Shown: positions 1 through 64,000 of the stretch, one piece after another
Layout: each line of letters starts with the position of its first letter
Numbering within the stretch: the first letter of the stretch is position 1
NCBI GenBank assembly: GCA_903844215.1
Contig: CAIMSP010000071.1
Span: 1-64,000, forward strand
Length of the DNA stretch: 64,000 nt
Reading direction: 5' to 3'
Source: an uncultured beta proteobacterium
Lineage (GTDB): Bacteria > Pseudomonadota > Gammaproteobacteria > Burkholderiales > Burkholderiaceae_C
Program-made: the position numbers and the translations under genes
Notes under the pieces: model-generated
The model's database searches: none
What the model saw: only the letters and a program-made list of their open reading frames with translations
What the model was told of the DNA's origin: nothing

Positions 1-326
1 CGGCCCTGTTGCTGCGCCTGCAGCGCGACTACACGCTGCCGTCGATTCTGATCACCGAAAACGGCGCCGCCTTCAAGGACGAGGTGGTGGACGGCCAGGT
101 GCACGATGTGCAGCGCCAGCGCTATATCGAAAGCCACATCGCCGCCGTGCGCGCTGCCATGGCCCAGGGTGTGGTCGTGGACGGCTACTTTGTCTGGAGC
201 CTGCTGGACAACTTCGAATGGGCCTCGGGCTACGAGAAGCGTTTCGGCATCGTGCGCGTGGACTACGACACGCAGCAGCGCACGCTCAAGGACAGCGCGC
301 TGTGGTATCGCCGCTTCCTCACCTAG
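1..326 (+). CDS. GH1 family beta-glucosidase, 3' end only
   Basis: The reading frame is open from the left edge and ends with TAG at 324-326, so about 107 C-terminal codons are visible. They carry the hallmarks of the end of a glycoside hydrolase family 1 barrel: ITENGAAF around the catalytic nucleophile glutamate (I/VTENG motif), and GYFVWSLLDNFEWASGYEKR, the conserved aglycone/glycone-site loop, followed by FGIVRVDYDTQQRTLKDSALWY, the usual family C-terminus. Such enzymes cleave beta-linked glucosides or galactosides in the cytoplasm. It lies 71 bases upstream of a sugar-type ABC ATPase on the same strand, which suggests uptake and hydrolysis of a beta-glucoside in one operon. The acid/base glutamate and N-terminus are outside the window. 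Confidence 0.93.
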   Translation, partial: ALLLRLQRDYTLPSILITENGAAFKDEVVDGQVHDVQRQRYIESHIAAVRAAMAQGVVVDGYFVWSLLDNFEWASGYEKRFGIVRVDYDTQQRTLKDSALWYRRFLT

Positions 327-397
327 TCAGTTGGGGACGGGGCTGGCTCACTGCGTGTGGCTCGGACTGTCCCGCAAGGTTTCACTAAGGATTTCAC

Positions 398-1459
398 ATG
401 GGACATCTGGCGCTCAAGGGCATTCGCAAGAGCTACGGCGACACGGCCGTGATCCACGGCGTGGATCTGCAAGTCAATGACGGCGAGTTCCTCGTCTTCG
501 TTGGGCCTTCGGGCTGCGGCAAATCAACCATGCTGCGCATGATCGCCGGCCTGGAAAGCATCAGCGAGGGCGAGTTGCTGATCGACGGCCAGCGTGCCAA
601 CGAGCTGCGTCCCGCCGACCGGGGCGCGGCCATGGTGTTCCAGAGCTACGCCCTGTACCCGCACATGACGGTGGCCGAGAACATGGGCTTCTCGCTGCGC
701 ATGGCCGGCGTGAGCAAGGTCGAGCGCAACGCCGTGGTGGGCCGCACTGCCGAGGTGCTGCGCATCTCGCATCTGTTGCCGCGCCTGCCCAAGGCCTTGT
801 CGGGCGGCGAGCGCCAGCGCGTGGCGATCGGCCGCGCCATCGTGCGCAAGCCCAAGGTGTTTTTGTTTGACGAGCCGCTGTCCAATCTGGACGCCGCGCT
901 GCGCGTGACCATGCGCATCGAGCTCTCGCGCCTGCACAAGGAACTGGGCACGACCATGATCTACGTGACGCACGACCAGGTCGAAGCCATGACCATGGGC
1001 GACCGCATCGCCGTCTTCAACAAGGGCCGCGTGGAGCAACTCGGCGCGCCCATGGACTTGTACGCGCGACCGGCGAACGAGTTCGTCGCCTGCTTCCTCG
1101 GTGCACCGCGCATCAACCTCGTGCTGCGTCCCGCAGACGGCGCGAGCGCAGGCCAGGTGGCGCTGTGGCGTGCCGCCGCAGTGGGCGTGGACGCGGCCGC
1201 GCACAAGGTGGGCATACGCCCCGAGCATCTGCACCTGGGCGACGCGGCGCAGGGCGTGGCGGCCGAGGTCATGCTGGCCGAGCACCTGGGCGACGCCTCC
1301 ATCATCCATCTGCGCGTCGATGGCGTGGACGAGCTGCTGACGGCCAAGGTGGCGGCCAACGAGGGTCGCGTCGTGGCAGGGCAGCAAGTGGGCCTGAGTT
1401 TCGATCTGAACGGCGCGCTGGCGTTCTCAGCCGACGGGGTTTTGCTGGCTTCTCATTGA
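398..1459 (+). CDS. Sugar ABC transporter ATP-binding protein (MalK/UgpC family)
   Basis: A 353-residue ATPase that powers a carbohydrate importer at the inner membrane. Visible motifs in order: Walker A GPSGCGKST near residue 37, Q-loop MVFQSYALYPHMTV, signature LSGGERQRVAIGRA, Walker B VFLFDEPLSNLDA, and the switch histidine in TMIYVTHDQVEAM. The C-terminal third (about 235-353) is the OB-fold regulatory/TOBE region typical of MalK, UgpC and MsmK (VGIRPEHLHLG). Length fits the family (350-390). The GH1 enzyme upstream implies a beta-glucoside or related oligosaccharide substrate; binding protein and permeases presumably lie left of the window. Exact substrate cannot be told from an ATPase alone, as these subunits can serve several transporters. 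Confidence 0.92.
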   Translation: MGHLALKGIRKSYGDTAVIHGVDLQVNDGEFLVFVGPSGCGKSTMLRMIAGLESISEGELLIDGQRANELRPADRGAAMVFQSYALYPHMTVAENMGFSLRMAGVSKVERNAVVGRTAEVLRISHLLPRLPKALSGGERQRVAIGRAIVRKPKVFLFDEPLSNLDAALRVTMRIELSRLHKELGTTMIYVTHDQVEAMTMGDRIAVFNKGRVEQLGAPMDLYARPANEFVACFLGAPRINLVLRPADGASAGQVALWRAAAVGVDAAAHKVGIRPEHLHLGDAAQGVAAEVMLAEHLGDASIIHLRVDGVDELLTAKVAANEGRVVAGQQVGLSFDLNGALAFSADGVLLASH

Positions 1460-1492
1460 CTCCACGGGCCGCGAACGCCGGGGGCCAAAACG

Positions 1493-1789
1493 TCAGCGCC
1501 AGATTTCGCGGATGCGCTGTGACCCGCTCTCCGGACAAGGCGTCATGCTGAGATCGGACGGAAGTTTCTCGCGGATCGCCGCCAGTGTCGTTGCGAATCG
1601 TGCCACGCCCGTCGCTTGCTCGTTGACCCAAAGGCGCGCCACGAAATGGCCCGGATAGCCGGGCGGGCTCTCGTGAACGGTCCAAATCTGAATCTCGTCC
1701 GTCACGCGAAGGACTCCCGAACCAGCATCAAGCTTGCAGTTTGCGCAGGCGCCATGATCGACATTTTTTGTTTGAACCGAAACGCTCAT
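1493..1789 (-). CDS. Small hypothetical protein
   Basis: A 98-residue frame facing the upstream operon, convergent with the ABC ATPase. The segment EIQIWTVHESPPGYPGHFVA followed by RLWVNEQATGVARF has a balanced, protein-like composition and ends in a basic tail (SQRIREIWR); a CANC pair lies near residue 18. I do not recognise a named family. The start at 1789 is the internal Met (MSVSVQTKN); an upstream ATG at 1819 is possible, and neither has a clear Shine-Dalgarno. Codon-level plausibility and lack of a competing gene support it, but it could be a non-coding open frame in a GC-rich gap. Confidence 0.45.
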   Translation of the reverse strand: MSVSVQTKNVDHGACANCKLDAGSGVLRVTDEIQIWTVHESPPGYPGHFVARLWVNEQATGVARFATTLAAIREKLPSDLSMTPCPESGSQRIREIWR

Positions 1790-2037
1790 GGGAATGCACG
1801 AGCGACAAGCACAGCGCAAGGTCTGGGCTGTGCTGAGAAGTCTTACAGACGACCTGTCACGGGGAAACTGTCCCTTGGGGCAATCGAGCAGAAAAGTGAG
1901 TAAGTTTTCACGGAATGTGCGAACTTATTATCGGCAACAGCGCCAACAGACGAAGCCAGTGTGAAGTTACGCGGCCGCGCCGAGCCCTTTTGGGCGCGGG
2001 CCTGGGGCGCCACGCTGCCGATATACTCGATTGGCCC

Positions 2038-3183
2038 ATGTTGATCGCCACCCCCCAATCGATGCATTTCCCCGCTGCCTTGGCGTTGCAAAGCGGCGCC
2101 TCGATTCGCGGCTACGACCTGAGTTTCGAGACCTATGGGCAGCTCAACGCCGACCACTCCAACGCCGTGCTGGTGTGCCACGCGCTCAACGCCTCGCACC
2201 ATGTGGCCGGCGTGTACGCGGGTCAGGAAAAATCGGAGGGCTGGTGGGACAACATGATCGGCCCGGGCAAGCCGGTGGACACCGACAAGTTCTTCGTCAT
2301 CGGCGTGAACAACCTGGGCTCGTGCTTCGGCTCCACCGGGCCGATGCATATCAACCCCGACAGCGGGCGCATCTACGGTGCGGACTTCCCTGTCGTCACG
2401 GTGGAGGACTGGGTCGATGCGCAGGCACGACTGCTCGACGCCTTGGGCATCGAGACGCTCGCCGCCGTGCTCGGCGGCAGCCTGGGCGGGATGCAGGCGC
2501 TGGGCTGGACGCTGCAGTATCCGCAGCGCGTGCGCCACGCGGTGGTGGTGGCCAGCGCACCCAACCTCACGGCCGAGAACATCGCCTTCAACGAGGTGGC
2601 ACGCCGCGCCATCGTCACCGATCCGGACTTTCACGGCGGGCATTTCTACCAGCACGGCGTCACGCCCAAGCGTGGCCTGCGCATCGCCCGCATGATTGGC
2701 CACATCACCTATCTGAGCGACGACGTGATGAACGAGAAGTTCGGCCGCCAATTGCGCGACACGCTGATTGGCGAGGAAGGGGCCGGGGCCTACAAGTATT
2801 CAACCCAGGAGGTTGAGTTCCAGATCGAGAGTTACCTGCGCTACCAGGGCGACAAGTTTGCCGAGTACTTCGATGCCAACACCTATTTGCTGATCACCCG
2901 CGCCCTGGACTACTTCGATCCGGCGCAGGCGTTCGAGGGCCATCTGAGTCTGGCGCTGGCGCGGGCCACGGCCAAGTTCCTGCTCGTGAGCTTCACCACC
3001 GACTGGCGTTTTTCGCCGCAGCGCAGCCGCGAAATCGTCAAGGCGCTGCTGGACAACCGCCGCCACCTGAGCTACGCGGAAATCGATGCGCCCCACGGGC
3101 ACGACGCCTTCTTGCTCGACGACGCGCGCTACCTGGGCGTGATGCGCTGCTATTTCGACGGCATCGCCAAGGAAACGGCATGA
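2038..3183 (+). CDS. metX: Homoserine O-acyltransferase (acetyl/succinyl) MetX
   Basis: A 381-residue alpha/beta-hydrolase enzyme that acylates homoserine as the first committed step of methionine synthesis in the cytoplasm. The nucleophile elbow is [12 protein letters not shown], with the oxyanion-side sequence [10 protein letters not shown] near the N-terminus; the late histidine is in [12 protein letters not shown] and the aspartate in [10 protein letters not shown]. The start at ATG 2038 gives the standard family N-terminus ([12 protein letters not shown]); an in-frame ATG at 1915 would add 41 residues that do not look like the family. No Shine-Dalgarno precedes 2038, but TATACT lies at 2022-2027. 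The stop overlaps the metW start by 4 bases, so the pair is translationally coupled. Acetyl versus succinyl preference cannot be decided by eye. Confidence 0.95.
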
Positions 3184-3764
3184 GCGACCTGGCCACGATT
3201 GAATCCATCGCGCGCCTGGTGCCCGAAGGCGCGCGCGTGCTCGATCTGGGCTGCGGCGACGGCGCCATGCTGGCCTACCTGCAAACCCAGCGCGGCTGCA
3301 GTGGCTACGGCGTGGAGATTGACGACGCCAACGTGCTGGCCTGCGTGCAGCGCGGCGTGAACGTGATTCAGCTCAATCTGGACGAAGGCCTCAATCTGTT
3401 TGAAGACCAGAGCTTTGATGTGGTGCTGCAGATTGACACCCTGCAACACCTGCGCAACGCCGAGGTGATGCTGCGCGAGACGGCGCGCGTGGGTCGCACC
3501 GGCATCGTCGCCTTCCCGAATTTCGGTCACTGGCCGAACCGCCTGAGCGTGCTGCGCGGACGCATGCCGGTCACCCGGCGTCTGCCCTACCAGTGGTACG
3601 ACACGCCCAACATCCGCGTCGGCACCTTCAAGGACTTTGCCGCGCTCGCGGCCAAGAACCAGCTCCAGTTGCTCGATGCCTTCGGCCTGCAGGAAGGCCG
3701 CGAAGTGCGGCTCTGGCCCAACGCCCGGGCCGGCACCGCCGTGTTCAAGCTGCAGCGGCGTTAA
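3180..3764 (+). CDS. metW: Methionine biosynthesis protein MetW
   Basis: A 194-residue SAM-methyltransferase-fold protein. Motif I is [15 protein letters not shown], followed by [14 protein letters not shown] and the family stretch [20 protein letters not shown]. The second half has [15 protein letters not shown] and [19 protein letters not shown], both characteristic of MetW. In Burkholderiales and Pseudomonas metW always follows metX and its product is thought to assist or activate MetX, so the 4-base overlap here agrees with that. Length is normal (about 195). Confidence 0.96.
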
Positions 3765-3780
3765 GCCCGGCGACGGCGCC

Positions 3781-5145
3781 ATGAGCACGGCATCCCCAGC
3801 GGCCCCCAGCTTTGCCCAAGCCCTGCGCTTTTGGCTGCGGCTGGGCTTCATCAGCTTTGGCGGACCGGCCGGGCAGATCGCCGTGATGCACCGCGAGCTG
3901 GTGGAGCAAAAGCGCTGGATCTCGGAACAGCGCTTCCTGCACGCCTTGAACTACTGCATGCTGCTGCCCGGCCCGGAAGCGCAGCAACTGGCGACCTACA
4001 TCGGCTGGCTGCTGCACCGCAGCTGGGGTGGCGTGGTGGCGGGCGCGCTGTTTGTGCTGCCCTCGCTCTTCATACTGATTGGCTTGAGCTGGATCTACGT
4101 CGCCTTCGGCACTCTGCCGCTGGTGGCGGGTCTGCTCTACGGCATCAAGCCGGCGGTGGCCGCGATCGTTGTGCAAGCCGTGCAGCGCATCGGCTCCAGG
4201 ACCTTGAAGACGCCGACCAGCGCGCCCTGGCTTTGGCTCATTGCCCTGGGCAGCTTTGTCGCGCTGTATTGCTTCAAGCTGGCGTTTCCGGCGATTGTCC
4301 TGACGGCGGCGCTGCTGGGTTGGATCGGCTCGCGCCTGGCGCCGACGCAGTTCAGCGCCGTGGCCGCGCATGGCGGCTCCAAGACGGCCGCGGCGCAACC
4401 GCCCGCAGCCGTGATCGACGACCATACGCCCACGCCCGAGCACGCGCGCTTCAGGCCGGGGCGCTTGCTCAAGGTGGCGCTGGTGGGCGCGGCGCTGTGG
4501 CTGCTGCCGATGGCGGCACTGATCGCCTGGCAGGGTTGGGACTCGACGCTGGCGCAGATGGCCTGGTTCTTCACCAAGGCGGCGCTGCTCACCTTCGGCG
4601 GCGCCTACGCCGTGCTGCCCTACGTCTATCAGGGTGCGGTCGAGCACTTTGGCTGGCTCAGCGCGGCGCAGATGATCGACGGCCTGGCGCTGGGCGAAAC
4701 CACACCGGGGCCGCTCATCATGGTGGTCGCGTTCGTGGGCTTTCTGGGCGGCTGGAGCCAGCAGGTGCTGGGGCCGCAAGCGCTTTTTTTCGGCGCCGCG
4801 CTGGCGGCCACGGTCGTGACCTGGTTCACTTTTTTGCCGTCCTTCATCTTCATCCTGGCCGGCGGTCCGCTGGTCGAATCGACCCACGGCAAGCTGCATT
4901 TCACCGCGCCGCTGCGCGCCATCACGGCCGCCGTGGTCGGGGTGATCGCCAGCCTCGCGCTGTTCTTCATGGCCCACATCGCGCTCAAACCCGCCGCCGC
5001 TGGACCGTGGCTGGCGCAGCTCGACTGGCCGCCAATTCTGCTGATGCTGGCTGCGGCGCTGGCGCTGTTGCGCTACAAGCGGGGCGTGATTCCGGTGATT
5101 CTGGCCTGCGGCCTGGCGGGCGTCGTGCTGCGGCTGGCGGCCTGA
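3781..5145 (+). CDS. chrA: Chromate transporter, CHR family
   Basis: A 454-residue inner-membrane protein with two homologous CHR halves. The first half starts with FWLRLGFISFGGPAGQIAVM and LLPGPEAQQLATYIGW; the second repeats the pattern as FFTKAALLTFGGAYAVLPYV and LALGETTPGPLIMVVAFVGF. These are the signature motifs of long-chain ChrA chromate efflux proteins, which export chromate from the cytoplasm. The ATG at 3781 lies 16 bases after metW, so it may ride on the metXW transcript; an in-frame earlier start at 3637 would overlap metW and is unlikely. No chrB regulator is nearby. Family membership is clear, but some family members transport other oxyanions. Confidence 0.92.
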   Translation: MSTASPAAPSFAQALRFWLRLGFISFGGPAGQIAVMHRELVEQKRWISEQRFLHALNYCMLLPGPEAQQLATYIGWLLHRSWGGVVAGALFVLPSLFILIGLSWIYVAFGTLPLVAGLLYGIKPAVAAIVVQAVQRIGSRTLKTPTSAPWLWLIALGSFVALYCFKLAFPAIVLTAALLGWIGSRLAPTQFSAVAAHGGSKTAAAQPPAAVIDDHTPTPEHARFRPGRLLKVALVGAALWLLPMAALIAWQGWDSTLAQMAWFFTKAALLTFGGAYAVLPYVYQGAVEHFGWLSAAQMIDGLALGETTPGPLIMVVAFVGFLGGWSQQVLGPQALFFGAALAATVVTWFTFLPSFIFILAGGPLVESTHGKLHFTAPLRAITAAVVGVIASLALFFMAHIALKPAAAGPWLAQLDWPPILLMLAAALALLRYKRGVIPVILACGLAGVVLRLAA

Positions 5146-5148
5146 GCG

Positions 5149-5826
5149 TCACAGGCTGCGGCACAAGGTGTACTGGTTGTCGTCGCTGTAGCTGCTGGCG
5201 GCCGCGCCCGGGGCGGTATTCGCGCCCACCGTGGCCTGCGTTGCCAACACGTTGCCCCGGTCGGCCAGGCCGTCGTCCAACTGGATGTCGATGGCGCGGG
5301 CCGCCTTGCCCGGCACCTGTGACAGGCAGACCGAGAGCGCGGTCACGCCGGCGGCCGAAGTGACGCCGGGGCCGACGCCGATGAATCCGTTGAAGGCGTT
5401 GCGTGGCAGCGCGGCCACGCCGGCGTCGCCCGGATTGCCCGCGATGAAGCCGCCCGCCTTGAGCGCCTGCCAGAAGGCCGCCGCCTCGCCGCCCGCCGTG
5501 AAGACTTGGGCCTGGGTGACCGAGAGCACGCCGTCGTTGTTGCCGAACTCGCTCACGCTGGCCCAGTTGCCGCCCCGGGACTGGAGCGAGGCCAGCGTTC
5601 CCAGCGGCCCGGCGTCATCGCCCGCGAGGCTGTGAAAACGATCGACATAGGCGTGGTACGCGACCGCGACGCTGTTGAGGTCGTTCACGCCACTCTTGAT
5701 TCGGGCACTGTCGATCAATTCCTGGCCCTTGAGGACGCCGCCGAGCAGCAAACCGATGATGACCAGGACGATGGCGATTTCGACCAGGGTGAAGCCCGAC
5801 GCGCGGGTCTGAAGCGGATGTTTCAT
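5149..5826 (-). CDS. Type IV prepilin-like protein (major pilin candidate of the MSHA-like cluster)
   Basis: A 225-residue prepilin. The short basic leader MKHPLQTRASG is followed by the class III cleavage site and hydrophobic helix FTLVEIAIVLVIIGLLLGGV with the conserved Glu5, so it should be processed by a prepilin peptidase and assembled from the inner membrane. Two cysteines near the C-terminus (SVCLSQV and YTLCRSL) could form the usual C-terminal disulphide loop. Start chosen at ATG 5826, preceded by AAGGAA; a longer start at 5883 would place the cleavage site unusually deep. It is the last gene of the minus-strand pilus operon and its stop sits 3 bases from the convergent chrA stop. Confidence 0.85.
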   Translation of the reverse strand: MKHPLQTRASGFTLVEIAIVLVIIGLLLGGVLKGQELIDSARIKSGVNDLNSVAVAYHAYVDRFHSLAGDDAGPLGTLASLQSRGGNWASVSEFGNNDGVLSVTQAQVFTAGGEAAAFWQALKAGGFIAGNPGDAGVAALPRNAFNGFIGVGPGVTSAAGVTALSVCLSQVPGKAARAIDIQLDDGLADRGNVLATQATVGANTAPGAAASSYSDDNQYTLCRSL

Positions 5827-5902
5827 GGATTTTCCTTTCGTTGGCAAGTCAATCGGCCGTTCCCTCTTGTTGTCTCTTTGCACCTTGCGCTGGCAGGCGT
5901 GC

Positions 5903-6625
5903 TCATGGCAGCTTGCCCGCCTGCAGCATGCGGTTGAACAGCAGGCCGGTCGGAAGCCAGCTCACGATGTCGTCGAATTCACCGGCGCCAGCGCCCGCAG
6001 CCGCCGGGCTGGCGCTGACAAAATTGCCATTCCCGTCGCTGTTGTCGATTTCGTCGGCGCTGCTCGGCGCGCTGCGCACAACGCCGCCCGACGTGGTCGC
6101 ACCGAAGCCGTTTTTTCCATGCGAGAGGATGACGGCCGGAACGCCGCTGGCGAGTTCCGTGACGCACAGCGCGGTCGCGCAAACCCGCAGCGTGGCGACC
6201 GAGCCAAGGCCAAAGCTGGCGCCCGGGCTGCGGCTCGAAAAGTTGCTGTTGACGCTGTAGCGAAAGCGGTTGCCCCAGGCATCCAAGCTGGCCACACCAA
6301 GCGTGGCCCAGGGCAGGTTGCCCTCCTGCGTGACGCAGTGGCCGGTGGCCGCCGTCACGTCTTCCAGGCCGTCGTTGGCCGTGCCCGTGGCGCCGGCCAC
6401 GCTCAGGTCCGGACAGGGCAGGTGCGCCGGGGTCTGGCTCGCAGCGTAGCCGAGCAGCGCCTCGCGGGCATCGTCCAGCATGGTTTGCGTCGCCCGGATC
6501 TTTTGCTGTTCGAGCTGCGTGCCCAGTAGGGACAGGCCGCTGGCGCAGAGCAGGCCCACGACGAGCAGCGAAATGGCGACTTCGATCAGCGTGAAGCCGT
6601 GGCCGTGAGTCGGGGCTGGGCGCAT
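5903..6625 (-). CDS. Type IV prepilin-like protein with LPCPD module
   Basis: A 240-residue prepilin. Leader MRPAPTHGHG precedes FTLIEVAISLLVVGLLCASG with Glu5. After the helix comes ATQTMLDDAREALLGYAASQ, then a module with HLPCPDLSV, GNLPWATLGV and DAWGNRFRYSVN. That layout (helix, AREALLGY, LPCPD, LPW) recurs in the large upstream protein at 6640-8682, so the two share a common pilin-type globular domain. It follows that gene by 14 bases and precedes the last prepilin gene by 76. It is likely a minor pilin; which pilin is the main subunit cannot be read from sequence. Confidence 0.82.
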   Translation of the reverse strand: MRPAPTHGHGFTLIEVAISLLVVGLLCASGLSLLGTQLEQQKIRATQTMLDDAREALLGYAASQTPAHLPCPDLSVAGATGTANDGLEDVTAATGHCVTQEGNLPWATLGVASLDAWGNRFRYSVNSNFSSRSPGASFGLGSVATLRVCATALCVTELASGVPAVILSHGKNGFGATTSGGVVRSAPSSADEIDNSDGNGNFVSASPAAAGAGAGEFDDIVSWLPTGLLFNRMLQAGKLP

Positions 6626-6639
6626 GGCACGGATGCGCT

Positions 6640-8682
6640 TCAGTCGGCGCGCAGCACGAACTGGCTCAGGGCCACACCCTGGCGGCGGCTGCCCGAAAGA
6701 AAGCCGCCGGTGACACCGTAGTACACCGAGGCCAGTGCGGCGTCAGGGGCGACGCAGCGTTGCATCGAGGGCGTCTGCACCAGCCGGTCCAGGTCCACGG
6801 CCACGTCGCTGCAATCGCTGCAATCGACCCAGACCGCAACGCGCAGGAAGTCGTTCGGGGCCGCGTGCGCCGCCGGATTGCAGCGGCCGCAGTCGGCATT
6901 GCAGCCCGAGTGAATCTCCACGCGCTGCCGGTGCGTGGCCGGGGGCGACTCCTCGAATCGGTTCGCCGGCCCATGGCGACAAGCCACCGCACGGCCGTCA
7001 CACGCCAGGCTCATGCTGTCGCCCGCTTGCGCGTGGTCGAGATGGCCATGGAGCAGGATGGCGCTGTGGTTTTGCACCGGGTCCAGACTCGGGGCGGGGT
7101 CGCGGTGGACGTCGGTCTCGATGATGATGGAGTGTTGGCCCCAGGGATCGGCGGCGTCCAGCGCGCCCATCATGGCCTTGCTGCCGCAGTGGCCGGGTGC
7201 TGCGCCGACGTCTGCGCCGACCAGTTGCAGCGTGAAGCCATTGCCTCGGTCCACGCCAGCGCCGGTCAGGGCAAAGGCGTCGGCAAACGCGAACCTGAAC
7301 TCGTCGTAGGCGCGCAGTGTCTTGCCCGCCAGTGGCACGGCCGTAGGCGACCAGATGCAGCCGCCCACCGAACCGGCGGCAGCCGCCAAGCCGACCGAAC
7401 CACTGGAGCTATCGATCGTGACACCCGCGCCAACCGGATTGAAGCTGGCCAGATCCTTGTCAAACGACTGCTGCACCTGCCCCGGCGCCAAGCCTTTGAC
7501 GCAGCGCAGCAGGTCGGCACTGGCCTGGACCGGATCGAAAAACCCGGCTCCGGCATAGGCGCCGGCGGCCGGGAAGATCGCGTTCACGCCCTCCAGATAC
7601 ATCGCCGGGTCGCCAAATTGCGTCGCGCTGCCGATGCGCGCCGGCGTGTCGCGCAGCTGGGCACCCAGCGGCGCCACACTGCGCTGCGTGCGCTCGCCGG
7701 CGAAGAACAGCACGGCGCTGCAGCCGCCAAGGCCGTTCAACGTGGGCGCGAGCGCGGGCCGGGCGTAGAGCAGGTTGTTCTGCCAGTGCTTGAGGATGTT
7801 GCCCTTGAGCGGCGCAGCCGGCGCGCAGGCGGCAACGACCTGGTCCACGCCCTTGTTGCCCACCGATGGCGTCAAGCCCAGATGGCCCGGCGGCAGCTTG
7901 TTCAGGCAGAGCTGCAGGTCGCCCAACAGCTGGTCGATGTCGGCCTTGAAGTCGCTGCGCTTCTTCAAGCGATCGAACACATCCTGGGCCGTGATCCAGC
8001 GGCCTTGGTCATTGTTCAACGCGCCTTGCCGACTGTCGGCGTTGCCGAGCACCAGGGTGCTGACCGCGCCAGCGCCGGCCAGCAGCGTGCTGCCCTCCAG
8101 GTAGTTGGCGGCGACCAGGTTGCCGCCGCACTCGGTGTTCGTCCCGGCGCCGAGCCGGGGTTGCCCCGGCAATGCGGCCAGCGGCGCCAGCACGACGGCC
8201 CAAGCCCGGTCGTGCGGCGTGGGCCCCGTCAACGCCGTTCCGGCGGCGTCCTGCAATGTGAACTGACCCAGCGTGTCCCAGTTCAGCGGACTCGCTTTCG
8301 GACTGTCCTTGAGCGCGCCGGAGACCGCGTACCAGAGGCACTCGGCGGCGCTGTCGCGCAGCGGCGCCAGCGCCATCGAGCGCGTCTTCCAGGGCAGTCG
8401 TCCCAGCACCGACACCTGGCTCGCGCCGCAAGGAGGATGGGCCACACCGTCGTTGTTGCTGTCAGGACAGGGCAGATAGCCAAAGACCTCTTCGTCGTTC
8501 ACCAGGTAGCGGTAAGCCGTGGCAAATCCAATCAGCGCTTCCCTGGCCTGGCCCAGGGCCGACGCCGTGATGCGGTCGCGCTCGATTTGCATTCCAGCCG
8601 AGCTTCGAAGCGCAAGCCAGGTCGCCACCACGCCCAACACCAGCAGCAACAGCAACAGCACCGAACCCGCTGCGCGTTTCAT
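6640..8682 (-). CDS. Large pilin-like protein with putative C-terminal L-type lectin domain
   Basis: A 680-residue protein anchored by one N-terminal helix (GSVLLLLLLVLGVVATWLAL), similar to PilX/MshP-type minor pilins but lacking the canonical FTLxE. Residues about 35-110 hold AREALIGFATAY, GYLPCPD and GRLPWKT, the same module as in the next prepilin. From about residue 455 the sequence resembles legume/L-type lectins: GNGFTLQLVGAD, the acidic strand IIIETDVHRDP with a following DPVQNHSAILLHG (metal-site-like), and near the end VYYGVTGGFLSG. The lectin-like part is unusually cysteine-rich (CNADCGRCN, DCSDCSD). Overlap of 4 bases with the gene before it supports co-translation. I infer a tip or adhesin role; the lectin assignment is by motif only. 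Confidence 0.7.
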   Translation of the reverse strand: MKRAAGSVLLLLLLVLGVVATWLALRSSAGMQIERDRITASALGQAREALIGFATAYRYLVNDEEVFGYLPCPDSNNDGVAHPPCGASQVSVLGRLPWKTRSMALAPLRDSAAECLWYAVSGALKDSPKASPLNWDTLGQFTLQDAAGTALTGPTPHDRAWAVVLAPLAALPGQPRLGAGTNTECGGNLVAANYLEGSTLLAGAGAVSTLVLGNADSRQGALNNDQGRWITAQDVFDRLKKRSDFKADIDQLLGDLQLCLNKLPPGHLGLTPSVGNKGVDQVVAACAPAAPLKGNILKHWQNNLLYARPALAPTLNGLGGCSAVLFFAGERTQRSVAPLGAQLRDTPARIGSATQFGDPAMYLEGVNAIFPAAGAYAGAGFFDPVQASADLLRCVKGLAPGQVQQSFDKDLASFNPVGAGVTIDSSSGSVGLAAAAGSVGGCIWSPTAVPLAGKTLRAYDEFRFAFADAFALTGAGVDRGNGFTLQLVGADVGAAPGHCGSKAMMGALDAADPWGQHSIIIETDVHRDPAPSLDPVQNHSAILLHGHLDHAQAGDSMSLACDGRAVACRHGPANRFEESPPATHRQRVEIHSGCNADCGRCNPAAHAAPNDFLRVAVWVDCSDCSDVAVDLDRLVQTPSMQRCVAPDAALASVYYGVTGGFLSGSRRQGVALSQFVLRAD

Positions 8683-9635
8683 TTCGCAGCCCTCTTGCTC
8701 ACGCTGCCGGGTGCCACGAGGTCGGTGCGCACGCCGCTTTCCAGATCCAGGGTTTCACCGACACGCAAACGCTTGCCACCAAGCACGACACCGTCCGCTG
8801 CCATGCGCGTGGGCGTGCCCGCCACCAGGGCTTGTCCTTCGGCCACGCGCTGCGCGTTGATCCAGGCGCTGCTGCGGCCGCGCTCACGTTGCACGATGCC
8901 CTGCAGACGCGCTGGCCGGCGGCCTTGCTGACCGGCATCGCCGCTGCGCTCACGGGCCATGGCGCTGCGCTCGGCGGGCGCATAGAACAAGGTGTCCAGG
9001 CCGGGCCACACCAGCGCCGGGGGAACTGGGGCCGCAGCGCCCAAGGGCGCGGCCAGAGGAAACGTCGGCTCCAGTGCGAAAAAGCGCAGCACGCACTGCG
9101 CCGCCAAACCCGCAGGGCTCGGGTCCGACAACTGGCATGCGTTGACACGAAATCGCCCCCTGGGCGCGCGCTCGAGCTCGCGCAGCAGAGCCAGCAAATC
9201 TTCCTCGTGCACCGCGCTTAAGTCCAGTTCAAGATCGTGATATTCGGCCCGGTGGCCTGCGGCTGCGCTCGCGGCTTGCGCCAGCGGCTTGGCGGCGTTC
9301 AGCGTGTAGTGCAGCACCGACGCCAGGCCCGCGCGCGCGGCGGCGGCTTGGAGCTGCTCGATCCAGACCTCGCGCTCGGGCGCGCCGATGAAGCCGGCCT
9401 GAACCAGGCGCCAGTAGTGTGGCGACTGGCGCTGGATGTAGTCCAAATCGTCCTGCCTTTGCCGGGCGCGCAATTGCACGGCGGCCAGTTCCTGCGCCGC
9501 GCTGGACCGCTCGCGCTGAGCGCGTGCTTGCCACTGCTGGGCGCCCAGCGCCAGCGTCAAACCCAGCGCCAACGCCGCACCCAGGCCGATCAGCCCGACG
9601 CGTGCGTGTGCCGCAATGACGCGCCAGGTCTTCAT
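8679..9635 (-). CDS. PilO/MshJ-like protein with C-terminal PilP/MshK-like domain
   Basis: A 318-residue inner-membrane protein of the pilus alignment subcomplex. It has one N-terminal membrane helix (about 13-32, VGLIGLGAALALGLTLALGA), then a coiled coil and ferredoxin-like region with YWRLVQAGFIGAPEREVWIE, the usual MshJ/PilO-type sequence. The last 110 residues, after a proline-rich linker, contain RLQGIVQRERGRSSAWINAQ, VAEGQALVAGT and LRVGETLDLESG, which looks like the beta-rich PilP/MshK/GspC-type domain that contacts the secretin. So the single gene seems to fuse two functions that are separate in Vibrio mshJ-mshK. Start at 9635 overlaps the preceding gene by 4 bases. Confidence 0.72.
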   Translation of the reverse strand: MKTWRVIAAHARVGLIGLGAALALGLTLALGAQQWQARAQRERSSAAQELAAVQLRARQRQDDLDYIQRQSPHYWRLVQAGFIGAPEREVWIEQLQAAAARAGLASVLHYTLNAAKPLAQAASAAAGHRAEYHDLELDLSAVHEEDLLALLRELERAPRGRFRVNACQLSDPSPAGLAAQCVLRFFALEPTFPLAAPLGAAAPVPPALVWPGLDTLFYAPAERSAMARERSGDAGQQGRRPARLQGIVQRERGRSSAWINAQRVAEGQALVAGTPTRMAADGVVLGGKRLRVGETLDLESGVRTDLVAPGSVSKRAAK

Positions 9636-11104
9636 CGCGCCAGGGCCTCGGTTCGGGCTGTGGGCGCGGGGCTGCTCGGTGCCGCCTCGGCCGCGCGCGC
9701 CAGCGTCAGACACCAGCGCAGGGACTCGCGTTCGCCCGCGTTGCTCAAGGCTTGCAGTCTGCGCTCACGCAGCGGGTCCAGCAACAGTTGAACCTCGGGC
9801 AGTTGACTCAATTGGTGGGAGATTTCTGCCAGCGTCTGCCGCTGTTCCTGGGGCGTGGCCTCGCCTTGCGGCGCCAGTTCCAGCCGGAGTTCGACCGCCA
9901 TCGCTTGCGCGTTCGCGCCCGCCCGCTGCGCCGCAGCACCGGACAGGGCCGCCGCGCCGGCGCAGGCGGCGTCGCCCTTGGACAGATGGCGCCACTCGAA
10001 GCCATGGGCGCGCAGCGTGGCCGTGCGACTGACGACTTGGGCCACACGCCGCATGGCCTGCGCCAAGGACGGTTCCCCGGCCAGTTCCTGCTGGTACGCG
10101 CTCATGGCCTGGCGCAGGGCTTGCGGCGACACCCGCGCCTGCTGGAGCGCCGGCTCGGATTGCGTCAGTCCGGCCTGGACCTGCTGGACCTGGGACAGCA
10201 TTTGGGCGCGCTCGGTTTGCGCCTGCAGCGCCGCCTGCGCTTGCCGGTTTGCGGCCCATCCCGTGAGCCCCAGACACAAGAGCGTGGCCGCCCAGCAGGC
10301 CCGGCCCAGACGCTGGCCCACAAAGGCGCTGCGCTGGCGCAATGGCGCCAATTGACCGACGGGAGATTGCAGTGCCAGATCGAACAGCACGCCTTGCCAG
10401 TCCGTCGCCGCCAGGCCTTGCCAGGGCGCGGGAGCGGCCAGCAAGTCCAGACCCAGCGCGGCCAGGGCCGCACCCAGACCGGCGGACTCACCCAGGAACA
10501 GCACGCCGTAGCGCTGCCCCGAACGCGCGACGACACGGGTGTTTTCCAGATGGCGCAGGGTGCGCAGCAGTTGCGCCGCTTGCTCGTCGGCTTGATCCGC
10601 GCAGGGAGCCAGGCGCGTCAGCAGCGGGATGCGGTCCTTGAGGAAAACAATGCGCAGGCCGGCCGTTGCCGGCATGACCAGCAACAGCGTGGGCGGCAGC
10701 CGGGAATGACGCCCCAGCAGCGCCAGCAACATCGACTGGGTCCACAGACCGGCCAACGCGCCGCCCTGGGAATCGACGGCGGATTGAATGCGCTCGGCGG
10801 CGTCCACGCCCACCAGCAGCTGCTGCGCTGGCAGCAGGCGTTCCACGAAGCCGGCGCCGCCTCGCCCGGCAATGGCGGCGCGAAAAACTGTGGCCGGAAA
10901 GCGGCTGGCGAGCTGCCGCTGGATGTAGTCGCTGCGGTCCCGCCCGAACAAACGGGGCACCTGGATCGGCGCGAAGTCTTCTTCGGCCAGATCGGTGATG
11001 GCCCAGACCGGCCCGGCGCCGACGCCGCTGTGCAACTGCCAACCGTTCTTGCCCCTTTGCCAGCATTGCGTGGCCTTGGCGCTGATGTGCAGAACGGTCT
11101 TCAT
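9632..11104 (-). CDS. PilM-PilN-like fused alignment protein (MshI-like)
   Basis: A 490-residue protein. The first 250 residues are cytoplasmic and resemble the actin-like MshI/PilM fold (opening MKTVLHISAKATQCW; DRSDYIQRQLASRFP; GLRIVFLKDRIPLLTRLAP; YGVLFLGE). A single membrane segment follows at about 268-286 (RACWAATLLCLGLTGWAA), then a long periplasmic coiled-coil region with LRQAMSAYQQELAGEPSL and a PilN-like end. This matches the PilM-plus-PilN arrangement of MSHA-type systems. It lies 6 bases after the platform gene and overlaps the PilO-like gene by 4. The fold assignments are weak in sequence and rest partly on operon position. Confidence 0.7.
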   Translation of the reverse strand: MKTVLHISAKATQCWQRGKNGWQLHSGVGAGPVWAITDLAEEDFAPIQVPRLFGRDRSDYIQRQLASRFPATVFRAAIAGRGGAGFVERLLPAQQLLVGVDAAERIQSAVDSQGGALAGLWTQSMLLALLGRHSRLPPTLLLVMPATAGLRIVFLKDRIPLLTRLAPCADQADEQAAQLLRTLRHLENTRVVARSGQRYGVLFLGESAGLGAALAALGLDLLAAPAPWQGLAATDWQGVLFDLALQSPVGQLAPLRQRSAFVGQRLGRACWAATLLCLGLTGWAANRQAQAALQAQTERAQMLSQVQQVQAGLTQSEPALQQARVSPQALRQAMSAYQQELAGEPSLAQAMRRVAQVVSRTATLRAHGFEWRHLSKGDAACAGAAALSGAAAQRAGANAQAMAVELRLELAPQGEATPQEQRQTLAEISHQLSQLPEVQLLLDPLRERRLQALSNAGERESLRWCLTLARAAEAAPSSPAPTARTEALAR

Positions 11105-11110
11105 GCGCGC

Positions 11111-12307
11111 TCAGAGCTTGATGTGGGCCACGGTGTCGTAGATCGGCCCCAGCACGGCCAGCATGATCCAGGCCAGCAGCAGCCCCAGGACGACCGTGAG
11201 CACGGGCTCGATCAAGGCCTGGACCTTGCCCACCGACTCGTCGATGTCGCGCGCATAGAAGTAGCTGATGTTGCCCAGTGCCTGGTCCAGCGCGCCGGTG
11301 GACTCGCCCACCTTGAGCATGCGAATCAGCAGCGACGGAAACAGGGCTTCGGCGCCGAAGCTCTGCGACAGCGTGCTGCCATTGAGCACGCGTTCACGGG
11401 CTTGGCGGATGGCGCGCTGAACCACCAGGTTGCGCGAGACCTTTTCGCAGTGTTCCAGGCCATCACTCAGGGCCACGCCGGTGCGATACAGCAGCGCCAG
11501 GGTGTCGGCAAAGCGCGCCAGCGCCATCTTCTTCAGAATGGGTCCGACCCAGGGCAGCGCCAACTCGGCCTGATGGCAGCGGTAGCGCACGCCCTCGAAC
11601 GCGGCCGCTAGGGCGCTCACCCCGGCCAGCGTTGCCGCCGTCAGCAGCAGCAGCGCCCAACCGTAGTCGGCGAACAGGCTCGACAGCCCCAACAGCAGGC
11701 GCGTCTGCAGCGGCAAATCCTGCCCCATCTGATGGAGGAATCCCACCAGCTGCGGCACCAGATAGAGCATCAGGAAGACGAGCACCGCGCCAACCACGGC
11801 CATGACGAAACTGGGGTAGAGCATGAGCCGTCGGGTCTGAGCGGCCAGCTCGTCCTGCCATTTGAGCGAGCGCACGATGCCCCCGAGCACCGCGCCGAGT
11901 TGGCCTGACACCTCACCGGCCCGAACCAGCTGCACCAGCGTCTGGGGGAACAGCTGGGGATAGCCCGACATGGCCTGGCCCAGCGTGGCACCGCTTCGCA
12001 CCTTTTCGTGCAGCCCGCCGCACAGGTCGCGACCGGCGTCGGATTCGGACGAGGCGCGCAACTCCTCCAGCGCCGACAGCACGGGAACGCCGGCGCGCAG
12101 CAGCAGGTCGAGCTGAAACAGCAAATCGATGAGCGCTCGGCGCGGCAGGCGCTTGCGCCTTCGTGCCTGGCGCTGCAGTGCCCGCGCGCGCAACAGCACC
12201 AGCCCCATGCGCCGCAGTTGGCTCGCCAGATCGAGCTCGTGCAGGGCCTCGGCCTGACCCCGGTGCACCTGACCCTGCAGATTGGCGGCGCGGTAGCGGT
12301 AAAGCAT
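11111..12307 (-). CDS. mshG: Type II secretion/type IV pilus inner-membrane platform protein (GspF/PilC/MshG)
   Basis: A 398-residue polytopic platform protein with the two GspF repeats of the family. Typical stretches are FQLDLLLRAGVPVLSALEEL, LPQTLVQLVRAGEVSGQLGA-like sequence in the first half, and ALLYRTGVALSDGLEHC with LLIRMLKVGESTGALDQAL in the second. The last helix is LTVVLGLLLAWIMLAVLGPI. It transmits work from the cytoplasmic ATPase to pilin assembly. The start codon shares one base with the stop of the ATPase gene (TGATG), so the two are coupled. Confidence 0.92.
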   Translation of the reverse strand: MLYRYRAANLQGQVHRGQAEALHELDLASQLRRMGLVLLRARALQRQARRRKRLPRRALIDLLFQLDLLLRAGVPVLSALEELRASSESDAGRDLCGGLHEKVRSGATLGQAMSGYPQLFPQTLVQLVRAGEVSGQLGAVLGGIVRSLKWQDELAAQTRRLMLYPSFVMAVVGAVLVFLMLYLVPQLVGFLHQMGQDLPLQTRLLLGLSSLFADYGWALLLLTAATLAGVSALAAAFEGVRYRCHQAELALPWVGPILKKMALARFADTLALLYRTGVALSDGLEHCEKVSRNLVVQRAIRQARERVLNGSTLSQSFGAEALFPSLLIRMLKVGESTGALDQALGNISYFYARDIDESVGKVQALIEPVLTVVLGLLLAWIMLAVLGPIYDTVAHIKL

Positions 12308-14013
12308 CAGACCATCCTTGGCGTGAGGTCGATCACGCGCGCGACTTCTTCGACCGTGGTGTGGCCCTGGCGCACGCGGCGCAGGCCGTCCTCGGCCATG
12401 CTGTCAAAGCCGCGTTCGCGCAGATGCTGGTTCAGCGCCTTGAGGCTGGCACGCTGCGCCATCAACTCGTCGAGCTCGGCGTCGAACTTGAGCAGCTCGA
12501 CGATCGCAAGGCGGCCTTGATAGCCCTGGAAATCGCAGGCGGCACAGCCCACCGGCCGGAAGATCGGCGGCGTTGCGCCCGCTCCCAGATCAAGCAGGCG
12601 CGCCTGCATTGCACTGGGCGCCTGCGGCGCCTTGCACTTCGGGCACAAGCGGCGCACCAGACGCTGGCCCAGAATGCCGATGACGTTGCCGGCGGCCACC
12701 TCGGGGGTGATGCCCAGATCGAACAGGCGCGGGATGGCGCGCACGGCCGAGTTGGTGTGCAAGGTGGAGAACACCTGATGACCCGTCATCGCGGCACGAA
12801 ACGCCATGTCCGCCGTTTCGCGGTCACGGATCTCGCCCACCAGAATGATGTCCGGATCCTGGCGCAGCAGGGAGCGCACGCCCTGTGCAAAGTCCATCTT
12901 CAGCGCATCCGAGAGCGAGGTCTGGCGCACGCAGGGCAGGGGATATTCGACCGGATCTTCCAGCGTCATGATGTTGACCTGCTCCTGGTTCAGATGGGCC
13001 AGGATCGAATACAGCGTGGTGGTCTTGCCCGAGCCCGTGGGCCCGGTGACTAGCAGAATGCCCTCGGGGCGCGACAGCATCAACTGCATCAAGGCCAGTT
13101 GCGCCTCGGACAGGCCCAGGCTGTCCAGCGCGAGCACGCGGCGCTTGCGATCCAGCACGCGCAAGACGAAATTTTCGCCGTGCAAGGTGGGCTGGACCGC
13201 AGCGCGGAAATCCACGGCGCGCCCGGAGATCGTGAGCGTGATGCGGCCGTCCTGGGGCGCGCGGGTTTCGGCGATGTTCATGCCCGCCATGACCTTGAGC
13301 CGCACCACCATCGCCGGCCAATAGCGTGAGTGCAACGCGCGCACCTGACGCAGCACGCCGTCCAGGCGGTAGCGGATACGCAGGAACTGCGCCTCGGGTT
13401 CGAAGTGCAGGTCGGAAGCGGCGCGCAAGGTGGCGTCGGCCAGCAGCGAGTCCATCAGCCGCACCACCGGGTGGCTGTAGCCCTCGCTGGCCTGGCTCAG
13501 GCTGGCAATGTCCAGCGTGCCGGTTTCCAGTTCGCGCAGGATGCCGTCAATGGAGAGCTCGTGGCCATAGAACAGTTCAATCGCGTGCAGGATCTCGGCG
13601 CTGGCGGCCAGAACCCAGTGCAGGCGCGGTCCGCCGGCCAGCAAGGCACTGATCTGGTCGGCGGCGACGATGTCGTTGGGGTTGGCGCTGGCGAGGATCA
13701 GTTCGCCGTTCTCCAGGCTGACGGGAAAGACGCGATGGCGCTTGGCCAGCGCCTTGGGGATCAGCGCCAGGGCGCTGGCGTCGGCGACGATGCCATGCAG
13801 GCTGATCGACTCCTGGCCGAGCTTTTGCGCGAGCGCGGCGCGCATCGCGCTCTCGCTCATGAAACCCAGCGCCAGCAGCGTTTCTCCCAGCGGCTTGTGG
13901 CTGCGCTCTTGCTCCTGCAGTGCGATGCGCAACTGGTCTGGACCCAGGCGCTTCATGGCCACGAGTTGTTCCCCCAGGCGCGCAGGCGTCGCGACGGGAT
14001 GCGAAGCGTTCAC
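12307..14013 (-). CDS. mshE: Pilus assembly ATPase (GspE/PilB/MshE)
   Basis: A 568-residue hexameric ATPase that drives pilin polymerisation from the cytoplasm. The N-terminal MshEN domain has GEQLVAMKRLG and HKPLGETLLALGFMSE, motifs that in MshE bind cyclic di-GMP. The motor carries Walker A GPTGSGKTTT at about 324-333, the Asp box MTLEDPVEYPLP, Walker B DIILVGEIRDRET and the His box STLHTNSA. A zinc-binding CPKC...CAAC motif follows the motor. Length is normal. Its gene overlaps the TPR gene by 4 bases. Two RLGx-LGE type repeats in the N domain suggest c-di-GMP control, although I have not scored both copies. Confidence 0.94.
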   Translation of the reverse strand: MNASHPVATPARLGEQLVAMKRLGPDQLRIALQEQERSHKPLGETLLALGFMSESAMRAALAQKLGQESISLHGIVADASALALIPKALAKRHRVFPVSLENGELILASANPNDIVAADQISALLAGGPRLHWVLAASAEILHAIELFYGHELSIDGILRELETGTLDIASLSQASEGYSHPVVRLMDSLLADATLRAASDLHFEPEAQFLRIRYRLDGVLRQVRALHSRYWPAMVVRLKVMAGMNIAETRAPQDGRITLTISGRAVDFRAAVQPTLHGENFVLRVLDRKRRVLALDSLGLSEAQLALMQLMLSRPEGILLVTGPTGSGKTTTLYSILAHLNQEQVNIMTLEDPVEYPLPCVRQTSLSDALKMDFAQGVRSLLRQDPDIILVGEIRDRETADMAFRAAMTGHQVFSTLHTNSAVRAIPRLFDLGITPEVAAGNVIGILGQRLVRRLCPKCKAPQAPSAMQARLLDLGAGATPPIFRPVGCAACDFQGYQGRLAIVELLKFDAELDELMAQRASLKALNQHLRERGFDSMAEDGLRRVRQGHTTVEEVARVIDLTPRMV

Positions 14014-15077
14014 GGCGCGCCCTCCCGGGCCTGGCGCAACTGTTCCAGCCGCTGCTGCGCGGCGGCGCGCGAAAAACCCGTCATGACGTCATCTTGCCCA
14101 GCCGCCTGCGCCAGCGCGCGCCGGTAGTGTTCTTGCGCCTGGTCGTAGCGGTGCAGGCGATCCAGCGCCACCGCCAGGTTGTAGCTGTGGCTCGCCTGGC
14201 TGGGCTCCAGTTGCTGCGCCTGGGCGTAGGCGAGCGCGGCCTCGGCGAGGCGCTCCTGGCGCACCAGAAGGTTCGCCAGCGCGCTTTGGGCGGGGGCCGA
14301 TTCGGGATGGCGCTCGGCCCATTCCCGAGCCCGGCTTGCCGACTGCGCCAGATCGAGTTCGCGGCTCAGCACCAGCCAGGCCGCGCCCGCTGCCGCATGG
14401 CCGGGCTCCTGGCGCAGCACGCTGCGGTAGTACGTCAGCGCCTCCTGCGGTCGTTCGCTGTTGTGGGCGATGTAGGCCAGTCCGAGCAGCGCGTCGCGGT
14501 CGCCGGCATTGGCTCTGAGCACCTTGTTGTACAGGCTCTGGGCCTCGTCCCAGCGCCCAAGCTGCAGGGCGGCGTAGGCCGAGGCGAGCGTTTCTTGCGC
14601 CGTGTTGGCGACGACGAATTCCGTTCCGCTACGGCCTGTCGCAGCGCTGCTGGCGCGGGCAGCGGGCAGATGGGCGGGGCTTGACCGAACGGCTTTGACC
14701 ACCCGCGCGGCCACCGGCACGCCGGACTCGCGGCGCCCGAGCGGGGCGGCGTCAGCGCGGCTGGCAGGGGCCACCGATGGCGGCGGCGCGACGCTCGCTG
14801 CGGCTGCGGCTGCGGCCGGTGGCGCCAAAGGCGTGCTCAGACCCGGCAACTGGGCCGCCAGAAAACCCAGACCGGCGGCCATCACGGCCACGAGCGCCGC
14901 GCCCCAAGCTGGCCTGCGCTGAGCCAAGGCGCGCTGGCCGCTGGCGGGCTTGAGATCCGAGGATAGGGTCGCTGCGTGCGTCTCCAGCGTCGCAGGTGGC
15001 CCCGCCAAGGCGGGCGCTTCCAGGGCGGCTTGTCCGTCCCCGCGGCCCGTGGCTGGTGCTTCCCACAGCGAGCTCAT
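14010..15077 (-). CDS. TPR-repeat inner-membrane protein (MshN-like)
   Basis: A 355-residue protein with a proline/alanine-rich cytoplasmic N-terminus, one membrane helix at about 58-77 (WGAALVAVMAAGLGFLAAQL), an Ala/Pro-rich linker, and a periplasmic array of tetratricopeptide repeats (AYAALQLGRWDEAQSLYNKV; ALLGLAYIAHNSERPQEALT; SYNLAVALDRLHRYDQAQEH). This architecture and its position between secretin and ATPase match MshN, whose exact role is poorly known. Start chosen at ATG 15077, one base after the secretin stop; the longer frame from 15125 would overlap the secretin. Confidence 0.82.
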   Translation of the reverse strand: MSSLWEAPATGRGDGQAALEAPALAGPPATLETHAATLSSDLKPASGQRALAQRRPAWGAALVAVMAAGLGFLAAQLPGLSTPLAPPAAAAAAASVAPPPSVAPASRADAAPLGRRESGVPVAARVVKAVRSSPAHLPAARASSAATGRSGTEFVVANTAQETLASAYAALQLGRWDEAQSLYNKVLRANAGDRDALLGLAYIAHNSERPQEALTYYRSVLRQEPGHAAAGAAWLVLSRELDLAQSASRAREWAERHPESAPAQSALANLLVRQERLAEAALAYAQAQQLEPSQASHSYNLAVALDRLHRYDQAQEHYRRALAQAAGQDDVMTGFSRAAAQQRLEQLRQAREGAP

Positions 15078-15078
15078 C

Positions 15079-16959
15079 TCAGTCTCGCAATGGGCTCGGT
15101 CGCGGCGCATCCGGCCTGACTTCAAGCCCGCGACGCGCGTCGGGCAGGGCCGCGCGAAGCGGCCGCAAGTCGCCCGACAGGCTGGCGTCGCGCAGCACGG
15201 TGGGTCGCAGGAAAATGACCAGCTCCGATTTGCGACTGCTGTCGTTGCGGAACTTGAACAAGTCGCCGAACAGGGGCAGCCGGTTCAGCCCCGGCACCTC
15301 GTCGGAGCCGTCGCTGCGCGTGTCCTGCATGAGTCCGCCCAGCACGGCAATGTCGCCCGACTGGACGCGCAGCACGGATTCCATTTCGCGCGTTTGCACT
15401 TCGGGAATGCGGTTCACGATGTTGTACTGCGCCAGCGCCGGGTTCGGGTCCGTGGCGTAGCCGGTGATGCGACTGATGGTGGGGCGCAGATTGAGCGTGA
15501 CCTCGTTCGATTCGCTCACCTGTGGCACCACCGTCATCAGGAAGCCGATGGGGACGGTGTTGATGGTGGTGTTGTAGGTCGGCGGCGTGGTCAGGGACCC
15601 GCTTGAGTAGGTGGCGGGCGTGACGCTGAGCGTGAAATACACCTTGTTGTCCACCACCTTGAGCACGCTGTTCTGGTTGTTCAGCACCGAGATCTTGGGG
15701 CTCGACAGCACGCGCAGCGTGCCGAAGGATTCCAACAGGCTGAGCACGGCCGAGAGGTCGGTGTTGCCGCCCAGCAGGCCGAAATTCTTCAGCGTCAGGG
15801 TGGCCAGCGAACTCACCAGGCCGCCGGTCTGCAGTCCGGTGCTGGGCCCGCCCGGCGCCAGGTCGATGCGCGAACCCGAGCGCGAACCCGCCGTCTGCAC
15901 CAAGGCCCAGTTGATCCCCTGCTGGTAGCTGCTGGACAGGTCCACCTCGACGATGGTGGCCTCGATCAGCACTTGGCGTCGGGCCGAACTCAGCACGCGG
16001 TCCAGAAATTCGCGCACTTTTTCGTGCTGGCTCTGCGACGCCCGCACGCTGATATTGCCGCTCTCCGGGCTGGCGATGACGTAGGCGGCCTCGCGCACGG
16101 TGCTGCGCCGCACCACGCTCGAGGCGCCGCTGGCCAGCACCGCCGGGCGGGCACTGGCCGCGAGCACGGCGGCGGCGCTGGTGCTTGGACGCGTTGTCCC
16201 CTTGCGCGGCGCCGTCCCGACATTGCCAGCGACGGCCACGCCGGTGGTGGACTGCACGCCCGATTGCTCGGTGCTGGTCTCGCTGCTTCCCTCCGGCAAG
16301 ATCTTGTCGGTCTCGCGCAGCAGGTCCTTGAGGTTGGCGACCAGCGTGTCCCAGAATCGGTTGTGGGACAGGTTCTCGATGGACGAAGTCGAGCCGTTGC
16401 TGGCATTCGCTGCACCCGCCACGTTGCCGGGCGCGCCGCCCGTGCTGGCCACGTCGGTCGAGGTGCTGATGGTGGTTTTGGCATCGCGCCTGAGGTTCGG
16501 GTAGTCCACCCGGTAGTGCGCCAGATAGGGCGCATCGACCAGGATGGACAGACTGTTGCCCTTGATCTCGTAGCGCAGGTCCACCTGACGCGCCACCCGG
16601 TCCAGAATCTCGCTCAGCGTCTGGTCGTGCACGTTCATGGTCACCGTGCCGACGATGCTCGGATGGATGTCCACGTTCAACTTGGCGTCCCGGGCCAGAG
16701 CGAACAGCAGCTCCTGCACGTCGATGTTTTGCATCACGACGCTGTACAACTCCTGGCGCTCCTTGGCTTGCGGCGGCGGCGGCAGTGGCGCGACCTCGGC
16801 AAATGGGGGCGCCCCGCCGATGACCTCGGGGGCTGGATTCAGGTGCGTGTGGGAGACCGGCAGCGACGGGCTGGAACAGCCGGCCAGCGACAGCGCCAGG
16901 CCGACAAGCGGCAAGTAGCATGCCAGGAACCGTGTGCCAGGAGAACTCAAAGCCGCCAC
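15079..16959 (-). CDS. mshL: Outer-membrane secretin of the MSHA-like pilus (MshL)
   Basis: A 626-residue lipoprotein secretin. The signal peptide ends in the lipobox LSLAGC (Cys28). An STN/N0-type domain follows (VVMQNIDVQELLFALARDAK; DQTLSEILDRVARQVDLRYE), then a low-complexity Ser/Thr/Ala-rich region, an N1-like domain and the secretin beta-domain with VLIEATIVEVDLSSSYQQGI and FGTLRVLSSPKISVLNNQNS. The C-terminus VPGLNRLPLFGDLFKFR is diagnostic. It forms the ring through which the pilus leaves. It is the first gene of the nine-gene operon; its promoter should lie between 16960 and 17177, which it shares divergently with yajC and where an AT-rich patch occurs at 17005-17045. Confidence 0.94.
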   Translation of the reverse strand: MAALSSPGTRFLACYLPLVGLALSLAGCSSPSLPVSHTHLNPAPEVIGGAPPFAEVAPLPPPPQAKERQELYSVVMQNIDVQELLFALARDAKLNVDIHPSIVGTVTMNVHDQTLSEILDRVARQVDLRYEIKGNSLSILVDAPYLAHYRVDYPNLRRDAKTTISTSTDVASTGGAPGNVAGAANASNGSTSSIENLSHNRFWDTLVANLKDLLRETDKILPEGSSETSTEQSGVQSTTGVAVAGNVGTAPRKGTTRPSTSAAAVLAASARPAVLASGASSVVRRSTVREAAYVIASPESGNISVRASQSQHEKVREFLDRVLSSARRQVLIEATIVEVDLSSSYQQGINWALVQTAGSRSGSRIDLAPGGPSTGLQTGGLVSSLATLTLKNFGLLGGNTDLSAVLSLLESFGTLRVLSSPKISVLNNQNSVLKVVDNKVYFTLSVTPATYSSGSLTTPPTYNTTINTVPIGFLMTVVPQVSESNEVTLNLRPTISRITGYATDPNPALAQYNIVNRIPEVQTREMESVLRVQSGDIAVLGGLMQDTRSDGSDEVPGLNRLPLFGDLFKFRNDSSRKSELVIFLRPTVLRDASLSGDLRPLRAALPDARRGLEVRPDAPRPSPLRD

Positions 16960-17177
16960 TCCTCTTGAAGTTGTTCCGCTGTCGGGATGGGAATGCTATT
17001 CCCTTTTGCGCTTTTAGTCATCATTTTGATAATTAAATAGGCAGAATCCGCCGCCCTGGCGCGCCGCGCCTGGGTCACGCCAACGTCGGTCAGGCCGAAT
17101 ACAATCGCCGGTTGAACATCCGGAGCCATGCCCTGCGCCGCAGGTTCGTGCGACCGGTTCTTTTTGTGGAGTTGCCC

Positions 17178-17513
17178 GTGCTGATTTCTTCTGCTTACGC
17201 CCAAACCGCCCCTGCCGCTGCTGCTGGCGGGACCGACATCCAATCCTCACTCATGGGCATGCTGCCGCTGGTACTGATGTTTGTGGTGCTGTACTTCGTC
17301 ATGATCCGCCCCCAGATGAAGAAGCAAAAGGAACAGCGCAGCATGATCGACGCGCTGGCCAAGGGCGACGAGGTGGTCACGGCCGGTGGCCTGATCGGCA
17401 AGCTGACCAAGCTGGGTGACAGCTACGTGGGCGTGGAATTGGCCGCTGGCGTCGAGGTGCAAATGCAGCGCACGGCGGTGGTGCAGGTATTGCCCAAGGG
17501 CACGCTCAAGTAA
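17178..17513 (+). CDS. yajC: Preprotein translocase subunit YajC
   Basis: A 111-residue single-pass inner-membrane protein of the SecDF-YajC accessory complex. GTG at 17178 is chosen because it yields the standard N-terminus VLISSAYAQTAPAAA and is preceded by GTGGAG; an in-frame ATG at 17112 would add a non-family extension. The helix is MLPLVLMFVVLYFVMIRPQ, followed by KKQKEQRSMIDALAKGDEVV and GLIGKLTKL, all typical. The secD start is 8 bases downstream. The tgt gene that usually precedes yajC in related genomes is absent; the pilus operon lies there instead. Confidence 0.95.
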   Translation: MLISSAYAQTAPAAAAGGTDIQSSLMGMLPLVLMFVVLYFVMIRPQMKKQKEQRSMIDALAKGDEVVTAGGLIGKLTKLGDSYVGVELAAGVEVQMQRTAVVQVLPKGTLK

Positions 17514-17521
17514 GAACACCC

Positions 17522-19405
17522 ATGAATCGCTACCCGGCCTGGAAGTTCGCGATCATCGTGATCGCGCTGCTGGTGGGGGCTCTGTACGCCCTGCCGAATT
17601 TTTTCCCTGAAGCGCCTGCGGTGCAGGTGTCTTCGATCAAGTCGAGCGCCAAGGTGGATGCCAGTACGCTGGCGCGGGTGCAGGAGGTGCTCGGCGCCGC
17701 CAGCATCCCGGCCGATCTGGTGGCACTTGAAGGCAACTCGGTCAAAGCCCGTTTTGCCAGCACCGACATCCAGCTCAAGGCCAAGGACGCGATCCAGAAG
17801 GCGCTGGTACCCGACCCCGCCGACGCGTCCTATGTGGTGGCGCTGAATCTGGTGTCACGCTCACCGGCCTGGCTGAGCGCGATGCGCGCAGCGCCCATGT
17901 ACCTGGGACTGGATTTGCGCGGTGGCGTGCACTTCATGCTGCAGGTGGACATGCAGACGGCGCTGAGCAAGAAGGTGGAGTCGCTCGCGGGCGACATTCG
18001 CACCACCTTGCGCGAGAAGAATGTGCGCCACAGCGGCATCAGCCGCAGCGGCCAGACGATCGAGCTGCGCTTTCGCGATGCGGCCAGTGCCGACGCCGCC
18101 AAGGCCGTGATACTGGATCAGTTCACGGATTTGCTGGTTGCCACAAGCCAGGACGGCAGCGACATCAAGCTTGGCGCGAGCATCAAGCCCGAGGCCGCCC
18201 GGCGCGTGCAGGAACAGGCGCTCAAGCAAAACATCACCACGCTGCATAACCGGATCAACGAACTCGGCGTGAACGAACCGGTGATTCAGCAGCAGGGCCT
18301 GGACCGCATCGTGGTGCAGTTGCCCGGCGTGCAGGACACCGCCAAGGCCAAGGACATTCTGGGCCGCACCGCCACGCTGGAGCTGCGCATGGTGGACGAA
18401 TCCAGCGAAGCGGCTGCGGGTCTGACCGGCGTGGGTGCGGTGCCGTTTGGCTCGGAGCGCTTCCTGGAGCGCGACGGACGACCCATCATCGTGAAAAAGC
18501 AAGTCATCATTTCGGGCGACAGCCTGACCGACGCGCAGCCCGGTTTTGATTCGCAAACCCAGCAGCCCAAGGTGGACCTGACGGTGGACGCCAAGGGCGG
18601 CCGCATCATGCGCGACGTGAGCCGCGAGAACCTGAAAAAGCGCATGGCGATCGTGCTGTTTGAGAAGAGCAAGGGCCAGGTCCTGACGGCGCCGGTGATC
18701 CAGGGCGAATTGGGCAACCGCTTCCAGATCTCGGGCTCCATGACCGTGGTCGAGGCAAATGATCTGGCGCTGCTGTTGCGCGCGGGCTCGCTCGCCGCCC
18801 CGATGGAGATCATCGAGGAGCGCACCATTGGCCCGAGTCTGGGCGCGGAGAACATCGCCAAGGGCTTCAACAGCGTGGCCTGGGGCTTTCTTGCGGTGGT
18901 GTTTTTCATGTGCGTTTACTACATGCTCTTCGGCGTGTTTTCCAGCGTCGCGCTGGCCGTGAACCTGCTGCTGCTGGTGGCCGTTCTGTCCATGCTGCAC
19001 GCCACGCTGACGCTGCCGGGCATGGCGGCGATGGCACTGGTGCTGGGCATGGCGATCGACGCCAATGTGCTGATCAACGAACGGGTGCGCGAGGAATTGC
19101 GCGGCGGCGCCTCCGCGCAAGCGGCGATTCACGCCGGCTACGACCGCGCCTGGGCGACGATTCTGGACTCCAACGTGACCACCTTGATCGCCGGCCTGGC
19201 CTTGCTGGCCTTTGGCTCGGGACCGGTGCGCGGCTTTGCCGTGGTGCACGTGCTGGGGATCTTGACCAGCATGTTCTCGGGCGTGTTCTTCTCGCGCGGC
19301 CTGGTCAACCTGTGGTACGGACGGCAGAAAAAACTCAAGACCGTGTCCATCGGCACGGTGTGGCTGCCGCCTGGTGGCAGCACCACGGTAGACAGCGCGG
19401 GCTGA
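17522..19405 (+). CDS. secD: Protein translocase subunit SecD
   Basis: A 627-residue inner-membrane protein using the proton gradient to complete export of Sec substrates. Features in order: an N-terminal helix (FAIIVIALLVGALYALPNFF), the first periplasmic domain with LGLDLRGGVHFMLQVDM (the D1 motif), the large P1 region with NRINELGVNEPVIQQQGLDR, then the C-terminal membrane block including RTIGPSLGAENIAKGF and ALVLGMAIDANVLINERVRE. Length matches SecD of Burkholderiales. Located between yajC and secF on one transcript. Confidence 0.97.
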   Translation: MNRYPAWKFAIIVIALLVGALYALPNFFPEAPAVQVSSIKSSAKVDASTLARVQEVLGAASIPADLVALEGNSVKARFASTDIQLKAKDAIQKALVPDPADASYVVALNLVSRSPAWLSAMRAAPMYLGLDLRGGVHFMLQVDMQTALSKKVESLAGDIRTTLREKNVRHSGISRSGQTIELRFRDAASADAAKAVILDQFTDLLVATSQDGSDIKLGASIKPEAARRVQEQALKQNITTLHNRINELGVNEPVIQQQGLDRIVVQLPGVQDTAKAKDILGRTATLELRMVDESSEAAAGLTGVGAVPFGSERFLERDGRPIIVKKQVIISGDSLTDAQPGFDSQTQQPKVDLTVDAKGGRIMRDVSRENLKKRMAIVLFEKSKGQVLTAPVIQGELGNRFQISGSMTVVEANDLALLLRAGSLAAPMEIIEERTIGPSLGAENIAKGFNSVAWGFLAVVFFMCVYYMLFGVFSSVALAVNLLLLVAVLSMLHATLTLPGMAAMALVLGMAIDANVLINERVREELRGGASAQAAIHAGYDRAWATILDSNVTTLIAGLALLAFGSGPVRGFAVVHVLGILTSMFSGVFFSRGLVNLWYGRQKKLKTVSIGTVWLPPGGSTTVDSAG

Positions 19406-19457
19406 CCCGGGCAGACTTCGCCAAGCGGCGCCAAGACATCCAACTCAAGAGAATCCG

Positions 19458-20438
19458 ATGGAATTTTTCAAGATACACAAAGACATTGCGTTCATGCGCC
19501 ATGCGTTGTTCTTCAACGCCGTGTCGTTTCTCACCTTCGTGCTGGCGGTGTTTTTTCTGTTCAGCCGAGGACTGAACCTGTCGGTGGAGTTCAAGGGCGG
19601 AACGCTGCTCGAAGTGAGCTATGCCCAGCCCGCCGATCTGACCCAGGTGCGCCATGTTGTGAGTGGCCTGGGCTACAGCGACGTGACGGTGCAAAACTTC
19701 GGCTCTTCCCGCGACGTGCTGATTCGCCTGCCGGTGCAAAAGGACACAGGCAAGCCCGAGCAGGACGGCAAGGCCAAATCGGAGCAGGGCGACAAGGTGA
19801 TGGCCGCCCTCAAGGCGGCCGATGCCAGCGCCGAGAAGCGGCGCAACGAGTTTGTCGGACCCCAGGTCGGCGATGAACTCGCCGCCGATGGACTCAAGGC
19901 CCTGGCCTTCGTGGTCGCGGGCATCATGCTGTATCTGGCAATGCGTTTCGAATGGAAATTTGCCGTCGCCGCGATCGTCGCCAATCTGCACGACGTCATC
20001 ATCATCCTGGGCTTCTTTGCCTTCTTCCAGTGGGAGTTTTCGCTCACGGTGTTGGCGGCCGTGCTGGCGGTGCTGGGCTATTCGGTGAATGAATCGGTGG
20101 TGATCTTTGACCGGATTCGCGAGAACTTTCGGCGCTTTCGCAAGATGAACACGGTGCAGATCATCGACAGCGCCATCACCTCCACCATCAGCCGCACCAT
20201 CATCACCCACGGTTGCACCCAGATGATGGTGCTGTCCATGCTGCTGTTTGGCGGCGAGACGCTGCACTACTTCGCGCTGGCCTTGACCATCGGCATCTTG
20301 TTTGGCATTTATTCTTCGGTGTTTGTCGCGGCGGCCATCGCCATGTGGCTGGGCATTGAGCGCGAAGACCTGGTCAAGGGCACTGCCGTCAAGACGATCG
20401 AAGACCCGAACGACCCGAATGCCGGGGCGACCGTTTGA
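19458..20438 (+). CDS. secF: Protein translocase subunit SecF
   Basis: A 326-residue partner of SecD. It opens MEFFKIHKDIAFMRHALFFN, then the conserved GLNLSVEFKGGTLLEVSY. The membrane half has FVGPQVGDELAADGLKALAF, and the SecF signature VLGYSVNESVVIFDRIREN and TLTTIST-like stretch SAITSTISRTIITHG. The region around residues 95-120 is charged and loop-like (KDTGKPEQDGKAKSEQGDK), a longer linker than in E. coli. Gap to secD is 52 bases. Confidence 0.96.
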   Translation: MEFFKIHKDIAFMRHALFFNAVSFLTFVLAVFFLFSRGLNLSVEFKGGTLLEVSYAQPADLTQVRHVVSGLGYSDVTVQNFGSSRDVLIRLPVQKDTGKPEQDGKAKSEQGDKVMAALKAADASAEKRRNEFVGPQVGDELAADGLKALAFVVAGIMLYLAMRFEWKFAVAAIVANLHDVIIILGFFAFFQWEFSLTVLAAVLAVLGYSVNESVVIFDRIRENFRRFRKMNTVQIIDSAITSTISRTIITHGCTQMMVLSMLLFGGETLHYFALALTIGILFGIYSSVFVAAAIAMWLGIEREDLVKGTAVKTIEDPNDPNAGATV

Positions 20439-20452
20439 TGGAGCCTTGACCC

Positions 20453-22759
20453 ATGGCCGACACACAGGCGCAGAGGATCGCTGCACAGCTGGGGCGTGAG
20501 GCCCGTGAGCGCTATTTGCTGCAAATGTGTCGGGCCTTGGTCGGTGTGACCGGAAGCATTCAAGGCTGCCTCTCGGCCTTGATGGGTCAGGCCGCAACCT
20601 CGGCCGAAATGCAGTTGCGGCGCGAGGCTTGGTCGCAATTTCAGATTCAAGGCGAGCGCTGGCGCGAGTCCACGGTCAAGGCCTGGCAGCAGTACCTTGC
20701 CAAGCCCTTGTCGGCGCTGCAGGCCGACCAAACCAAACGCATCAAGCTTGAACTTCAAGATCAAGACGTGGTTGAAAGTCAGATCGTGGTGTCACGCTTT
20801 GTCGAATTGATCATGGAGGGCGTGACCCAGGATTTCAACCTGCTGCGCATGCGCATGAAGGAGTTGGAGGGCATCGTTGACCTGTCCAGTCGCGACCTGC
20901 TGCGCCCCGACGTGCTGGTCTCGATGATGCTGGAACAGTGGGAGCTGGTTGGCATGCCCGAAGGCAGTTGGGTGATCGTTCAGTCGGCCGCAGCCGCCTC
21001 GTTTCAGGAAGCGCTGATGAAGGCCTGCCAGGCGAGCAACGAATTCCTGGTGCAGCGCGGCATCCTCCCCAAGGGCTTCCATCAGGTGCGCATGACGAGC
21101 CGCCCGGTGGTGAGCCTGGTATCGGGAGCGGAGCACATGAGCGTCGGGCCAGGGGACGGTCGTTCCGGCCTGGGGAGCGGCGCCCGTGCGCGCGTCGTTC
21201 CGGGCTGGGTCTCGGGCTCGGACCTGACCCAATTGGCGCAGCTGCAGCAGCCCTCCGGCGCCTCGCTTGAGCTCGCGCTGATACGCGCCCAGGGCGTCAT
21301 AGGGCAACTCAAGGGCATGCTGCAGTACCGGGTCGCGGGATTCGACAGTGCGCCACAACCACAGCGCTCTGGTGCGTTGGCGCGGGCCATCGCCCCCCGG
21401 GCCGCTGCTGCCGCTGAATCCGATTGGCCAACGACCGAGAAGCTTGATCCGGCGGCGTACCTTGACGTGGCCGAAGTGGCCGGAAATCTGCGCGAGAACA
21501 CCTCGGAGTTGAAGCTCAAGGCCGAGACCGACAGTGAACGGGCGGTGATCGAGGTCGTGGCGCTGATGTTTCAAAGCATTCTGACCGAGGATCGCATCCC
21601 ATCGGCGGTGCGCATCTGGGTGGCCCGACTGCAAATGCCGGTGCTGCGCATCGCGCTGGAGGACCCGACATTTTTCGAAAACCTGGAACATCCCGCGCGC
21701 TTGCTCATCGACCGCATCGGCGCCTGCGTTCTCGGGTTTGAAGTGGCCGCGATCGATGGCAGCGATCTCGAGGTCGAGATCAAGCGCGTGGTGCAGGTGG
21801 TGGAGCAGTTTCCGGAAACCGGCCGCCAGGTGTTCCAAAAAGTCTACGACGAATTTCTGCAGTTTCTCTCCACCCTGCTCACCGGCAAAGGCGTGACCCA
21901 GCGTGTCGTGAGCGTGGTGCAGCAGGTCGAGCAAAAGGAAACGCTGGCCATCAAGTACACCATTGAGATGCGCAACATGCTCAAGGACATGCCGGTGCGC
22001 GAGGAGATCCGTCAGTTCCTGTTCAAGGTCTGGGCCGACGTGCTGGCCATGGCAACGATCAAGCTCAGTCCGCAGGACGAGCAGATCCTGACGTTCAAGC
22101 GCACGGCGACGGATCTGGTCTGGTCGGCCAGCGCCAAACCCAGCCGCAGTGCGCGCACGCGCGTCATCCAGAATCTGCCGCTGCTGCTGCAAAACCTGCG
22201 CCACGGCATGAGCACCCTGGGATTGGCGGCGACTGAACAGGAAGCCCATATCAAGGTCATCAGCGACACGCTGGCGGACGCCTTCATGTCCAAGACCGAA
22301 ACCGTTCCCCATGCTCAGATCGAGGCCATGACGCGTCAACTGGCGCGACTGGAGGACGTCGTTCCACCCGATGGCATGGGCGACTTGCCGCTGGATGCGC
22401 AAAGCATTGAGATGATGCTGGGCATCGACGCGTCCTCTCTGGTAGTGGTCGCCGACGGCGGCGCGCAGCCCAGTGCCGACATGGCCAATTGGGCCCGGAC
22501 ATTGGCCGTGGGCACCTGGTTCACGCTGGATCACAACGGCAAGCTCAACCAAGTTCAGTTTGTGTGGCGCAGCGGCAAACAAAAGCTGCACCTGTTCACC
22601 GCGCCCGCTGGACCGAATTACCTGATTCAGGCCGGGCGCTTGTCAGCCTATTTGCAGGCCGGACTGCTGGTGCCGCTGGAAGAAGAGGCGTTGACGGTGC
22701 GCGCCACCCGCGACGCGCTGGCCAAGCTCGAAGCCAATCCGGAGCGACTCATCCACTGA
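20453..22759 (+). CDS. DUF1631 family protein
   Basis: A 768-residue protein, 14 bases after secF and so probably co-transcribed. It matches what I know of DUF1631 proteins in beta- and gammaproteobacteria: a helical N-terminus, the central VRIWVARLQMPVLRIALEDP and HPARLLIDRIGACVLGFE, NMLKDMPVREEIRQFLFKVW, and the end GTWFTLDHNGKLNQVQFVWR with LVPLEEEALTVRATRDAL. No signal peptide or membrane segment is visible, so a cytoplasmic site is likely. The C-terminal 110 residues look beta-rich and could be a PilZ-like fold, but the c-di-GMP-binding RxxxR and DxSxxG motifs are not evident. No biochemical function is assigned. Confidence 0.85.
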   Translation: MADTQAQRIAAQLGREARERYLLQMCRALVGVTGSIQGCLSALMGQAATSAEMQLRREAWSQFQIQGERWRESTVKAWQQYLAKPLSALQADQTKRIKLELQDQDVVESQIVVSRFVELIMEGVTQDFNLLRMRMKELEGIVDLSSRDLLRPDVLVSMMLEQWELVGMPEGSWVIVQSAAAASFQEALMKACQASNEFLVQRGILPKGFHQVRMTSRPVVSLVSGAEHMSVGPGDGRSGLGSGARARVVPGWVSGSDLTQLAQLQQPSGASLELALIRAQGVIGQLKGMLQYRVAGFDSAPQPQRSGALARAIAPRAAAAAESDWPTTEKLDPAAYLDVAEVAGNLRENTSELKLKAETDSERAVIEVVALMFQSILTEDRIPSAVRIWVARLQMPVLRIALEDPTFFENLEHPARLLIDRIGACVLGFEVAAIDGSDLEVEIKRVVQVVEQFPETGRQVFQKVYDEFLQFLSTLLTGKGVTQRVVSVVQQVEQKETLAIKYTIEMRNMLKDMPVREEIRQFLFKVWADVLAMATIKLSPQDEQILTFKRTATDLVWSASAKPSRSARTRVIQNLPLLLQNLRHGMSTLGLAATEQEAHIKVISDTLADAFMSKTETVPHAQIEAMTRQLARLEDVVPPDGMGDLPLDAQSIEMMLGIDASSLVVVADGGAQPSADMANWARTLAVGTWFTLDHNGKLNQVQFVWRSGKQKLHLFTAPAGPNYLIQAGRLSAYLQAGLLVPLEEEALTVRATRDALAKLEANPERLIH

Positions 22760-22774
22760 CTCGCGCTTGGGGCT

Positions 22775-22811
22775 GCCACGCTTGCCGAGTCGGGCCGGCG
22801 AGCGCGGTGGC
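22775..22811. terminator. Imperfect hairpin between convergent genes
   Basis: Between the DUF1631 stop and the convergent metallo-hydrolase stop, GCCAC at 22775 pairs with GTGGC at 22807 and CTTGCCG pairs with CGGCGAG with one G-T wobble. It could stop transcription from either side, but no T-run follows on either strand. Confidence 0.3.
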
Positions 22812-22849
22812 ACAGGCGCCGCGCCGCTGCCGGAAGCGCAACGCCGGCG

Positions 22850-23638
22850 TCACAAATCGAAGGTCTGCCCCGCGCTGAGCCAGCGAATATCGTGCGCCCC
22901 AGCGCTTGCTGGGCGGGTGCTTTCAAGGGCCTGAACCTCGGCCATGATCAACGGGGTTTGCGCAGGTTTGGTGTGCGTGATGTAGATCGGATAGCTTTTG
23001 CCGGGCCCAATTTGCTCCAACTCCTGAGCCAGCGCCTGCGGTGACAAATGCAGACTGCGCCGGGCCAGATCGTGCTCGCGGTTGCTGAAGGCGGTTTCGA
23101 TCACCAACATGCTGACCGGGATCTGGTTCAGCCTGGCCCACAAGGCCGGGTTGTGCCCGGTATCGCCCGTGAAGACCCAGCAGGCGCTGGCCGTGCTGAC
23201 CGCATAGCCGACCGCCGGGACGGTGTGCACAGCGGGCAGGACCTCGATGCTTTTGCTGCCGATCGACAGCGTCTGCCCCCGCACAATGGCGTGAAATTCG
23301 ATCAGCGGCGCCTGCGGCGTCGGCAGGCGCGTGAAGTCCGGCCAAATGACGTCATTGAAGATGTGCAGCTTCAGGCTGGCAAGGGTGGCGGCGAGTGCAT
23401 ACACCTGCAGCGGCCGGCCGCGCTGGGCGGCAATCGCGTCGACCATCAGCGGCAGCGCCAGCACATGGTCCAGATGGGAGTGCGTCAGCAGCACATGGTC
23501 GATGTCGCGCATCTCATCCAGCGACAGGTCGCCCACGCCGGTGCCAGCGTCCACCAGCAGGTCGGAGTCGATCAGAAACGATGTCGTGCGGCAATCCCTA
23601 GCGATCGCTCCCGAACATCCCAGCACGCGCACTTTCAT
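22850..23638 (-). CDS. MBL-fold phosphodiesterase, class II cAMP phosphodiesterase-like
   Basis: A 262-residue metallo-beta-lactamase-fold protein. The metal motif is HSHLDHV near residue 53, with further ligands in PAVHTVPAVGY, VFTGDTGHNPALW and the final YITHTKPAQ. The opening MKVRVLGCSGAIARDCRTTS and THSHLDHVLALPLMVDAI are those of class II (PDE1/CpdP-type) cyclic nucleotide phosphodiesterases. Its stop codon side faces DUF1631; upstream by 8 bases is a predicted adenylate cyclase, which supports cAMP hydrolysis as the role. Other MBL enzymes such as arylsulphatase-like or tRNase Z relatives have different spacing, but I cannot exclude another cyclic-nucleotide or phosphodiester substrate. 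Confidence 0.78.
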   Translation of the reverse strand: MKVRVLGCSGAIARDCRTTSFLIDSDLLVDAGTGVGDLSLDEMRDIDHVLLTHSHLDHVLALPLMVDAIAAQRGRPLQVYALAATLASLKLHIFNDVIWPDFTRLPTPQAPLIEFHAIVRGQTLSIGSKSIEVLPAVHTVPAVGYAVSTASACWVFTGDTGHNPALWARLNQIPVSMLVIETAFSNREHDLARRSLHLSPQALAQELEQIGPGKSYPIYITHTKPAQTPLIMAEVQALESTRPASAGAHDIRWLSAGQTFDL

Positions 23639-23646
23639 GGCTACCC

Positions 23647-25887
23647 CTATTTGTTGTCAAATTGCGTGGCGCCGTCCCAAGCCGGGTCGAATGGCAGCGC
23701 TCGACGCCAGCTTAAGCGCGCTGCGTACAGGGCGTAAAGGCCGTTGTTGGCATGCTCGCGCTGCAAATGCGTCAACTGCAGCTCGCAACCAGCCCAATCC
23801 TGCAGCCGATAGGCGTTCAGCGCCGCGTCCCAGCGCTGCAGTTCCGAAGCCTGCTGCGGCGCGAGTTCCTTGAGCCGACACAGCGGCGTGTAGATCCTCA
23901 CTGCCTGGCTCTTGCCCTTGACCCGGACCCGGTCGAGTTCCTGCCAGGCAAACTCGCTCGCCTGCAGGCAGGTGGACTCGCTCGCGACGATGTCCACGCC
24001 GTAGACTTTTGACAGGCCCTCGAGTCGCGCCCCCAGGTTCACCGCGTCGCCAATGACGGTGTAGCTGCGCCGGATGTCCGAGCCCATGTCGCCCACGCAC
24101 ATGAGTCCGGTGTTCAAGCCAATGCCCATGCCCAGCGCGCCTTGGTCGGCTTCATCGAGCGCCAGCGCGCGCACCGCCTGCACCATGTCCAGTGCGGCGC
24201 TGACGGCCAGGCTGGCGTGATTATTTTCGGCCACGGGTGCACCCCAAAAAGCCATCACGCAGTCACCCATGTATTTGTCGATGGTGCCACGGTGGGCGCG
24301 AATGCAGTGTGTCAGCCGGCTGAAAAATCGGTTCAGCAAGCCCTGCAGGCGCGTCGGCTCCATGCTTTCGGAGATCCGGGTAAAGCCGCGCAGGTCGCAA
24401 AACATGACCGTCAGTTCGCGGCTCACGGCCCGCATGCTGTAGGCATCGGGATGCTTGAGCATTTCCTCCACCAACTCAGGCGGGACGTAGGTGCCGAACA
24501 ACTGCGCCAGTTCGCGCTTGGCTCGGCTTTCCACCAGGTAGCCGTAACTCATGTGCAGAACGAACAACGCCAGCGCCAGCAAGAGCGCAGACGCCAGCGG
24601 CAAGGCCAGTCCGAGCGCGAGATAGGCCCACAGGTTGCTGCCCAGCAAGGCGGCGCACACCAGGGCTCCCAGCGCCACCGCGCGCTTGGCCGAGAGCCGG
24701 GGCAGCGCCAGCAACATCAAGAGGCCCGTGGCCAGCAGTTGCGCCAGTTCAAATCCCGGAGCGAAGTCGGGTTTGACCAGCGCGCGATCGTCCAACAAGC
24801 CGGACAGCAGGTTGGCATGCATTTCCACTCCGGGATAGGTCTCTCCAACTGGCGTGGCGCGCAAATCCAGCATGCCCGGCGCGGTGGTGCCCACGAGCAC
24901 AATCTTGCCCTGGAGGCTGTTGGCTGCGACCCGCTGATGCAGCAAGTCGGTCGCGGACACGTAGCGAAACGAGCCGCCCGAGACCCCGCCGGGTCCACGA
25001 AAGGGGATCAGACTGCGGCCATGCCGATCCAGGGCGATGTTGCGGGACTTGCCGCCCAATGTGAGTAATAGACTCTGCAGACGCGCATCGCCCCATGGCA
25101 GCAAGCGCTCCTGGGCCAAACCCGATGCGACCTGCGGCATCCCCACCGCCGCGCGAAACAGTGCCAGGGAAAACGCCTCATATTGGCTGTTCTGGTACTG
25201 CGCCAGCAGCGGGATGGCGCGCACCACGCCGTCGCTGTCCACGACCGGGTTGGCGTGCCCTGCCATTGGGGCCACCCGTGCCAGCGACTCGATGTTCGAT
25301 CCATAGCCCCTGAAGGACTCAAAGTCGGTTTGACCATCCGCCCTCGGGGGCAGTTGCAGCACGGGGGCGGGCAAAACGCCCGAAGTCCGAGCGTCGCCGT
25401 CACGTGTGAAGTAGTAGCTCAGCACCACCGGCCGGTTCTTCAGCGCCTGGGCAAACCGGTGGTCGTAGTCCAGGCTGGGCTGGAGGCGGGAGAGCATTTC
25501 CCGGAACGCGGCCTGACCCTGAAACTCCTTGCCTGCCAACTGCTGCAGGTGCTTGAGCCCCGAGCTTTCGTCCGGCTCGGCGAAGAACACGTCGAAACCC
25601 AGCACAGCCACCTGTTGGCGCTGGAACAACTCGTCAGTCAAGCGCGCGAGTTGATCGCGGCCCCAAGGCCAGTGCCCGAGTTCGGACAGGCTTTTTTCAT
25701 CGATGTCGACGATGACGATGCGTTCGTCCAGGGTTGCGGGCATGGTGGCGCGCAGGCGCAGGTCGTAAATGGCGTTGTCCAGGCGATCGACCAGGTCGAT
25801 GCGCAGCCAATCGCCGGCATGCAACAAGGCCAACAGCAGCGGCATCAGCAGCAAGGCGATGCGCCGCCATGGGACGCGCTTTTGCAT
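23647..25887 (-). CDS. CHASE2-domain adenylate/guanylate cyclase (class III)
   Basis: A 746-residue membrane sensor-cyclase. After an N-terminal helix (IALLLMPLLLALLHAGDWL) comes a large extracytoplasmic CHASE2 domain (ATMPATLDERIVIVDIDEKS; LGHWPWGRDQLARL; GFDVFFAEPDESSG; KIVLVGTTAPGMLDLRATP). Three membrane helices at about 400-465 lead to the catalytic domain: LTVMFCDLRGFTRISESMEP and GTIDKYMGDCVMAFWGAP supply the two metal aspartates and the base-selecting lysine, and GDAVNLGARLEGL supplies the Asp plus N-x3-R transition-state residues. The Lys/Asp pair favours ATP, so adenylate cyclase. The C-terminal tail (about 660-746) may be helical repeats. The paired phosphodiesterase gene is 8 bases downstream. 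Confidence 0.92.
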   Translation of the reverse strand: MQKRVPWRRIALLLMPLLLALLHAGDWLRIDLVDRLDNAIYDLRLRATMPATLDERIVIVDIDEKSLSELGHWPWGRDQLARLTDELFQRQQVAVLGFDVFFAEPDESSGLKHLQQLAGKEFQGQAAFREMLSRLQPSLDYDHRFAQALKNRPVVLSYYFTRDGDARTSGVLPAPVLQLPPRADGQTDFESFRGYGSNIESLARVAPMAGHANPVVDSDGVVRAIPLLAQYQNSQYEAFSLALFRAAVGMPQVASGLAQERLLPWGDARLQSLLLTLGGKSRNIALDRHGRSLIPFRGPGGVSGGSFRYVSATDLLHQRVAANSLQGKIVLVGTTAPGMLDLRATPVGETYPGVEMHANLLSGLLDDRALVKPDFAPGFELAQLLATGLLMLLALPRLSAKRAVALGALVCAALLGSNLWAYLALGLALPLASALLLALALFVLHMSYGYLVESRAKRELAQLFGTYVPPELVEEMLKHPDAYSMRAVSRELTVMFCDLRGFTRISESMEPTRLQGLLNRFFSRLTHCIRAHRGTIDKYMGDCVMAFWGAPVAENNHASLAVSAALDMVQAVRALALDEADQGALGMGIGLNTGLMCVGDMGSDIRRSYTVIGDAVNLGARLEGLSKVYGVDIVASESTCLQASEFAWQELDRVRVKGKSQAVRIYTPLCRLKELAPQQASELQRWDAALNAYRLQDWAGCELQLTHLQREHANNGLYALYAARLSWRRALPFDPAWDGATQFDNK

Positions 25888-25945
25888 GGGCTCGGGGCGG
25901 TTGGGCTGGAACAGGTGCCAGCGCGGGCGCGCCAGCCGACTGAAC

Positions 25946-26644
25946 CTACAAGTGGAAGAACTGCATCTTCGTTCCCGCGAGTTCCAGAATGTCCTGGTCC
26001 TTTAACGGCATCGATTTAGTCCCAATGGCCAGGCCATTGATCATGAGGCGGCTCGCACCTTCCACATGGGCGGCGACGAAGCCGTGCCGGCGCTTGGTGA
26101 TCGACGCCACCGATACCCCGATCTTGCCGATGGTGGTCACCACCTTCACCAGCGGCACCTGGCGCCCCTGCGCCGCGCCCGAGACCACCCTGATGGCCGC
26201 ATTGCCATCGAAGGTGGACAAGGCCATTGAATCGGAGATCTCGACCAGGATCGTGGCCGGAGCCGGCATATCGGACGGCGGCGCAGCCTTCGCCGGGGCC
26301 GATCCATTGGACGAACCGGCGCGAACCAATTGGGTCTTTTCGAAATCATCGCCGGTCGTATCCTGGAAATACTTGATCTTGTATTTCCCGATTTCGACTG
26401 TGTCGCTGTTGTGCAGGAGTTCGCGCTTGATCGTCTTGCCGTTCAGATTGGTGCCGTTCGTGCTGTTCAAATCCTCGATGTAGACCTGCCCACCACTCAT
26501 CTGAATCACCGCATGCTCGCCGCTGACGGCCAAGTTGTCGATCACGATGTCGTTGTATGGCCTGCGCCCCAACGTGGTCCGATTTTTCGTCAGCATCACG
26601 TCTTTGACGACGATCCCGTCAAGCGATACGATCATTTTTGGCAT
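25946..26644 (-). CDS. FHA-domain protein, one intact and one degenerate FHA domain
   Basis: A 232-residue protein. The N-terminal FHA domain (about 20-95) is complete: TTLGRRPYNDIVIDN, SGEHAVIQ, and DLNSTNGTNLNGKTI, giving the GR, SxxH and NxTNG phosphothreonine-binding motifs. After an Ala/Pro linker a second domain (about 140-232) repeats the shape but has TTIGKIG, ITKRRHGF and LMINGLAIG, so the key Arg and Ser positions are altered. FHA proteins recruit Thr-phosphorylated partners. It sits between a PP2C phosphatase and a cyclase, which implies Ser/Thr phosphosignalling, although no Hanks-type kinase gene is adjacent. Confidence 0.88.
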   Translation of the reverse strand: MPKMIVSLDGIVVKDVMLTKNRTTLGRRPYNDIVIDNLAVSGEHAVIQMSGGQVYIEDLNSTNGTNLNGKTIKRELLHNSDTVEIGKYKIKYFQDTTGDDFEKTQLVRAGSSNGSAPAKAAPPSDMPAPATILVEISDSMALSTFDGNAAIRVVSGAAQGRQVPLVKVVTTIGKIGVSVASITKRRHGFVAAHVEGASRLMINGLAIGTKSMPLKDQDILELAGTKMQFFHL

Positions 26645-26689
26645 TACCCACTCCAGTTTCTAAACCTATTGCGATGCTGCGAGAAAACA

Positions 26690-27475
26690 TCAACGACCCA
26701 GCAAGCGCGCCATGATTGTAGGTTTCTTATGGTCGCCGGTTGCCCGGGCCAGTAAAACCGTGATGTTGTCACGTCCCCCGTTGGCATTGGCGCTGGCGAC
26801 CAGCCGCTCCGACATGGCCGCCAGCGTTGATTGCGCGCGCAAGATTTCTGCAATTTGCGCGTCCCCCACCATGTCGCTCAGTCCGTCGGAGCAGAACAGA
26901 AAAATGTCGTCGCCCAGCACTTCGCGCTGATCCACTTCCAGCATCACCTCCGCCTCGACGCCCAGAGCGCGTGTCACCAGGTTCTTCTGAGCGGAACTGG
27001 CAGCCTCAGCGGCGGAAATCAGCCCGGCGTCGAGTTGTTCCTGCAGCAGCGAGTGATCGCGCGTGATCAGGGTCAAGCGGTCGCCGCGAAACAGGTAACA
27101 GCGCGAGTCCCCGATATGCCCCACCACCAGTTGATCGGGCTGGAACACCCCGACCACCAGCGTGGTTCCCATGCCCGCGTATTGCGAGTTGCCATGGGCC
27201 GCCTTGAGGATCGCCAGGTTGGTGTTCTCCACGCAGATTTCCAGCGCGCGGCCCACCTGCTTGGGCCCGGCGAGGTGCATCGCCTGTGTCAGCCAGCGCC
27301 GCATCTCCGCCATGATGAAGGCCACCGCCATGCCGCTGGCAATTTCGCCCGCGTTGTAGCCACCCATTCCATCGGCCACGATGCACAACTGGGTATCCCC
27401 ATCAAACGCCACCGCGTCTTCGTTGTTGGACCGGCTCAGTCCGGGGTCAGTTTGCGAGAAGAATTCGTAATTCAT
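26690..27475 (-). CDS. PP2C-family serine/threonine phosphatase
   Basis: A 261-residue metal-dependent phosphatase of the PppA/Stp type. Motifs in order: SRSNNEDAVAFDGD, CIVADGMGGYNAGEIAS (first metal Asp and Gly), VVGHIGDSRCYLFRGDRL, ITRDHSLLQEQ, and the late metal ligands FLFCSDGLSDMVGD and GGRDNITVLLAR. Start chosen at ATG 27475, which gives the family N-terminus MNYEFFSQTDPGLSRSNNED; the frame extends upstream to 27613 without family sequence. It reverses Ser/Thr phosphorylation in the cytoplasm. The FHA gene follows by 45 bases. Confidence 0.93.
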   Translation of the reverse strand: MNYEFFSQTDPGLSRSNNEDAVAFDGDTQLCIVADGMGGYNAGEIASGMAVAFIMAEMRRWLTQAMHLAGPKQVGRALEICVENTNLAILKAAHGNSQYAGMGTTLVVGVFQPDQLVVGHIGDSRCYLFRGDRLTLITRDHSLLQEQLDAGLISAAEAASSAQKNLVTRALGVEAEVMLEVDQREVLGDDIFLFCSDGLSDMVGDAQIAEILRAQSTLAAMSERLVASANANGGRDNITVLLARATGDHKKPTIMARLLGR

Positions 27476-27636
27476 CGTGCGCGGTGATGGAATGAGTCGA
27501 GCGTGAATGTCATGGTTGCGCGCCCACGTTACCAGAGCCCTCAGGTTGCGGCAAGAGGCTTTGCCGCACGCCGTGGCGCCAGGCCGCAAAATTGCCAAGG
27601 AGCATCGATTCACAGCGCATCCGCCCGGGCTCCATG

Positions 27637-28308
27637 TCAGCGCGCTCGGGCGGCCAGGATCTTGCCCGTGGCAACCACCAGCAACGCGCCTGCGGCCGAC
27701 GCCGCGTAATGCAGCCAGGCGTTGTCGCCCAAGGCCGCGCGCAGGCCAACGTCGCCGACAATGGTTTCACCCGCGACCCAGCCAATCAACCCCGCACCCA
27801 GCACCACGATGACAGGGAAACGCTGCATCAAGCCGATCATCAGCGTGCTGCCAAACACCACCAAGGGGATGCTGATCGCCAGACCCAGCACCAACAACAG
27901 GCTGCTGCCCTTGGCGGCGGCCGCCACCGCGATGACGTTGTCCAGGCTCATCACCAGGTCGGCCACCAGGATGGTGCGCACGGCCGTCATCAGGTTGGCC
28001 TGTTCACTGGCCTTGTCGTGACCGCCCTCTTCTTCACCCAAGAGCTGTACCCCGATCCACAGCAACATCAGGCCGCCCACGATTTGCAGGTAGGGCAATG
28101 CCAGCAACTTGGCGGCAACGACGGTCAAGGCGATGCGCAGCACGACGGCCGCGCCCGAACCCAGCAAGATGGCCTGGCGTTGCCGCCGCGGCTCAAGCGA
28201 ACGCGCTGCGAGGGCGATCACTACCGCGTTGTCGCCAGAAAGAATGATGTTGATCCAGATGATCTTGAGCAGACCAATCCAGAAATCCAACGACTGCAGC
28301 AGTTCCAC
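27637..28308 (-). CDS. TerC family integral membrane protein
   Basis: A 223-residue polytopic membrane protein. The family motifs are IIWINIILSGDNAVVIALAA and VADLVMSLDNVIAVAAAAKG, each with an Asp-Asn pair in a helix, as in YjbE/YkoY-type TerC proteins linked to metal (manganese) handling. GTG at 28308 is chosen because AAGGGGAGG precedes it at the right spacing and the resulting VELLQSLDFWIGL is the usual N-terminus; the frame to 28404 is not family sequence and runs toward the terminator hairpin. TerC next to sucCD is known synteny in Burkholderiales. Confidence 0.9.
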   Translation of the reverse strand: MELLQSLDFWIGLLKIIWINIILSGDNAVVIALAARSLEPRRQRQAILLGSGAAVVLRIALTVVAAKLLALPYLQIVGGLMLLWIGVQLLGEEEGGHDKASEQANLMTAVRTILVADLVMSLDNVIAVAAAAKGSSLLLVLGLAISIPLVVFGSTLMIGLMQRFPVIVVLGAGLIGWVAGETIVGDVGLRAALGDNAWLHYAASAAGALLVVATGKILAARAR

Positions 28309-28400
28309 GTGGCCCCTCCCCTTGAATTTTGCGAACCTGAATAGCCGAACCGGCAGGACTCGGGGCGCTGCGCAGCCCCGGCATGAAAGTTGGCAACAAA

Positions 28401-28440
28401 GCAAGAAGCGCTCGGGACCAGGGTCCGGAGCGCTTCTTGC
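28401..28440 (-). terminator. Rho-independent terminator of sucCD
   Basis: A 13-bp perfect stem (28401-28413 with 28428-28440), extended by three further pairs after one mismatch, with a 6-base loop. On the minus strand it follows the sucD stop by about 54 bases and is trailed by TTTGTTG, so it fits an intrinsic terminator separating sucCD from terC. Confidence 0.85.
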
Positions 28441-28493
28441 CGCTTCTCAGAGTCTAGCGGACTTGTCGCCGCTGGCTTGACGAAACACTCAGG

Positions 28494-29387
28494 TCAAAGC
28501 AGGGCCTTGAGCAGTTTGGCCATTTCCGACGGATTGCGCGTGATGGTGAAACCACACTCTTCCATCACCGCCAGTTTGGCGTCGGCGGTATCCGCGCCGC
28601 CAGAAATCAGCGCACCCGCGTGGCCCATGCGCTTGCCGGCAGGCGCCGTCACGCCAGCGATGAAACCGACGATCGGCTTCTTCATGTTGAGCTTGCACCA
28701 GCGCGCCGCCTCGGCCTCGTCCGGACCGCCGATTTCGCCGATCATGATGACGGCGTCGGTATCGGGGTCGTCGTTGAAGAGCCGCATGATGTCAATGTGC
28801 TTCAAGCCATTGATCGGGTCGCCGCCAATGCCCACCGCGCTGGACTGGCCCAGGCCGATTTCGGTCAACTGAGCTACCGCTTCGTAGGTCAGCGTGCCGG
28901 AACGGCTGACCACACCAATGCGGCCCTTGCGATGGATATGACCGGGCATGATGCCGATCTTGATTTCATCGGGCGTGATCAGTCCCGGGCAGTTCGGCCC
29001 CAGCAGCAAGGTCTTCTTGCCGCCTGCGGCCTCTTTGGCGCGCATCTTGTTGCGCACTTCGAGCATGTCGCGCACCGGGATGCCTTCGGTGATGCAGATT
29101 GCCAGATCCAGGTCGGCCTCGACCGCCTCCCAGATGGCCGCCGCAGCGCCCGCTGGCGGCACGTAGATCACCGACACGGTGGCGCCGGTTTCGCTCGCGG
29201 CCTCTTTGACCGAGGCGTAGATCGGGATGTTGAAGATCGACTCGCCGGCCTTCTTGGGGTTCACACCCGCAACGAAGCAGTTCTTTCCGTTGGCGTATTC
29301 CTGGCACTTTTCGGTGTGGAATTGACCGGTCTTGCCGGTGATGCCCTGGGTAATGACCTTGGTATCTTGATTGATGAGAATGGACAT
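28494..29387 (-). CDS. sucD: Succinyl-CoA synthetase subunit alpha (ADP/GDP-forming)
   Basis: A 297-residue TCA-cycle enzyme subunit. It begins [20 protein letters not shown], a CoA-binding Rossmann region ([23 protein letters not shown]). The phosphohistidine lies in [20 protein letters not shown], and [19 protein letters not shown] is characteristic. It follows sucC by 9 bases and precedes the terminator at 28401-28440. Confidence 0.98.
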
Positions 29388-29396
29388 GTGTTCTCC

Positions 29397-30566
<1,170 letters not shown>

Positions 30567-30726
30567 GTGGTCTCTCTCGGGAATAGAGTGGTTTTTGACC
30601 CCAGCCACAGACTGCCGGGCAATATGTGGCTGGCGCTGAACAGATCAGCTTCTGACTGTATCATGCTGCAACGCACCAAACTGTTGCGTGCCTTACAGCG
30701 TCGCCCACCAACGGCAGGAGCCCAGA

Positions 30727-31638
30727 ATGCCCAAGATTTTCATTGACGGCGAAGCCGGAACCACTGGCTTGCAGATTCGCGAGCGGCTGGCCTTGATGCC
30801 CGAGGTCGAACTCGTCAGCATCGCCAGCGAGTTGCGCAAGGACCCCATGGCCAAACGTGAGTTGATGGCGCAAGTCGATCTGGTGCTGCTGTGCCTGCAC
30901 GATGCGGCGGCGCTTGAGTCGGTGGCGATGATCGACAGCTTGTCCGGCCATCAGCCCAAAATCATCGATGCGTCCACCGCGCACCGCACCGCTCCCGGTT
31001 GGGTCTACGGCTTTCCCGAACTGTGCGCAGGCCAGGGCGACGCGGTGCGCGGCGCGCAGCGCGTGGCCAATCCGGGTTGCTACGCCACCGGCGTGATCGC
31101 CCTGATCCGCCCCCTGATTGACGCCGGTTTGATTGCGCCCGACGCGCCCCTGGCGCTGCCCGCAGTGAGCGGCTATTCCGGTGGCGGGCGCAGCATGATC
31201 GAAGCCTACGAAGCCGGTACAGCGCCGCTGTTCGAGGCCTATGCCCTGGGCCAGACGCACAAGCATTTGCCTGAGATCATGCGCTACACAGGCCTCACAC
31301 GGCGTCCCATCTTCATTCCCTGCGTGGGAAATTTCCGCCAGGGCATGCTGGTGCAACTGCCGCTGCATCTGGACACGCTGCCCGGCCAGCCCCGCGCGGC
31401 GGACCTGCACGAGGCGCTGGCGCGCCACTACGCTGGGGCCGAGTGGGTGAGTGTGCAAGCCGCCACCGACGACGGCAAGCTCGATGCGCTGGCGCTGAAC
31501 GACAGCAACCAGATGGAACTGCGCGTGTTCGCCAACGAGGACTACGGCCAAGCCGTGTTGATCGCGCGCCTGGACAACCTGGGCAAGGGCGCCAGCGGTG
31601 CGGCGGTGCAGAACCTGAAATTGATGCTCGGCCTGTAG
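30727..31638 (+). CDS. argC: N-acetyl-gamma-glutamyl-phosphate reductase, class 2 (ArgC)
   Basis: A 303-residue arginine-synthesis dehydrogenase that reduces N-acetyl-glutamyl-phosphate to the semialdehyde with NADPH. The short form with [20 protein letters not shown] at the start is the class 2 type. The catalytic Cys is in [18 protein letters not shown] and a late His lies in [17 protein letters not shown] 30727 is chosen because of GGAG at -10 and the family N-terminus. It sits between sucC and recX, whose stop is 3 bases away in the convergent direction, so it interrupts the common recA-recX-sucC block. Confidence 0.95.
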
Positions 31639-31641
31639 TGC

Positions 31642-32094
31642 CTATTCATCTTGCGGGTCATTTCCCAGCACGCGGTGCACCACCTCGCCGCTGAAGCCAC
31701 GTGCCGTCAGAAATCGCATCTGCTTGGCGCGCTCGGCCGCGTCTTTCGGCCCCTCGGGGAACCGCTTGCGCCAGACCGCGCGGGCGCGGTCCAGTTCGCT
31801 GCCTTGCAAAGCGGCCACGGCGCTGCGCACGGTGTCGGCATCCAGCCCTTTGGCTTGCAGTTCATGCTGCAGGCGCGCCGCGCCCAGCTTGGCCGCGCGC
31901 CGGTACAGCAGCGACTCCACGACGCGCTGTTCGTTGATGAAGCCCTTGGACTCCAGCTCGTCCAGCGCCTGCGCCAGGCTGCCTGGCGACTCCTCGAAGC
32001 GCGCCAGCTTGCGCTCGAGCTCGGCGCGCGAGTGTTCGCGCCCGCCGAGCAGGCGCAGCGCGCGGCCTTTGAGGGAAAGCGGGGTGGCGCACAT
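31642..32094 (-). CDS. recX: RecA regulatory protein RecX
   Basis: A 150-residue all-helical modulator of RecA filaments. The sequence has the three-helix repeats of RecX: LKGRALRLLGGREHSRAELE, ALDELESKGFINEQRVVES, GAARLQHELQAKGLDADTV, and MRFLTARGFSGEVVHRVLG at the end. It lies 42 bases after recA with a hairpin in the gap, the classic arrangement for low-level expression by read-through. Confidence 0.95.
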   Translation of the reverse strand: MCATPLSLKGRALRLLGGREHSRAELERKLARFEESPGSLAQALDELESKGFINEQRVVESLLYRRAAKLGAARLQHELQAKGLDADTVRSAVAALQGSELDRARAVWRKRFPEGPKDAAERAKQMRFLTARGFSGEVVHRVLGNDPQDE

Positions 32095-32109
32095 GTTGAC
32101 GTCGCTTGA

Positions 32110-32132
32110 CAGCGCAGGCCCGGCCCGCGCTG
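32110..32132 (-). terminator. recA-recX intergenic hairpin, probable attenuator
   Basis: CAGCGC-A-GGC at 32110 pairs with GCC-C-GCGCTG up to 32132, a 9-pair stem with one mismatch and a 3-base loop, starting 5 bases after the recA stop and ending 16 before the recX start. No T-run follows, so it is more likely an attenuator that lets part of the transcripts into recX than a full terminator. Confidence 0.5.
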
Positions 32133-32136
32133 CAAA

Positions 32137-33216
32137 TCACTTCGCGGACGCTTTTTTCGGCGCCGCCTCCACCCCATCGACCGCGTCGGCCAGCAGCGGG
32201 ATGCCCAGCGACTCGCGCACCTTGTTCTCGATTTCTCGCGACAGGCCGGCGTTCTCGCGCAGGAATTCGCGCGCATTGTCGCGACCCTGGCCGATTTTCT
32301 CGCCGTTGTAGGCATACCAAGCGCCCGACTTCTCGATGATGCGCGCGTTCACGCCCATGTCGATGATTTCGCCGTGGCGGCTGATGCCTTCGCCAAACAG
32401 GATGTCGAACTCGGCCGTCTTGAAGGGCGACGCCACCTTGTTCTTCACCACCTTGACCTTGGTCTCGTTGCCGATGGCTTCCTCGCCCTTCTTGATGGTG
32501 CCGGTGCGACGGATGTCCAGCCGCACGGAGGCGTAGAACTTGAGCGCATTGCCGCCGGTGGTGGTCTCAGGCGAGCCGAACATGACGCCGATCTTCATGC
32601 GGATCTGGTTGATGAAGATCACCATGCAGTTGGTCTTCTTGATGTGCGCCGTGAGCTTGCGCAGCGCCTGGCTCATGAGTCGCGCCTGCAACCCGGGCAG
32701 GGAGTCGCCCATCTCGCCTTCGAGCTCGGCCTTGGGGGTCAGGGCCGCAACCGAGTCCACCACGATCAGATCCACGGCACCGGAGCGCACCAGGGAGTCG
32801 ACAATTTCCAAGGCCTGCTCGCCGGTGTCGGGCTGGCTGATGAGCAGATCCTGCAGATTCACGCCCAGGTTTTGCGCGTACTGGATGTCCAGCGCGTGCT
32901 CGGCGTCAACAAAGGCGCACTGACCGCCGATCTTCTGCATCTCGGCGATGACTTGCAGCGTGAGCGTGGTCTTGCCTGAGGACTCCGGGCCATAGATTTC
33001 CACCACCCGGCCGCGCGGCAGGCCGCCTACGCCCAGCGCAATGTCCAGGCCCAGGGAACCGGTGGAGACGACCTGGATGTCCTCGATCACCTCCCCTTCG
33101 CCCAGCCGCATGATGGTGCCTTTGCCGAACTGCTTTTCAATTTGCGCCAGCGCCACTTGCAGGGCTTTGGCCTTTTCGATCGATGCAGCGGTTTGAACTT
33201 TGGTGGGTGCTTCCAT
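32137..33216 (-). CDS. recA: Recombinase RecA
   Basis: A 359-residue strand-exchange ATPase and SOS co-protease. Walker A is [10 protein letters not shown], with [20 protein letters not shown], Walker [21 protein letters not shown], and [20 protein letters not shown] covering loop L2. ATG 33216 is chosen because AAGGAGAT stands 6 bases upstream; the frame extends 7 codons further to 33237 without support. A LexA-like box sits at 33276-33291. recX follows. Confidence 0.99.
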
Positions 33217-33275
33217 GAATATCTCCTTAAAAATCAACGGTGGGTTGCATTTGTCAGCTTGTTGTTATGAACAGG

Positions 33276-33291
33276 CTGGATGCGTGAACAG
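33276..33291. promoter_or_regulatory. LexA-box-like operator upstream of recA
   Basis: CTGGATGCGTGAACAG fits CTG-N10-CAG and differs by one base from CTGT-N8-ACAG. It lies 60-75 bases upstream of the recA start, where an SOS operator is expected in this group. Confidence 0.6.
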
Positions 33292-33348
33292 TAGTTTAAC
33301 GGACGTCATCCGGATTGGTAAACACATTTTTTAGTCAGTTTGCCTTAC

Positions 33349-33354
33349 TATAAT
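33349..33354 (+). promoter_or_regulatory. Perfect -10 hexamer toward marR
   Basis: TATAAT on the plus strand, 169 bases before the MarR gene. No convincing -35 hexamer stands 16-18 bases upstream, though the preceding stretch is T-rich, so this is only a candidate. If used, the inverted repeat at 33378-33485 would be in the 5' untranslated region. Confidence 0.35.
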
Positions 33355-33377
33355 GAGACCTTGCGGGACAGCGGTTT

Positions 33378-33485
33378 TTGGGGTCAGCGCCCAAATTCGC
33401 ATTTGCAGTTCGCCGAGGTGAGGCGAGCGGCGCAAAGCGCCGCGGCGTGGCCTTGGGGTTTTGCCAAATTGGTGTCTGACCCCAA
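33378..33485. repeat. REP/MITE-like inverted repeat element
   Basis: A 108-bp element bounded by TTGGGGTCAG at 33378-33387 and its exact complement CTGACCCCAA at 33476-33485. The arms extend imperfectly inward (CCCAAATT and CCAAATTGG). A central perfect hairpin, GCGGCGC-AAA-GCGCCGC, lies at 33427-33443. TGGGGTCAG-ended elements of this type are common between genes in betaproteobacteria. No transposase gene accompanies it here. Confidence 0.65.
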
Positions 33486-33522
33486 CAAGCTTGCTCTGTC
33501 CTCAACCGTGCAAAGGAAACCG

Positions 33523-33984
33523 ATGTCGAAACGCGACTCGCGGCAAACCCATCTGGGCTATCTGCTGGGTCAGGCGCTGCGCCGCTTTGACGCGCGCGTG
33601 TTGCACCTGATGGCGCACAACGTCGATGTGCCGCTGGCGCTGTCAAACCTGGCGGCGCGCGCCCAGATCAGCGCCGCCCACATCCACATCACACGCCATC
33701 TGGCACGGGCGGGCTCGCGGCTGACCGAACTGGCGCAAAGCGCCGGCATGAGCAAACAGGCCATGGGCGACCTGGTGACGCAATGCGAGGCCTGGGGACT
33801 GGTGACACGCCGCGTGGACGAGCGCGACGCGCGCGCGCGCCAGGTGGTTTTCACGGCCGATGGTCTGGCCTGGTTGCAGGCGTTCGAGGACGCCATCGCG
33901 CAGACCGAGGCGGAGTTTCGCGCCGAAGTGGGTGCCGAGGTCGCCACCGTCGTGGCGCTCGGGTTGGAGTCCTACGCGCAATGA
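33523..33984 (+). CDS. MarR family transcriptional regulator
   Basis: A 153-residue winged-helix dimeric repressor. The helix-turn-helix is in SRLTELAQSAGMSKQAMGDL, followed by the wing LVTRRVDERDARARQVVFTA and the dimerising C-terminal helix AFEDAIAQTEAEFRAEVGAE. Start at ATG 33523 follows AAAGGA; the upstream frame runs into the inverted repeat element and is not protein-like. The target is unknown; it could act on itself or on the two-component system gene 116 bases downstream. Confidence 0.88.
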   Translation: MSKRDSRQTHLGYLLGQALRRFDARVLHLMAHNVDVPLALSNLAARAQISAAHIHITRHLARAGSRLTELAQSAGMSKQAMGDLVTQCEAWGLVTRRVDERDARARQVVFTADGLAWLQAFEDAIAQTEAEFRAEVGAEVATVVALGLESYAQ

Positions 33985-34100
33985 AAGCCACAGCGCAAGA
34001 AAAGTTCGCGGCGCAGCGCGGAATTTTCATGTCAAGATAGGGCCAGGCGCAGGATGGCCGACGGCGGCTGGCGACAAAATCAATCGTAGGAGACAGGTTC

Positions 34101-34775
34101 ATGCGAATACTCATTGCAGAAGACGATCAGGTGATGGCCGATGGGCTGCTGCGCACCTTGCGGGCTTCGGGCGCGGCCGTCGATCACGTGGCCAGTGGCA
34201 GTGAAGCTGACGCAGCCTTGCTCACCAACACCGAATTTGATCTGTTGATTCTTGACCTTGGCCTGCCCAAGCTGCACGGCCTGGAAGTGCTGAAAAAGCT
34301 GCGCGCGCGCGGCTCCACCTTGCCGGTGCTGATCCTGACCGCCGCCGACAGCGTGGAGGAACGCGTCAAAGGCCTGGACTACGGCGCCGACGACTACATG
34401 GCGAAACCGTTTTCCCTGCAGGAGCTCGAAGCCCGCGTGCGCGCCTTGACGCGCCGCGGCATGGGCGGCGCGAGCAGCACCATCAAGCACGGGCCCATGG
34501 TGTACGACCAATCGGGGCGCGTCGCCACCATCGACGGCAAGATGGTCGAATTGTCGGCGCGCGAACTCGGCCTGCTCGAAGTGCTGCTGCAGCGTGCGGG
34601 CCGACTGGTGAGCAAGGACCAGTTGGTCGAACGCCTGTGTGAATGGGGCGAGGAAGTGAGCAACAACGCGATCGAGGTGTATATCCACCGTCTGCGCAAG
34701 AAGATTGAAAAAGGACCGATCCGCATCGCCACCGTGCGCGGCCTGGGCTACTGCCTGGAGAAGATCCCCAACTAA
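34101..34775 (+). CDS. OmpR-family response regulator (TctD/QseB-like)
   Basis: A 224-residue two-component regulator. The receiver has the acidic pair IAEDDQ at the start, the phospho-acceptor Asp52 in LLILDLGLPK, LTAAD and the switch Lys in DYMAKPFSLQEL. The winged-helix DNA-binding domain (about 125-224) ends in NAIEVYIHRLRKKIEKGPIR with IATVRGLGYCLEK. AGGAGA lies upstream of the ATG at 34101. The cognate kinase follows directly. In related genomes such pairs respond to tricarboxylates or other nutrients, but no transporter is adjacent here. Confidence 0.94.
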   Translation: MRILIAEDDQVMADGLLRTLRASGAAVDHVASGSEADAALLTNTEFDLLILDLGLPKLHGLEVLKKLRARGSTLPVLILTAADSVEERVKGLDYGADDYMAKPFSLQELEARVRALTRRGMGGASSTIKHGPMVYDQSGRVATIDGKMVELSARELGLLEVLLQRAGRLVSKDQLVERLCEWGEEVSNNAIEVYIHRLRKKIEKGPIRIATVRGLGYCLEKIPN

Positions 34776-34870
34776 GGTTTTTGCGGCGGCGCAGCGCCCC
34801 GAGCCATGCGCTTGGTTCGTTCACGTTCAACCGCAATGCCTCCCGCCCCAAGCCCGGCACCGACCCGATT

Positions 34871-36328
34871 GTGAAAATCTTCCAGCGCGAACAGCGCAGT
34901 CTGTTTGGTGAAATCCTCGACTGGATGCTCACACCGCTGCTGCTGGTGTGGCCCGTCACGCTGGTTCTGACCTGGCTGGTGGCTCAGGGCATCGCTGCCA
35001 AACCCTTCGACCGGGCGCTGGAATTCAATGTGCAAGCGCTGGCCCAGTTGGTCGTCTCCAACAACCATCGGGCGCGGTTTTTTCTGCCCCAACCGGCGCG
35101 CGAAATTCTGCGCGCCGACGACGCCGACCTGGTGTACTACCAGGTTCTCGGCTCCCAGAGTGAGTTCCTCAGCGGCGAGCGCGACTTCCCCGCACCGCCC
35201 AGCGGCGACAACGCGCAACCTGGCGAGGTGCGCCTGCGCGACGCGGAGATGCGCGGCCAGGACGTGCGCGTGGCCTACCTCTGGGTCGCTCTGGACACGC
35301 CGGACGGCGGCCCGGCGCTGGTGCAGGTGGCAGAAACCCGCGAAAAGCGCTCGGTGTTGGCCACGGAAATCATCAAGGGCGTGATGCTGCCGCAGTTCGC
35401 CATCCTGCCGCTGACGGTGTTGCTGGTTTGGCTGGCGCTGACGCGCGGCCTCAAGCCACTGAACCAGCTCGAAGAGCGCATTCGCGCGCGTAAGCCCGAC
35501 GACCTGAGTCCGCTGGACGACAAGGCGGTGCCGCTGGAGGTCGCCCCTCTGGTGTCGTCGGTGAACGATTTGCTGACCCGGCTCAAGGACTCGATCTCCA
35601 CGCAAAAGCGCTTCCTGGCGGATGCCGCGCATCAACTCAAGACGCCCCTGGCGGGACTGCGCATGCAGGCGGACCTGGCGCTGCGCGAGGGCGCCAATAC
35701 CGAGGACCTGAAGCGCTCGCTGCAGCAGATTGGCCGCGCCAGCATTCGCGCCACCCACACCGTGAACCAGTTGCTGGCGCTGGCGCGCGCCGAAAGCAGT
35801 GGCGCCAACATCACGCGCCAGCCCTGCGACCTGGCGCGCCTGACGATGGAGGTGGTGCAGGACTCAGTGCCGCGCGCCCTGGACAAGCGACTCGACCTGG
35901 GCTACGAGGGCGCGCAACCCGACTCGCCCGGCACCATGCTCAGCGGCAACCCGACACTGATCAAGGAGCTGATCCGCAACCTGGTGGACAACGCCATCAA
36001 CTACACGCCGTCGAGCGCAGCCAAGCCCGGCATTGTCACGGTGCGGGTGCTGGCCGACCCCTTTGGCCAGGTGCTGGTGCTGCAGGTGGAAGACTCCGGG
36101 CCGGGCATTCCGCCGGCCGAGAAAGACCTGGTGTTCCAGCCCTTTTACCGGGCGCTGGGAACCGAGGCCGATGGCTCGGGCTTGGGCCTGCCCATCGTCA
36201 TGGAGATCGCGCACCAGCACGAGGCCCAAGTGACTCTGGACGATTCCCACCCGGGACAGACCCCGCTCGGCGCGCTGTTCAGCGTGCGTTTCAATTCACT
36301 CACGGCGCAGGCCCAAGAACTCAGCTAA
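34871..36328 (+). CDS. Sensor histidine kinase (TctE-like)
   Basis: A 485-residue kinase. The N-terminus has membrane helix [20 protein letters not shown], a periplasmic 2CSK_N-type sensor region (about 45-165), a second helix [18 protein letters not shown], a HAMP-like linker, then the phospho-acceptor H-box [19 protein letters not shown]-box [14 protein letters not shown] and G-boxes [14 protein letters not shown] and [15 protein letters not shown] 34871 is preferred because it begins the family N-terminus ([18 protein letters not shown]), though no Shine-Dalgarno is visible and TTG at 34781 is the alternative. The last 8 bases overlap the convergent uvrA end. Confidence 0.9.
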
Positions 36329-39323
36329 AGCCCGCCTGAGCTGACACGGCAGCAAGCGGCAAATACCGTTTCAAATAGCGCCCGGTGTGGCTGTCGGGAT
36401 GCGCCGCCAGGGTCTCGGGTGTGCCCACGCCCAAGACCTGGCCGCCACCCGCCCCCCCTTCAGGGCCCATGTCGATGAGCCAGTCGGCGGTCTTGATCAC
36501 GTCCAGGTTGTGTTCGATCACGACGATGGTGTTGCCCGCGTCGCGCAACTGGTGCAGCACCTTGAGCAGCAGGTCGATGTCGGCAAAATGCAAGCCGGTC
36601 GTGGGCTCATCCAGGATGTAGAGCGTGCGCCCGGTGTCGCGCTTGGAGAGCTCGAGCGCGAGCTTGACGCGCTGCGCTTCGCCGCCTGAGAGCGTGGTCG
36701 CCGCCTGACCCAGCTTGATGTAGCTCAGGCCCACGTCCAGCAGCGTGTGCAGCTTGCGCGCAATCGCCGGCACCGCCTGCAAGAAGGCGTAGGCCTCCTC
36801 CACGGTCATGCCCAGCAGCTGTGCGATGTTCTTGCCTTTGTACAGCACTTCCAGGGTCTCGCGGTTGTAGCGCTGTCCGTGGCAGGTGTCGCAGGGCACA
36901 TAGACGTCGGGCAGGAAGTGCATCTCCACGCGCATCACGCCGTCGCCCTGGCAGGTCTCGCAGCGGCCACCGGCGACATTGAAGCTGAAGCGACCCGGGC
37001 CGTAGCCACGTTCACGCGCGGTATTGGTTTCCGCCATGAGCTCGCGAATCGGCGTGAACAGTCCGGTGTAGGTGGCCGGATTGGAGCGCGGCGTGCGGCC
37101 GATGGGCGATTGATCGACGTTGATGACCTTGTCGAAGTGCTCGATGCCAAGGATCGCCTCGTGCGCCGCAGGTTCTTCGTGCGACCGGTACAGGGTTTGC
37201 GCCACAGCGGTGTACAGCGTGTCATTCACGAGCGTGGACTTGCCCGAGCCCGAGACCCCGGTGACGCAGGTCAGCAGGCCCACAGGGAAATCCACGCTGA
37301 CGTGCTTCAGGTTGTTGCCGTGCGCGCCCTGGACTCGAATCGCCAGCGGCGCGGCATCACTCGTCAACCAGGGCGTGCGCTGCTTGGGCACGGCGATCTG
37401 CAGCGTTCCTGCCAGGTACTGGCCGGTGAGCGACTCGGGGTTGGCCTTGATCTGCTCGAAGCTGCCCTGCGCGATCACCCGCCCGCCATGAATGCCGGCA
37501 CCCAGACCCATGTCAACGCAGAAGTCGGCGGCGCGAATCATGTCCTCGTCGTGCTCCACCACCAGCACCGAATTGCCGATGTCGCGCAGATGCTTGAGCG
37601 TGCCGATGAGCCGGTCGTTGTCGCGCTGGTGCAGGCCGATGCTGGGCTCGTCCAGCACGTACATCACGCCGGTGAGGCCCGAGCCGATCTGCGACGCCAG
37701 GCGGATACGCTGCGACTCGCCGCCGCTCAAGGTTTCGGCGCTGCGATCCAGGCTCAGATAATTCAAGCCGACGTCGTTCAAGAACTTCAGCCGCGCGGCG
37801 ATTTCCAACACGATCTTGCGCGCGATTTCCCCCTTCGAACCCTTGAGTTCCAGGCCAAGAAAATAGCGCCAGGATTCGCCCAGCGTGGCGTGGCTGATCT
37901 CGAAGATGGCGCGTGCCTGCTCGCCCTCGCCCAGCCGCACGTGCCGCGCTTCGCTGCGCAGCCGCGTGCCGCCACAGTCGGTGCAAGCCTGGGTGCTGCG
38001 GTAGCGCGCCAGGTCTTCGCGCACCAGCACCGAATCGGTCTCGTGGTAGCGCCGCTGCATGTTCGGAATAATGCCTTCGAAGGCATGCTTCTTGTTCAGC
38101 TTCTTGCCCTGCGAGGCACCCGAATCCATGATGTAGCTGAACTTGATCTCTTCTTCGCCCGAACCCTGCAGCACGGCCTGACGGATGTCCATGGGCAGCG
38201 AATCAAACGGCGTCTCGACGTCAAATTTGTAGTGCCTGGCCAGGCTTTCCAGCAGCGCAAAATAATAGCCGTTGCGCCGGTCCCAGCCCTTGATCGCGCC
38301 GCTGGCCAGGCTCAAACTGGGAAACGCCACGACCCGGGCCGGGTCGAAGAAATCCATGCTGCCCAGGCCGTCGCAACTGGGGCAGGCGCCCACCGGGGAG
38401 TTGAAGGAAAACAGCCTGGGCTCGAGTTCGCTGATGGCGTAATGGCACACCGGACAGGCGAACTTGGCATTGAACAGGTGCTCGCGCGGGGCGCCCGCAT
38501 CGGGCGCGTCCATCTCCAGCGCAATCGCGCGCCCTTCGGCCAGGCGCAAGGCGGCCTCGAAGCTCTCGGCCAGGCGTTGGCGCAAGCCGGCATCGGCCTG
38601 CGCTCGCACCTTGATGCGGTCGATCACGACGTCGATGTTGTGCTTCTCCGTCTTCTTCAGCTTGGGCAGGTCGTCGTACTCGAACAACTCGCCTTCCACC
38701 CGGAACCGCACGTAGCCCTGGGCCTGCATCTGACCGAACACATCCGCATATTCGCCCTTGCGCTCACGCGCGATTGGCGCCAGGATCATGATGCGCGTCT
38801 CCTGCGGCAAGGCGAGCACCGCGTCCACCATCTGGCTCACGGTCTGCGCCTGCAAGGGCACGCCGTGCTCCGGGCAGTAAGGCGTGCCGGCGCGGGCGAA
38901 CAGCAGGCGCAGGTAGTCGTGGATTTCCGTCACCGTGCCCACGGTCGAGCGCGGGTTGTGGCTGGTGGCTTTTTGCTCGATCGAGATCGCCGGACTCAGG
39001 CCCTCGATCACATCCACGTCGGGCTTGTCCATGCGCTGCAGGAACTGGCGCGCATAGGCGCTCAGGCTCTCCACATAGCGCCTTTGCCCTTCGGCATACA
39101 GCGTGTCAAACGCCAGACTCGACTTGCCGGACCCGGACAAACCGGTGATGACCACCAGTTGATTGCGCGGAATGTTCAGGTCGATGTTCTTCAGGTTGTG
39201 CGTGCGCGCACCCCGGATGCTGATGTGCTGGTGCACGGCGCGACCCAGGTATTTGCCTTCGTCCGGGGCAGCGGTGCTCAGATCATCGGAGGAGATATTC
39301 AAGGTAAGGCCAGGCAAGAGCAA
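36321..39323 (-). CDS. uvrA: Excinuclease ABC subunit A
   Basis: A 1000-residue DNA damage recognition ATPase of nucleotide excision repair. Two ABC modules: Walker [20 protein letters not shown] and [16 protein letters not shown], signatures [17 protein letters not shown] and [17 protein letters not shown]. Zinc fingers CPVC...CPSC in the first half and CETC...CDTC in the second. Typical length is 940-970; the surplus N-terminal 29 residues suggest that GTG 39236 ([16 protein letters not shown]) may be the true start. No LexA box was found upstream. Confidence 0.97.
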
Positions 39324-39422
39324 AACCAGCCATCATAGTGAAGTTGGCGCATCCGAGCTTGGCAAAGCGACGATCAGTGACAATGGCACTCTTTCAGTAG
39401 ACCGCCGCGCGCGGATTCATGC

Positions 39423-40640
39423 GTGTCTGATTCCTCCCGTTCTCCTGCTTCTGCCTCCAGCGCCATGACCGCGCCGGAGCGGCGTGCCAGCCTGTCGCTG
39501 GCCTTCATCTTTGCCTTGCGCATGCTGGGTTTGTTTCTGGTGCTGCCGGTGTTTGCCCTCGAAGCGCGCAAATACCCGGGTGGCGACGACGCCGCCGCCG
39601 TCGGACTGGCCATGGGCATCTATGGCCTGACCCAGGCGTTTTTGCAAATGCCCTACGGCATGGCCTCGGACCGCTTCGGGCGCAAGCGCGTGATCGTGTT
39701 TGGCCTGCTGGTGTTCGCCCTGGGCAGCGTGGTCGCTGCGGGGGCCAGCAGTTTGAGCGGCCTGATGCTGGGCCGCGCGCTGCAGGGCATGGGCGCGGTG
39801 TCGGCCGCCGTGACCGCCCTGCTGGCCGACCAGACGCGCGACGCCGTGCGCACCAAGGCCATGGCGCTGGTGGGCGGCAGCATCGCTTTGATGTTCGCCC
39901 TGTCGCTGGTGCTGGCGCCGCTGCTGGTGAGCGTCGTGGGCCTGAGCGGCATCTTCGTCTTGACCGCCGCGCTGGCACTGAGCGGCGTGGCCGTGGTGCT
40001 CTGGGTCTCGCCGCCCGAGCCTTTGAAACACCGGGACGCAGGGCGCGGCAAGTGGTCCGAGGTGCTGCTCAACCCGGCGCTGCTGCGCCTGAACCTGGGC
40101 GTGTTCGTGCTGCACGCGGTGCAGGTGGCGATGTGGCTGGCCGTGCCGGCCCTGCTGGAGCAGGCCGGACTCACCAAGGAGCACCACTGGTGGGTCTATC
40201 TGCCGGCCGTGCTGGCATCATTCCTGGTGATGGGCGGGACGCTGTTTCCGATGGAGCGGCGCGGCTACCTGCGCGCCGCCTTTCTGAGCGCCGTGGGACT
40301 GATCGCCCTCGTGCAACTGGGCTTTTGGTGGGCGGGCGCGGGCACGCCGAGCCTGGCCGCCTTGAGCGTGCTGCTGTTCCTGTTCTTTTGCGGCTTCAAC
40401 GTGCTCGAAGCCAGCCAGCCCAGCATGGCCTCGCGCTTGGCGCCGGCCCAGGCACGCGGCACCGCGCTGGGCGTGTACAACACCTTGCAGTCGCTGGGAT
40501 TTTTTGTCGGCGGCCTGGTGGGCGGCCTGCTGCTGAAGAACCAGGGCGTGCAAGCCCTGTTCACGGCCTGTGGCGCGGCCATGCTGGTGTGGCTGGTGCT
40601 GGCCTGGCCCATGACCGCAACCGGGCGCAAGGCGCCATAA
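39423..40640 (+). CDS. MFS transporter (YajR-like)
   Basis: A 405-residue, 12-helix major facilitator protein. The first half has LAFIFALRMLGLFLVLPVFA and the loop 2-3 motif YGMASDRFGRKRVI (DRxGRK), with GRALQGMGAVSAAVTALLAD as the motif of helix 5. GTG 39423 is the first in-frame start. The placement between uvrA and ssb is conserved in Burkholderiales. The substrate is not known. Confidence 0.9.
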   Translation: MSDSSRSPASASSAMTAPERRASLSLAFIFALRMLGLFLVLPVFALEARKYPGGDDAAAVGLAMGIYGLTQAFLQMPYGMASDRFGRKRVIVFGLLVFALGSVVAAGASSLSGLMLGRALQGMGAVSAAVTALLADQTRDAVRTKAMALVGGSIALMFALSLVLAPLLVSVVGLSGIFVLTAALALSGVAVVLWVSPPEPLKHRDAGRGKWSEVLLNPALLRLNLGVFVLHAVQVAMWLAVPALLEQAGLTKEHHWWVYLPAVLASFLVMGGTLFPMERRGYLRAAFLSAVGLIALVQLGFWWAGAGTPSLAALSVLLFLFFCGFNVLEASQPSMASRLAPAQARGTALGVYNTLQSLGFFVGGLVGGLLLKNQGVQALFTACGAAMLVWLVLAWPMTATGRKAP

Positions 40641-40673
40641 TCGCACACGCTCCCAACAGATAAGGAAAACACC

Positions 40674-41168
40674 ATGGCATCCGTCAACAAAGTCATTCTC
40701 GTCGGCAACCTGGGCAAAGACCCGGAAGTGCGCTATCTGCCCAGCGGCAGCGCCGTCGCCAACATCACCCTGGCCACCAGCCGAAAGTACAAGGACAAGG
40801 ACCGCTCGGGCGAGATGATCGAAGAGACCGAATGGCACCGCGTCACCTTCTTCGACAAGCTGGCCGAGGTGGTGGGCCAGTACCTGAAGAAGGGCAGTTC
40901 GGTTTACGTCGAGGGCCGCATCAAGACGCGCAAGTACACCGACAAGGACGGCATGGAAAAGTACGCCACCGACATCATCGCCAACGAGATGCAAATGCTC
41001 GGCGGCCGTGAAGGCGCAGGCGCCCCCTCGGGTGGTGACGGCGAAGGCGGCGGCTATGCGCGCCCGGCCGCAGCGGCGCGTCCTGCGCCCCCAGCGCGCC
41101 CCGCGCCCGCCGCAGCGGCCAAGCCGTCCAGCGGTTTTGACGACATGGACGACGACATCCCGTTCTGA
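40674..41168 (+). CDS. ssb: Single-stranded DNA-binding protein
   Basis: A 164-residue SSB. It begins [20 protein letters not shown] with the OB-fold core including [40 protein letters not shown], then a Gly/Ala/Pro-rich linker and the acidic tip [10 protein letters not shown], which binds partner proteins. AAGGAAA precedes the ATG. Confidence 0.98.
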
Positions 41169-41217
41169 CAACAGGGCGGGACACACCGGTTGCGGGCCTG
41201 TCCTCAACTGATCGTCG

Positions 41218-41820
41218 ATGACCGCTGATCTCCTTGCCGGTTTCGTGTGCGGCGCCGCGCTGATCATTGCGATCGGCGCGCAAAACGCCTTTGTGCTGCG
41301 CCAGGGCCTGCGCCGCGAGCACGTGCTTGCGGTCGTGCTGCTCTGCGCCAGCGCCGACGCCTTGCTGATCGCCGCCGGCGTCTGCGGTCTGGGCGCCTTG
41401 ATTCAGTCCCTGCCCAGGGTGCTGGACCTGGCGCGTTATGGTGGCTCGGCCTTCTTGTTGGTCTATGGCTGCATCGCCGCGCGCCGCGCCTTGCAGCCCC
41501 GGGGGCTGACGCTTGATGCCGACGTGGCAAGCACCCTTGGCGCGGCCCTGGCGACCTGCCTGGCCTTCACCTTTCTCAACCCGCACGTGTATCTGGACAC
41601 GGTGATCCTGCTCGGCGCGCTGGCCAGCCAGCGCGGAGAAGAGCGTCGCGGGGCGTTCGGCGCTGGCGCGGTCCTTGCCAGCTTTGTCTGGTTCTTTGCC
41701 CTGGGCTATGGCGCTCGTCTGCTCGGCCCCCTCTTCACCCGACCCATGGCATGGCGGGTACTGGACTCGCTCATCGCCTTCATCATGTGGGGCCTGGGAC
41801 TCGCCCTGCTGCGCGGATAG
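41218..41820 (+). CDS. LysE/ArgO family amino-acid exporter
   Basis: A 200-residue inner-membrane exporter with six predicted helices. The family signature ALIIAIGAQNAFVLRQGLRR lies at the start, and TCLAFTFLNPHVYLDTVILL in the middle, both typical of ArgO/LysE arginine or lysine exporters. It follows ssb by 49 bases. Substrate choice between arginine and lysine is not settled by sequence. Confidence 0.9.
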   Translation: MTADLLAGFVCGAALIIAIGAQNAFVLRQGLRREHVLAVVLLCASADALLIAAGVCGLGALIQSLPRVLDLARYGGSAFLLVYGCIAARRALQPRGLTLDADVASTLGAALATCLAFTFLNPHVYLDTVILLGALASQRGEERRGAFGAGAVLASFVWFFALGYGARLLGPLFTRPMAWRVLDSLIAFIMWGLGLALLRG

Positions 41821-41833
41821 CCTGGCGCGCGGC

Positions 41834-42928
41834 TCAAACGTAGAGCGGCTCTTCCTGCATGGCCTCGCATTGGTCCTGCAGCATCTGCACCTGGCCTTTC
41901 CAGTAGTCGGAGCTGCCAAACCAGGGAAAGTTGATGGGGAAGATCGGGTCGTCAAAGCGGCGCGCGAGCCAGGCGCTGTAGTGGATCAGGCGCAGCGTGC
42001 GCAGCGGTTCGATCAGCGCGAGTTCGCGCCGATCAAAGGGGCGAAACTGCTCGTAGCCTTCGACCAGCGCCGACAGTTGCTGCGTGCGCTGGCCGCGCTC
42101 GCCGCTGAGCAGCATCCACAAGTCCTGCACCGCCGGGCCGGTACGCGCATCGTCGAGATCGACAAAATGCGGCCCCGGTCCGGCCTTGGCCGGGGCGTCC
42201 ACCGGAGTCCACAGGATGTTGCCCGGATGGCAGTCACCATGCAGGCGGATCTGGCGCAGCGGGCGCTCTTCCTGTGCAATGCACAAGGGCCCTTTGGCGA
42301 TCAGTTCGAGCGCCTCGCTGCAGGCGCGCTCCCAACTCGACTGCACATCCAGCGGAACCTTGTCGTGGCGCAACAGCCAGTCGCGCGATTCGCTGCCAAA
42401 GCTGTGCAGGTCCAGCGCGGGCCGCTGCACAAAGGGGCGCGCCGCGCCCACGCTGTGGATGCGCGCCAGAAAGCGTCCAATCCACTCCAGCACCTCGAAG
42501 TCCTCGAGTTCGGGTGGGCGTCCGCCGCGGCGCGGGCTCACGGAAAAGGAAAAGCCGCCAAAGTGATGCAGCGTCGCGCCTTGCAGCGCGAGCGGGCCGA
42601 TGACCGGGATTTCAGCCGCCATCAACTCCTGCGAAAACGCGTGCTCTTCAGCGATCTGCGCGTCGCTCCAGCGCCCGGGTCGGTAGAACTTTGCAACCAC
42701 CACCTCGTGGCCGTCCACCGCTTCCTCCAGCGGGATTTGATAGACGCGGTTTTCGTAGGAACTCAGTGCCAGCAGCCGTCCGTCGCCGAACAATCCCACG
42801 CTGGCCAGCGCGTCCAGCACCACGTCCGGGCTGAGTTGTTCATAGGGATGTTGCAAAGAAACTGAGGCTGCGGTCATGCTGCGATTGTCGCCGGGCCAGG
42901 CGGCGCGCGCCGTCGGGACGACGGGCAT
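41834..42928 (-). CDS. srkA: Stress-response serine/threonine kinase (SrkA/YihE family)
   Basis: A 364-residue kinase of the aminoglycoside-phosphotransferase fold. It has a P-loop-like LLALSSYENRVYQIPLEEA, VVAKFYRPGRWSDAQI, the catalytic HGDCHPGNILW with the Asp base, and FVDLDDARTGPAVQDLWML for metal binding, all as in E. coli SrkA (RdoA). The start at 42928 is backed by AAGGAG 8 bases upstream; 42877 is the alternative Met. It faces the convergent argO-like gene. SrkA is thought to protect cells under oxidative stress; substrates are unknown. Confidence 0.93.
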   Translation of the reverse strand: MPVVPTARAAWPGDNRSMTAASVSLQHPYEQLSPDVVLDALASVGLFGDGRLLALSSYENRVYQIPLEEAVDGHEVVVAKFYRPGRWSDAQIAEEHAFSQELMAAEIPVIGPLALQGATLHHFGGFSFSVSPRRGGRPPELEDFEVLEWIGRFLARIHSVGAARPFVQRPALDLHSFGSESRDWLLRHDKVPLDVQSSWERACSEALELIAKGPLCIAQEERPLRQIRLHGDCHPGNILWTPVDAPAKAGPGPHFVDLDDARTGPAVQDLWMLLSGERGQRTQQLSALVEGYEQFRPFDRRELALIEPLRTLRLIHYSAWLARRFDDPIFPINFPWFGSSDYWKGQVQMLQDQCEAMQEEPLYV

Positions 42929-43046
42929 AGGGTGGGCTCCTTAAAGTGCGGGCGCTGTCGCCAAGGCTATTGGGTTGCCGCCGGGATTGAGGTAAGGTCA
43001 GCCTCGGTTCGTCATTTGAGATCCAACGCGACGCGGAGAGCACACC

Positions 43047-44639
43047 ATGCAGGACTACATCATCATCGGCGGCGGCTCGGCAGGCTGTGTGCTGGCGGCC
43101 AGGCTGAGCGAAGACCCTTCGGTCAAGGTGGCGCTGCTCGAAGCCGGTCCGACCGACAAGAGCGTGCTGATCCAGTGCCCCGCCGGCCTGGCCGTGCTGG
43201 CGCAGACCGGGCAGGTGAACTGGGCCTTCGAGACCGTGGCGCAGCCGGGGCTGAACGGCCGCAAAGGCTACCAGCCGCGTGGCATGGTGCTGGGCGGATC
43301 CAGTTCCATCAACGCCATGATCTACACCCGTGGTCACCCGAACGACTTCGACCAATGGGCGGCCGAAGGCAACGCCGGCTGGAGCTTTGACGAGGTCCTG
43401 CCGTATTTCAAGAAGAGCGAGCACAACGAGCGCGGCGCCGATGCCTTGCACGGCGCAGGCGGCCCGCTCAACGTGATGGATCTGCGCAGCCCGAATCGCT
43501 TCGGCCCGATCTTCGTCAAGGCCGGCGTGCAGGCGGGTTATGTCGAGAACCGCGACTTCAACGGGCCGCTGCAAGAGGGCGTGGGCATGTACCAGGTCAC
43601 GCACAAGAACGGCGAGCGTTACAGCGCGGCCAAGGCCTATCTGACACCGGTTCTGAACCGCCCGAATCTGCACGTCATCACCGGCGCCCACGCGACGCGC
43701 ATCCTGCTCGACAAGAAGCGCGCCGTGGGCGTGGAATATCTGCACAACGGCGAGCACAAGCAGATCAAGTGCACACGCGAAGTGCTGCTCAGCGCGGGCG
43801 CTTTCCAGTCGCCGCAACTGCTCATGCTCTCAGGCATCGGGCCGCATGCGCATCTGCTGCAAACCGGCATTGCGACGCAGCACGATCTGCCGGGCGTGGG
43901 CCAGAACCTGCACGACCATGTGGACGTGGTGCTGGTGGTGAATGTGCCGCAGGCCAAGGACTTGTTTGGTGTTTCCCTGAGCGGCGCCTGGCGCGCCATC
44001 AAGGGAATTTTCGAGTGGGCCAGCCAACGCACGGGCATGCTCACCACCAACTTCGCCGAGGCCGGTGGCTTCGTGAAAAGTACGCCCGATGAGCCGTTGC
44101 CTGATCTTCAGTTCCACTTCGTCATCGGAAAACTGGTGGACCATGGTCGCAAGCCGGTGATCGGCCACGGCTATTCTTGCCACGTCTGCATCCTGCGCCC
44201 GGTGAGCCGCGGCAGCCTCAAGCTGGCGAGCAAGGACCCGGTGGCCGCGCCGCTGATCGACCCGAACTTCCTGGGCCATCGCGACGACATGGATCGAATG
44301 ATCCGCGGCTTCAAGGCCGCGCGCCAGATCTTGACGCAACCGGCCCTGGCCAGCTTTGGCGGACGCGAATCCAAGGCCTTTGCCGATGTGCACAGCGACG
44401 AGCAGATCGAGCAGTTCATCCGCGACCACGCCGACACCGTGTACCACCCGGTGGGAACTTGCCGCATGGGCAATGGCCCCATGGACGTGGTGGACGCCCA
44501 GTTGCGCGTGCACGGCATCGAGGGTCTGCGCGTGGTCGATGCGTCCATCATGCCCAGCGTCGTGGCCGGCAACACCAACGCCCCGGTGATCATGATCGCG
44601 GAGAAGGCGGCGGACATGATCAAGGCGGCAAACGGTTGA
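43047..44639 (+). CDS. GMC family FAD-dependent oxidoreductase (choline/alcohol dehydrogenase-like)
   Basis: A 530-residue flavoenzyme. The FAD-binding Rossmann motif is [20 protein letters not shown]; the GMC signatures are [20 protein letters not shown] and [18 protein letters not shown]. The catalytic His lies in [13 protein letters not shown], and the conserved [17 protein letters not shown] region closes the protein. Substrates in this family are primary alcohols or choline; no BetB, AlkJ partner or other cue is nearby, so the substrate is unknown. Its 3' end is repeated 1037 bases further on. Confidence 0.94.
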
Positions 44640-44656
44640 GTTGTCGGGTCTTGCGC
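44499..44656. repeat. 158-bp direct repeat, copy 1 (3' end of the GMC gene)
   Basis: The last 47 codons of the intact GMC gene plus 17 downstream bases, matching 45536-45693 with ten substitutions. Inside the coding part all differences are at synonymous third positions, apart from the stop (TGA here). Confidence 0.95.
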
Positions 44657-44713
44657 TCGTCAAGGCAAGCAAAGCGTGGGGGATCCATGATCCGAGTACA
44701 AGACCCCTTCTGC

Positions 44714-45109
44714 TCACAAAAGTCGTGCTGCGTGTCCTTGAGCCATGAGAAGCGTCACCGCCTTCTTGTCAAAGGAAACGAAGGTTTCTCCGCCAAGCCA
44801 GTTACCCTCGTAGGCAATGACGCCATCAGCAAAGTCACCGCCAGCATCGAGCACCTCTAGGCCAGCCTCTACGGCTGGCCTATCCACCTCCACATTGGCT
44901 GCGGCAAGTAGCGCACGGATTGCGGCGACCACGTCGGATGGTTGAAATCCGTAGACCCTGAGCAGCACCCACACAAATTCACACAGGCACGGTAGCGCGA
45001 CCGCAATCAACTCGGCATCGGCCAAGACCTTGGTGGCGATGCGCGCTTGTGCGGGGTCGTCGCCCACAACCGCACGAACAAGCACGTTGGTATCAACGGC
45101 AACTTTCAT
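44714..45109 (-). CDS. PIN-domain ribonuclease toxin (VapC-like)
   Basis: A 131-residue PIN nuclease. The acidic metal residues are visible: Asp6 in VAVDTNVLVRAV, Glu near 44 in LCEFVWVLLRV, Asp in GGDFADGVIAYEG and Asp in SFDKKAVTLL. Such toxins usually cleave tRNA or rRNA when freed from the partner. The start overlaps the AbrB-type antitoxin gene by 4 bases, the classical antitoxin-first type II layout. It lies inside the interval bounded by the GMC direct repeats. Confidence 0.9.
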   Translation of the reverse strand: MKVAVDTNVLVRAVVGDDPAQARIATKVLADAELIAVALPCLCEFVWVLLRVYGFQPSDVVAAIRALLAAANVEVDRPAVEAGLEVLDAGGDFADGVIAYEGNWLGGETFVSFDKKAVTLLMAQGHAARLL

Positions 45110-45357
45110 TCTTTACCAGCCCAGCCCTGTGCGCCTGCCGCGTTGATTTCCTCAATGGTGGCGACCTTCTTGGTTCGGCCCGCGAGCAGTCCGACAAAGC
45201 CGGCAATCGTCCCGGTTTGCCTTGCCGCCTTGAGCATGCCCCGCCCATCTGGCAGCAAATCCAGCTCGATCTTCTCCCCCGGCCTGATGCCCAAGTGTTG
45301 CAGCACGTCTTTTCTAAAAGTCACTTGGCCACGAGCGGTAACGGTCAATGTAGTCAT
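45106..45357 (-). CDS. AbrB/MazE-type antitoxin (VapB-like)
   Basis: An 83-residue protein with an N-terminal SpoVT/AbrB swapped-hairpin domain: MTTLTVTARGQVTFRKDVLQ, HLGIRPGEKIELDLLPDG. The C-terminal half (AARQTGTIAGFVGLLAG, KKVATIEEINAAGAQG) is the toxin-binding tail. It would bind its own promoter and neutralise the PIN toxin encoded immediately after. A candidate promoter lies 33-61 bases upstream. Confidence 0.9.
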   Translation of the reverse strand: MTTLTVTARGQVTFRKDVLQHLGIRPGEKIELDLLPDGRGMLKAARQTGTIAGFVGLLAGRTKKVATIEEINAAGAQGWAGKE

Positions 45358-45389
45358 GGTGTTTTCACAGTGGTTTGAATGATGCGCAA

Positions 45390-45418
45390 ACGGTAATGCA
45401 AAATCGCCTTATTGTCAA
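45390..45418 (-). promoter_or_regulatory. Sigma-70-like promoter of the toxin-antitoxin pair
   Basis: On the minus strand, TTGACA (45413-45418) is followed after 17 bases by TACCGT (45390-45395), upstream of the antitoxin start in a visibly AT-richer stretch. The -35 is perfect; the -10 is weak. Confidence 0.55.
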
Positions 45419-45479
45419 TGTTGAACCTTGTCCAATGAGGTGTGAGCCTGAAACAACGGATTTGCAGTTGACTTGATGG

Positions 45480-45693
<214 letters not shown>

Positions 45694-45766
45694 CGACTTG
45701 CGCGCTGGTGATGTCGGGATGTGCGCCCGACTGCGCACTCAACCAACCGGGAATAAACTCCCACTC

Positions 45767-47386
45767 ATGAACCTCACCCAATCCCTACTCCACGCCCTGA
45801 AAGCGCATGGCGCGCGCCAGATCTTTGGCATTCCGGGCGACTTTGCCCTGCCCTACTTTCGCATCATCGAGGAGTCGCAGATCCTGCCGCTCTATACGCT
45901 GTCGCACGAACCCGGCGTGGGCTTTGCGGCCGACGCGGCCGGACGCATCGGCGGTGGGCTGGGGGTGGCGGCCGTGACCTATGGCGCGGGCGCGCTCAAC
46001 ATGGTGAATTCGGTGGCGGCCGCCTTTGCCGAGAAGTCGCCGCTGGTGGTGCTCTCGGGCGGCCCCGGTCAAGGCGAGTCGCACTCGGGCTTGCTGCTGC
46101 ACCATCAGGCCAAGACGCTGGATTCGCAGTTCCAGATCTACAAGGAAATCACCTGCGATCAGACGCGACTCGATGACGCCAAGACGGCCCCGGCCGAGAT
46201 CGCGCGCGTGCTCGCGAGCTGCCTGCGACTGTCGCAACCGGTGTACATCGAGATTCCGCGCGACATGGTGGCCGTGCCCTGCGGCCCGGTCGTGGCGCAG
46301 ACCCCCATCGCCGTGGATCGGGATGCGCTCGACGCCTGCGTCAGCGAAATCCTGCAGCGCCTGCAACAGGCCCGGGCACCGGTGCTGATGGCCGGCGTGG
46401 AGGTGCGCCGCTTCGGCCTCGAAGACAAGGTGGCCGAGCTCTCGCGCCGCCTGAGCCTGCCCGTGGTCACGAGCCTGATGGGGCGCGGCCTGCTCGCGCA
46501 AACCGACACGCTGCTGGGCACCTACATGGGCGTGGCCGGTCTGCCCGAGATCACCGAACGCGTGGAAAACTCGGACGGCCTGTTCCTGCTGGGCGTGATC
46601 CTGTGCGACACCAACTTCGGTGTGTCGGCGCAAAAAATCGACCTGCGCAAGACGATACAGGCGCTCAATGGGCAGGTGACCATGGGCTACCACAGCTATG
46701 CGCAGCTACCGCTGACCGCGCTGGTGGACCGGCTGTTGGAGCGCGTGCCCGCCAGCGGTCAGACCTTCACCGTGGCGCCGCAACAATTTCCCCACGGCCT
46801 GGTGGCCGACACGGCCAGCATCACGCCCACCGACATCGCCACGGCGGTGAACGACCTGATGGCGCTGCACGGCAAGATGCCCATTGCCAGCGACATGGGT
46901 GACTGCTTCTTCACCGCCATGGACATGAGCCAGACTGCGCTGGTCGCGCCCGGCTACTACGCCACCATGGGCTTCGGCGTGCCCGCCGGTCTGGGCCTGC
47001 AGGCGGCCACCGGCGAGCGCCCGCTGATCCTGGTGGGCGACGGCGCCTTTCAGATGACGGGCTGGGAGCTGGGCAACTGCCTGCGCTACGGCTGGGACCC
47101 GATCGTGCTGGTGTTCAACAACGCCAGTTGGGAAATGCTGCGCACCTTTCAGAGCGAATCGTCCTTCAACAACCTGGACCGCTGGGGCTTTGCCGAGATG
47201 GCGCCCGGCATGAACGGCGACGGCGTGCGCGTGAACACCCGCGCCGAACTGCAAGCGGCGCTGGCCAAGGCCTATGCCACGCGCGGCCGCTTCCAACTGA
47301 TCGACATCACGATCCCGCGCGGCGTGCTGTCGCAAACCCTGTCGCGCTTCGTCGCGGGCGTGAAGCGCATCAACGCTGCGGCGTAG
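45767..47386 (+). CDS. TPP-dependent 2-keto-acid decarboxylase (indolepyruvate/phenylpyruvate decarboxylase-like)
   Basis: A 539-residue thiamine diphosphate enzyme. The N-terminal PYR domain has the catalytic Glu in LSHEPGVGFAADAAGR and GGPGQGESHSGLLLHHQAKT; the C-terminal PP domain has LVGDGAFQMTGWELGN with the NN of FNNASWEML, the GDG-N-N cofactor motif. ATG 45767 is chosen as it begins the family N-terminus MNLTQSLLHALKAHG. The sequence resembles IpdC/PpdC of Azospirillum more than acetolactate synthase. Reaction partners are not in the window, so substrate remains inferred. Confidence 0.85.
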   Translation: MNLTQSLLHALKAHGARQIFGIPGDFALPYFRIIEESQILPLYTLSHEPGVGFAADAAGRIGGGLGVAAVTYGAGALNMVNSVAAAFAEKSPLVVLSGGPGQGESHSGLLLHHQAKTLDSQFQIYKEITCDQTRLDDAKTAPAEIARVLASCLRLSQPVYIEIPRDMVAVPCGPVVAQTPIAVDRDALDACVSEILQRLQQARAPVLMAGVEVRRFGLEDKVAELSRRLSLPVVTSLMGRGLLAQTDTLLGTYMGVAGLPEITERVENSDGLFLLGVILCDTNFGVSAQKIDLRKTIQALNGQVTMGYHSYAQLPLTALVDRLLERVPASGQTFTVAPQQFPHGLVADTASITPTDIATAVNDLMALHGKMPIASDMGDCFFTAMDMSQTALVAPGYYATMGFGVPAGLGLQAATGERPLILVGDGAFQMTGWELGNCLRYGWDPIVLVFNNASWEMLRTFQSESSFNNLDRWGFAEMAPGMNGDGVRVNTRAELQAALAKAYATRGRFQLIDITIPRGVLSQTLSRFVAGVKRINAAA

Positions 47387-47390
47387 ATTG

Positions 47391-47512
47391 ACCCTCACCC
47401 CTGCCCTCTCCCGCACGCGGGCGAGGGAGCCGATCCGAACACCATGCATCGGTCGAGTCCTCCACAACGCCCTCGCCCCCGGAATCGGGGGCGAGGGCGG
47501 GGCTGAGGGGCG
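47391..47512. repeat. Intergenic imperfect palindrome with two hairpins
   Basis: The left arm (CCCTCACCCCTGCCCTCTCC) and the right arm (complement of GGGGGCGAGGGCGGGGCTGA) match imperfectly across 122 bases. Within it CCCTC-T-CCCGC pairs with GCGGG-C-GAGGG at 47404-47427, and a perfect 13-bp stem with a 6-base loop lies at 47468-47499. It fills the gap between the decarboxylase and psd. CCCTCACCCC/GCCCTCTCCC elements are frequent in proteobacterial intergenic DNA. It may also act as a terminator. Confidence 0.7.
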
Positions 47513-47574
47513 TCGCAATAGCGCGCAAGGCAGAAATTTATAATTGGCGGTTCTTCTCTTCTCCGGTAGCGTCC

Positions 47575-48447
47575 ATGTCCGATCGTCTTGCAGTGCTGCC
47601 TCAGTACCTGTTGCCCAAAGCGGCCCTCACGGCGCTGGCGGGAAAGTTTGCCCAGGCCCAGGCCGGGCGCATCACCACGGCGGTGATCCGCAGATTCGTG
47701 GCGCACTACGGCGTGGCCATGAACGAGGCGGCCAATCCCGACATCGCCAGCTACGCCAGCTTCAACGACTTCTTCACGCGCGCGCTGCGCCCCGGCGCCC
47801 GGCCTTTGGCGCAGGCGGACTTCGTCTGCCCGGTGGACGGCGCCATCAGCCAGTTCGGCGCGATCGAAGGCCATCAGATCTTTCAGGCCAAGGGCCACGA
47901 GTACAGCAGCACGGCCCTGGTCGGCGGCGACGCGCAGTTGGCCGCCCAGTTCGACAACGGCAGCTTTGCCACGATCTACCTGAGCCCGCGCGACTACCAC
48001 CGCATCCACATGCCCTGCGCCGGGCGCTTGACGCGCATGATCCATGTACCCGGTGAACTGTTCTCTGTGAACCCGACCACAGCGCGCGGCGTCCCCGGTC
48101 TGTTCGCGCGCAACGAACGCGTGGTCTGCGTCTTCGACTGCGCGCACGGCCCCTTCGTGCTGGTGCTGGTGGGCGCCACCATCGTGGGCAGCATGGCCAC
48201 GGTCTGGCATGGCGTGGTGAATCCGCCTCGTCCCGGTGGGCTGCGCGAATGGCGTTACGACGAACCGGCTATTTCGCTGCAGCAGGGCCAGGAAATGGGC
48301 CGCTTCCTGCTGGGCTCGACCGTGGTGCTGTTATTCCCCCAGGGCACGCTGCAGTTCAACCCCGTCTGGACCCCGGCACAAGCGGTGCGCCTGGGCGAGG
48401 CCATGGGCACGCTTTCTTCCTCTTCACTCCAAACCTCACGATCATGA
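47575..48447 (+). CDS. psd: Phosphatidylserine decarboxylase proenzyme
   Basis: A 290-residue inner-membrane enzyme that makes phosphatidylethanolamine. The self-cleavage site forming the pyruvoyl group is [10 protein letters not shown] (the GST motif) near residue 251, with the catalytic histidines in [12 protein letters not shown] and VRNER-like [25 protein letters not shown] is the typical N-terminal stretch. Its stop overlaps purT by 4 bases. Confidence 0.96.
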
Positions 48448-49685
48448 AAACACTCGGCACCCCGCTCTCGCCCCAGGCCACCAAAGTCATGCTGCTGGGC
48501 AGCGGCGAACTCGGCAAGGAAGTGCTGATCGCCTTGCAGCGTCTGGGCGTGGAGACCATCGCCGTGGACCGCTACGAGAACGCGCCGGGGCAACAGGTGG
48601 CGCACCATGCGCGCACCATCACCATGAGCGATCCGGCCCAACTCAAGGCGCTGATCGAATCGGAGCGACCGCACCTGGTGGTGCCCGAGATCGAAGCCAT
48701 CGCCACGCCCATGCTGCAGCAGTTGGAGGCCGCAGGCACGGTGCGCGTCATCCCCACGGCGCGCGCCGCGCGCCTGACCATGGACCGCGAAGGCATACGC
48801 CGTCTCGCGGCCGAAACCTTGAGCCTGCCCACCAGCCCGTATCAGTTCTGCGACTCGCTGGCCGAATTGCAGGCCGCCATCGATGGCGGCATCGGCTACC
48901 CCTGCATCGTGAAACCGGTGATGAGCAGTTCGGGCAAGGGCCAGAGCAAGATCGATGGGCCGGCCGACGTGAAGAAGGCCTGGGACTACGCCATGGCCGG
49001 CGGGCGCGTGAGCCACGGCCGCGTCATCGTCGAGGGCTTCATCGCTTTCGACTACGAAATCACCCTGCTCACGGTGCGCGCCGTGGGCGCCGACGGCCTG
49101 GTGGAAACTCATTTCTGTGAGCCCATCGGCCATGTCCAGGTCAGCGGCGACTACGTCGAGAGCTGGCAACCCCACCCCATGCATCCGGCCGCGCTGGAGC
49201 GCTCGCGCCAGATCGCCAAGGCCGTGACCGACAACCTGGGCCAGGGACTGGACGGCGACGCCAGCAACGGCGCCACGGCCGGGCTGGGCCTGTTCGGCGT
49301 GGAGCTGTTCGTCCAGGGCGAGCAGGTCTGGTTCAGTGAGGTGAGCCCGCGCCCGCACGACACCGGCATGGTGACCATGACGACGCAATGGCAGAACGAG
49401 TTCGAGCTGCACGCCCGCGCCATCCTGGGCCTGCCGGTGAACACCGCACTCAAGAGCCCCGGCGCCAGCGCCGTGATCTACGGCGGCGTCGAGGCCAAAG
49501 GCATCGTGTTCGACGGCGTGGCCGAAGCGCTGCGCGTGCCCAACACCGACATCCGTTTGTTCGGCAAGCCCGAGAGCTTCGTGAAACGCCGCATGGGCGT
49601 GGCGCTGGCCTTCGACGCCGACGTGCAGGTGGCGCGCGTCAACGCCAAACTGGCCGCGTCCAAGGTGAAGCCGCGGGTGGCTTAA
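48444..49685 (+). CDS. purT: Formate-dependent phosphoribosylglycinamide formyltransferase
   Basis: A 413-residue ATP-grasp enzyme that formylates GAR with formate in purine synthesis. It opens with [20 protein letters not shown], then [17 protein letters not shown] (ATP-grasp) and [20 protein letters not shown] with [12 protein letters not shown] 48444 gives the correct N-terminus and overlaps the psd stop (ATGA). Its own stop is 2 bases from the convergent gene at 49688. Confidence 0.96.
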
Positions 49686-49687
49686 GT

Positions 49688-51286
49688 TCACTCGCCCCAG
49701 GGCAGCATCAAGGTCACCATCGCCAGCTTGGCGAACTCGGGCTCGAAGGCGTCGATGATGGCTTGCGGATCGGGGCACAGCGTGCTGTCGGTGATGACGC
49801 CGAACTGCACGCCGCCACCGTAGCTCAGGATCGACACGCCCAGTCCCACCGAGCCCGATTGCGGCACCCAGAACAGGCTTTGTTCCAGGGTGGAGCCGCA
49901 CAGCGTCATCTTCTTCGCCGGTCCCGGCACGTTCGTCATGACGGCGGTGGTCTTCTTCGAGAACAGGCCGAGCATGGCGTCCTGCGCCGGTTTGATCAGC
50001 AGCCCCGCGACCGCCAGCAAGCCAAAGGTCAGCAGCGGCTGCATCGAGCCTTTGAGTTGGCCCATGCGCCGGCGCACTTCGTACACGCGCTCCACCGGAT
50101 TGGCCACGCCGATGGGCAGCACCAGCGGCGCCAGACCGAAGCGGTTGCCCAGCTTGTAGGCCTGGTCCATGGGACGCAGGTTCACCGGCACCATGGCGCG
50201 GATTTCCTGGTTTTCGACGTCATCGCCCTTGGCCTTGAGGTATTCGCCGATGGCGCCGGCCACGCAACTCAAGAGCACGTCATTGATCGAGCAGTGCAGC
50301 GCTTTGCCCACGGCCTTGACCTCGTCGAGCGGAATCGGCTGGCACCAGGCCACGCGTTTTTGCTTGCCCGGTTGGCCCTTGAGGCGCGTCTTGGAATCGT
50401 CGGGCATGAGCGCCAGCGCGGCTAGGTCGCTCACCACCTGGTAGGCCATCTTGGCCATGTCCATGGAGCCGCTCACGCCCTTTTGCGGGTCGCCTAACAG
50501 TCCCAGGGACTGGGCCGCGCCCTCGCCCGCCATGTCCACGGCGCGCAGCGCCACGTCGGTCAAGGGTTTGATCAAGGTGTCGGTGATCCAGTCCTCCGCC
50601 CCCTCGATCCCACCGCGCTTGGCCTTCGCCTGACTGCGCTCGGGTGGCGGCGCGCCGCCGTCCATCAGCGACATCACGACCGAGATCAGCGCGATGCCGT
50701 CGGCGATGCAGTGGTGGATGCGCAAAATCATGGCCGAGCCACCCTGGTAATCCTCCACCAGGTGGAACTGCCACAAGGGATGGGCCGCGTCCAGCGGCTG
50801 CATCGTGAGTTCCGCCAAGCGGTCCTGCAGCGCGATCTGTTCCTGGCCCTTGGGCGTCTTGCGCAATTGCTCGATCACGATGTGGCGGTCGAGCTCGAAC
50901 TCGGTGTGGTCCACCCAGGATGCGCCGGCGGCACCCTGCACCGTGCGCTGGGTGAAGCGCCGGTACTTCAGCAGCCGCTCGTTTAGCCGCTCGCGCAAGG
51001 GATCGATCTTGATGCCGGGTTTGAGGATCCACACGCCCACGATCATCATCAGATTGGATTCGGAGTCCATGCGCAGCCAGGCCGTGTCCACCTTGCTCAT
51101 GCGCTCGCCGCCCAGACCCAGGGCGCCCGAGACGGTGTCGCTCACCGCCTGGGGCATGGCGGCCGAGGCCTGCTGCGCGCTTTGGCGCGCCGACTTTGCG
51201 GCGCTGCGCGCCACCGGTCCGACGCGCGAGGCGAGCTCGCGCCCGGCCTGAGAAACCACTTGCTGTGCTTGGATGCGGGTGACCAT
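49688..51286 (-). CDS. Wax ester synthase/diacylglycerol acyltransferase (WS/DGAT)
   Basis: A 532-residue bifunctional acyltransferase that makes wax esters or triacylglycerol from acyl-CoA. The active-site motif is HHCIADG in MILRIHHCIADGIALI, and the family C-terminal motif MTNVPGPAKKMTLCG is present. ATG 51286 follows AAGGAG, while the frame upstream to 51358 is not family-like. The N-terminal 80 residues before KVDTAWLRMDSE are a non-standard Ala/Ser/Gln-rich extension with helical character. A divergently transcribed acyl-CoA-binding protein starts 87 bases away, which suggests a shared acyl-CoA storage role. Confidence 0.92.
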   Translation of the reverse strand: MVTRIQAQQVVSQAGRELASRVGPVARSAAKSARQSAQQASAAMPQAVSDTVSGALGLGGERMSKVDTAWLRMDSESNLMMIVGVWILKPGIKIDPLRERLNERLLKYRRFTQRTVQGAAGASWVDHTEFELDRHIVIEQLRKTPKGQEQIALQDRLAELTMQPLDAAHPLWQFHLVEDYQGGSAMILRIHHCIADGIALISVVMSLMDGGAPPPERSQAKAKRGGIEGAEDWITDTLIKPLTDVALRAVDMAGEGAAQSLGLLGDPQKGVSGSMDMAKMAYQVVSDLAALALMPDDSKTRLKGQPGKQKRVAWCQPIPLDEVKAVGKALHCSINDVLLSCVAGAIGEYLKAKGDDVENQEIRAMVPVNLRPMDQAYKLGNRFGLAPLVLPIGVANPVERVYEVRRRMGQLKGSMQPLLTFGLLAVAGLLIKPAQDAMLGLFSKKTTAVMTNVPGPAKKMTLCGSTLEQSLFWVPQSGSVGLGVSILSYGGGVQFGVITDSTLCPDPQAIIDAFEPEFAKLAMVTLMLPWGE

Positions 51287-51372
51287 GGAATCTCCTTCAA
51301 TCAATAGCCCGCATTTTGCAGGCAAGACATGGCTTACGATAATGGGCAGATACCCCAACCAAGGAGAACCTC

Positions 51373-51627
51373 ATGGCCGACCTGAAAGCGAAATTCGAAG
51401 CTGCCGCAGCCCAATCCAAAACCCTGAGCGAGCGCCCCGACAACGCCACGCTGCTCAAGCTCTACGCGCTCTACAAGCAGGGCAGCACGGGCGACAACGG
51501 CGAGAAGAAGCCCGGCTTTGGCGACATGGTGGGCCGCGCCAAGTGGGACGCGTGGAACGGCCTCAAGGGCACGGACAGCCAGGACGCGATGCAGCAGTAC
51601 ATCGATCTGGTCGAGTCGCTGAGCTGA
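51373..51627 (+). CDS. Acyl-CoA-binding protein
   Basis: An 84-residue ACBP of four helices. Sequence landmarks: MADLKAKFEAAAAQSKTLSE, LLKLYALYKQGSTGDNGEKK, GFGDMVGRAKWDAWNGLKG, and a helix MQQYIDLVESLS. The YALYKQ and KWDAW segments are the acyl-CoA contacting positions. AAGGAG precedes the ATG. It binds medium- and long-chain acyl-CoA in the cytoplasm and is a plausible donor pool for WS/DGAT, which is divergent. Confidence 0.95.
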   Translation: MADLKAKFEAAAAQSKTLSERPDNATLLKLYALYKQGSTGDNGEKKPGFGDMVGRAKWDAWNGLKGTDSQDAMQQYIDLVESLS

Positions 51628-51643
51628 GTTGCCGCAGCCCGGA

Positions 51644-52912
51644 TCAGCCCACCACGCCGCGCGCGTGCAGTTGGGCGATCTGCTCGTCGGACAGGCCCAC
51701 TTCGCGCAACACCGCGTCCGTGTCCTGTCCCAGCGCGGGCGCATGGCGCCGGTGGCTGGCCGGTGTGAGGCTGAGCTTGGGCACGAAGCCGGGCAGCGTC
51801 ATGCTCGTGCCATCGTTCATCGTCACTTGCTGCAGCATGCCGCGCGCGGCGTAATGCGGATCGGCGGCGATGTCGGCCACGGTGTAGATTTTTCCCGCCG
51901 GCACGGACGCGGCGTCCAGCGCTTGCAGCACCTGCTGCACGCTGCGCCTTCGGCTCCAGTCGCCAATCGCCGCATCGAGTTCCTGCACGCGCGCCACGCG
52001 TCCGGCGTTGTCCTTGAATGACGTGTCGTCGGCCAGGTCGGGGCGCTCGATGCACAGCATCAGGCGCTTGAAGATGCTGTCGCCGTTGCCCGCGATCAAC
52101 GCGTAGCCGTCGGCGCACAAGTAGGCGTTGGTCGGCGCAATGCCGGGCAGGGCCGAACCAGCCGGTGCGCGCACCGCGCCAAAAACGCTGTACTCGGGCA
52201 ACAGGCTTTCCATGCAGTTGAACACCGCCTCGTACAAGGCCACGTCGATCACCTGGCCTTGGCCCTTGGGCGCCTGCGTGCTCACGCTCTTGTGCCGATG
52301 CTGCAGCGCCAGCAGAATGCCGATCACGCCGTGCAGCGCGGCCAGCGTGTCGCCGATGCTCACGCCCACGCGCACCGGCACCCGACCGGGCTCGCCGGTG
52401 AGATGGCGCAGGCCGCCCATGGCCTCGGCCACGACGCCAAAACCGGGGCGATCCCGATACGGCCCGGTCTGGCCGTAGCCGCTGATGCGCAGCATGATCA
52501 GGCCCGGATTGAGCGCCGCCAGCGCGGCCGGGCCCAGGCCCCAGCCCTCCATCGCGCCGGGGCGAAAGTTCTCGATCAGCACGTCGGCCTCGGTGGCGAG
52601 TTGGCGCACGATGTGCTGCGCTTCGGGCTGCTTCAGGTCGAGCGCGAGCGAGCGCTTGTTGCGCGACTGCACCTGCCACCAGACCGAGGTGCCGTCCTTG
52701 ATGAGGCGCCATTGGCGCAGCGGATCGCCACCGCCTGGCGCTTCGATCTTGATGACTTCGGCGCCGAAATCGGCCAGCGTTTTCGCGGCGAAGGGGCCGG
52801 CGATGAGCTGGCCCAGTTCGATCACTTTCAGGCCGGCCAGTGGCCCCAAGGCGGGCGCGTTTGCCCCCTCGCGTTCCTCGCTGTCGCTCGGCCCGGCGGC
52901 TTGCGCGCTCAT
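51644..52912 (-). CDS. CaiB/BaiF family CoA transferase
   Basis: A 422-residue class III CoA transferase. It has LAGLKVIELGQLIAGPFAA, KIEAPGGGDPLRQWRLIKDG, RNKRSLALDLKQPEAQ, and the catalytic Asp in VSIGDTLAALHGVIGILLAL. An Ala-rich N-terminal stretch of about 25 residues precedes the conserved part. It starts 4 bases before the PHA-region gene ends. The acid substrate is unknown; relatives act on carnitine, succinate/mesaconate and formate. Confidence 0.92.
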   Translation of the reverse strand: MSAQAAGPSDSEEREGANAPALGPLAGLKVIELGQLIAGPFAAKTLADFGAEVIKIEAPGGGDPLRQWRLIKDGTSVWWQVQSRNKRSLALDLKQPEAQHIVRQLATEADVLIENFRPGAMEGWGLGPAALAALNPGLIMLRISGYGQTGPYRDRPGFGVVAEAMGGLRHLTGEPGRVPVRVGVSIGDTLAALHGVIGILLALQHRHKSVSTQAPKGQGQVIDVALYEAVFNCMESLLPEYSVFGAVRAPAGSALPGIAPTNAYLCADGYALIAGNGDSIFKRLMLCIERPDLADDTSFKDNAGRVARVQELDAAIGDWSRRRSVQQVLQALDAASVPAGKIYTVADIAADPHYAARGMLQQVTMNDGTSMTLPGFVPKLSLTPASHRRHAPALGQDTDAVLREVGLSDEQIAQLHARGVVG

Positions 52913-53232
52913 TTTTTCTTCGTCTTCGCCTTGGGCGCCGGCTTTTCGGCCAGCAGGTCGTCCAGGTTCTTCACGATTTCACCTTCGATGCGGTCCTTGA
53001 ATGCGCCCAGCAGAAAGCCCAGCTTGGCGTCGAGTTCAAAATGCTCGTGCGTGACCTTGAGCCGGCCGTTCACGCCGGAGCGCGTGAAGCAGACCTCGTC
53101 CACGGTCGCGCCTTCCGCGTAGGTGCACACCATGTCGAACTCTTCTTCGACCTGCTCGGCCCAGCGAAAGGCGATCTTTCTGGCCTTGGGCAGGCCCAGG
53201 CCATGTTTGCGTTGTATCTGGATATCAGCCAC
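52909..53232 (-). CDS. Polyhydroxyalkanoic acid system family protein
   Basis: A 107-residue protein matching the PHA granule-region family (PHA_gran_rgn). Recognisable are MADIQIQRKHGLGLPKARKI, VCFTRSGVNGRLKVTHEHFE, and GFLLGAFKDRIEGEIVKNLD, ending in a Lys-rich tail (PKAKTKKK). These small proteins are often encoded near PHA synthesis genes; the function is not known. It overlaps the CoA transferase by 4 bases and the aminopeptidase gene by 8, forming one operon. Confidence 0.86.
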   Translation of the reverse strand: MADIQIQRKHGLGLPKARKIAFRWAEQVEEEFDMVCTYAEGATVDEVCFTRSGVNGRLKVTHEHFELDAKLGFLLGAFKDRIEGEIVKNLDDLLAEKPAPKAKTKKK

Positions 53233-54325
53233 GGTGTGTCTCCGGCAAGGTCAATGTTTTCAGCGCCTCGCGGCGCTCGTCTGTGCTCAGGCGCGCCAGG
53301 CGCCGCACCGCATCATAAAACCTGGACCAGTCCTGGCCCTGCGCCAGGAACAGCGCTTCAAAGCCCGGAACGAGTTCGTCGTAAGCCGCGATCGCGCCAA
53401 AGGAGGCGTTGTTGGCCCCGGCCACCCAGGCGTCATAGCCCGCGTAGCCGCCCCAACTCAGCCGGAGCTGCGCATAGCCTTGGCGAAATTCCCGCATCGC
53501 GACGAGCTTGCGCTCCGAGCGCTGCGCCAGCGCCGCCGTGGCAACCGCAGGACCGGCGTAAACCGCTTCCAGTGCCTGGCGCGTGCTGCGCACGAGCGCG
53601 CGAAACTGCTGGCGCCGCGCATCCAGTTCGGCGTATTCCTGGCGCGCTGCGGGCGAAGCCTGAGCCGTCAGCCAACGCTGCGCGCCCAGGCGCTCCACCG
53701 CCGTGGCAAAGGATTCGTTGAAGACGGTGTCGTCCTGCACGTACAAGAGCTGGTGCGCCAGTTCATGAAAGACCATGCGGGCGAGCTCGCCTTCGGGATA
53801 GCGAATAAAGGTGTTGAGCAAGGGGTCACCGCCGGCCCAATTCATCCAGCCCAGCGTGGAGTAGGCGGGCACGCCGTAAACGCTGGTCTCCAGCTCCTGC
53901 GTCTGCAGGCGCAGCGACTCGGCGCGGGCCTGGTCCTGATCGAAAAAGCCCTTGTAGCCAATGCAGCCCGTGATCGGAAAACACCAGGTCGTGAGCGTGA
54001 GCGAAAAGGCCGGCGCCGCCACCACGTTCCAGAGCACGGCGCTGCGCTGCAGGTCGGCGTAGCTGCGGTAGCTGGCGTTGTCCGGCAGGCCCAGGTCCGA
54101 GACCGCAAACGAGCGCATGCGCTGCGCCAACTGCAGGCGCTGGCGCAGCTCCGCGGGCGTGTGCTCGTCGCTGAGCCACTGCGTCACCGGCTTGGCGGCC
54201 TGCAGCAACTGCAGGTGGCCTTGCAGGGTCTGCAGCAGGTAGCCGGTGTCGGCGCAACCACCCAACAGACACAGGGCCAGGGCGCTGGCGCAGCAGCGTC
54301 GATGGGGAGAGGTTCGCAGCGTCAT
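53225..54325 (-). CDS. Predicted aminopeptidase lipoprotein
   Basis: A 366-residue protein with a lipoprotein signal ending in LGGC (Cys near residue 24), so it is likely anchored in the membrane facing the periplasm. The zinc motif is FHELAHQLLYV with the later ligand in DDTVFNESFATAVE, as in the family of predicted aminopeptidases (Aminopep, PF10023). ATG 54325 is chosen because it produces the lipobox; the upstream frame to 54472 is not protein-like. Catalysis is not verified. Confidence 0.85.
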   Translation of the reverse strand: MTLRTSPHRRCCASALALCLLGGCADTGYLLQTLQGHLQLLQAAKPVTQWLSDEHTPAELRQRLQLAQRMRSFAVSDLGLPDNASYRSYADLQRSAVLWNVVAAPAFSLTLTTWCFPITGCIGYKGFFDQDQARAESLRLQTQELETSVYGVPAYSTLGWMNWAGGDPLLNTFIRYPEGELARMVFHELAHQLLYVQDDTVFNESFATAVERLGAQRWLTAQASPAARQEYAELDARRQQFRALVRSTRQALEAVYAGPAVATAALAQRSERKLVAMREFRQGYAQLRLSWGGYAGYDAWVAGANNASFGAIAAYDELVPGFEALFLAQGQDWSRFYDAVRRLARLSTDERREALKTLTLPETHRG

Positions 54326-54450
54326 GGGAGCGCAAAGTTTAAGCGCTTGGTGCAGCTCGCGTCGGCGCTCGTAAAATCGCTCTTTTGGCTGCAGGCAGCC
54401 GCACCCACCTCGCCAGCGCCTGGGCGGGGATACGACCTCAAGGAAACACG

Positions 54451-55389
54451 ATGAGCATTTCACCTCCCTCAATGTCCGACCGCGACGGCAAGATCTGGAT
54501 GGACGGCCAGATGGTCGAATGGCGCGATGCCAAGATCCATGTGCTGACGCACACGCTGCACTACGGCTGCGGCGCCTTCGAAGGCGTGCGCGCCTACAAC
54601 ACGGTCAACGGCACCGCCATCTTCCGCCTGGAAGAGCACACCGAGCGTTTGTTCAACAGCGCCAAGATCCTGCGCATGAAGCTGCCCTTCACCAAGGAAG
54701 AAGTGAACGAGGCGCAAAAGGCCGTGGTGCGCGAGAACAAGCTCGAATCCTGCTACCTGCGCCCCCTGACCTGGATCGGCGACAAGAAGCTGGGCGTCTC
54801 GCCCAAGGGCAACACCATCCACCTGATGGTCGCGGCCTGGCCCTGGGGCGCCTATCTGGGCGAAGAAGGCATGCAGCGCGGCATCCGCGTGAAGATCTCC
54901 AGCTACACGCGGCACCACGTCAACATCACCATGACGCAGGCCAAGGCGGTGAGCAACTACACCAACTCGATCCTGGCGAACATGGAAGTCACGGACGAAG
55001 GCTACGACGAAGCGATGCTGCTCGACTCCTCGGGCTTCGTCTCCGAGGGCGCGGGCGAGAACCTGTTCGTGGTGAAGGGCGGCGTCGTGTACACGCCCGA
55101 CCTGTCGGCCGGCGCGCTCAACGGCATCACGCGCAACACGGTGTTCCACATCTGCCAGGACCTGGGGCTGGAAGTGGTGCAAAAGCGCATCACGCGCGAC
55201 GAGGTCTATATCTGCGACGAGGCCTTCTTCACCGGCACCGCCGCCGAGGTGACGCCGATCCGCGAGCTCGACCGCATCGAGCTGGGCTGCGGATCACGCG
55301 GCCCCATCACCGAGAAAATTCAGAGCGCGTTCTTTGACATCGTCAACGGCCGCAACCCCAAGTACCACCATTGGCTCACCAAAGTCTAA
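54451..55389 (+). CDS. ilvE: Branched-chain amino-acid aminotransferase
   Basis: A 312-residue class IV PLP aminotransferase for Leu, Ile and Val. Landmarks: DGKIWMDGQMVEWRDAKIHV, THTLHYGCGAFEGVRAY, MAAWPWGAYLG-like VAAWPWGAYLGEEGMQRGI, the PLP lysine region MTQAKAVSNYTNSILANMEV, and LLDSSGFVSEGAGENLFVVK. ATG 54451 follows AAGGAAACACG; the frame extends upstream to 54385 without similarity. Confidence 0.96.
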   Translation: MSISPPSMSDRDGKIWMDGQMVEWRDAKIHVLTHTLHYGCGAFEGVRAYNTVNGTAIFRLEEHTERLFNSAKILRMKLPFTKEEVNEAQKAVVRENKLESCYLRPLTWIGDKKLGVSPKGNTIHLMVAAWPWGAYLGEEGMQRGIRVKISSYTRHHVNITMTQAKAVSNYTNSILANMEVTDEGYDEAMLLDSSGFVSEGAGENLFVVKGGVVYTPDLSAGALNGITRNTVFHICQDLGLEVVQKRITRDEVYICDEAFFTGTAAEVTPIRELDRIELGCGSRGPITEKIQSAFFDIVNGRNPKYHHWLTKV

Positions 55390-55394
55390 GCACC

Positions 55395-55601
55395 ATGAAA
55401 AACTCCAATATCCAACTGCTGGCCAAAGACCTCAACGCCCAAGGCGGCGTGTTCTGCCCCAGCGCCCAGGCCGACATGAAGCTGTGGAACAGCCACCCCA
55501 AGGTGTATCTGGACGTGGCGCACAGCGGCCAGGCCAAGTGCCCCTATTGCGGCACGGTGTACCAACTCAAGGACGGCGAACACGTCGGTGGCCATCACTA
55601 A
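55395..55601 (+). CDS. Small zinc-finger protein (zf-CHCC, NDUFS6-like)
   Basis: A 68-residue protein. It carries VFCPSAQADMKLWNSHPKVY followed by the zinc site AKCPYCGTVYQLKDGEHVGG with HH at the end, the CHCC pattern seen in bacterial homologues of complex I subunit NDUFS6. It starts 5 bases after ilvE and overlaps waaF by 14 bases, so all three are one transcript. No function is established. Confidence 0.92.
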   Translation: MKNSNIQLLAKDLNAQGGVFCPSAQADMKLWNSHPKVYLDVAHSGQAKCPYCGTVYQLKDGEHVGGHH

Positions 55602-56607
55602 CTCGCTCGTCATCGCGCCGCAGTGGATCGGCGACGCGGTGATGACCGAGCCCTTGCTGCGCCGGCTGCAGGCGCGCGGCGAGCAACTCACGGTGGGCGC
55701 ACTGCCTTGGGTGGCGCCGGTTTACCGCGCCATGCCGGCGGTCGCGCAAGTCATCGAGTTGCCCTTTGCCCACGGCGGCCTGCAGTTCAAGGCCAGGCGG
55801 GCCCTGGCCGCGCAATTGCAGGACCGCTTTGATGTGGCCTATGTGCTGCCCAATTCCCTGAAAAGTGCGCTGCTGCCGCTGCTCGCGGGCATACCCAAGC
55901 GCGTGGGCTATCTGGGCGAAGCGCGCATCGGGCTGCTCACCCACCGACTGAAGAATCCGCCCAAGGACAAGCGCCCACCCATGGTCGCTTTTTATTCGGC
56001 GCTCAGTGGCGACACCGAGCTGCAACACGACCGGCCACAACTGCAACTTCCGGCCGAGCGCATCAGCGCCACGCTGCACGCGCTGGGCTTGAGCGGCATC
56101 GAGTACACGGTGTTTGCGCCGGGCGCCGAGTTCGGCCCGGCCAAGCGCTGGCCCGCAGCGCATTACGCCGAACTGGCGCAGCGCCTGCAGCGGCGCGTGC
56201 TGCTGCTGGGCTCGGGCAAGGAAGCCGCGTTGTGCGAAGAGATTGCGGCCAGCGCGAACGCGCAGCGCGTCGGCCAGTGCCTGAATCTGGCCGGAAGGAC
56301 CACGCTGGACCAGGCCCTGTGCCTGATCGCCGCCGCCGCCAGCATGGTGAGCAACGACTCGGGCCTGATGCATGTGGCCGCCAGCCTGGGCGTGGCCCAG
56401 GTGGCGCTCTTCGGCTCCTCCAGCCCGCTGCATACGCCGCCGCTGAACGACCGGGCGCAGGTGCTGTGGCTGAAGAACGATGACCTGTACCAGCCGCCAC
56501 TGGACTGCGCGCCCTGCTTCCAAAGGGATTGCCCGCTGCCTGCGGGCCCACTGCATTTGCGCTGCCTGAATGACATCAGCGCCGCGCAGGTGCTGAAGTA
56601 CCTGTAG
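55588..56607 (+). CDS. waaF: Lipopolysaccharide heptosyltransferase II
   Basis: A 339-residue GT9 enzyme that adds the second heptose to the LPS core. It has VIAPQWIGDAVMTEPLLRRL at the N-terminus, TVFAPGAEFGPAKRWP (nucleotide-sugar site), and MVSNDSGLMHVAASLGVAQV ALFG near residue 265. GTG 55588 is preceded by AAGGACGG and overlaps the zinc-finger gene. It makes ADP-heptose-dependent inner core at the cytoplasmic face of the inner membrane. Confidence 0.96.
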   Translation: MAITNSLVIAPQWIGDAVMTEPLLRRLQARGEQLTVGALPWVAPVYRAMPAVAQVIELPFAHGGLQFKARRALAAQLQDRFDVAYVLPNSLKSALLPLLAGIPKRVGYLGEARIGLLTHRLKNPPKDKRPPMVAFYSALSGDTELQHDRPQLQLPAERISATLHALGLSGIEYTVFAPGAEFGPAKRWPAAHYAELAQRLQRRVLLLGSGKEAALCEEIAASANAQRVGQCLNLAGRTTLDQALCLIAAAASMVSNDSGLMHVAASLGVAQVALFGSSSPLHTPPLNDRAQVLWLKNDDLYQPPLDCAPCFQRDCPLPAGPLHLRCLNDISAAQVLKYL

Positions 56608-56686
56608 CCCGGTGTTGAAAATTGAGGGGAAACCCGCTGGCGACGGCCGCTCACACCGCGCTTAATGCTCGCTCAAGGAGTTTTTC

Positions 56687-57880
56687 ATGCCCGCTCGCCT
56701 TCGCCATTTAGTCCCGGTTCTGCTGCTCGCCCTTTCCACCTGGGCAGCGGCCCAGTCCAGCCCGATACGCATCGGCGTGATCGGCCCCTTCACCGGGCCG
56801 TCGGCTGACTTTGGCATTCCCATGCTCAACGGCGTCAAGCACGCGGTGGACGAGATCAACGCCGTGGGCGGCTACATGGGGCGACCGATCGAGCTCGTGC
56901 TCAAGGACGATACGGCGAATCCCGATGTGGGTTTGAAAGCCTCTGAAGAATTGGTCGCCGAAAAGGTGTTGGCGACCATCGGCTTTTGCAACACCGGCGT
57001 GGCCGCCAAGTCGCTCGACGTATTTCAGAAGCACCAGCTTCCCCTGATCATTCCCTGCGCCACCGGCACGCCGCTGACCTCCAAGTACGCGGGGGCGCAA
57101 AGCTATATCTTTCGCAACTCGGCCAAGGACGGCATCCAGGCCCCCTTCGTGGTGGAAGACATCGTGAAACGCGGCTGGACCCGGGTCGCGATTTTTGCCG
57201 ACACCACCGGCTACGGCGAGGCCGGGCTGAAGGATGTGGAAGCGGCGCTGGCCGCGAAGAAGCTCAAGCCCGCTTATGTGGCGCGCTTTGCCACCGGCGT
57301 GAAGGACTTGACGGCCGAGTTGCAGGCGGCGCGCGCAGCCGGCGCCAACGTCGTGTTCAGCTACACCGTCGGGCCGGAAAATGCCGTGATCGCCATGGGG
57401 CGCAAGGAGTTGAACTGGAAGGTGCCTCAGGTCGGCGCCTGGACGCTGTCGTTTCCCTTCTTCATCGACGGCGCCAAGGCCGCCGCCGAGGGCGCGCTGA
57501 TGGCGCAAACCTTCATCGCCGAACCCAGCAACGAGCGGCGCGCGGCCTTCCTCACGGCCTACGCGCGCAAGTACAAGGTGAAGAAGATCCCCGTTCCCAT
57601 GGCCGCAGCCCAGGGCTACGACGCCACCTACTTGCTGATGTACTCGCTGTTCGGCATTCACGACGGCAAGCTCAACGGGCCCGCCGTCAAAGCCGCGCTG
57701 GAGAACATGACGCGCACCTACTACGGCGTGGTGGCGACTTACGAAAAACCGTTCAGCCTGGAGGACAAGGACGCCGTCACGTCGAACATGCTGGTCATGG
57801 GCATGGTGAAGAACGCCGCCATCACGTTTGCCTATCCGGAAGACGCCAAGCGCAACCTGTTTGTGCAGCGCAAGCAATAG
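56687..57880 (+). CDS. ABC transporter substrate-binding protein (branched-chain amino-acid type)
   Basis: A 397-residue periplasmic protein with signal peptide MPARLRHLVPVLLLALSTWAAAQ. After it comes IRIGVIGPFTGPSADFGIPM, the LivJ/Leu-type fold, EINAVGGYMGRPIELVLKDD, and the lobe-two segment RVAIFADTTGYGEAGLKDVE. No LivH, LivM, LivG or LivF gene is next to it, so the cognate transporter is elsewhere or the protein is an orphan receptor. Substrates of this family include amino acids, amides and aromatic acids. Confidence 0.9.
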   Translation: MPARLRHLVPVLLLALSTWAAAQSSPIRIGVIGPFTGPSADFGIPMLNGVKHAVDEINAVGGYMGRPIELVLKDDTANPDVGLKASEELVAEKVLATIGFCNTGVAAKSLDVFQKHQLPLIIPCATGTPLTSKYAGAQSYIFRNSAKDGIQAPFVVEDIVKRGWTRVAIFADTTGYGEAGLKDVEAALAAKKLKPAYVARFATGVKDLTAELQAARAAGANVVFSYTVGPENAVIAMGRKELNWKVPQVGAWTLSFPFFIDGAKAAAEGALMAQTFIAEPSNERRAAFLTAYARKYKVKKIPVPMAAAQGYDATYLLMYSLFGIHDGKLNGPAVKAALENMTRTYYGVVATYEKPFSLEDKDAVTSNMLVMGMVKNAAITFAYPEDAKRNLFVQRKQ

Positions 57881-57895
57881 GCGCGCGGGCGCGGG

Positions 57896-59176
57896 TCACT
57901 GCCGCTGGCCCAGCGGCAGCTCAACGACAAAGCTGGCGCCCCCGCCAGCGCGGTCTTCGCAGCGCACCGACCCCAAGTGCCGCTGTGCGATGGCCTTCAC
58001 CAGAGCCAGGCCAAGACCCACGCCGCCATCGCGTTCGCTGGCGCCGGGGAGCCGGTAAAACGGCTCAAAGATGCGCTCGCGCAGCGCACTGGGCACACCG
58101 GGCCCGCGATCGCACACGCTGAGCAGCGCGGACGTGGCCGTTGGACGCAGCAGCACCATGACCTCGCCGTCGCCGTAGCGACGCGCATTTTCCAGCAGAT
58201 TGCGCACCAGGCGGCGCAGCAAGCGCGCCACACCATCGACCACGATCACCGCCCCCTGCCCGCTGCCCTCGGCCTGAACCTCGAGTTGCGCGTCCACGCG
58301 GGCGCACTCCTCGGCCACGAGCCCGGTCAGGTCCACCGATTCCACCGTGCCCAGGTCGGCCTCCTGCGCGTCCAGTCGGCTGGCCAGCAAAATCTCTTCC
58401 ACCAGTTGATCGAGTTCCGTGACATTGCGGGCAATCTCGTCGCGCGCGGGGCTGGACGCGGTGCCGCCCATCAGCTCCAAGCCCATGCGGATGCGCGCCA
58501 GTGGCGAGCGCAGTTCGTGCGAGGCATTCGCAAGCAGGGATTTTTGCGCCCGCAGCAAGGCCTGCTGCTGCGCCATCAGGTTCTCGATGCGTTGCGCCGC
58601 GAGATTGAAGCGTGCGGCCAGGAACGCGACCTCGTCGCGCCCATGCACCGGAACGCGCACCGACAAGTCGCCCGCGCCCCACTGCTCCACGCCCTGGCGC
58701 AGCAGTTCCAGGCGGCGCGTGAGCTTGCGCAGAATCGGATAGGTGGCCAGCGCGACGGCCACGCCCACCAGCACCAGAGACCAGAAGAAACCGAAGGGCA
58801 GCCGGCTCCAGGGCGAGCGCGCCGGCCGCGGCAGGTGCACATGCAGCGTCTGTCCGTTCTCCATCTGCACGGTGAATTCGGGCCCCGGGCCATTGGGACT
58901 CGCGCCGGCGTAGGCCTCCTCCGCTTCGCCGCGCGGCGTCTCGCTGCGCGGGCTGGCGGCGTCGTGTCCGCGCCGGGGAAGCCCCTGGCCAATGATTTGC
59001 CCGACTTCGTCGCGCACCACCATTTCGCGCAACGGCGGCTCCACCGTCATGCGCCAGAACCAGCCCACCATCAGCGTCAACACGGCCACCGTGAGCACCA
59101 CGGCCAGCCAGATCCGCACGTAGAGCCGATTCCATAGACGCGCCAGCAAGGGCGGGGCGGCGGCAACCGACATCAT
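57896..59176 (-). CDS. Sensor histidine kinase (CpxA/RstB-like)
   Basis: A 426-residue kinase. The first membrane helix (WLAVVLTVAVLTLMVGWFW) and a second (FGFFWSLVLVGVAVALATYP) flank a periplasmic segment of about 100 residues; a HAMP domain (LRKLTRRLELLRQGVEQWGA) follows. The H-box is LLANASHELRSPLARIRM, the N-box LVRNLLENARRYGDG, and the G-boxes CDRGPGVPSALRERIFEPF and VGLGLALVKAI. Start chosen at 59176 (or 59173), just downstream of the regulator stop, because the 59209 start would overlap it. Confidence 0.92.
   Translation of the reverse strand: MMSVAAAPPLLARLWNRLYVRIWLAVVLTVAVLTLMVGWFWRMTVEPPLREMVVRDEVGQIIGQGLPRRGHDAASPRSETPRGEAEEAYAGASPNGPGPEFTVQMENGQTLHVHLPRPARSPWSRLPFGFFWSLVLVGVAVALATYPILRKLTRRLELLRQGVEQWGAGDLSVRVPVHGRDEVAFLAARFNLAAQRIENLMAQQQALLRAQKSLLANASHELRSPLARIRMGLELMGGTASSPARDEIARNVTELDQLVEEILLASRLDAQEADLGTVESVDLTGLVAEECARVDAQLEVQAEGSGQGAVIVVDGVARLLRRLVRNLLENARRYGDGEVMVLLRPTATSALLSVCDRGPGVPSALRERIFEPFYRLPGASERDGGVGLGLALVKAIAQRHLGSVRCEDRAGGGASFVVELPLGQRQ
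57899..57919. terminator. Hairpin just after the binding-protein gene
   Basis: CTGCCGCTG pairs with CAGCGGCAG across a 3-base loop: a perfect 9-bp stem, 19 bases after the stop at 57880 and inside the last codons of the convergent kinase. No T-run follows. It is a candidate bidirectional stop signal. Confidence 0.35.
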
Positions 59177-59183
59177 GGCCGCA

Positions 59184-59891
59184 TCAGTCCTGCTGCTTGG
59201 CGAAAACATAGCCCACGCCGCGCACGGTCAGAATGCGTCTGGGATTTTTCGCGTCGAGTTCGATCGCCGAACGGATACGCCCCATGTGAACGTCGATGGA
59301 CCGATCAAAGGCTTCGAGCTCGCGCCCGCGCACCGCCTCCATGATCTGATCGCGCGACAGCACACGACCCGAGCGCTCGGCCAGCACCAGCAACAGGTCG
59401 AACTGGTAGGCGGTCAGGTCGCAGGCGACCCCGGCCACACTCACGCTGCGCGCATCGCGGTCGATTTCGAGCGAGCCAAAGCGCAGCAACTGGTCCGACG
59501 ACGACGTTTGCGAACCGCGCCGACGCAGGATGGCGCGAATGCGCGCCAACAACTCGCGCGGCTCAAAGGGCTTGGGCAGGTAATCGTCGGCGCCCATTTC
59601 CAGGCCCACGATGCGGTCCATCGGGTCGCCCTTGGCGGTGAGCATCAGCACCGGCGTCTGCGCCAGACCGCCGGGCATGGCACGGATGCGCCGGCACACT
59701 TCAAGCCCGTCCATGTCCGGCAGCATCAGGTCCAGGATCACGAGGTCGGGCGCCGACGTGCCCTGCAACTGGCCCAGGCCCGACTGAGCGTTCACGGCGT
59801 GGGAAAACTCAAAGCCGGATTGGCCCAGATAGTCGCCCACCATGGCAGCCAGTCGACTGTCGTCCTCGATCATCAGCAGGTGTTGTTTCAT
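59184..59891 (-). CDS. OmpR-family response regulator (CpxR/RstA-like)
   Basis: A 235-residue regulator. Receiver: MIEDDSRLAA, phospho-acceptor Asp54 in LVILDLMLPDMDG, LTAKG, switch Lys in DYLPKPFEPRELL. DNA-binding winged helix: LTAYQFDLLLVLAERSGRVL and FDRSIDVHMGRIRSAIELD followed by ILTVRGVGYVFAKQQD. It is transcribed before its kinase with a 7-base gap. A possible GTAAA tandem operator lies about 130 bases upstream. Confidence 0.94.
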   Translation of the reverse strand: MKQHLLMIEDDSRLAAMVGDYLGQSGFEFSHAVNAQSGLGQLQGTSAPDLVILDLMLPDMDGLEVCRRIRAMPGGLAQTPVLMLTAKGDPMDRIVGLEMGADDYLPKPFEPRELLARIRAILRRRGSQTSSSDQLLRFGSLEIDRDARSVSVAGVACDLTAYQFDLLLVLAERSGRVLSRDQIMEAVRGRELEAFDRSIDVHMGRIRSAIELDAKNPRRILTVRGVGYVFAKQQD

Positions 59892-60009
59892 GGATAAAGT
59901 CTAACGTGCATGCAAGGGCCAGCAAGCGCCATTTGTGAAAGCGGGGAGCTTTCACGCGAGCGGCCGCGCCGGGGTCTGAGCGATGGTGCGCCAGCCAAGT
60001 GATGCCGGC

Positions 60010-60036
60010 CTTTACCCAGGGTAAAGTTTGCGTAAA
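60010..60036. promoter_or_regulatory. Palindrome and GTAAA direct repeat, candidate response-regulator site
   Basis: CTTTACCC-A-GGGTAAAG (60010-60026) is a perfect 8-bp palindrome, and GTAAA recurs at 60021 and 60032 with an 11-bp period (one turn), resembling the CpxR box GTAAA-N5-GTAAA but with N6. It lies in the gap between the regulator gene and the diguanylate cyclase gene, upstream of the regulator. Confidence 0.45.
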
Positions 60037-60079
60037 CCCGACGGCGCCAGCGTCGTCGGCGCGGGGCTGGCGGCGCGAC

Positions 60080-61111
60080 TCAGGCGCAGCAAACGCGATC
60101 GCGTCCCGCTTGTTTGCTCTGGTACAGGGCGGAGTCGGCACGCGCAATCCAGCTGTTCGCATCGTCGCCGACATCCAGGCTGGCAACACCCGCGGACACC
60201 GTGACGGTGAGCAAGACGTCCTGGGTCTTGCGGTTGCGAATCTTCATGGCCTTGGTGCGTTGTCGCACCGACTCGGCCAGCGCCGCGCTCTGGCCGAGCG
60301 TGCTCTGCGGCACCAGGATCGCGAATTCTTCGCCGCCATAGCGCGCCACGGAGCAGGCTTCGGCGCCCGCGCAGGCGCGCAGCACCTCGCCCAAAGCCTG
60401 GATCACGCGGTCCCCGGTGACGTGGCCATGGGTATCGTTGACCCGTTTGAAGTGGTCAATGTCCAGCAGGATCAGGCAGTGGCTGCGACCCGGTGCGCTC
60501 GGTTGCTGCAACATCGCCGCCAGTCGCTGGTCAAAGCCGCGGCGATTGAGCACGCGCGTCAGCGGATCGAGCAGGGCCTCGTGCCGCACCCGCCCGAGCT
60601 CGGCGCGCAACTGATCGATTTCCGCCCGGCTGCTGGCCACTTGTTGTTGCAATGCCTGGGCCGAACTGCGCATGCCGGCGGTGTTTTCCATGGCCAGGCT
60701 CAGTTGCGGCGACAAGCCCTCCACCCGTCCCGCATTGAGCGCCTCGACCAGCCCCGTGAGTTGCTCGCCAAAGCGCCCAGCGTCGTCGCCGGTACGCAGC
60801 GCAGACTCTGCCAGCCCGACCATGGCCTGGGCAATCCGGCCGCTGATCTGCTCCACCGCCTGCTGGTCAACCGGTGAAATGTGGGCGCGAAACAGTTGCA
60901 AGACCGTCGCGTCGTCAAGCCGGGTGCCGGCTTGCAGCAAAGGTGCCAGGGCCTGCGTCAAGCCCGGATTGATGCCGGCGACGTGCTCGTACCAGAGTGC
61001 GAAGCTGACCGGATTAAAAGCGGCATCGTGTTGCCCTAGATGGCTCAGCACGGCGCGCAGGAATTCAGCGCTCTGCTCTCTGGACTCGGTGTAATTCAAG
61101 GGGGGCTCCAT
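60080..61111 (-). CDS. Diguanylate cyclase with GGEEF active site
   Basis: A 343-residue protein. The N-terminal 180 residues are helical and cytoplasmic with no membrane segment (EFLRAVLSHLGQHDAAFNPV, YEHVAGINPGLTQAL). The catalytic domain has DPLTRVLNRRGFDQRL, LILLDIDHFKRVNDTHGH and RYGGEEFAILVPQ. No RxxD inhibitory site is seen five residues before GGEEF, so product inhibition is unlikely. It makes cyclic di-GMP. Start chosen at ATG 61111; TTG 61117 is possible. Confidence 0.94.
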   Translation of the reverse strand: MEPPLNYTESREQSAEFLRAVLSHLGQHDAAFNPVSFALWYEHVAGINPGLTQALAPLLQAGTRLDDATVLQLFRAHISPVDQQAVEQISGRIAQAMVGLAESALRTGDDAGRFGEQLTGLVEALNAGRVEGLSPQLSLAMENTAGMRSSAQALQQQVASSRAEIDQLRAELGRVRHEALLDPLTRVLNRRGFDQRLAAMLQQPSAPGRSHCLILLDIDHFKRVNDTHGHVTGDRVIQALGEVLRACAGAEACSVARYGGEEFAILVPQSTLGQSAALAESVRQRTKAMKIRNRKTQDVLLTVTVSAGVASLDVGDDANSWIARADSALYQSKQAGRDRVCCA

Positions 61112-61176
61112 GGACAAGCAATTTGGCCTGAATTATCGGCGAAGCGGGCGCCGCGCGGCCGCCCAAGAGCCCCCGG

Positions 61177-61869
61177 TCAAACCCTTGGCTGACGGGCCCC
61201 GAAAATGGCGCTGCCCACGCGCACCAGGGTGCTGCCGCAGTGGACGGCCGCTTCCAGATCCGCCGACATACCCATGGACAGCGTGTCCAGATCGAGCCCG
61301 TCACGGCGCAGCGCCTCCCACAGCGAGCGCGTTCGCGCATGCACCACGCAGGCGCTGGCAAAGTCCACGGCGGGCTCGGGGATCGTCATCAAGCCGCGCA
61401 ACCTCAGCCGCGGCAGGCGCGCGATTTCCCGGGCCAGGGCCAGGGCCTCATCGGGCATGACGCCGCCCTTGCTGGCCGCCTGGTCCACATTCACCTGCAG
61501 GCACACTTGCAGCGGCTCAAGCTGCGCCGGGCGCTGCTCGCTCAGGCGCTGCGCGATCTTCAGGCGGTCCAGGCTGTGCACCCAGGCAAAGTGCTCGGCC
61601 ACCAAGCGGGTCTTGTTGCTCTGGATCGGGCCAATGCAATGCCACTGGATCGGCAAGGCCTGGAGCAAGCGCATCTTGTCCAGTGCCTCCTGGATGTAGT
61701 TCTCGCCAAAGGCGGTCTGCCCCGCCGCCACGGCCTGGGCCAGGGTGGGCGCGTGCACCGTTTTTGAAACAGCAAGTAACGTCACCTGCTGCGGGTCGCG
61801 CCCGGCCGCTGTGCAGGCGGCGGCGATGCGTTTGCGCACCGATTCCAAATTCTCGCCAAGGGTGGTCAT
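61177..61869 (-). CDS. yggS: PLP homeostasis protein (YggS/PROSC family)
   Basis: A 230-residue pyridoxal-phosphate carrier. It has VTLLAVSKTVHAPTLAQAVA with the PLP lysine, FGENYIQEALDKM, WHCIGPIQSNKTR, and the end LSMGMSADLEAAVHCGSTLV with RVGSAIFGAR. Start at ATG 61869 gives the family N-terminus; the frame continues upstream over pilT without support. It is divergent from pilT, a well-known arrangement. Confidence 0.95.
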   Translation of the reverse strand: MTTLGENLESVRKRIAAACTAAGRDPQQVTLLAVSKTVHAPTLAQAVAAGQTAFGENYIQEALDKMRLLQALPIQWHCIGPIQSNKTRLVAEHFAWVHSLDRLKIAQRLSEQRPAQLEPLQVCLQVNVDQAASKGGVMPDEALALAREIARLPRLRLRGLMTIPEPAVDFASACVVHARTRSLWEALRRDGLDLDTLSMGMSADLEAAVHCGSTLVRVGSAIFGARQPRV

Positions 61870-61902
61870 AATTGCTTCCATCGAACAAAACGGGGAGTAC
61901 GG

Positions 61903-62946
61903 GTGGATATTACTCAACTGCTGGCATTCAGCGTGAAGAACAAGGCCTCGGACCTGCACCTCTCCGCAGGCCTGCCGCCCATGATCCGGGTGCACGGCGA
62001 CGTGCGGCGCATCAACGTCGATGCGCTGGATCACAAGACCGTGCAGTCCATGATCTACGACATCATGAACGACACCCAGCGCAAGAACTACGAAGAGTTT
62101 CTGGAGGTGGATTTCTCGTTCGAGATCGAGGGCCTGGCGCGCTTTCGCGTGAACGCCTTCAACCACAACCGGGGCTCGGGCGCGGTGCTGCGGACCATTC
62201 CGTCGAAGATTCTGACGCTCGAACAGTTGAACGCGCCGAAGATCTTTGGCGAGCTCGCGCTCAAGCCGCGCGGCATGGTGCTGGTCACCGGGCCCACGGG
62301 GTCGGGCAAGTCAACCACGCTCGCGGCCATGGTCAACTACCTGAACGAGACCGAGTACGGCCACATTCTGACCGTGGAAGACCCGATCGAATTCGTGCAC
62401 GAATCCAAGAAGTGCCTGATCAACCAGCGTGAAGTGGGGCCGCACACGCTGAGCTTTTCTGCGGCGCTGCGCTCGGCGCTGCGCGAGGATCCGGACGCCA
62501 TCCTGGTGGGCGAAATGCGCGATCTGGAAACCATCCGCCTGGCCATGACGGCGGCCGAGACCGGGCACCTGGTGTTCGGCACCTTGCACACCTCGAGCGC
62601 CGCCAAGACCATCGACCGCATCATCGACGTCTTTCCCGCCGAGGAAAAGGAGATGATCCGCTCCATGCTGTCGGAGTCGCTGCAGGCGGTGATTTCGCAA
62701 ACGCTGTGCAAGACCAAGGACGGCCAAGGGCGCGTCGCCGCGCACGAGATCATGCTGGGCACCAGCGCGATTCGCAATCTGATTCGCGAAGCCAAGGTGG
62801 CGCAGATGTACTCGTCCATCCAGACCGGCTCCAGCGTGGGCATGCAAACGCTGGACCAGAACCTGATGGACCTGGTGCGGCGCAACGTGATCAGCGCCGC
62901 CGAAGCACGCGGCAAGGCCAAGATCCCGGAAAATTTCCCGGGTTGA
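61903..62946 (+). CDS. pilT: Type IV pilus twitching-motility retraction ATPase PilT
   Basis: A 347-residue hexameric ATPase that powers pilus retraction. It starts with GTG and MDITQLLAFSVKNKASDLHL; Walker A GPTGSGKSTTLAAMV; the Asp box LTVEDPIEFVHE; Walker B DAILVGEMRDLETI; His box GTLHTSSAAKTIDRI, and the AIRNLIR motif of the C-terminal region. It is adjacent to yggS and followed by pilU after 45 bases. Confidence 0.98.
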   Translation: MDITQLLAFSVKNKASDLHLSAGLPPMIRVHGDVRRINVDALDHKTVQSMIYDIMNDTQRKNYEEFLEVDFSFEIEGLARFRVNAFNHNRGSGAVLRTIPSKILTLEQLNAPKIFGELALKPRGMVLVTGPTGSGKSTTLAAMVNYLNETEYGHILTVEDPIEFVHESKKCLINQREVGPHTLSFSAALRSALREDPDAILVGEMRDLETIRLAMTAAETGHLVFGTLHTSSAAKTIDRIIDVFPAEEKEMIRSMLSESLQAVISQTLCKTKDGQGRVAAHEIMLGTSAIRNLIREAKVAQMYSSIQTGSSVGMQTLDQNLMDLVRRNVISAAEARGKAKIPENFPG

Positions 62947-62991
62947 TGCGACAGCCGCGCCAGACCAGCCCAAAGCCAAAGGACGATTGAC

Positions 62992-64000
62992 ATGGAACGT
63001 GATCAGGCCAGTGTATTCATCAACGATCTTCTTAAATTGCTCGTCAGCCGCAATGGCAGCGACCTGTTCGTCACCTCGGACTTCCCGCCGGCGCTCAAGG
63101 TTGACGGCAAGATCACCAAGGTCTCGCCGCAGGCGCTGCATGCCGGCCATACGCTGGCACTGGCGCGTTCGGTGATGAATGACCGGCAGACGGCGGAGTT
63201 TGAGCGCACGATGGAATGCAATTTCGCGATCTCGCCGCCGGGCATCGGGCGTTTTCGCGTGAATGCCTTCATGCAGCAAGGCAAGGTCGGCATGGTGCTG
63301 CGGGTGATTCCCGGCACGCCGCCCACCATCGACGGAACCGGCCTGCCGCAGATCCTCAAGGAAATCGCCATGACCAAGCGTGGCTTGTGCATCTTGGTGG
63401 GTGGCACGGGTTCGGGCAAGTCGACCTCGATGGCGGCGATGGTGGACTGGCGCAACGAGAATTCCTTTGGCCACATCATCACCATCGAAGATCCGGTGGA
63501 GTTCGTGCATCCGCACAAGAACTGCGTGGTCACGCAGCGCGAAGTCGGTCTGGACACGGAAAGCTGGGAGGCGGCGCTGAAGAACACGCTGCGCCAGGCG
63601 CCGGATGTGATCCTGATGGGCGAATTGCGCGACCGCGAAACCATGGAACACGCCGTTGCCTTCTCGGAAACCGGCCACCTGTGCCTGGCCACCCTGCACG
63701 CCAACAGCGCGAATCAGGCGCTGGACCGCATCATCAATTTCTTCCCCGAGGAACGTCGCAATCAGTTGCTGATGGACTTGTCGCTGAACCTCAAGGCCAT
63801 GGTCTCGCAACGCCTGATCCCGCGGCAAAACAGCAAGGGGCGCACGGCGGCGGTGGAGATACTGCTGAACACGCCGCTGATCAGCGACCTGATCTTCAAG
63901 GGCGAGGTCTCGGAAATCAAGGAGGTCATGAAGAAGAGCCGCAACCTGGGCATGCAGACCTTTGACCAGGCGCTGTTTGACGCCTACGAGAACAACCTCA
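62992..64000 (+). CDS. pilU: Type IV pilus retraction ATPase PilU, 3' truncated by window
   Basis: A frame of at least 336 codons that runs off the right edge. It has ERDQASVFINDLLKLLVSRN at the start, Walker A GGTGSGKSTSMAAMV, TIEDPVEFVHPHKNCVVTQR, Walker B DVILMGELRDRETMEHAVAF, CLATLHANSANQALDRIINF and LNLKAMVSQRLIPRQNSKGR. These are typical of PilU, the accessory retraction ATPase that works with PilT. It begins 45 bases after pilT and the ATG is at 62992. The C-terminal end lies outside. Confidence 0.96.
   Translation, partial: MERDQASVFINDLLKLLVSRNGSDLFVTSDFPPALKVDGKITKVSPQALHAGHTLALARSVMNDRQTAEFERTMECNFAISPPGIGRFRVNAFMQQGKVGMVLRVIPGTPPTIDGTGLPQILKEIAMTKRGLCILVGGTGSGKSTSMAAMVDWRNENSFGHIITIEDPVEFVHPHKNCVVTQREVGLDTESWEAALKNTLRQAPDVILMGELRDRETMEHAVAFSETGHLCLATLHANSANQALDRIINFFPEERRNQLLMDLSLNLKAMVSQRLIPRQNSKGRTAAVEILLNTPLISDLIFKGEVSEIKEVMKKSRNLGMQTFDQALFDAYENNL

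Follow-up and report, generated by a model that had tools for sequence, protein, structure and literature searches.

A pilin-type protein fused to an L-type lectin-fold domain in an MSHA-like operon of an uncultured beta proteobacterium

The MSHA-like operon and its 680-residue pilin

The window, by which we mean the whole stretch of 64,000 nucleotides that was analysed, contains on its minus strand an unbroken open reading frame from 8682 to 6640. It starts with ATG and encodes 680 residues, and full-length homologues support the gene (6640..8682). In the protein, a pilin-type part (about residues 1–395) is followed by an L-type (legume) lectin-fold domain (about residues 396–680), and this architecture is confirmed by our analysis. 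All sequence features named in an earlier note on this DNA can be located and mapped in the protein: LPCPD (residue 70), LPW (96), the acidic ETDVHRD strand (522), CNADCGRC (594), CSDCSD (621) and GVTGG (656). Two details need correction. The lectin-like part comprises about 285 residues (396–680) instead of the 225 given there, and the GVTGG motif, described as the end of this part, is present but stops 20 residues short of the C-terminus. The lectin part holds 10 of the 18 cysteines. Pfam and NCBIfam searches with the 680-residue protein gave no match of weight, and phmmer against the PDB sequences gave chance matches only, mostly to the cysteine-rich PsaC. Purifying selection is apparent in both halves, with NG86 dN/dS values of 0.23–0.28 for the lectin and 0.17–0.28 for the pilin part in three sequence pairs.

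The gene lies in an operon with all genes on the minus strand. Upstream are found an MshL-like secretin (15079..16959; PF00263, and TIGR02519 at 242.4 bits, just below the cut-off of 250.2), a TPR protein recognized by Pfam (14010..15125), an MshE-type assembly ATPase with an MshEN domain and a c-di-GMP motif (12307..14013; PF00437, PF05157, and NF053729 at 53.1 bits against a cut-off of 38), a platform protein of the MshG/GspF type (11111..12307; PF00482, 151 bits) and two operon proteins of 490 (9632..11104) and 344 residues (8679..9713). The 490-residue protein is syntenic in part of the loci and has no family match of weight, and the 344-residue protein is syntenic in many loci and has no family match. 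By position, we take the TPR protein, the 490-residue protein and the 344-residue protein to be MshN, MshI and MshJ/K, respectively. Two smaller pilins follow downstream. PIL240 (5903..6625; 240 residues) carries the same LPCPD/LPW module and scores 21.0 bits with PF07963, just below the cut-off of 21.2, and 20.0 bits with TIGR02532, above the cut-off of 16.3. PIL244 (5149..5883; 244 residues) has an N_methyl motif (PF07963, 25.7 bits, above the cut-off of 21.2) and is a candidate for the major pilin.

A comparison of loci shows that this order of secretin, TPR, MshE-type, MshG-type and pilin genes is conserved, which bears out the MSHA-like operon proposed earlier. In a set of 9 loci, all have MshG upstream and 8 have PIL240 downstream. 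Among 16 further chosen loci, 11 with and 5 without lectin, MshE and MshG are upstream in 15, the sole exception being a contig that is too short, and PIL240 is downstream in all 16. Loci with and without the lectin agree in gene order, and the pair of pilin part and lectin domain recurs in other MSHA-like operons, a recurrence that the note had named as a check. The locus resembles that of the MSHA (MSH) pilus in these genes and their order and differs from it in that no AAA_22 protein, the type that we take MshM to be, is encoded at the locus. The AAA_22 signals on this contig all lie within the MshE-type and PilT frames, while other contigs of the genome have stronger AAA_22 matches. The MSH model, as set out in the part of the source available to us, has mshA, mshE, mshG, mshL and mshM as mandatory genes (PMC6668835); the E, G and L types are present at the locus (the last with TIGR02519 just under its cut-off), together with a candidate for mshA. 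Two PilT-family ATPases are encoded on the plus strand of the same contig, one at 61909-62931 and one starting at 63019 and running past the end of the window (64000). A prepilin peptidase is encoded on another contig of the genome.

The pilin-type part (residues 1–395; 7498..8682, minus strand) is described by alignment A3, a profile built on it and a predicted model. Gly6, the presumed cleavage site, is invariant (10/10), and the model has a single N-terminal helix at residues 4–56. The prepilin leader and the hydrophobic N-terminal helix of a type IV pilin are thus both found, in support of the pilin-type N-terminus that had been noticed before. The Glu at +5 of type IV pilins is absent from all 10 sequences, and the window protein has Leu there. 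Absence of Glu5 is known for the tip pilins of the GspK/PilX type, which our pilin also resembles in its large globular part. It differs from them in having no sequence-family match, the Pfam N_methyl model included, and the low-confidence model of the pilin part (pLDDT 62, pTM 0.62) gave no significant match against the PDB, with a pseudopilus chain at Z 2.1 only. The A3 profile also matches the neighbouring PIL240 (E 3.5e-12), so that the pilin part of the 680-residue protein and PIL240 look like paralogues.

The lectin-fold domain and its metal-ligand pattern

The L-type lectin-fold domain (residues 396–680; 6643..7497, minus strand) was identified by a predicted model, a structure search and profile comparisons. 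The AlphaFold model, built from 7 sequences, has a mean pLDDT of 72.6 and a pTM of 0.79; four stretches are below pLDDT 50, including 467–480, 526–537 and 551–580. It adopts the jelly-roll fold of legume lectins. In a Foldseek search against the PDB, all 50 matches listed are legume lectins (E 9e-9 to 1.5e-7) with no other fold among them, and the L-type lectin fold suggested by the earlier note is thereby supported. VIA-align 2, a re-alignment of Foldseek's own matches and not a separate search, gave Z scores of at least 17 for most of the 50 listed rows. The best among the matches listed is the legume lectin domain of M. jannaschii (7elv; Z 18.3, rmsd 3.0 over 194 residues). The identity to legume lectins is 9–16% in the listed rows. 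Among viral predicted structures, 34 matches were obtained at E <= 0.001 with low TM-scores, and these were read as generic jelly rolls.

The homology to L-type lectins was also followed by profiles. A profile–profile comparison of the domain with five bacterial L-type lectins gave a score of 40.45 with a probability of 74%, while the scores of a column-shuffle control (n=40) peaked at 24.7 and averaged 13.7. Two of 11 rows were left out of this comparison, L005 for its insertion and L027 for misalignment. The alignment spans 112 columns only, in the N-terminal half, and lines up E-x-D, D and N-H. Neither the window protein nor the genome has a match at the cut-offs of PF00139 and PF18483. Two related pilins of family f155 from another order of the same class, L113 and L114, pass PF00139 with 42.7 and 32.8 bits (cut-off 26.3) and do not pass PF18483. 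They share the pilin part (143 and 138 bits), and the window's lectin profile matches almost the full length of their domain, with 101 and 85 bits. From the fold, the profile comparison and the homology of these two proteins to PF00139, we conclude that the domain is a diverged L-type lectin. The window's lectins and a second, more diverged lectin group also find each other, if weakly. In eight relatives the lectin part gives no lectin match in Pfam, and the same holds for L033, L031 and L017. The lectin profile against the PDB sequences gave a single chance match (4m0m, E 0.94), and a relative's lectin likewise gave one. In another member of the order (L037, genome G040), a PF00139 match was found in a frame of 341 residues.

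The number of cysteines is even in 21 of 21 lectin domains, ranging from 2 to 10 (the stretches of L036 and L062 are incomplete). This is expected of a disulfide-bonded exported domain, and the CNADCGRC and CSDCSD clusters are included in the set.

A metal-ligand pattern is found at 7066..7119 (minus strand) in the form E522-x-D524 ... D534-x4-H539, with D528 occupying the position of the calcium/sugar Asn. We take the counterparts of the four ligands in ConA to be E8, D10, D19 and H24. In an alignment of 11 relatives, the E and D of the ETD strand and the D and N that follow it are invariant, the H is nearly so, and the pattern aligns with that of a bacterial L-type lectin. Across the 21 lectin domains, E-x-D is present in all. 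The D...H pair, its members spaced by 3 to 10 residues, was detected by script in 20 of the domains and recognized by eye in L062. The acidic strand that had been likened to a metal site is therefore borne out as a ligand pattern in sequence. The positions that we assign to sugar and calcium from the classical L-type lectins behave differently. The Asp of loop A is the key sugar contact of L-type lectins, and Asn481 stands in its place in the window protein. Among the 21 domains, this position is Asp in 3, Asn in 9 and another residue in 9 (the replacements being N, K, Y, E, R, P and S), and the position of the calcium-loop Asn is Asp in 10, D528 of the window protein among them, Asn in 4 and another residue in 7. 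Both the metal loop 526–537 with D528 and D534 and the stretch 467–480 before Asn481 have pLDDT values below 50, as has 551–580, so that the binding site is not reliably modelled. With the metal ligands kept and the sugar contacts not, sugar binding by the domain, as judged from these residues, is no more than likely.

Distribution and remodelling of the lectin module

The pilin part is far more widespread than the lectin. It is present in 139 of 300 genomes drawn from the order and in 44 of 229 drawn from the class (E <= 1e-10). Lectin pilins occur in 8 of the 300 genomes of the order (G000, G055, G185, G189, G221, G282, G307 and G312), a count that combines 7 from a first search with G282 from a second only; a match in G240 (E 5.6e-4) was left out, since its frame is without a pilin part. 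The lectin is carried by two of the 19 newly fetched loci of the class survey; the others, a few of which are truncated by the end of the locus, have no match to a lectin profile. Similarly, three lectin profiles gave no match at E < 0.01 to 50 frames scored as lectin-absent, some of them cut by the locus end. In particular, an orthologue from the same genus (L026, 10001-11287) stops at the border between pilin and lectin and thus represents a natural lectin-less version. Its protein is identical to that of L006 from genome G001, of the window's own genus.

A tree was calculated from 70 pilin parts, leaving out 15 loci that duplicated a genome or locus (L006 being treated as equal to L026), frames below 80 bits and segments shorter than 200 residues. 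The lectin label needs at least 7 changes on this tree, 5 of which are forced by well-supported branches, while shuffled labels need 18.2 changes on average. The lectin is therefore clustered, yet it has been gained, lost or exchanged several times. The best explanation is that the pilin part is a conserved core and the lectin an accessory, acquired, lost and elaborated by individual lineages.

Some individual loci are worth describing. L056 falls within the lectin clade of the pilin tree and has a different C-terminal tail of about 180 residues. Inspection by eye revealed insertions in lectin loops: two repeats of about 125 residues in L005, HGF-type repeats in L036 and L062, three repeats in L029 and a cysteine-rich piece in L017 and L059. 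Within the pilin part, the head (residues 56–235, window 7978-8517) is 35–48% identical between the window protein and L004, while residues 301–345 and most of the lectin are 57–69% identical. L004 and L026 share one head type, which is unlike that of the window protein. This apparent mosaic of heads within the genus may point to exchange.

A proposed place for the lectin at the pilus tip

We interpret the protein as a minor pilin of modular build in a type IV pilus of the MSHA-like kind. It would show a glycan-binding L-type lectin at the tip and act as an adhesin, and we give this reading a probability of about 0.6. The tip position is suggested by the missing Glu5 and the architecture. The prepilin peptidase, whose gene lies on another contig, would remove the leader by cleaving behind Gly6. 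The Glu5-less pilin could then cap the filament as the GspK and PilX-type tip pilins do, and PIL240 and then PIL244 would be added beneath it by the MshE-type ATPase with its c-di-GMP motif and by MshG. Judged from the parts present, the filament would leave through the MshL-like secretin. The lectin domain is probably held by disulfides and a bound metal pair, and at the tip it may bind glycans on surfaces, matrix or other cells. To be noted, PilY1-type proteins are encoded on other contigs of the genome and would be rivals for the role of tip adhesin.

The lectin fold may also have been kept as a protein-binding or structural tip module without sugar binding, which would hold a partner adhesin or another protein. 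The sugar-contact Asp is replaced and varied in 18 of 21 domains while the metal ligands stay fixed, and the close structural matches listed include arcelin-1 and arcelin-5, although within 1 Z of true lectins. Arcelins are lectin-like plant proteins, some of which are said to have lost sugar binding. However, the metal site, which in L-type lectins shapes the sugar site, is kept in sequence, and a sugar could still be bonded by Asn481 and Asp528 if the two had exchanged their roles; we consider a purely protein-binding module unlikely, though deserving of attention. It is still less probable that the protein stays outside the pilus and serves its assembly from the inner membrane or the periplasm, with the lectin acting on cell-wall or exported polysaccharide. 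Such a role would fit the absence of Glu5 and the large size, and not every pilin-like protein of an operon need be a filament subunit, but the Glu5-less pilins of the GspK/PilX type are tip subunits, and the lectin, with its loop insertions and its accessory distribution, looks like a variable module that is exposed. A carbohydrate-active enzyme of the ConA-like superfamily on the pilus was rejected as highly improbable: glucanases do occur in this superfamily and ETDVHRD superficially resembles the E-x-D-x-x-E motif of the GH16 type, but the second Glu is missing, with V, H, R and D standing there, and the 50 matches listed per structure search are lectins or lectin-like proteins with no hydrolase.

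Within our preferred reading of a lectin-bearing tip pilin, a further step can be proposed tentatively, and we would sooner doubt than assert it. The widespread Glu5-less MSHA-like tip pilin may be a carrier for a legume-type lectin that is plugged in, lost and remodelled by loop insertions and other tails, and the Asn/Asp exchange (Asn in loop A and Asp at the place of the calcium-loop Asn) may keep sugar binding and change its specificity. If true, bacteria would have here an equivalent of the receptor-binding modules that become diverse at fibre tips.

MSHA-type pili are named for their mannose-sensitive binding, and to our knowledge their sugar-binding component is unsettled. The presence in several lineages of a tip-type subunit with a lectin fold and a metal-ligand pattern, together with a lectin-less congener, makes this question directly testable. 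It also means that legume-type lectins can sit on pilins while being too diverged for family searches. Compared with the legume/L-type lectins (PF00139, PF18483; 7elv), whose fold and metal-ligand pattern it shares, the window's lectin has no Pfam match, no conserved sugar-contact Asp and an extra cysteine-rich loop.

Among known pilins, PilC of S. sanguinis is described, in the part of the source available to us, as a modular pilin with a lectin module that binds glycans (PMC9934059). It is alike in carrying a C-terminal lectin module of the ConA superfamily, modelled at the tip, and its glycan binding was measured; it differs in that Glu5 is present, the pilin part is unusually short, an Ig-like module lies in between and the lectin was superposed on galectin-7 (PMC9934059). 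The window pilin, in contrast, lacks Glu5, joins about 395 residues of pilin part to a legume-type lectin that shows the metal-ligand pattern, and belongs to a secretin-bearing MSHA-like system. According to the accessible part of another study, modular pilins are widespread, 264 modular pilin architectures are reported, the place of GspK at the tip is discussed, and the CofB-type minor pilins (type IVb) also combine a pilin stalk with C-terminal beta domains predicted at the tip (PMC8179133). The CofB-type pilins, likened here by description, belong to a different pilus class and have different domains. No lectin pilin is mentioned in the titles and abstracts listed for MSHA pili, and, PilC aside, no legume/L-type lectin joined to a pilin was found by title and abstract, although the set of 264 architectures (PMC8179133) may include one. 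The one paper listed for L-type lectins together with type IV pili is a review on antibiofilm lectins, and none was listed for legume lectins with prepilins. Since modular lectin pilins are known from PilC, a legume-type lectin on a Glu5-less, tip-type pilin of an MSHA-like system is a new form and not a new kind of system. As a minor observation, a lectin pilin in one MAG (L025, 5792-7986) is split by a frameshift between its pilin and lectin parts.
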